From IMG/VR virus record IMGVR_UViG_3300005289_000311, positions 1-21,084 of that record: a stretch of 21,084 nucleotides of DNA; one strand, given 5' to 3'. Numbering within the stretch: the stretch's first letter is position 1; every line of letters begins with the position of its first letter. The notes below the pieces were generated by a model, which saw only the letters and a list, made by a program, of their open reading frames with translations, ran no database searches and had not been told where the DNA came from. Shown here piece by piece: positions 1 to 21,084 of the stretch. Origin of the DNA: a virus. The position numbers and the translations under genes were made by a program.

Positions 1-834
1 TCATCTCTTGTTCAGCACCCGGTTGCCGCCGTACCGCCGGAGCCGGACCAGATCCTGCGTGAGGGCCGGTCCGCCGCCTGGAACGCTCAGGACCACATTG
101 TCTCCCAGATGGCCGTGCAAAGCATCCTGGATCACCAGGTTGTGGACCTGGGTCAGGACCAGGTTGTCCCCCAGGTGCGCGTGGAGGGCGTCCTGGATCG
201 CCAGGATGTGGGCCTGGGTCAGCGTGAGCCCGTCGGCCGCGTGGCCGTGTAGCGCGTCCTGGATCACGAGGTTGACCGCGCTGTCCTCGGTGATCGTCAG
301 GTTGTCGGCCGCATGGCCGTGGAGCGCGTCCTGGATCACGAGGACGTGAACCTGGGTTAGACCTAGGTTGTCCGCCGCGTGGCCGTGCAGAGCGTCGTTG
401 ATCACCAGGATGTGGAGCTGAGTCAGTGCCAGGTTGTCGGCGATGTGACCGTGCAGAGCGTCGTTGATCACCAGCACGTGGGTCTGGACCAGCACTAGGT
501 TGTCGGCGGTGTGGGAGTGCAGCGCGTCCGCGATCGCCAGCACGTGCTGCTGGATCAGCGTGAGCCCGTCGGCCGTGTGCGAGTGCAGGGCGTCGTTGAT
601 CGCTAGGTTGTGGACCTGCGTCAGCACGAGACCGTCGGCGGCGTGGGAGTGGAGCGCGTCCGCGATCGCCAGGTTGTGGACCTGTGTCAGGACGACGTTG
701 TCGGCCGCGTGGCCGTGCAGCGCGTCCTGGATGACCAGGGTGGTCCCGCCGACAGCAGCGGCGTCCTGCCAGAAGTGGGTCCACCGCTTGCCCCGCTTGG
801 TGAAGTTGTACCAGCGGGCGTTCAGGCGAGCCAT
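1..834 (-). CDS. Putative phage fibre/needle protein made of ten 22-residue DALHxHxAD repeats
   Basis: This is a complete 277-residue protein. After a short basic, aromatic head (residues 1-33) it has ten tandem repeats (about residues 34-255) with the pattern xIxDALHxHxADNLxLTQxHxL, and then a basic tail. Every repeat keeps an H-x-H pair, and most carry a third His near the end. Repeat 7 is 24 residues long and has TEDSAVN in place of TQxH. Repeats of this kind occur in phage structural proteins of unknown function, and the regular alternation of hydrophobic and polar residues suggests a beta-solenoid or trimeric beta-fibre. A role as a virion surface or tail appendage is inferred from its place downstream of head and LamG genes. 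The ATG at 834 lies one base after the stop of the upstream gene, so it is probably translationally coupled. No enzymatic motif is seen. Confidence 0.8.
   Translation of the reverse strand: MARLNARWYNFTKRGKRWTHFWQDAAAVGGTTLVIQDALHGHAADNVVLTQVHNLAIADALHSHAADGLVLTQVHNLAINDALHSHTADGLTLIQQHVLAIADALHSHTADNLVLVQTHVLVINDALHGHIADNLALTQLHILVINDALHGHAADNLGLTQVHVLVIQDALHGHAADNLTITEDSAVNLVIQDALHGHAADGLTLTQAHILAIQDALHAHLGDNLVLTQVHNLVIQDALHGHLGDNVVLSVPGGGPALTQDLVRLRRYGGNRVLNKR
70..735 (-). repeat. Ten tandem in-frame 66-base repeats (22 codons) encoding DALHxHxAD units
   Basis: The repeats make up most of the leftmost gene. Their period is 66 bases, except for one 72-base unit (repeat 7). Units are related but not identical at DNA level, especially at third codon positions. 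This suggests old duplications kept by selection on the protein rather than a recent slippage expansion. Confidence 0.85.
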
Positions 835-835
835 G

Positions 836-1504
836 TCAGATCCTCGTCCGAGCTCGGCGCTTCGGGACCACGTGTGCGATCCCCGGCGACGGCGCGGGAT
901 TCCCTGCCGTGCCGCCGATCGGGTAGTCGCCCGGTGTGACCGAGACCCCCAGGATGTCGTAGTGCACGGGCGCGAGCCACGACACGAACTGGCTCGTCCC
1001 CAGGATGACGTTCTGGATGTCGCTCGCGGCCTGCACCGGACTGACCGAGCCCTCCACCCCGCCGTCGATCTTGCCTCGGAACACGTGAGGATCCGCGGTC
1101 GAGTTCAGCTCCAGGTCCACCAGGTACCAGGTGTTCGCCAGCACCACCGGCCCGATGTCGGCCGTGAGGGAGCCCGTGACCGCGAACAGTTGGAACCGTT
1201 GGGCGGCAAGGTTGTACCGGAAGTGCACGGACCCGGTGCCGGTCGTGAGCTCGAAGATCCGTGCGTTGTTGTTCCCCCACGTCGGCGACCGGACCATGAA
1301 CCGGACAGCCGTGACCCTGTTCCCCGCAGAGATGTTGATCCGGATGTTCTCGCGATCCTCCGCCGGGGGCCAGATCTCCATCGCGTACCGGCCCTCCCAC
1401 ACCGGGAAGTCCGGCACCGAGACGAACCTCGGGTTGTTGACGACCACGCTATAGATGCTCAGATCGGCGAGCTCGAAGCTGTCGTCGATGAGCAGCGTCG
1501 CCAT
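836..1504 (-). CDS. Concanavalin/LamG-like phage surface protein
   Basis: This is a 222-residue protein starting MATLLIDDSFE. The ATG at 1504 overlaps the stop of the upstream gene (ATGA), so I prefer it to an in-frame extension to 1768 whose Arg-rich product is only a shadow of that gene. The body is beta-rich: WEGRYAMEIWPP, VTAVRFMVRSP, VHFRYNL, NTWYLVDLELN, and a late FRGKIDG strand. This resembles the jelly-roll of concanavalin A-like lectin/glucanase domains found in phage appendages (family knowledge, not tested here). The C-terminus is a basic tail. It probably binds a surface or glycan as part of the virion. I see no glycosidase catalytic motif. Confidence 0.65.
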   Translation of the reverse strand: MATLLIDDSFELADLSIYSVVVNNPRFVSVPDFPVWEGRYAMEIWPPAEDRENIRINISAGNRVTAVRFMVRSPTWGNNNARIFELTTGTGSVHFRYNLAAQRFQLFAVTGSLTADIGPVVLANTWYLVDLELNSTADPHVFRGKIDGGVEGSVSPVQAASDIQNVILGTSQFVSWLAPVHYDILGVSVTPGDYPIGGTAGNPAPSPGIAHVVPKRRARTRI

Positions 1505-2250
1505 CAGCCCACCCTCCGCCGACGGATCCGCGTGTCCCTGTGGGCGCTCCCGTGAGCCGCAATCCCCCCGGCAACCGAGTGAACCTCGACCGCCGAGATC
1601 GACAGGATGTCTGCGGCGTTCCAAGTCATGCCGACCTTGGGGTTGACCGGCGCCTCGTCGTACTCCATCTGTGAGGAACCCGCGCCTCCTGGCTGCGCCG
1701 GTGAACCCAGCAGTGTGTAGTTGGCCCCGGCGGTGCCGACACCCCCGGTCAGGTCGGACGCGCTGCAAGCCACGACGATGCTGTCGGGCTTCGGGTCACG
1801 GGACAGCGTCGCCTCCAGGAAGGTCTTGTCTCCCACGTCGTAGTGCTCGGACGCCACGGCCCCGATGGGATCCGACAGGCTTGGGCCTCCGTCGATACGG
1901 ACCAGATGCAGAACCCCGCACCGGTAGACCGGCCCAGGCCCGTAGTTGAACGTGAGAGTCCCGGCCACCGCGCCCGACGCGATCCCCCACCAGACGTTCA
2001 CGCCGCAACGATCTAAGCCGGTGAACCGGTAGACGGCCTGGGCCGAAGGCACACGAGCCCAGGGAGCGTCCCAGCCGTTCGTTCCCACCAGGGTCGGACA
2101 GCGGTACGGAACATTGGGCGTGTCGTTCATCCGACCAACGATGAACGCTAGATACAGCGCGCCGTTGGTCGGGGTGATGCTGCCGGTCACGTACGAAGTC
2201 AGGTCGGCGATGTCAACGAGCTGGCTCTCCATCACCGCCGCGAGCGCCAT
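1504..2250 (-). CDS. Phage structural protein, probably minor tail/appendage, function unknown
   Basis: This is a 248-residue protein starting MALAAVMESQLVDI. The sequence is Gly/Ala/Ser/Thr-rich and predicted mostly beta, with segments such as NGALYLAFIVGR, VYRFTGLDRCGVNVWWG, GTLTFNYGPG and ADILSISAVEVHS. It ends in a basic stretch (RRRRVG). The LYLAFI...-type N-terminal strand followed by several aromatic strands is common in phage proteins with carbohydrate-binding or jelly-roll folds. It sits between two LamG/concanavalin-like genes, with ATGA-type overlaps on both sides, so co-expression as part of an adhesion module is likely. I cannot name a family with confidence. Confidence 0.7.
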   Translation of the reverse strand: MALAAVMESQLVDIADLTSYVTGSITPTNGALYLAFIVGRMNDTPNVPYRCPTLVGTNGWDAPWARVPSAQAVYRFTGLDRCGVNVWWGIASGAVAGTLTFNYGPGPVYRCGVLHLVRIDGGPSLSDPIGAVASEHYDVGDKTFLEATLSRDPKPDSIVVACSASDLTGGVGTAGANYTLLGSPAQPGGAGSSQMEYDEAPVNPKVGMTWNAADILSISAVEVHSVAGGIAAHGSAHRDTRIRRRRVG

Positions 2251-3053
2251 TACAGCCCCACCGTCTGCAACGCCCTCTTGCCCCGCTTCCCACCATGCGA
2301 GTTCCCCGCGAAGGTGTCGTCCGCGACCGCTGCGTTGTAGTGGGCCGCGATCCGTCCCGCCGACAGCGCCACCGGGTAGACGGCGACCTCGTCCAAGTAC
2401 CCGGCGAACGCATCCCCAGGAGCAGGCCCTCGCACGTTCAGACCGATCTCCTCGCCCGAGCCGGGGACAGGGTGGCCGCTTGTGCCCATGTTCGTCTGCT
2501 GGAAGTTGTCAAGCGCCCCGTTGATGTAGACGTCGATGCCGATCGCCGTGGCGGGCGTCGTGAACACAGCGACGACGTGGTACCACTTGTTCTTGATCTT
2601 GCCCGTTTGCTCCAGGACGCTCGATCTCGTGGATGCGTTGACTCCCGACGGACTGAAGGCGGAGATCCAGGCGTCGCCACCGAACCCGAACCATCCGATC
2701 CGGGACGTCTCGCCGGTACCCCCCGCCCCACCGACGCCCAGCAGAACCGCGGTGTCCCCACTCGATAGGGCGTTCTTTGGCTGAAACCAGAGCTCGTACG
2801 TCCAACTCGTCGGGCTGTTCAGGGCTCCCGCCGCGATCCCGACGTACGGGCCTCCATTGTCGATGGCATTGTTGAACCAGAGCCCCTTGCTGTTCGCGAT
2901 CCCCGGCTCGCGCCACGTCAGAGACCCCAGGGAGGAACCCCTGACGGTCCCGTTCCGATTGCCCGCCGTCTCGTCTTTGAACGGTGGGTTGCCCTCCTCG
3001 AAGCGCCAGTAGCCGGAGGGTGAGTCGGCGAGAACCTCGGCGGCGTACGCCAC
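2250..3053 (-). CDS. LamG (concanavalin A-like) domain protein, putative virion surface protein
   Basis: This is a 267-residue protein. The GTG at 3053 is preferred because it lies just after the upstream stop and gives the usual beginning of this phage family (VAYAAEVLADSPSGYWRF). An alternative GTG at 3095 would add 14 residues inside the upstream gene. LamG hallmarks are visible: a beginning YWRFEE, the strand SWTYELWFQPKN, a later KWYHVVAVF followed by IDVYINGALD, and the closing strand AGYLDEVAVYPVALSAGRIAAHYNAA. These are typical of laminin-G-like jelly-rolls that bind sugars or host surfaces. No catalytic motif is seen. It probably forms part of a receptor-binding or decoration structure. 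Confidence 0.85.
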   Translation of the reverse strand: MAYAAEVLADSPSGYWRFEEGNPPFKDETAGNRNGTVRGSSLGSLTWREPGIANSKGLWFNNAIDNGGPYVGIAAGALNSPTSWTYELWFQPKNALSSGDTAVLLGVGGAGGTGETSRIGWFGFGGDAWISAFSPSGVNASTRSSVLEQTGKIKNKWYHVVAVFTTPATAIGIDVYINGALDNFQQTNMGTSGHPVPGSGEEIGLNVRGPAPGDAFAGYLDEVAVYPVALSAGRIAAHYNAAVADDTFAGNSHGGKRGKRALQTVGL

Positions 3054-3057
3054 CGCC

Positions 3058-3720
3058 TTAGATCGGCCAGTCGATCTCCGCCCACGTGAGCCCACCGTTC
3101 ACGATCCAGGTGGTGCCCGCGCCGGTACCGGCCATGAGGGCGACCAGCGAGTTCGGGGGAACGATGATGAACCCGCCGAGATCCTCCGCCTGCGGGTTCG
3201 CCGCGAACCCGGCTGCGATCGCGGTCACGCCGTTCAGCAGCGCGATCTCGCGGCCGGTCGCCGGGGCCAGTCCGGTCAGTGCCGTGTTGTTGTACGGCAC
3301 CATCGAGGATCCGTCCGGAGACGCAGCCGCATCGAGCAACGTGCTGAAGATCGAGCCCGCCCCCGCCGCGGTGATCGACGTACCGACGCCGTGGATCGCG
3401 TTCAGCACGCCCTGACCACCGGCCGGGGTACCGGAGACCGTGGTGAGGTTCGATCGGAGCAGGACCGCTGCGCGCTTGGATCCGATCGGGTTCAGGAAGC
3501 CGACGACCGGGGTCGCTGTGGCAGCCGCGATCGGTGAGTTGTGGGTCGCCGCGATCGTGACCGTCTTGATCACGGTCGAGAAGATCCGACCCTCCAACGC
3601 GATGTTCGAGTACCTGCCGAGCAGGTCGCTGACGAGCAGTTCCCCGTACGCGCCCGAGCGCCCGTCAGCCTGGACACCCTTGGCGACTGGTGCGAATCGC
3701 CTGACGAGCTCTACAAGCAT
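3058..3720 (-). CDS. Phage virion-associated protein of unknown function
   Basis: This is a 220-residue protein starting MLVELVRRFAPVAKG. The early segment YGELLVSDLLGRYSNIALEG, followed by a strand-rich region with NPIGSKRAAVLL, resembles a type of uncharacterised structural protein common in uncultured phages, where a conserved DLLPRY-like motif begins a beta-rich body. The C-terminus (FIIVPPNSLVALMAGTGAGT...) looks like a beta-sandwich edge. The ATG is preceded by a run of Gs as the ribosome site, partly within the stop of the upstream gene. Its position between the capsid-proximal genes and the LamG genes suggests a virion component. Confidence 0.7.
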   Translation of the reverse strand: MLVELVRRFAPVAKGVQADGRSGAYGELLVSDLLGRYSNIALEGRIFSTVIKTVTIAATHNSPIAAATATPVVGFLNPIGSKRAAVLLRSNLTTVSGTPAGGQGVLNAIHGVGTSITAAGAGSIFSTLLDAAASPDGSSMVPYNNTALTGLAPATGREIALLNGVTAIAAGFAANPQAEDLGGFIIVPPNSLVALMAGTGAGTTWIVNGGLTWAEIDWPI

Positions 3721-3733
3721 CTGCTGTACCCCC

Positions 3734-4225
3734 CTATCCCGTTGGTCCGTGCATGACCTGGTTCCTCGCGTCCGCCATCTCGTCGAGCCGGATGCTCATC
3801 GCTTCGAGGAGACGACGCTGGGCGGTGTCCACCACCAGGAGCGTCGGACCGTTGTCGGTCTCGACACTCGCCAGCGCCACCGCGGATCCGTAGATCTGCC
3901 AGCCGTTCTCGTCGTAGACGGCCCAGCCGCCTTCCCCGAGCTCGATGTCCGGCGTGATGCTGTTCGCCGCCAGCAGCCCGTTCGCGAACAGCCGGAAGGC
4001 TTGCCCCGCAGCACCCAGGTTGACCGCGTGGATCGACTTGACAAACCCCTCGGTGCTGGCCGGTGGCGAGTAGACCTCGGCCGCGACGTCTGTCAGCACG
4101 CCCTGGTACAGGAGCTTGTAGACCTCGTTCCCGGCGTTCAGCTCCATGCCGTAGATCGTCAGCGCCACCTGGCCGGACAGCGATGCCTTCGCACCGAGGG
4201 TGTCGGCAGCGGCGAGAGTCAGCAT
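3734..4225 (-). CDS. Phage virion-associated protein of unknown function
   Basis: This is a 163-residue protein. Two parts can be seen. The first has strands LSGQVALTIYGMEL and EVYKLLYQGVL. The second begins VYSPPASTEGFVKSIHAVNLGAAGQAFRLFANG, a pattern (Pro-Ala-Ser-Thr, then strand, then N-x-G-A-A) common in small beta-sandwich proteins of phage virions. The C-terminus (TAQRRLLEAMSIRLDEMADARNQ) is a predicted helix. It was probably duplicated or exchanged among phage structural modules. The stop TAG precedes the next gene by 13 bases, and the start is coupled to the upstream stop. The exact role is unknown. Confidence 0.7.
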   Translation of the reverse strand: MLTLAAADTLGAKASLSGQVALTIYGMELNAGNEVYKLLYQGVLTDVAAEVYSPPASTEGFVKSIHAVNLGAAGQAFRLFANGLLAANSITPDIELGEGGWAVYDENGWQIYGSAVALASVETDNGPTLLVVDTAQRRLLEAMSIRLDEMADARNQVMHGPTG

Positions 4226-4650
4226 CAGACCGGATCCGCGATCTCGACGTCCCAGACCGGGAAGTTCACCGTGTTGCCGGACGTCAGCGCCTGCGAGGTG
4301 CAGGTCGTCACGTAGAGCAGCCGTGTGGCATCGGTGATCGCGACGTGGGTCGCCGTCCCCGAGGTGTCCACCGGCACCGAGGACTTTGCCGCCATCCGCA
4401 CCTTGCGCCCGTTCGTGTCACCGTCGGAGATCGTGTAGTCGGTGCCCGGTGTCATCGCGACGTCGGCGAGCTTGAACGTGGTGATCGCCTCGGTCCGTGT
4501 CGTCGGCTCCGCGTTGCAGACGGTCATCAGATCGCCGTCGTTCAGGATGTTGAACGCACCGTCCAGGACGTCGTTGTGAACCGTCTTCGCGAGCAGGAGC
4601 TGGCGAGCCCAGATCACCAGGAACTGCGGGATGATCAGCGTCGGGTTCAT
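4225..4650 (-). CDS. Phage virion-associated protein of unknown function
   Basis: This is a 141-residue protein beginning MNPTLIIPQFLVIWARQLL. The ATG at 4650 forms an ATGA overlap with the upstream stop. An in-frame extension to 4971 is rejected because it would lie wholly inside two other genes. The N-terminal helix IWARQLLLAKTVHNDVL is followed by a beta-rich body with THVAITDATRLLYVTTCTSQALTSGNTVNFPVWDVEIADP, a pattern recurring in phage head-region proteins next to SU10-type capsid genes. It could be a decoration or head-completion protein (inference). Confidence 0.7.
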   Translation of the reverse strand: MNPTLIIPQFLVIWARQLLLAKTVHNDVLDGAFNILNDGDLMTVCNAEPTTRTEAITTFKLADVAMTPGTDYTISDGDTNGRKVRMAAKSSVPVDTSGTATHVAITDATRLLYVTTCTSQALTSGNTVNFPVWDVEIADPV

Positions 4651-4883
4651 TCGTCGAAGCCCCCCGTGTGTCCGAGCGTCCCGTCGTGGATGTCGAGATC
4701 CACCACCTCGGGCGGAGCCGCGACCGATCCTTCGAGCCAGCCGTTGCGCTCGAAGTACCGAGCTCGGTTGATCTCGACCTTGTATGCCTTGCCCTTGCGG
4801 AACCGGAACCCCTCGTCCAGGAAGTCCTGGTTCGGCACAATCTTGCGGAGCTTCTGATTCTTCCGCCTGAACAGCCCCATCAT
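4647..4883 (-). CDS. Small phage protein of unknown function
   Basis: This is a 78-residue basic-then-acidic protein starting MMGLFRRKNQKLRK. The middle segment FLDEGFRFRKGKAYKVEINRARYFERNGWLEG looks like a small beta barrel followed by a helix, and the tail is acidic. The first ATG (4883) overlaps the preceding stop in an ATGA. A second Met follows at once and could equally serve as start. It sits in an unbroken coupled series of small putative head/virion genes. Confidence 0.65.
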   Translation of the reverse strand: MMGLFRRKNQKLRKIVPNQDFLDEGFRFRKGKAYKVEINRARYFERNGWLEGSVAAPPEVVDLDIHDGTLGHTGGFDE

Positions 4884-5185
4884 GCGTACAGGCTCGCGTG
4901 TAGGACGGCACCCGCCGTCGCTTCGATGAACCGGAGCTTGCTGACCTTGCCCGCGTACCAGAACTCGTCACCGACGTCGATCAGCATCCCGTCGGTCGCC
5001 GACGGATCCACGTCGTCATCGCGCCACCGGACGGCCTGTGTCTCCGTCTTCAGCAGCACCGCTCGGACCTTGACGCCGCCGCCCGGACCCGTCCCGGAGG
5101 TGGGCATCGTGAGGAACTTCACGACGGAGAGCCCCGTGACCTTCTGGTAGCCCCTGGGCGCAAGCGGTGTGTCACGTACGTCCAC
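4880..5185 (-). CDS. Small capsid-associated/virion protein
   Basis: This is a 101-residue protein starting with GTG at 5185, overlapping the upstream gene by 14 bases. The segments VVKFLTMPTSG, VRAVLLKTETQAVRWRDD, a loop, FWYAGKVSKLRFIEATAGAVLHASLYA match a pattern seen in many small phage structural proteins (a WRDDG-like turn, then a final strand with IEATAGA). It is predicted to be all beta. I would call it a decoration or head-tail connector component at most; the role is inferred only from location. Confidence 0.65.
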   Translation of the reverse strand: MDVRDTPLAPRGYQKVTGLSVVKFLTMPTSGTGPGGGVKVRAVLLKTETQAVRWRDDDVDPSATDGMLIDVGDEFWYAGKVSKLRFIEATAGAVLHASLYA

Positions 5186-5936
5186 GCGCCGCTCCCTTCT
5201 TCGGGACTCGCACCCGTGGCACCTCGGTCTCGATCGGTCCGGCCTTGCCCTGGGCTGCGAGCTGTCCGAGGATCAGCTCGATCTTCTGGTTCAGCTCCGC
5301 GATCTGGGCGTCCCGCGGATCCTGCACCTCCACCGATCGCACGGCAACCGGCTCGGTCTGCGAGAGCGCCATGACCTCGTCGAACTCGTCCGCCTCGTCG
5401 GCCTCGGACTCCATGTCCTGAGCCACCTTGCGCTCGCCGGGATCGTCATCCAGGTTGGCGTGGATCGAGCAGAAGCGGCTGCCGTCCATCACCTCGCGGC
5501 CACAGAGCTCGGCCGGTCCGCCCGGCGTGATGACCGTCACCATGCAGGCGAGCTTGGCGTCCGGGCTGAGCGTGCCGATCGCTCCGGCGAACGGATCCAA
5601 CCGCAGCGCGTCCCCGAGCTCCTCGATGTAGTAGTCCGGGATCCTCTCCCCGATGTCCAGGAAGAAGCCCCGTCCGCCCCGCTTGTTGAAGTCCTCGTGG
5701 GTCAGCAGGTACTTCTCGACCATCTCCCGCGTCTCGTCGTCCCAGCGGTACTTGCGCTGGAGCGTCTTTGTGTCGCAGAAGTAGTTGTCGAACTCCGCTG
5801 CGATCCCAGGGATCTTCGAGACATGGCCCCATGCGTCTCGACCCGAGTCGGCCGCGACGATCACGTAGCGCATGTCGTAGAGCCGATGCCTGAACCGCAT
5901 CGTGTCGTGTCGTGTCTCCTGTTGAACCTCTGCCAT
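5172..5936 (-). CDS. Zinc-finger-like phage protein with C-terminal coiled coil
   Basis: This is a 254-residue protein. Residues 18-110 form a mixed, aromatic and charged domain (YDMRYVIVAAD, FDNYFCDTKTLQRKYRW, FLDIGERIPDYYIEE). Residues 131-159 carry C131, C145, C156 and H159, a C-x13-C-x10-C-x2-H arrangement that could bind zinc. Residues 172-190 are acidic, and residues 207-228 (DPRDAQIAELNQKIELILGQ) are a short coiled coil. The start lies directly behind a strong ribosome site, AAGGGGGACGC, overlapping the stop of the upstream gene. It lies two genes downstream of the capsid gene. I do not recognise a named family. Confidence 0.7.
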   Translation of the reverse strand: MAEVQQETRHDTMRFRHRLYDMRYVIVAADSGRDAWGHVSKIPGIAAEFDNYFCDTKTLQRKYRWDDETREMVEKYLLTHEDFNKRGGRGFFLDIGERIPDYYIEELGDALRLDPFAGAIGTLSPDAKLACMVTVITPGGPAELCGREVMDGSRFCSIHANLDDDPGERKVAQDMESEADEADEFDEVMALSQTEPVAVRSVEVQDPRDAQIAELNQKIELILGQLAAQGKAGPIETEVPRVRVPKKGAARGRT

Positions 5937-5945
5937 GCGTCCCCC

Positions 5946-6290
5946 TTACCTGTAGCCGAACGCGATCAGCCGTACGTCCCCGACTGCCGTCTGGTCCACC
6001 GCGCCCGACTCGGTGTTGAACGCGGTGAACAGGATCGCCTTCTTGTTCGTCAGGTCCGGCACGACTTCCCGACGGTCCGCGATCGTCACGTCGTTCTGGC
6101 TCACAACGATCCCGGTCACTTCCTTGAAGTCGTCCCAGATCGCGGCGATGTTCTCGCCGCCGACCACGTACGGGTTGCCGAACGTGAGCTTGTAGACACC
6201 GACCGACAGCGCCCTGGATCCGAGTCCTGACACCTCGCCACGCGCGCCGCCGCCGGGGGAGTCCGCTTGCCTCGTTAGCGTCGAAGCCAT
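5946..6290 (-). CDS. Small phage structural protein downstream of the capsid gene
   Basis: This is a 114-residue protein. After a Gly-rich N-terminus it has VGVYKLTFGNPYVVGGENI, DDFKEVTGIVVSQ, then the C-terminal strands AILFTAFNTESGA...DVRLIAFGYR. The pattern (strand, GGENI, amphipathic segment, final strand) recurs in small virion proteins encoded beside SU10-type capsid proteins. The start has an excellent AGGAGGAGAG ribosome site and lies after the hairpin that follows the capsid gene, so it can be translated independently. A decoration role is possible. Confidence 0.7.
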   Translation of the reverse strand: MASTLTRQADSPGGGARGEVSGLGSRALSVGVYKLTFGNPYVVGGENIAAIWDDFKEVTGIVVSQNDVTIADRREVVPDLTNKKAILFTAFNTESGAVDQTAVGDVRLIAFGYR

Positions 6291-6317
6291 CTCTCCTCCT
6301 GTCCTCGATCAGACCGG

Positions 6318-6349
6318 GGCTGGGGAGCCCTGAGCACCACTCCCCAGCC
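6318..6349 (-). terminator. Strong hairpin after the capsid gene (attenuator or terminator without U-tract)
   Basis: On the transcribed strand GGCTGGGGAG and CTCCCCAGCC form a perfect 10-bp, GC-rich stem with a 12-base loop. It lies in the 88-base gap after the capsid stop. No U-run follows, which is common for GC-rich actinobacterial hairpins. It could partly terminate or protect the capsid mRNA 3' end and so raise capsid output relative to downstream genes. Confidence 0.6.
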
Positions 6350-6378
6350 ACCGATCCGCGTGCGGGGACGCACGTTCC

Positions 6379-7551
6379 TTAGCCGGTGATCCCTGTGGCG
6401 ACGCCGTGCACCTTGGGGAGCTCGACCTGCCAGCCGACCTCCGTCAGGTACTCGTCGGTCCACTTGTCATCACCGGGAGCCTGCCGGTCGATCAGGAGCT
6501 TGGTGTCCCTGTTCGCGATGTAGCGGTACGCCAGCCGCTTCGGTGCGATCGCGATCATGTAGCCGCCGAACCCCGTCCCGCCCGGTCCGTTCTCCAGGAG
6601 CCGGTGCTTGACGATGTTCATGCGGCCGTGGGAGGTGATCCACTGGTTGATCGCGATGCCGAACGTCTTGTCCGACGGCACCGTCTTCAGGCGTCCCGCT
6701 GCGAGCTGGTCGATCACGGACACGCCGAGGGCCGAGGCCATCAGGAGTCGAGAGTCGCCCTCTCCGGTCGGGTTCGTGAACCCGGCCATCCAGTTCTCGA
6801 TCTCCGCCTCGGTCATCGTCCCGCCCATGTTCTGGTTGTTCTGGGTCAGGAAGTAGAGCAACCCGCCCGTGTACCGGCGCGGCGCGCCAGCCACCGACGT
6901 GTCGTTGCTCAGCTCCCCGAACAGGGCGGTGCGTTCGAGATCGACCTTGTGCGCGACGGCCTGCTCCATCCGGAGCCGCGGGCGGTCCTTTCCGGTGTAG
7001 TTCTCCGAGTTCTCCTCGGTGCCGGTCGTACCGAACGGGCTCCGGACGATCTGCGTGTAGTTGAACGGGTACGTCTCCGCGTGTGAACGCGGAACCCCGA
7101 CCGAGTCGCCTTCAGGGAGCGCGTTCCCGATCGTCAGCAGGTCGTCGTTGTCCAGGATCGCGATGCCGTTCACGCCGTCACCATCGACCGCCCGGACTAC
7201 GGTCAGGGTGTTGGTCACGACGTTGGTGACGCGCATCTTCTCGCCGGTCCTCACGACCGCGATCACGTCACCGATGAAGTGCTCGACGCCGCTGTCCACG
7301 ACGATCGAGGTGGCGGTGGCCGAGTAGCCCGCGCCGTTGTTGACCTGGTCCCAACGGGACGGCAGATCCTTCTCGATCCACTCGAACTTCGAGTTGATGG
7401 CGACCCGCTTGGTCGGCGCTTGTGAGAGCACCACCGTGAGTGGGGCGGCATCCGGATCGAGGTACGCGATCCTCGAAGCCACGTCTCGAACCCGCCTAGA
7501 CGCCGGGACAAGGTCTGTGGATTCGTGGACCCTGATGACTGTCTGAGCCAT
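6379..7551 (-). CDS. Major capsid protein, SU10/DUF5309 type
   Basis: This is a 390-residue protein that builds the head shell. Recognisable features of the SU10-like HK97-fold family are FEWIEKDLPSR (residues 57-67), the beta-rich E-loop/insertion region, YPFNYTQIVRSPFG (161-174), an E-loop-proximal helix ending in ERTALFGE (206-213), RRYTGGLLYFL (225-235), the helix around ENWMAGF, and the C-terminal strand VGWQVELPKVHG. The length suits the family. The ATG has a GGGAGG site and follows a 141-base non-coding spacer, the longest in the head block, which may hold a promoter or mRNA processing site for strong expression. A hairpin follows the stop. Confidence 0.85.
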   Translation of the reverse strand: MAQTVIRVHESTDLVPASRRVRDVASRIAYLDPDAAPLTVVLSQAPTKRVAINSKFEWIEKDLPSRWDQVNNGAGYSATATSIVVDSGVEHFIGDVIAVVRTGEKMRVTNVVTNTLTVVRAVDGDGVNGIAILDNDDLLTIGNALPEGDSVGVPRSHAETYPFNYTQIVRSPFGTTGTEENSENYTGKDRPRLRMEQAVAHKVDLERTALFGELSNDTSVAGAPRRYTGGLLYFLTQNNQNMGGTMTEAEIENWMAGFTNPTGEGDSRLLMASALGVSVIDQLAAGRLKTVPSDKTFGIAINQWITSHGRMNIVKHRLLENGPGGTGFGGYMIAIAPKRLAYRYIANRDTKLLIDRQAPGDDKWTDEYLTEVGWQVELPKVHGVATGITG

Positions 7552-7594
7552 GAGTCCTCCCGTACCTCAGGTGGATGGTTCGCTCTCGCGCCTG

Positions 7595-7629
7595 GGGCCG
7601 GGTGCCGGGGGAAGTTCGGGCCGGGTGCC
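7595..7629. repeat. 12-base direct repeat GGGCCGGGTGCC in the spacer before the capsid gene
   Basis: Two perfect copies lie at 7595-7606 and 7618-7629, with starts 23 bases apart, inside the only sizeable non-coding gap of the head block (7552-7692). On the minus strand the spacer also holds GAATAG with no convincing -35 partner. A regulatory or mRNA structural role is possible but not shown. Confidence 0.5.
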
Positions 7630-7692
7630 CTTCGCGTTCCTATTCGGTTCGGGCTTCGGGCCTCCAGCGGGAGGGTGCCGTCCCGGCGGATC

Positions 7693-8730
7693 TCACTGGA
7701 AGAAGATAGACGATTCGCGCTCCGACTTCCAGAGGTTCAGGGCCTCATCGAACTCGTCCCCCTTGGGGGGCTGGCCGGGCGCTCCGGCGGGGATCCCCGA
7801 GCCTCCATGCTCGACGAAGGCAGCCCGGCGCTGGGCCTCGCCCTGGTTCACGCGCCGCTCCTGCCCCTTGGTGATCGCCGCCTGGATCTCGGGAGCTCCG
7901 GCCTGCTGCTTCGCGTACTGCCGTCCCTCGACCGTGTCCAGGTACGTCGGATTGAGCCGGTAGATCGTGAGCAGCTTCGGGTTCTGAACGCACTCCAGCG
8001 CAACGCTCAGCGCGTCGGGGTGCGCCATGTTCAGCCCGGTCGTCCGGCGGAGCTCGACGAACGCCGCGCCCACCTTCCGATCGAGCTCGCCGCCCTCCTC
8101 CACCTCGGGGTGGGATGCGTAGAAGGCGTCCACGTTCGTGTCGTACTGCGCCCGGCGCTGCTGCTCCTCCAGAGCCGCCGCCTGCTGCTGCTGGATCGGC
8201 GCGACCCGCTGGTCCACTCGCTGGCTGACGAGCTTCTCGATCTCCTGCTGCCGCTGGAGCTGCTCGGCGAGCTCGGGGTTCTCGGCCAGGAGCTGCTGGC
8301 TGATGAACGGCAGGATCGCCTGGAGCGTCTGCTGCTGTTGCGCCATCTGGGCCTGGAGCTGACCGAACGCCTCGGACTGAGCTCGCGCGTCGTTCATGGA
8401 CCTGGTGGCCCACGACTGCATCTCCTGGTAGCTCCGCTCGGCGTCCTCCACCGAGTCGAACTCGCGTCCGGCGAACAGGAGCCGCTCGAAGTCCTCGGCC
8501 GCTACCTCCTCCGCCGTGGGCTCAGGAGCCGCGTGCCGGGGCTCGTACTCGATGACGGTCGCGCCGTCTTCCTCGCCCTCGGGGGTCTCTCGTTCCTCGA
8601 CCTCTCCAACGACATCGACGACGTCAGCGCCGTCCAGGAGCGGATCGTCGTCGGTCGCTCCGGGCTGCTGCTGCTGCGGTGGGAAGCCGAACGCCTCCCC
8701 TGTCGGCATCTTCTGCTCAGGTGTGCTCAA
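7693..8730 (-). CDS. Putative capsid scaffolding protein
   Basis: This is a 345-residue, largely helical protein placed directly before the capsid gene, the usual position for scaffolds. The N-terminal 60 residues are acidic and Gln/Pro-rich, residues 85-215 are Gln/Glu/Ala-rich coiled coil (QAQMAQQQQTLQ, EQLQRQQEIEKLVSQRVDQR), a folded middle part holds VDAFYASHPEVEEGG and ALECVQNPKLLTIYRLNPTY, and the C-terminus has basic and aromatic residues (LNLWKSERESSIFF) of the sort scaffolds use to bind capsid subunits. The start is a TTG with a good GGAGG site in the last codons of the upstream gene, overlapping it by 14 bases. The next in-frame ATG would lose 7 residues. Confidence 0.8.
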   Translation of the reverse strand: MSTPEQKMPTGEAFGFPPQQQQPGATDDDPLLDGADVVDVVGEVEERETPEGEEDGATVIEYEPRHAAPEPTAEEVAAEDFERLLFAGREFDSVEDAERSYQEMQSWATRSMNDARAQSEAFGQLQAQMAQQQQTLQAILPFISQQLLAENPELAEQLQRQQEIEKLVSQRVDQRVAPIQQQQAAALEEQQRRAQYDTNVDAFYASHPEVEEGGELDRKVGAAFVELRRTTGLNMAHPDALSVALECVQNPKLLTIYRLNPTYLDTVEGRQYAKQQAGAPEIQAAITKGQERRVNQGEAQRRAAFVEHGGSGIPAGAPGQPPKGDEFDEALNLWKSERESSIFFQ

Positions 8731-9094
8731 CGATTTCCTCCTCGTCCCCGCCGTTTAGTCGGCGCTCGATCGACTCTTGCTTGCCCTGGATCATCTTGAA
8801 CTGCTGCGCCGCCCGGTGTGGGAGCGCGAGCAGGTACTCGAAGGCTCGGATCTGACCCTGCACGTTCGCGATCTGCTCGGGCTTGAACGTCTTCACCGCG
8901 AGCTCATCCTTGATCCGCGAGATCTCGGACTCCAGTGTCGTGCGGATGTGCTGCCACCCGTCCGATCGGAACGTGTCGAGCGTCTGCTGGAGCGCCGCCA
9001 GATCCCGCATCAGGATCCCGTGTGCGTTCTCCAGCGCCTTCGGATCGACCGTGTCCCCGAGGAACCGGGGCGCGAGCTTGGGGTCGTACGTCAT
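8717..9094 (-). CDS. Small helical phage head protein, function unknown
   Basis: This is a 125-residue, almost wholly helical protein. Residues 20-75 form a coiled-coil-like segment (ALENAHGILMRDLAALQQTLDTFR, TTLESEISRIKDELAV), followed by FEYLLALPHRAAQQFKMIQGKQES and an acidic end (GGDEEEIVEHT) whose codons also hold the ribosome site for the next gene. It is coupled (ATGA) to the portal stop. The place between portal and scaffold suggests an assembly factor; I do not recognise a family. Confidence 0.7.
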   Translation of the reverse strand: MTYDPKLAPRFLGDTVDPKALENAHGILMRDLAALQQTLDTFRSDGWQHIRTTLESEISRIKDELAVKTFKPEQIANVQGQIRAFEYLLALPHRAAQQFKMIQGKQESIERRLNGGDEEEIVEHT

Positions 9095-11043
9095 CCGACC
9101 GGAGCTCCCGCGAGAGCCTGGCTGAGATCAACGCCACCCGGTCCTGGTGCCGGTGCCGGTGCGAGACCTGGCTGCATCGGTCCGGCCGGGACGCCCGGCG
9201 GAGCCATGAGTCCGGGCTGGCCCATCTCGGTCTGCGGTCCGACCATGTAGGCGTCCAGATCCTTCTTCTTGTACGCCACGAGCACGTCCTCCACGAGCTT
9301 CTGCACGCCCGGCCCCGGCATCGGCTGACCCGTCATCGGGTCCACCGTCGGTGGCAGGTACTGCGAGAGTACCTCCAACAGCGTCAGTGCCTGCTCGCGC
9401 TGCGAGCTCTCGGTGAGCTGTGTCGAAGCCGTCTCGATGTCGTAGTCGAGCGAGCCCTGGATCGACTCGGGGTCGAACGTCTGGAACAGGATCTGCCCGC
9501 GCGGTCCGAGGATCCTGATCACTCGCTCCTCGGTGGTGAACTGCTGGATGATCGACCCGTACATGCGGCCCAGATCCTTCAGGCCCATCAGCTCCATGAG
9601 CGTCGTCTTCAGGGCGTACCGCGTCGCTCCCTGCTCCTGGATGATCGCCGTGCCGGTGGCGGTGTCGGCAAGCGAGTCCGAGCTCACGCCGGTCTGGTAC
9701 GCGCTCGTGGCCGATGCCCGCTCGGCGGTGTCCATGATCTCCCGCGTCTCCTCGTAGCTGGATCCGGTGACGTCGGGGAACTGGATCGGCATGATGACCT
9801 CTTGTGGGATCCGGTCGCCCGTGATCCGGATCATCCCGCCCGGCCGCGACTCCAGCTCGTCCATGTCCGCGATCGCGTTCTCGCTCACCCCGAACATCGC
9901 GTTGAGGATCAGACGCAGGTTGTCGATCCGCTGGTTCGTGATCGCGTTGAGCTGGTCCTGGAGTCCTTCGAGCGGCTCGATCTCACCGATGCCCCAGAAC
10001 TCGCCCTCGACCAGTTGGTCAACGAACCTGACGAACGGCTTCAGCCCGTGGTCGTACGGGTTCTCACTGACCCGGAGCAGCGCCTTGCGGTTCGCCATCG
10101 TGATCAGGCGACCGTCGTCGGTGTAGAACTCCAGGATCTCGATCGGCTTGCGTGTCGGATCGGTGTCGGATGGGCCAAGGTCGATCGACTCCAGCCGCTT
10201 CTTCAGTGGCTCGTCGGCCGTCTCGGTCATCTCTTTCGGGCTCATGTTGTCGGGCCAGCGGTACACGCCGGACTCGACCATCTTCTGGACGTGGCGGAGC
10301 TCCCGGTAGACGCGGTGGATGCAGTAGCGCGAGCTCTGCACGTCGTCCGCCTCCGGAGCCGGGAAGAAGTTCCAGATGTCCACCCACTCGGCAGCCGGTC
10401 CGTCGTACCCGACGTAGGAGTACCGCTCGACCTCGTAGCCCACCTGGATCCGGCCCATCGGCACCTGCTCGGTCTGCTGCATCGCCTGACCGTTCAGATC
10501 CATGAACGCGGATCCCTCGGGCTGTCGCAGCGTCGAGATCTGCGGTGCCATCACGTCCTCGTACTGCGGCACCATCTTGCGAGCTCGGTAGGTCACGACC
10601 TTGTGGTAGGTCTTCAGCAACCCGGTCCCGTACTTCAGCGCCGACTTCACGGCCTTGACGAGCTCCAGGAACAGATCGCTCTTGGTGGCCGACCAGTCCA
10701 TGAGCTGCTCCATCATCTTCGCGGGCTCGACGTCCTCCTCGCCGACGGGCAGGACCAGGAAGCGGGGGAGCTGTGCGACCAGACGAGGAGCCACCGTCTC
10801 GACGACCCAGAAGACCATCGGCACGAACATCTTCGAGTGCCAGTCCTCGGGATCGTGCTTCACGAACGCGCGGTATTGCTTGTAGTACCGCTCCCAGTTC
10901 TCGACGTAGCTCGACTTGGCTTTCTCGGCCGCGATGAAGGCGTTCTGGCACCAGCCGATCAGCTTCTTCTCGTCGTCGGAGTCCTCGGGGAACAGATCCT
11001 CGATGCCGGACTCGGGTCCGTACGCAGCCTCAGGCCCCGGCAT
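9091..11043 (-). CDS. Portal protein, P22-like
   Basis: This 650-residue protein is predicted to form the dodecameric portal ring through which DNA is packaged and ejected. The N-terminal region (YVENWERYYKQYRAFVKHDPEDWHSKMFVPMVFWVVETVAPRL), LVKAVKSALKYGTGLLKTYHKV, a wing with WVDIWNFFPAPEADDVQSSRYCIHRV, the stem-like helix LEGLQDQLNAITNQRIDNLRLILN, and a crown helix (TAERASATSAYQTGV...TATGTAIIQEQ) agree with P22-type portals, and the length is in their range. The C-terminus is Pro/Gly-rich (PGLMAPPGVPAGPMQPG...). It overlaps its upstream microgene in a TGATG, so translation is coupled. P22-like portals often belong to podoviruses. Confidence 0.85.
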   Translation of the reverse strand: MPGPEAAYGPESGIEDLFPEDSDDEKKLIGWCQNAFIAAEKAKSSYVENWERYYKQYRAFVKHDPEDWHSKMFVPMVFWVVETVAPRLVAQLPRFLVLPVGEEDVEPAKMMEQLMDWSATKSDLFLELVKAVKSALKYGTGLLKTYHKVVTYRARKMVPQYEDVMAPQISTLRQPEGSAFMDLNGQAMQQTEQVPMGRIQVGYEVERYSYVGYDGPAAEWVDIWNFFPAPEADDVQSSRYCIHRVYRELRHVQKMVESGVYRWPDNMSPKEMTETADEPLKKRLESIDLGPSDTDPTRKPIEILEFYTDDGRLITMANRKALLRVSENPYDHGLKPFVRFVDQLVEGEFWGIGEIEPLEGLQDQLNAITNQRIDNLRLILNAMFGVSENAIADMDELESRPGGMIRITGDRIPQEVIMPIQFPDVTGSSYEETREIMDTAERASATSAYQTGVSSDSLADTATGTAIIQEQGATRYALKTTLMELMGLKDLGRMYGSIIQQFTTEERVIRILGPRGQILFQTFDPESIQGSLDYDIETASTQLTESSQREQALTLLEVLSQYLPPTVDPMTGQPMPGPGVQKLVEDVLVAYKKKDLDAYMVGPQTEMGQPGLMAPPGVPAGPMQPGLAPAPAPGPGGVDLSQALAGAPVG

Positions 11044-11213
11044 CAGCTACCGCGGATGCCCTTGTTCGATCCGAACAGGCGGGTCTTGCAGATCCGGATC
11101 GCCGACTGCTCGTCCACCCGTGAGTTCTTCATCACGGACTGGATGCAGCTCTCCGTCTTCGCGACGTTCCGGGTCGAGTCACCGCCCGCCTTCTTCGGGA
11201 TCCCGTACGGCGT
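11043..11213 (-). CDS. PYGIPKKxGGDS microprotein, apparently with a non-standard (ACG) start
   Basis: An open frame of 56 codons ends in TGATG with the portal start. Its product reads TPYGIPKKAGGDSTRNVAKT, then ESCIQSVMKNSRVDEQSAIR, then ICKTRLFGSNKG, matching a widespread small phage protein often encoded next to portals (motif GIPKKxGGDSxxN, a Cys, a second Cys near the end). No ATG, GTG or TTG precedes the conserved motif in this frame. An ACG at 11213 has a GGAGG site 8 bases upstream and would give the usual MPYGIPKK beginning if read as Met. The alternative is readthrough of the TGA (in a leaky UGAC context) ending the upstream gene, which is in the same frame. The first ATG (codon 29) would cut off the motif. 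Confidence 0.65.
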   Translation of the reverse strand, partial: TPYGIPKKAGGDSTRNVAKTESCIQSVMKNSRVDEQSAIRICKTRLFGSNKGIRGS

Positions 11214-11216
11214 AGG

Positions 11217-12026
11217 TCAGCCCTCCACTTCGCGGATCGCCTTGATCAGCTCGGCCTTGTTCATGCTCGATCGGCCCTCGATGTCCAGGACCGACGCGAT
11301 CTCGTGGAGCTCCTCAACCGTCTTGTCGTCGAGCGACTCCTCGTCTGCCGCGATCGACTCCTCGGTCAGGGCCTCCTCGACCGTGACCTGACCTTCGAGC
11401 TGCTCGCCCGCGCGGATCTTCTCCGCCTCGTCGCGGAGCTCCTGTGCCGCGGCAGCATCGGCAGCCAGCGCCTCTGCCGTGTCGATCACCTCTTGCGCGA
11501 GTGCCGGAGACGATGAGGAAGCCACCTCCGGGAGCGCCTCCCCGGCGCGCCGACGCCGCTCGATCCCGCCACCGAACTGTTCGAGGGCAGCCGCCTTGTC
11601 TTCCTCCTCCAGCCGTTTGAACTCGTTGGCCTCGATCTCCTCGTCTGTCACGTCCGGGTTCGGACTGGCATCCACCTTCACGGTCGCTCGATCCACGACC
11701 TCGACGCCGAACGCATCGGCCAGCGCCTCCGCTGCGGAGTTGCGATCGCCCGCGCGCTCGTAGCCCTCCGACGGGAACACGATCTCGCCGTTGACCGCGA
11801 CGCCCGCGAAGTAGAACTGGTTGTCCTCGCCGCGGAACTCCTCGACCTTGCTGAGCTGGATCTTGTTCGGCGTGTCCTTCGGCTCCAGCGTGATGATCAG
11901 GCTGCCCGCGTCGTCGCCCTCGGTCGGCCGATCCACGTGGACATCCCACCCGCCGGTCAGTGCGTCTCGTGAGATCTCGGTCTCGATCCCGTCCGAGAGT
12001 CGCTTCACGATCAGTTCGTTCGCCAT
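11217..12026 (-). CDS. Putative head-assembly protein with C-terminal Rho-N/SAP-like helix pair
   Basis: This is a 269-residue protein with a strong GGAGGAGG ribosome site. Residues 1-100 are a beta-rich domain (NELIVKRLSDG, SLIITLEPKD, QLSKVEEFRGEDNQFYFAGVAVNG). Residues 105-230 are acidic and helical (EALADAFGVEV, EEEDKAAALEQFGG, EALAADAAAAQELRDEAEKI). The last 35 residues (KTVEELHEIASVLDIEGRSSMNKAELIKAIRE) match the Rho N-terminal/SAP-type helix-extended-helix motif, usually a nucleic-acid-binding module. It might bind DNA or RNA at the packaging site, or aid assembly. The following microprotein is in the same frame after a single TGA. Confidence 0.7.
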   Translation of the reverse strand: MANELIVKRLSDGIETEISRDALTGGWDVHVDRPTEGDDAGSLIITLEPKDTPNKIQLSKVEEFRGEDNQFYFAGVAVNGEIVFPSEGYERAGDRNSAAEALADAFGVEVVDRATVKVDASPNPDVTDEEIEANEFKRLEEEDKAAALEQFGGGIERRRRAGEALPEVASSSSPALAQEVIDTAEALAADAAAAQELRDEAEKIRAGEQLEGQVTVEEALTEESIAADEESLDDKTVEELHEIASVLDIEGRSSMNKAELIKAIREVEG

Positions 12027-12044
12027 CGGTCCTCCTCCTCTGGC

Positions 12045-12755
12045 CTACATCTGTCCCATCATGCCCGGCTGAAGGCCGAGCAGTTCCAGGATCCACGGTG
12101 GCAGCTCGGGCTGTGGTTCTGGTGTTCGCATGTCCGGCGGAGCCGGTGTGAACCCACCAGGCCCGAACAGTGGTTCAGGTGGAGCAGGTGCGAAGCCCGC
12201 GTCACCGCCGAGTCCGAGCGGCAATCCGAACCCGCCCGGTGCTGGCTCAGGTGGAGCAGGTGCGAAGCCTTGATCGCCCATCCCACCCAACAGACCCGGC
12301 AGCTCGGACACCGACGGGTTCTCGTACTGGCCGGTGTTCGGCCCCTCGTTCAGCGGGTACTGGGGCCACGATCCGCCGGGTGTCGGGGCCTGGCCGACCA
12401 GACCACCGAGCTCCTCTGGCATCAGCCCGCCGTACTCGCCGACGTCGCCACCCCCGTAGTCCTCGCCCAGCATGTCCATCGTGTCAGCCGGGGCGAGCTC
12501 CTCCTCGGGTGACGGCAGCACTGGTCCAGGCGGAGCGCCGAGCTCGTCTGGCGCAGGCTCCGGGTACATCTGGGGCAGAACCTGCGACAGCCCCTGGTAG
12601 TCGCCGTCCTCCATCAGCTTCCGGATCAGGTCCATCAGGATCGAGACACCGCTTTGCCCCATCGGCTGCTCGGGCTCGGGGCCGGTGGGGAAGCGGTTGC
12701 CGATCAGGGATCCTGGCCCGCTGTTGGGCGGGACGTACGGGGGCGCGATCGCCAT
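12045..12755 (-). CDS. Proline/glycine-rich, repeat-containing phage protein
   Basis: This is a 236-residue, low-complexity protein. Only a short helical part is seen early (VSILMDLIRKLMEDGDYQGLSQVLPQMY, residues 37-64). The rest is Pro/Gly/Glu-rich and probably disordered, with two GFAPAPPEP units and a looser GGFTPAPPDM, and ends in a short helix (PPWILELLGLQPGMMGQM). Short C-terminal and N-terminal helices joined by a disordered linker suggest a tether or assembly protein, but this is inference. It lies between the Cys/His-rich gene and the Rho-N-like gene. No strong ribosome site is seen. Confidence 0.65.
   Translation of the reverse strand: MAIAPPYVPPNSGPGSLIGNRFPTGPEPEQPMGQSGVSILMDLIRKLMEDGDYQGLSQVLPQMYPEPAPDELGAPPGPVLPSPEEELAPADTMDMLGEDYGGGDVGEYGGLMPEELGGLVGQAPTPGGSWPQYPLNEGPNTGQYENPSVSELPGLLGGMGDQGFAPAPPEPAPGGFGLPLGLGGDAGFAPAPPEPLFGPGGFTPAPPDMRTPEPQPELPPWILELLGLQPGMMGQM
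12175..12269. repeat. 23-base identical direct repeat coding for GFAPAPPEP
   Basis: The same 23 bases occur at 12175-12197 and 12247-12269, 72 bases (24 codons) apart, so the protein frame is kept. The identity suggests a recent in-frame duplication within the Pro-rich gene. Confidence 0.8.
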
Positions 12756-12764
12756 GCGGGCAGC

Positions 12765-13076
12765 CTAGCGCACCGGAGGCCCTGGTTCCAGGGGCTTGCC
12801 GTCTGGCTTCAGACCCCGTCGCTTCATGGCCGCAGGATCCGGACCATGTGCATCCCGGCCGTAGAACTGGGTCGCGTTGCCCGGCCCGTAGTACGGGAAC
12901 TGGCCGACGCAGCCCTCGTCCGGATCGTTCTCATGGTCCTGGCACCGACAGCACCAGCACACGTGGCTCGGGTGTCCATGCTCCAGCTTGTCGTGACCGA
13001 CCACCAGACGGCAGCCGTGCGATCCCCAGAAGACCTGGCAGCTCAGATCGCCGTGTCGCTGTGCACGAGCGGTCAC
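12765..13076 (-). CDS. Cys/His-rich small protein downstream of terL
   Basis: This is a 103-residue protein with its start overlapping the TerL stop (GTGA). It has C13, H20, C22, H28, H33, H35, H38, C40, C42, C43, C45, H48 and C56, so half of the protein is rich in potential metal ligands (a core HGHPSHVCWCCRCQDHE). The C-terminus is Pro/Gly-rich with YGRDAHGPDPAAMKRRGLKPDG. No HNH nuclease or other catalytic pattern fits, so I call it only a putative zinc-binding protein. Terminase-coupled zinc proteins could help packaging, but no evidence for that is seen here. Confidence 0.65.
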   Translation of the reverse strand: MTARAQRHGDLSCQVFWGSHGCRLVVGHDKLEHGHPSHVCWCCRCQDHENDPDEGCVGQFPYYGPGNATQFYGRDAHGPDPAAMKRRGLKPDGKPLEPGPPVR

Positions 13077-14857
13077 TCGTCATCCCATCCGTAGTCCACG
13101 ACGCCGGTCGGTGTCTTCGCCCTCTTTACTTTCTTGGTCTCGCCGACCTTAGAGCTCGGACAGGCGTGTCGCAACGCCATCTGGAGACAGCCCGCGGCGG
13201 TGATCACGCGGTCATCATGGCACGCCTCCTCGGCTGCCGGTCGGCCCTTCTCGTCCTTCACGAACGTGAACATCTCGTCGATCGACCGCTGGTTCGGGAG
13301 CCAGACGTCCTCGGTCCGGATCGCTTTCGCCAGGTCGTCGAGCATCGGCATCCGGTTCTGCTCGGAGGTGATCCACCCGATCTCCATCGTGGCCTTGTCG
13401 GTCCGCCGGTTGATGACCCGGTGCGAATACAGGAGCGGGTACTCCAGCCTCTCTCGGAGCTCCCTGACGATCGTCTGGCCCGAGCTGTGGTTCCGCTCCA
13501 CCCCGATCAGCGCAGGGCGTGACGGCATCTCTGGTGGCCTGCACGAGTAGAAGTAGCCGAGCCGCCAGACCAGCGTCGCGAAGTATTCGGGTGCGATGTG
13601 GCCGTGGAGCTGAGCCACGAACTTCCGGCGGTTCACGTCGAAGACGTCGGCGCACGAGAAGTCCCGGCCACCGACCTCGGCGAGCTGATCGGTGAGAGCG
13701 CCTTCGAGCCCCGACAGGATCCCCTCGGCCGTGTCGCAGAAGATGACGTAGTGCGAGCCCTGCTGCGGCATCTCCCAGATCCGGAGGTGTCCTCGCGGAT
13801 CCGGCTGCGGTGTCAGGAACTCGTCGGTCTGTCGCAGGCTCCCTCGGAAGATCGGCTCGAACGACGAGATCTCGTACCGGCGCAGCGGCTCCTCGTCGAA
13901 GAACATCTGCCCCGATGCCAGGAACGCCTCGTCCGGTGTGGCCGGGAACTCCTGCCGGAAGCCTCGCTCGTTGCCCTCGAACTGCTCCGCGATCGTGCGA
14001 CGTCGCCACAGGATCTGCCCGAGGGTGAGCTGGTGCCGCTTCCCCCGCCACTCGAACCCCTGGGTCATCGCGAGCTGCTCGTACTCGTCCAGCGTCTCCA
14101 GCTCCGCTCGATCGTGTGCGCTCAGCTTGTGGATCGTGTATTCGCGGTAGATCCACCAGGGCAGGAACACCGGCCTGAACCCGTTGCGACCGTTCACCGC
14201 TCCGGTCCACAGGCGGTGGAAGAAGTTGCCTCGCCCCTTGGCCGTGCTCTCGACGATCACCTCTGTCCCGTCGCGCGGGATCGCCTGCATGAGCGAGATC
14301 CACGCCTCCTCGGGCTTCTTGTAGCTGGACAGCTCGGACAGGTGCGCGAGCTGGTACGTGGCTCCTCGTGCGACGTCCTCGTCCCCCGCCGTGTCCACCT
14401 CGATCGCCGAGTCCAGCCCTGGGTTCAGCGAGATCTCGATCGGATCGTGGCTCGGGTTCCCGTACCGGAGCTCTCGGGCTCGGGAGCTGTATTGCCGCAT
14501 CGGCCGCATCTCGGTGGGCAGGTGCGCGTCGAACCGTCGGTAGATCCTGAAGATCCTGGCCGATCGCTCGGTCTTGTCGGTGACGACGATCGCGTCCGTC
14601 TCCGGCCAGAGCTGCACCTTGCGGAAGAAGCGAGCCGCGACGTAGGTCGTGACGCCTTCCTGCCGGGCCTTCAGCACCACGAGCCGGACCCGGTGTTCGG
14701 TGGCCCACTGGTCCTGGCACTCCCGATCGACGATCTCCTGAGCGAAGTTCAGCTCCAGGGGGATGACTCGCCCGCCTTCCTTGGGACGGATGACGAGCGA
14801 GCTCCGACAGTAGACGTTCAGATCCTCGTGGAGTACCGAAGGCGCTTCGACGATCAC
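13073..14857 (-). CDS. terL: Terminase large subunit (TerL)
   Basis: This 594-residue protein is the ATPase and nuclease of the DNA-packaging motor. ATPase domain: Walker A-type VLKARQEGVTTY (about 61-72, K63), Walker B YQLAHLSE (168-175, acidic S-E end), and coupling motif VESTAKG (202-208). RNase-H-like nuclease domain: first acid in VIFCDTAEG (D375), second in LIGVERN (E454), third in CHDDRVITAA (D548/D549). The spacing and length suit the family. The start is a GTG one base after the preceding stop, with a weak ribosome site, so translation is probably coupled. The Cys/His-rich gene follows in a GTGA overlap. Confidence 0.95.
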   Translation of the reverse strand: MIVEAPSVLHEDLNVYCRSSLVIRPKEGGRVIPLELNFAQEIVDRECQDQWATEHRVRLVVLKARQEGVTTYVAARFFRKVQLWPETDAIVVTDKTERSARIFRIYRRFDAHLPTEMRPMRQYSSRARELRYGNPSHDPIEISLNPGLDSAIEVDTAGDEDVARGATYQLAHLSELSSYKKPEEAWISLMQAIPRDGTEVIVESTAKGRGNFFHRLWTGAVNGRNGFRPVFLPWWIYREYTIHKLSAHDRAELETLDEYEQLAMTQGFEWRGKRHQLTLGQILWRRRTIAEQFEGNERGFRQEFPATPDEAFLASGQMFFDEEPLRRYEISSFEPIFRGSLRQTDEFLTPQPDPRGHLRIWEMPQQGSHYVIFCDTAEGILSGLEGALTDQLAEVGGRDFSCADVFDVNRRKFVAQLHGHIAPEYFATLVWRLGYFYSCRPPEMPSRPALIGVERNHSSGQTIVRELRERLEYPLLYSHRVINRRTDKATMEIGWITSEQNRMPMLDDLAKAIRTEDVWLPNQRSIDEMFTFVKDEKGRPAAEEACHDDRVITAAGCLQMALRHACPSSKVGETKKVKRAKTPTGVVDYGWDDE

Positions 14858-14858
14858 C

Positions 14859-15170
14859 TCAGAGTTCGAGCTGGTCGTACGTGGCGATGATTATCTCGGT
14901 CGCCTCGTAGGCCCTGCGCGCTGCCCGGTGGATCTCCCGAGCAACCTCCGACCCCGCCGCCTCCTGGAGGGGACTCATCGTGTCACCTTCGGGCGTCATC
15001 CGCATGATCGGCTCCAACTTCCCGCGGATCCGTCCGATCTGCGAGTCCAGCCGATCCAGCTCGGTGTGCAGCTTCGAGATCCCCGAGAGCACCGCCGACT
15101 CTTTCGCGACACGCTCCGTCGCCGTCTGCGCGTACCCGTAGCCCTGCTCTGGTCCTGGCTCTGCTGCCAT
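14859..15170 (-). CDS. Small helical protein between terminase genes, function unknown
   Basis: This is a 103-residue protein starting MAAEPGPEQGYGYAQ. The ATG at 15170 has the strong AAGGGGGACGC ribosome site; an in-frame extension to 15359 has no support and lies in the small terminase gene. Most of it is a long helix with heptad-like spacing (VAKESAVLSGISKLHTELDRLDSQIGRIRGKLEPIM) and a second helix (EVAREIHRAARRAYEATEIIIATYDQL). The pattern suggests a helical hairpin or oligomer. Placement between TerS and TerL suggests a packaging accessory role. Confidence 0.65.
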   Translation of the reverse strand: MAAEPGPEQGYGYAQTATERVAKESAVLSGISKLHTELDRLDSQIGRIRGKLEPIMRMTPEGDTMSPLQEAAGSEVAREIHRAARRAYEATEIIIATYDQLEL

Positions 15171-15183
15171 GTGCGTCCCCCTT
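15171..15183 (-). promoter_or_regulatory. Strong recurring ribosome site AAGGGGGACGCAC
   Basis: The same leader motif AAGGGG(G)ACGCA occurs directly before three separate starts in this window: at 15171-15183, at 5937-5947 and at 17812-17825. It decides the starts of the 103-residue, 254-residue and secreted proteins. Confidence 0.7.
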
Positions 15184-15186
15184 GCT

Positions 15187-15801
15187 CTACTGCCAGCTCG
15201 GCTCGTACCCGCTGGCCTGGAGATCCCGGATGTATTGGTCGAACGTGCGCGGTTTCTCTTGGTTGATCGAGGTCGCCTCCCCCGCCACCAGTCGCTGGAG
15301 CTTGACGACTGTGTCCATGACTCGTGCGACCTCGGCCGGAGACGTCTTCCCGAGACCATTCGTGGCCCATCCCTTCGCCTTGGCTTCGACCGCCTTCAGC
15401 GCGTGCTCTGCGATCGAGGTGATACGAGCGTCGATCTCGGCCTGTCGCTCTCCGGCGTGCTCCCTTCGGATCCGCTCCTGTTCCAGATCCCATGCGTCGG
15501 TCCTGTGGGGCCAGCCGTGCTTCGAGCTGAGCTTCTCCAGTTGCCGAACTCCTACCGACACCGTGCCGGTCTCTACGAGCCTGGCGAGCGAACGCTCTGG
15601 TCCGAGGTCTCGGTAGGCCGCGAACTTCAGGAAGTCGGCTGCGCTCTCTCCGAACTGCCGATCCCAGAGCGCGGGCTCAATCGGTGTCGAGGCTGGGATC
15701 GACGTCGGTTGTTTCGGTGTCCGCCGCGAGGAGCGTGTCGAGCTTCGGCTCCGCGCGGACGATGTCGCCGGAGCGCCGGTCCTTCCTCCAGAGCTTGCCA
15801 T
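15187..15801 (-). CDS. Probable terminase small subunit or related packaging protein
   Basis: This is a 204-residue protein. I chose the ATG at 15801 because it has an AGAGAGG site, although it overlaps the upstream zinc-ribbon gene by 125 bases. Residues 1-42 are Ser/Thr/Arg-rich and probably disordered. The folded part begins PALWDRQFGESAADFLKFAAYRDLGPERSLARLVE (43-77), a pattern common at the start of phage small-terminase-like proteins (WxRQxGESAxAFxxFxxYRDLGxxRSL). A helix-turn-helix region and W-x-x-R-x-x-A-W (HGWPHRTDAWD) follow, then a long helix (EQERIRREHAGERQAEIDARITSIAEHALKAVE). It sits upstream of TerL, as expected. It probably recognises packaging DNA. Confidence 0.75.
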   Translation of the reverse strand: MASSGGRTGAPATSSARSRSSTRSSRRTPKQPTSIPASTPIEPALWDRQFGESAADFLKFAAYRDLGPERSLARLVETGTVSVGVRQLEKLSSKHGWPHRTDAWDLEQERIRREHAGERQAEIDARITSIAEHALKAVEAKAKGWATNGLGKTSPAEVARVMDTVVKLQRLVAGEATSINQEKPRTFDQYIRDLQASGYEPSWQ

Positions 15802-16033
15802 CTGCACCTCTCTTGATCGCGCCGATCCCGTGGGTGGCGTCCATCATGCGGTCCTCGGCGTCTTCACCGAAGGTGTCGTGGACCGACTCGACGTCATAAT
15901 AGTCGCGCTTGGTGCGTGTTTCCAGGGCTGCCCCGTCCACCTGCACGGTTCTCAGACGCTCGGCGAAGGTCATGCCGCAGCGTCCTCCCATGTGCTCGGA
16001 GCCGCAGTCGGGGCAGGCGGTGAACGTGATCAC
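15677..16033 (-). CDS. Small zinc-ribbon-like phage protein
   Basis: This is a 118-residue protein starting MITFTACPDCGSEHMGGRCGMTFAERLRTVQV. The C-x2-C...C pattern (C7, C10, C19) followed by the MTFAERLRTV helix is common in phage proteins of unknown function encoded near the packaging genes. The middle part (YYDVESVHDTFGEDAEDRMMDATHGIG) is acidic, and the tail is acidic and Thr-rich. Its last 125 bases are also read in another frame as the N-terminus of the putative TerS. The start is coupled (ATGA) to the upstream coiled-coil gene. Confidence 0.75.
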   Translation of the reverse strand: MITFTACPDCGSEHMGGRCGMTFAERLRTVQVDGAALETRTKRDYYDVESVHDTFGEDAEDRMMDATHGIGAIKRGADGKLWRKDRRSGDIVRAEPKLDTLLAADTETTDVDPSLDTD

Positions 16034-16764
16034 GCCATCTTGCCTCTCGTGTCCATCGCTGGGTCGTCCCGGTGCAGCGGATCCTTCAGCCTCTCCACCT
16101 CGCGGTGATGCTCGTCGTGATGAACTTCCAGCGATACCGGGGGGCCTATCTCCAGATTCGCATTACGCTCCCGCAGCCGCTTGACCTGCTCGTACGCGCG
16201 GTCCCGACGCATCCGCTCGCGCTCGACCTCGGCCCGGAGCCGGGCCTTCTCGTTATCAGCGGCGGCAAGCGCCGCCCGCAGCCGCTCGACCTCGGCCCAT
16301 CCTGCATCTGCTCGTTCGATGTTCGCGTCCTTCGCCAGTCGCAGCTCCTCGACCTCGGCCTCCTTGCGTTCGAGCGCGTCGTTCAACCGCTCGATTGCAT
16401 CGAGGAGCCCCGACCTACCCTTGAAGTCTGCACGTATTGGCCCGTCAACGTGAACGTGAACGTGGTCTGGTTGCTGCTCCCGGATCGCGATCGCGAGATC
16501 CGTCAGTGCCTTGGTCTGCTCGTGTGGCAGTCGAGCTCCGGGCTTGAAGGCGTTGTGGACCGCTTCGGCGACGACCTCGATCCGCATCAGCCTGAGCTGG
16601 AGCTTGGTGATGTAGTCGTCCTTCGCCTTGATCTGCTCGTCCAGCTCCATGTTGCGCGCGATCACGCCAGCGTTCTGCTCGTGCATCAGATCAAGCTTCT
16701 CCTCCAGTTCGGCGACGTCTTCGAGCGCGCCTTGGATGTCGTGTGACTTCGCGCTGTCGGTCAT
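16030..16764 (-). CDS. Long coiled-coil phage protein, function unknown
   Basis: This is a 244-residue protein beginning MTDSAKSHDIQG. The ATG at 16764 overlaps the upstream stop (ATGA); an in-frame extension to 16992 is rejected because it is the shadow of that gene. It is predominantly helical with two long heptad-patterned stretches (ALEDVAELEEKLDLMHEQNAGVIARN..., then AIERLNDALERKEAEVEEL...LRAEVERERMRRDRAYEQVKRLRERNANLEI), separated by a His-rich link (DHVHVHVDG). The C-terminus contains HHDEHHREVE. A scaffold, spacer or DNA-structural role is possible; I see no catalytic motif. Confidence 0.7.
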   Translation of the reverse strand: MTDSAKSHDIQGALEDVAELEEKLDLMHEQNAGVIARNMELDEQIKAKDDYITKLQLRLMRIEVVAEAVHNAFKPGARLPHEQTKALTDLAIAIREQQPDHVHVHVDGPIRADFKGRSGLLDAIERLNDALERKEAEVEELRLAKDANIERADAGWAEVERLRAALAAADNEKARLRAEVERERMRRDRAYEQVKRLRERNANLEIGPPVSLEVHHDEHHREVERLKDPLHRDDPAMDTRGKMA

Positions 16765-17081
16765 CCCGTCACCCGGTAGCCGTAGCGGCGAGCTCGGAGT
16801 TCCTCGCGCCATGCGTCGGTCAGGATCCAGTACCCCGCGCTGCCGATCTGGTTCTCGAATCCGTAGTCCTTCGCCTCGTCGGTCCCGAGCTCCAGCTCGA
16901 TCAGCCCCTTTGTGTACGTGCCGAACAGTTGGCCGGTGACGCAGTTGCAGTCGTCGGAGATGTCGAGCTTGCGGATCCTCACCCGACGCCACCAGCCGGG
17001 AACGACTCTGTCGAGCAGAGCCGCCCCGGCCGCAGCGCGGGCGCGCGTCTTCGCGTATCGGTTGCGCGCCAGATTCCTCAT
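16761..17081 (-). CDS. Conserved phage protein of unknown function (GWWRRV...CNCVTGQLFG type)
   Basis: This is a 106-residue protein starting MRNLARNRYAKTRARAAAGA. The ATG at 17081 overlaps the stop of the new 40-codon gene (ATGA), so the longer frame to 17168 is rejected. It has a basic N-terminal helix, then AALLDRVVPGWWRRVRIRKLDISDDCNCVTGQLFGTYTKGL, and ends YGFENQ...YWILTDAWREELRARRYG. The pattern (LLD-x-x-x-PGWW, C-x-C-VxGQLFG, YGF, LT-x-A-W) is a recognisable small protein family of actinobacterial phages and some host prophages, with no known function. Confidence 0.75.
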   Translation of the reverse strand: MRNLARNRYAKTRARAAAGAALLDRVVPGWWRRVRIRKLDISDDCNCVTGQLFGTYTKGLIELELGTDEAKDYGFENQIGSAGYWILTDAWREELRARRYGYRVTG

Positions 17082-17200
17082 CGCTGTCGCTTCTCCCTCT
17101 CGATCTCGTCCAGGCGCTGATCGGCCCAGTCGTACCAGGGGTCGTCGCTCACGATGTTGCGTCTCCACCAGCGGACGATCGCCGACCAGACGCCCTTCAT
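17078..17200 (-). CDS. 40-residue Trp-rich microprotein
   Basis: A tightly fitted small gene reads MKGVWSAIVRWWRRNIVSDD, then PWYDWADQRLDEIEREKRQR. The ATG at 17200 overlaps the stop of the secreted-protein gene (ATGA), and its own stop overlaps the next start (ATGA). The N-terminal half is amphipathic with four Trp, three of them in the first twelve residues, and could touch a membrane. The C-terminal half is a charged helix. Function is unknown. Overlap at both ends supports a real gene. Confidence 0.7.
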   Translation of the reverse strand: MKGVWSAIVRWWRRNIVSDDPWYDWADQRLDEIEREKRQR

Positions 17201-17811
17201 CGGTTCAGCTCCGGGGCGGTCAGCCAGTACCGGAGCTGACCATCGACGTAGACGAACAGGAGCTCGCCACCGTGGACCTTGTAGTGGTCCAGGGTGAACG
17301 TCTCGTTGCAGTCGAGGTGGAAGTTGAACCTGCGGATCCCCGACGATCGCTGGATCCCGCCCGTGACCCTGAACTGGGCCTCACCCTCGAACGTGATGTC
17401 GATCTGCGGGTCGGCGTACCAGTCGCCGAACGTCACCGACGGATCGCATGACGGCGCTGGCCGTGGCGGAGGTGTCGTCCGCGGTGGTGGCGGTGTCGTC
17501 GTCTCCGTCGGCGGTGGCTCCGTCGGCGTCGGGCACTGGTCCTCGTCGCACGGTGGCGGGCTGGTCGGAGGTGGCGGCGACGTCGGTGGTGGGACCGAGA
17601 CCGAGCCACAGTGGTCCTCGTTCACCCCGCCGTTGTTGCCGTGCTCCTCGCAGTCCTGCCCGTTCTCGTTCGGATCCGGGACACAGGTCTGCCCCGAGTT
17701 GCCATGACTACAGTCGCCCTGTCCGGGCGGCTCTGTCGGTGGTGTCGCGGCTGCGATCACCGGCAGCGATGCACTGGCGACCATCGCCAGGATGACGAAC
17801 AGCTTCCTCAT
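17197..17811 (-). CDS. Secreted proline-rich protein with signal peptide
   Basis: This is a 204-residue protein. MRKLFVILAMVASASLPVIAAATPP is a classical Sec signal peptide (basic start, hydrophobic core, A-x-A-like cleavage). I chose the ATG at 17811 for its AAAGGGGACGC ribosome site over a GTG at 17832 (GTGA overlap). After cleavage comes a Cys/Asn-rich part (DCSHG, QTC, DCEEHG, DHCG), then a Pro/Thr-rich linker (PPPTSPPPPTSPPP ... TTTPPPPRTTPPPRP), and a C-terminal folded domain (VTFGDWYADPQIDITFEGEAQFRV... RFNFHLDCNETFTLDHYKVHGGELLFVYVDG). This suggests export and anchoring or spacing from the cell wall. It may change the host surface, for example for superinfection exclusion; that is inference. 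Confidence 0.75.
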   Translation of the reverse strand: MRKLFVILAMVASASLPVIAAATPPTEPPGQGDCSHGNSGQTCVPDPNENGQDCEEHGNNGGVNEDHCGSVSVPPPTSPPPPTSPPPCDEDQCPTPTEPPPTETTTPPPPRTTPPPRPAPSCDPSVTFGDWYADPQIDITFEGEAQFRVTGGIQRSSGIRRFNFHLDCNETFTLDHYKVHGGELLFVYVDGQLRYWLTAPELNR

Positions 17812-17828
17812 GGTGCGTCCCCTTTCGT

Positions 17829-18221
17829 TCACTTCGAGAGCACCTCCAGGTCGGAGGGCTCCGGTACGACCGCGCTGTCATCGAGCTTCAGTTCCTCGGC
17901 CAGCTCGACCAGCACCGCGATCGCCTTGCGCTGATTCTTGATGTCCATCTTGATCGAGTTCAGGTGCGGGAGACCCGACACCCCTGCCTTCGAGAACGCC
18001 GCCAGGATCTTCAGCTTGGCGAGCGACTCGCGATGCGCGCGCAGGTTGCCGTAGATCTGGTCCATGTCCGAGACGTGTTGTGACTGCTCGGTCGTGAGCT
18101 CGACACCTTGACTCGCGAGCTCTTGCTCCAGTGCAGCCGCGAACTCCGCCTCGGTCTCGACACCTCCGGAGATCTGATCGAGCTCCATGCCCGACTCGTC
18201 TGGCGTCCCCACTTCCGTCAC
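17829..18221 (-). CDS. Small helical acidic phage protein, function unknown
   Basis: This is a 130-residue protein, starting with GTG at 18221 that overlaps the HTH gene's stop (GTGA), with GGGGAG upstream. An in-frame extension to 18362 is the shadow of the HTH gene. The N-terminus is acidic (VTEVGTPDESG, VETEAEFAAALEQEL). The body is a helical bundle: TTEQSQHVSDMDQIYGNLRAHRESLAKLKILAAFSKAGV, then LPHLNSIKMDIKNQRKAIAVLVELAEELKL, ending in an acidic tail. It might be a partner of the HTH protein, as the two genes are coupled, but no family is recognised. Confidence 0.65.
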   Translation of the reverse strand: MTEVGTPDESGMELDQISGGVETEAEFAAALEQELASQGVELTTEQSQHVSDMDQIYGNLRAHRESLAKLKILAAFSKAGVSGLPHLNSIKMDIKNQRKAIAVLVELAEELKLDDSAVVPEPSDLEVLSK

Positions 18222-18481
18222 GCCGCTGGCTCCCCGAACCTCGGACTCGATCGGGTCTTCTCCGCTTTCCACCACTTCTCCACCTCCTCCAGATCCCAGA
18301 CGCGCGTGTAGCCGGAGATCACAGCAACGGGCGCGGGGAAGTCCTCGTAGCGTCGAGCCCACGATCGGACCGTGCCGATCACGACGCCGTACCGATCGGC
18401 GATGTCTCGTGCAGAGACGAGCTCGCCGAAGCGACTACCGGCGTGAGCCTTTCGGAACTTCCTCGCGTCCTTCTGGTTCAT
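18218..18481 (-). CDS. MerR/excisionase-like helix-turn-helix DNA-binding protein
   Basis: This is an 87-residue protein, starting MNQKDARKFRKAHAGS. The core VSARDIADRYGVVIGTVRSWARRYEDFPAPVAVISGYTRVWDLEEVEKWW (about residues 22-71) has the layout of the winged helix-turn-helix found in MerR-like, AlpA and excisionase proteins: helix, turn, recognition helix (GVVIGTVRSWARR), short beta wing (VWDLEEV), final helix. It could regulate phage genes or assist site-specific recombination, although no integrase is in the window. The start overlaps the upstream gene by 47 bases and has a GGAG site. Confidence 0.8.
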   Translation of the reverse strand: MNQKDARKFRKAHAGSRFGELVSARDIADRYGVVIGTVRSWARRYEDFPAPVAVISGYTRVWDLEEVEKWWKAEKTRSSPRFGEPAA

Positions 18482-18644
18482 CCTTCAGGTCTCCGATCTT
18501 CGGCAACATCGCGTACACGTGTCCGGCGTGACGATCGCGAACCTCTCGGCTCGATCCTCGCGCCTTCCATGCCTTGCACGAACACTCGCCCAGACCCTCG
18601 CCGCCCTTCGACTTGGACCAGTAGCTCAGCGTGTGCAAGCTCAT
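18435..18644 (-). CDS. Small CxC...HxxH zinc-binding-like phage protein
   Basis: This is a 69-residue protein starting MSLHTLSYWSKSK. The ATG at 18644 forms a TGATG overlap with the upstream stop and has AGGAGA upstream; the longer frame to 18788 is a shadow. It holds GECSCKAW...VRDRHAGHV, a C-x-C...H-x2-H arrangement typical of small phage zinc proteins (C-x-C-x-W, then W/H-x2-H). The C-terminal part is charged and overlaps the next gene. Confidence 0.65.
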   Translation of the reverse strand: MSLHTLSYWSKSKGGEGLGECSCKAWKARGSSREVRDRHAGHVYAMLPKIGDLKDEPEGREEVPKGSRR

Positions 18645-18826
18645 CAGTTCTCGTCTCTCCTGCCGAGTCGCCCCGGCGAGTAGGAGTCCCACCGTTGGTT
18701 CATCTGTCTGCGGTACGTGTCCCACCATGCCTCTTGGATCCGGCGAGCCAACCGACAGCGGCGGAGGTGGAGGGCCAACGCCCCCCACCCCACTGCCGCC
18801 AGGATCTCGCTCAGGTAGAGCCTCAA
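18644..18826 (-). CDS. Small putative membrane-associated protein
   Basis: This is a 60-residue protein starting with TTG at 18826. Residues 3-20 (LYLSEILAAVGWGALALH) form one likely membrane helix, followed by a basic, Trp/Arg-rich cytoplasmic tail (RRCRLARRIQEAWWDTYRRQ). The start lies 4 bases after the stop of the upstream gene, with only a weak ribosome site, so translation is probably coupled. No function recognised. Confidence 0.55.
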   Translation of the reverse strand: MRLYLSEILAAVGWGALALHLRRCRLARRIQEAWWDTYRRQMNQRWDSYSPGRLGRRDEN

Positions 18827-18830
18827 CGGC

Positions 18831-19025
18831 TCAGACCCTGACTGCGTCGAGCGCCGCTGCGATTCTCCCCAGCCCGTAGATCACGTCCTGCCTCCGGGCC
18901 TCGGAGACCTTCACCACGTACGGCTGGTCGTTCACCGTGACCTTGATCGTGTGCCAGCCCGAGTCCTCGTCGGACTCGACTACCGGCTCCTCGATCACGT
19001 CCTCGTCCCTGATCCTTAGCTCCAT
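18831..19025 (-). CDS. Small phage protein of unknown function
   Basis: This is a 64-residue protein starting MELRIRDEDVIEEPVVESDE. It has a near-perfect GAGGAGGTGAAAC ribosome site. The acidic N-terminus is followed by a small beta and helix part (GWHTIKVTVNDQPYVVKVSEARRQDVIYGLGRIAAALDAV). It is the first gene after the promoter at 19043-19071, hence it probably heads a transcript running into the HTH and secreted-protein genes. An overlapping Arg-rich frame (19032-18823) is a shadow. Confidence 0.65.
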   Translation of the reverse strand: MELRIRDEDVIEEPVVESDEDSGWHTIKVTVNDQPYVVKVSEARRQDVIYGLGRIAAALDAVRV

Positions 19026-19042
19026 GTTTCACCTCCTCGCAG

Positions 19043-19071
19043 AGTCTAGCCTGTCAAAGGGCTGAGCTCAA
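19043..19071 (-). promoter_or_regulatory. Sigma-70-type promoter before the 64-residue gene
   Basis: On the minus strand TTGAGC (19071-19066) and TAGACT (19048-19043) are separated by exactly 17 bases. The -35 overlaps the stop of the upstream gene. The predicted start of transcription would lie about 10-13 bases before the ATG, so the leader is very short, yet it includes the GGAGG site. Confidence 0.6.
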
Positions 19072-19568
19072 CCGCTCAGCCTGGCCTCGTTGAACCGATC
19101 CACGAGCTTCTCGATGTCCTCGTAGCTGATCCGGACCTCGCGGTCCAGGCCGTAGCCCCAGGAGTGCTCGTCGTACGGGATCCCCAGCTCGTTGAGCCAG
19201 TCCTTCATCTGGCTGATCCTCTCTCGCCGGATCCGACCGGCCTCATGGAGCTTCGCCTGCCGCTGCTCCTCCTCGGGCCAGAACCGGGCGATGTCGCGGA
19301 CGTAGGCGATGCGCGGCTCGGACCAGACGTCGTCGTGATCGTGGATCCGCACGAGGATCCCCGACTGCGGGATCGACGTGTTCCACTTGCCGCTGGCGTA
19401 GCGTTCCTTGGTCCAGTGCTCGCGCAGGATGTCGGTCGCCTTGCCGAGCTCTTTGTCGTAGACCCGGACCCAGCTCCGAAGATCGACGACCATCCCCCGC
19501 GCGAGCCGATGATCGCGGTCACGTCCGATCGCGACCTCGTCTCCCACCTTCAGTTCCTTGCGGTTCAT
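19068..19568 (-). CDS. Phage protein of unknown function
   Basis: This is a 166-residue protein, starting MNRKELKVGDEVAIGRD. The ATG at 19568 overlaps the HicA-like stop (ATGA); the longer frame to 19802 is rejected as shadow. The N-terminal KVGDEVAIGRDRDHRLARGMVVDLRSWVRVY looks like a small SH3/KOW-type barrel. The middle carries the strand GILVRIHDHDDVW, and the C-terminal half is helical (ARFWPEEEQRQAKLHEAGRIRRERISQMKDWLNELG). I recognise no family. If the upstream gene is a HicA-like toxin, this is in the antitoxin position, but it does not look like HicB. Confidence 0.65.
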   Translation of the reverse strand: MNRKELKVGDEVAIGRDRDHRLARGMVVDLRSWVRVYDKELGKATDILREHWTKERYASGKWNTSIPQSGILVRIHDHDDVWSEPRIAYVRDIARFWPEEEQRQAKLHEAGRIRRERISQMKDWLNELGIPYDEHSWGYGLDREVRISYEDIEKLVDRFNEARLSG

Positions 19569-19759
19569 ACCGGCACTCCCTTCGATCGCAGCCTCTGTCT
19601 GAACGAGATCAATGCCTTGCCGCTGCCCGGTGTCGATGGAACGACGACGTGTGTCCCGTCCGGCCAGATCAGCTTGGCGTGTCCTCGCCCGGTCGTGTAC
19701 GACGCGCCGCATCGCGTTGCTTCCTTCACGAGCTTGCGATAGTCCGATCGCTCGGTCAT
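19565..19759 (-). CDS. Orphan HicA-like (dsRBD-fold) protein
   Basis: This is a 64-residue protein starting MTERSDYRKLVKEATRCGAS. The pattern fits the small HicA/YcfA fold: a first helix, then T-x-x-x-R-G-H-A-K-L (His27 at the catalytic position of HicA mRNA interferases), the strand GTHVVVPSTPG, and a last helix with ISFRQRLRSKGV. The ATG at 19759 has GGAGG and overlaps the upstream stop (ATGA); a farther ATG at 19771 would add 4 residues. No HicB-like gene lies beside it, and similar single proteins occur in actinobacterial phages. Whether it cuts RNA is unknown. Confidence 0.7.
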   Translation of the reverse strand: MTERSDYRKLVKEATRCGASYTTGRGHAKLIWPDGTHVVVPSTPGSGKALISFRQRLRSKGVPV

Positions 19760-19836
19760 CGCCGCCTCCATATCCACCACACCCTGAAGACGACGAGACC
19801 AACGACCAACAGCCATCCCCACGTCGCCCAGGTCAT
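19756..19836 (-). CDS. 26-residue single-pass membrane peptide
   Basis: A very short frame reads MTWATWGWLLVVGLVVF, then RVWWIWRRR. It is one hydrophobic helix with six Trp and a basic end, so a membrane peptide with its C-terminus in the cytoplasm is likely. The ATG overlaps the upstream stop and its stop overlaps the next start (both ATGA), which strongly supports translation. Tiny membrane peptides in phages can act in host takeover or lysis regulation, but nothing here shows a function. Confidence 0.65.
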   Translation of the reverse strand: MTWATWGWLLVVGLVVFRVWWIWRRR

Positions 19837-20264
19837 CGCTGCCTCTGCTGCCTCTCGACGAACTCGCGGAGCATCATCATCACGAGCTCGATCGGCATCG
19901 GTCGCCAGTCGATGCCGTCCTTCCGGATCGCTCCCGTCACCGCGGGCAGACCGTCTTCGGCCATCACCATCACGATCGCCGAGAGCAACGGCTTCTCGCT
20001 CGTCTCGCCGATCAGAACGAAGATCTTCTCGTACAGGTCCGCCGGGATCTCCCCGTGTGGATCCAGGATCTGCCACTCCTCCAGGTCGATCTCGATCAGC
20101 TCGTCGGTGTCCTGCAACACCCCGGCCTCCACCGCCTCCGCGAGCTCACGCATCGGCCGGTGATCGCCGACCCAGTGGATCTCGTTCCCGTCCTCGTCGG
20201 TGCCCCTGCCGTAGCCGACGGTGGACATCGCCGGAATCCGGATCTCGTTCACCTTGATCTTCAC
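19833..20264 (-). CDS. Phage protein of unknown function (GYGRGTDEDG...GDHRPM type)
   Basis: This is a 143-residue protein. I chose the GTG at 20264 (VKIKVNEIRIPAMS) because it has GAGGAGG five bases upstream and overlaps the upstream stop (GTGA); an extension to 20306 is not supported. The segment STVGYGRGTDEDGNEIHWVGDHRPMRELAEAVEAG is a pattern I associate with small actinobacteriophage proteins. Further on IEIDLEEWQILDP and a helical C-terminus (PIELVMMMLREFVERQQRQ) are seen. No catalytic motif is recognised. Confidence 0.7.
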   Translation of the reverse strand: MKIKVNEIRIPAMSTVGYGRGTDEDGNEIHWVGDHRPMRELAEAVEAGVLQDTDELIEIDLEEWQILDPHGEIPADLYEKIFVLIGETSEKPLLSAIVMVMAEDGLPAVTGAIRKDGIDWRPMPIELVMMMLREFVERQQRQR

Positions 20265-20449
20265 GTCTGCCTCCTCGCTCGTGTCTCCGCCCGATCGACA
20301 TGGCACAGCTCGACCGGGAACACCCGACGCTCGTCGTCGGGGCCGACGGCATCCACCGTCTCGTCGGCGTGGACCGCGATCACCCGGAACCGCTTACCCC
20401 TGGTCCCCGGCCACGTCGCCGACACCCTGATCAAGTCGCCTGTCCTCAC
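20261..20449 (-). CDS. Small beta-barrel-like phage protein
   Basis: This is a 62-residue protein starting with GTG at 20449 (VRTGDLIRVSATWPG), with GGAGG upstream and a GTGA overlap with the upstream stop. The pattern TGDLIRVSAT...GKRFRVIAVHADETVDAVGPDDERRVFPVELCHV suggests a small SH3/KOW-like barrel. The longer frame to 20590 is a shadow. Function is unknown. Confidence 0.6.
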   Translation of the reverse strand: MRTGDLIRVSATWPGTRGKRFRVIAVHADETVDAVGPDDERRVFPVELCHVDRAETRARRQT

Positions 20450-20739
20450 CGCGTCGCCTCCTGTCGCACGTCGAGCCGCCGGGCCAGAGCCACCGCCGAG
20501 TTGTAGAGGCCGCGCTCCGGTCCGGGGTTCTTCTTCCTCGTGGACATCTTGTGGACCACCCAGCCCGCGAAGGTCCGCAGCGTCCAGCACTCGTGGTTCG
20601 CGAGCTCGATCTCGAACGATCCGTCTCGCCTCCGCCGTTCAGCCGAGAGCCGAGCGAGAAGGTCTCGCTCCTCCTGGGTCCAGACGACGGCCTCGCGGTT
20701 CAGGTAGTCGATGACCGAGCCGTGGATCCTCACCTTCAT
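20446..20739 (-). CDS. First gene of the minus-strand series, function unknown
   Basis: This is a 97-residue, basic protein starting MKVRIHGSVIDYLNREAVVW. It has an ideal AGGAGGTGAGGAC ribosome site and lies just downstream of the minus-strand extended -10 promoter. TQEERDLLARLSAERRRRDG is a charged helix, followed by FEIELANHECWTLRTFAGWVVHKMSTRKKN and a last helix. I recognise no family. As the first gene after the promoter it is probably made early. Confidence 0.65.
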   Translation of the reverse strand: MKVRIHGSVIDYLNREAVVWTQEERDLLARLSAERRRRDGSFEIELANHECWTLRTFAGWVVHKMSTRKKNPGPERGLYNSAVALARRLDVRQEATR

Positions 20740-20759
20740 GTCCTCACCTCCTGACGCAG

Positions 20760-20768
20760 AGTCTATCA
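20760..20768 (-). promoter_or_regulatory. Extended -10 promoter (TGATAGACT) for the minus-strand series
   Basis: On the minus strand TG-A-TAGACT forms an extended -10 element 20 bases before the ATG of the 97-residue gene. No good -35 is seen. The sequence TAGACTCTGCG is identical to that at the promoter near 19043, and the plus-strand promoter has TAGTCTCTGCG. Confidence 0.55.
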
Positions 20769-20851
20769 TGGGCGTCCTGGCGACCCGCCGAGCTCGTGCC
20801 TGGCCGAGCGCGGATCCCGATGTGCCCCTCAGGAAACGCCCTGGTCAGATA

Positions 20852-20867
20852 TGTGACGAACGTCACA
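20852..20867. promoter_or_regulatory. CRP/GlxR-type palindrome TGTGACGAACGTCACA
   Basis: This 16-base palindrome is TGTGA-N6-TCACA, the full consensus of CRP-family regulators (CRP in enterobacteria, Crp/GlxR in actinobacteria). The inverted repeat has 7-base arms around AA. It lies between the divergent promoters, about 75 bases upstream of the likely plus-strand start, so it could connect phage expression with host carbon or cAMP signalling. It could instead be the operator of a phage repressor. Confidence 0.65.
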
Positions 20868-20898
20868 GTCTTTCTCGCCTCCCTCAGTTCAGACTTAG

Positions 20899-20928
20899 TT
20901 GACGCTGGCCCCACGCCCGGTCTAGTCT
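20899..20928 (+). promoter_or_regulatory. Sigma-70-type promoter for the DUF932 gene
   Basis: TTGACG (20899-20904) and TAGTCT (20923-20928) are spaced 18 bases apart, giving a likely transcription start near 20935 and a leader of about 40 bases to the ATG at 20975. The -10 continues CTGCG as in the two minus-strand promoters. Confidence 0.65.
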
Positions 20929-20974
20929 CTGCGTGTGGCGCTCCACCCCGGAGCTCCAAGAGAGGAGGCAGGCG

Positions 20975-21084
20975 ATGACCGCCTACTTCGACAGAGGGTT
21001 CAGCGTCAGGGAGACCCCCTGGCACAAGCTCGGAGAGGTAGTCCAGGACTACCCCGGCCGCGAGCAGGCCATGAGGCTCGCCGG
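20975..21084 (+). CDS. DUF932-family phage/plasmid protein, 5' part only
   Basis: The first 36 codons of a plus-strand gene are present; the rest lies beyond the right edge. It reads MTAYFDRGFSVRETPWHKLG, then EVVQDYPGREQAMRLAG. The pattern (RGF-x-VRE-x-PWHxLG...YPGREEAMRLAG) is the typical beginning of DUF932 (phage/plasmid-like) proteins, common in actinobacterial phages and of poorly known function. The ATG has AGAGGAGG eight bases upstream and follows a good promoter. It is the only gene here on the plus strand. Confidence 0.8.
   Translation, partial: MTAYFDRGFSVRETPWHKLGEVVQDYPGREQAMRLA

Follow-up and report, generated by a model that had tools for sequence, protein, structure and literature searches.

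The GlxR site of Corynebacterium glutamicum is TGTGANNTANNTCACA, and the Rex operator reads TTGTGAAN4TTCACAA, with A after TGTGA, T before TCACA and T/A outside the arms. In Mycobacterium tuberculosis, sites of CRP-Mt (Rv3676) gather between −60 and −40 relative to mapped starts; CRP binding in an upstream position goes with activation, and sites are also located between divergent genes (PMC4117774). Host cAMP-CRP is known to control genes of E. coli phages such as T1, in which it represses the pir, dam and recE promoters (PMC6737242). A limited check of the open-access literature found no report of host-CRP control in phages of actinobacteria.

The locus analysed here belongs to a virus record of 21,084 bases, itself a fragment, which is referred to below as the window. 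It contains a palindrome whose arms and length are those of the C. glutamicum GlxR site, but the central TA of GlxR is absent both from the window palindrome (GAAC) and from most sites of the viral promoter class described below (RAAW). Like the CRP-Mt sites, it is a TGTGAN6TCACA palindrome placed between divergent genes and upstream of a start; unlike them, for which binding to chromosomal regions was measured, it is predicted from sequence. Palindromes of the viral class are centred at about −53.5, within the range of −60 to −40 where CRP-Mt sites gather, whereas the window site is predicted at about −75, outside that range. The proposal made below resembles phage T1 in that host CRP would govern phage genes and tie phage development to host metabolism, and differs from it in that the T1 case is one of repression, was demonstrated directly in vitro and concerns a gamma-proteobacterial host. 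A reading of the window palindrome as a Rex operator was rejected, given its C and G inside the arms, the A before them and the G after.

The palindrome and its rarity

Sequence reading and a mismatch scan confirmed TGTGACGAACGTCACA at positions 20852–20867 (no strand assigned), in agreement with the sequence-only reading, which had noted a perfect CRP/GlxR consensus palindrome here. Every position of the TGTGA-N6-TCACA arms is matched, and the inverted repeat is longer than first described, with 7-bp arms (TGTGACG/CGTCACA) flanking a central AA. The site also has the C at position 6, the G at position 11 and the oriented RAA spacer of the viral promoter class (TGTGAC-GAAC-GTCACA).

The earlier statement that such a word is rare by chance was borne out: perfect sites are expected 0.006 (base composition) to 0.013 (dinucleotide model) times per window, and 7e-5 to 1.3e-4 times (the higher value from the dinucleotide model) in the 234-nt gap between the divergent genes. 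The scan for further sites that had been proposed, carried out over the whole 21-kb fragment, returned no second site with 0–1 mismatch to TGTGAN6TCACA, and matches with up to two mismatches were at chance level (5 against 6.2 expected). Palindromes with arms of at least 7 bp are common in the window (17, or 0.8 per kb), and the informative part is therefore the match to the CRP/GlxR consensus word.

The divergent region and neighbouring genes

The 234-nt gap that contains the palindrome separates a structural operon on the minus strand from a DUF932-like gene on the plus strand. On the plus strand, a −35-like hexamer TTGACG (20899–20904), 31 nt from the palindrome, is followed after an 18-nt spacer by a −10-like hexamer TAGTCT (20923–20928), with a predicted transcription start at 20934–20938. 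A Shine-Dalgarno sequence GGAGG (20964–20968, plus strand) precedes the start of the DUF932-like gene (MTAYFDRGFSVRETPWHKLGEVVQDYPG..., 20975–21084, plus strand), of which 36 codons are present until the record ends. Over some 30 aa, this fragment is 58–63% identical to the corresponding gene start of Mementomorivirus phages, which infect Microbacterium, and it appears to carry an N-terminus typical of actinophage DUF932-like proteins, the DUF932 label being given by resemblance; a Pfam search with the 36 codons, too short a fragment, returned no DUF932 match.

The leftward unit has a −10-like hexamer TAGACT (20760–20765, minus strand) without a clear −35. Its first small gene (20446–20739, minus strand) encodes 97 aa with a weak match to phrog_2761, and AGGAGGTGAGG lies ahead of its ATG (20739). 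The leftward structural block (6379–14857, minus strand) includes the genes of an SU10-like capsid protein (6379–7551), an SU10-like portal (9091–11043) and the terminase large subunit (13073–14857). Between the portal and terminase genes, 11217–12026 (minus strand) encodes a product with a C-terminal Rho_N/HeH-like domain (Pfam Rho_N, 6e-9) and PHROG matches to Arc-like repressor and endonuclease VII families. Elsewhere in the window, 2250–3095 encodes a protein with a Laminin_G_3 (concanavalin A-like) domain, a probable sugar-binding tail or capsid decoration protein.

A strict sigma-70 promoter scan accepted no promoter in the divergent region, because TTGACG/TAGTCT scores 8/12 and no −35 can be recognised for TAGACT on the minus strand. 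The placement in a divergent control region, as proposed earlier, is right; the two promoters are predictions read from the sequence, below the strict-scan threshold, among which TTGACG-18-TAGTCT is plausible. The earlier figure of about 75 bases holds when measured to the predicted plus-strand transcription start, from which the palindrome centre lies at −74.5 to −78.5 (near −75.5); measured to the ATG at 20975, the distance from the centre is 115 bp. With respect to the predicted leftward start, the centre is about 106 bp upstream, and neither promoter is overlapped by the palindrome.

Distribution of the word in viral contigs

Across viral contigs, the exact 16-mer occurs 34 times in 24 contexts. 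A control palindrome matched in dinucleotides and counted with the same centres occurs 4 times; both exact-centre scans were complete. The raw count (32 stretches) looked close to chance in so large a collection until it was set against the matched control. With the centre left free, TGTGACGNNCGTCACA was found in at least 119 stretches versus 53 in all for the control palindrome. Among the TGTGACGNNCGTCACA matches listed, 39% lie outside any ORF of 100 codons, as opposed to 9% of the control matches (p 2e-4).

A viral promoter class with fixed spacing

The presence of TTGACA shortly downstream of the palindrome in some contexts prompted a scan of the viral contigs with the pattern TGTGACN4GTCACA-N{3,33}-TTGACA. 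The scan revealed a sharp preference: a gap of exactly 10 nt accounted for 51 distinct cases, and each of the other gaps for about 2. Smaller excesses were present at 11, 21 and 31 nt, and in four of the seven 31-nt cases a second palindrome stands in tandem, at 10 nt. Nearly all gap-10 cases continue with 17 nt and then TAnnnT. Imperfect palindromes (8–9/10), which lie outside the search pattern, numbered 23 at the 10-nt gap, and the other gaps tested yielded no such case. The oriented consensus of the class is ggTGTGAC[GA]AA[AT]GTCACA-N10-TTGACA-N17-TAnAGT, in which the palindrome is centred at about −53.5.

WhiB was detected in 35 of 48 records with the gap-10 promoter and in 8 of 42 other-gap records (p 3e-7), in a search whose control gave matches only in Corynebacterium. 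It is frequent rather than universal in the class, and as an actinobacterial signature it points to actinobacterial hosts for the contigs that carry it; it is absent from the 21-kb window fragment and from 11 relatives of the window phage. A Crp-type HTH was found in none of the 48 gap-10 contigs and not in the window, although the control search for this domain gave matches in 14 of 14 control genomes. By nucleotide similarity, 45 gap-10 contigs form 11 clusters, and 27 of them belong to one linked group; the peak at 10 nt is therefore partly due to shared descent, with site and spacer sequences still differing.

Several copies of the class promoter occur in each of the contigs L309, L381, L346, L298, L320, L368, L374 and L386. 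Each copy precedes a small gene of unknown function (e.g., the MTRKHYNAIAKVLRQEL... family), and the predicted leaders are often 28–60 nt.

Compared with the class, the window has a gap of 31 nt instead of 10, two helical turns further, and an 18-nt spacer between −35 and −10, so that it is not a gap-10 promoter. Its GAAC spacer fits the oriented RAA of the class when read towards the plus promoter. In two further contigs, L025 and L117, the palindrome is 32 nt from TTGACn-17/18-TAGAGT or TAGACT.

Relatives of the window phage and cultured phages

A search of the viral contigs with the terminase alone gave no relative, while the capsid protein and an alignment did. The terminase relatives among these contigs are only 37–46% identical, i.e., distant kin. 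Conservation in related phages, named earlier as a check, was not seen in what is a weak test: the perfect site is present in none of the 12 relatives, which are the distant kin available and most of which do not reach the divergent region. One-mismatch sites in these 12 are few and scattered. Contig L154 is the sole relative with a DUF932 gene and has no site upstream of it; a two-mismatch match before that gene overlaps the start codon and was rejected as chance. Nor is there such a palindrome ahead of the DUF932-like genes of Microbacterium, Rhodococcus and gut phages. The best named matches of the terminase, portal and capsid proteins come from phages that infect proteobacteria and hosts of other phyla, with identities of about 30% or below, and a genome-contig search for the host yielded nothing closer than distant matches in bins of Paracoccus and Clostridia.

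Turning to cultured isolates, gene 1 of Rhodococcus phage AngryOrchard is preceded by a single perfect TGTGAAGCCCATCACA. Comparison of six Rerduovirus genomes shows no change in either arm, while two spacer positions and the flank that follows vary. The gene-1 region of these phages (AngryOrchard, CosmicSans, RexFury and others) resembles the window in having a perfect TGTGAN6TCACA, here upstream of a leftward gene 1; it differs in its spacer (AAGCYCR), in having no TTGAC promoter at 10 nt, and in belonging to an unrelated phage. A search covering most of the genomes of three further cultured actinophages found no site, and the gap-10 promoter was absent from four cultured actinophages, searched over nearly the whole genomes. 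The gene-1 upstream TGTGAN6TCACA of these Rhodococcus erythropolis phages corresponds to L478, 428–443, and to the Rerduovirus relatives L482–L486.

A proposed host Crp-type regulator and its alternatives

On balance, we lean towards reading the window palindrome as a site for a host protein of the Crp/FNR superfamily (Crp or GlxR type) that would tune early rightward transcription. A dimer of the host Crp/GlxR-type regulator would bind the palindrome, some 75 bp ahead of where transcription from the DUF932 promoter is predicted to begin, and contact RNA polymerase from upstream, in a class-I-like position. Early rightward transcription would thereby be tuned, most likely raised, following host cAMP and carbon state; the host would presumably be an actinobacterium.

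This reading is favoured by the perfect consensus at an expectation of 1.3e-4 in the gap, by the 34 versus 4 exact 16-mers and by the excess outside ORFs. It is also favoured by the gap-10 class with WhiB and no Crp-type HTH, by the 23 imperfect sites at 10 nt, by the GAAC spacer that fits the class consensus, by the placement and activating role of CRP sites in M. tuberculosis (PMC4117774), by L025 and L117 at 32 nt, and by the 31-nt gap, which is two helical turns beyond 10, a single gap being in phase with the 10.5-bp repeat by chance in roughly one case in four. Against it are the single site, the 0 of 12 relatives with a perfect copy, the absence of a site upstream of the L154 DUF932 gene and the centre at −75.5, outside both the viral class (−53.5) and the M. 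tuberculosis cluster. The best named relatives are phages of proteobacteria and other phyla, and the lack of WhiB in the window and 11 relatives also counts against it. Finally, TTGACG is near consensus, so that an activator may not be needed.

The word could instead be the operator of a phage-encoded dimeric regulator that recognises a CRP-like sequence and sets early against late control. A palindrome in a divergent early/late gap is in the usual place for an operator, and the regulator gene could lie outside the record, which is a fragment. We regard this as unlikely, since the 21 kb contain a single site with up to one mismatch rather than several copies near the regulated promoters, a Crp-type HTH is absent from the window and 48 contigs with related promoters, and the word is the host consensus, recurring in phages without shared sequence. 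The phage CRP-like or other repressor raised by the sequence-only reading as the alternative to a host protein loses ground on the same two counts of HTH and array. A functionless chance palindrome is unlikely: 7-bp-arm palindromes are common (the window has 17, and about 0.2 would be expected in the gap) and this one was not found in relatives, but the word itself is expected 1.3e-4 times in the gap, chance stays below about 1% even when dozens of well-known operator words are allowed for, and the word is enriched outside coding sequence in viral contigs.

It is quite unlikely that a host Crp-type protein acts here as a repressor, as a distal silencer or DNA bender, or on the leftward late promoter. 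Repression by host cAMP-CRP has its precedent in T1 pir, dam and recE (PMC6737242), and a leftward −10 without a clear −35 is frequent in activator-dependent promoters; yet neither promoter is overlapped, about 106 bp separate the centre from the leftward start, and the oriented spacer fits the rightward promoter. Most improbable is a transcription terminator or RNA hairpin. The site does appear in the plus-strand terminator scan, with a 6-bp stem and a 4-nt loop followed by GTCTTTCTCG, but the stem is short, with three G-C pairs only, the tail has few consecutive T, and upstream there is no plus-strand gene to end.

For control by a host Crp-type regulator, the earlier suggestion that phage genes answer to a host cAMP-responsive protein thus draws general support from the viral contigs and the Rhodococcus phages and none from conservation in kin, and this support does not extend to GlxR specifically. 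More widely, we tentatively suggest that many actinobacterial viruses may share a Crp-type palindrome exactly 10 nt, about one helical turn, before the −35, in up to four copies per contig fragment and ahead of small genes of unknown function, so that a whole set of phage genes would answer to host cAMP-Crp; the window site would then be a more distantly spaced variant. If host Crp/GlxR reads such sites, early phage expression would be tied to the carbon state of the host. The spacing rule (10 nt to TTGACA, 17 nt to TAnnnT) offers a sharp pattern for promoter annotation in uncultured actinobacterial viruses, and we consider the promoter class a more interesting outcome than the window site itself.

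Clustered palindromes and accompanying motifs

Several other arrangements of the palindrome were observed in the viral contigs. L367 (10,283 bases) has ten perfect TGTGAN6TCACA sites, about one per kb, the densest of the contigs tabulated. In the 3602 region of L006 and the 7623 region of L020, the near-identical palindromes TGTGACGAACGTCACA, TGTGTCGGGCGTCACA, TGTGTCGATCGTCACA and TGTGACGAGCGTCACG are clustered within about 110 nt. In L012, L013, L018, L027, L032, L103, L106 and L128, the CRP-like palindrome is accompanied within about 40 nt by a second motif, (T)CTGACCTGCGG, present in this form, as the complement or slightly altered. A recurring intergenic module, in which TGTGACGTACGTCACA adjoins a conserved inverted repeat of the CTCAGAGTACTT...AGTACTC type, is found in the otherwise varying contigs L049, L051, L059, L068, L081, L101, L109, L116, L132, L133 and L138.
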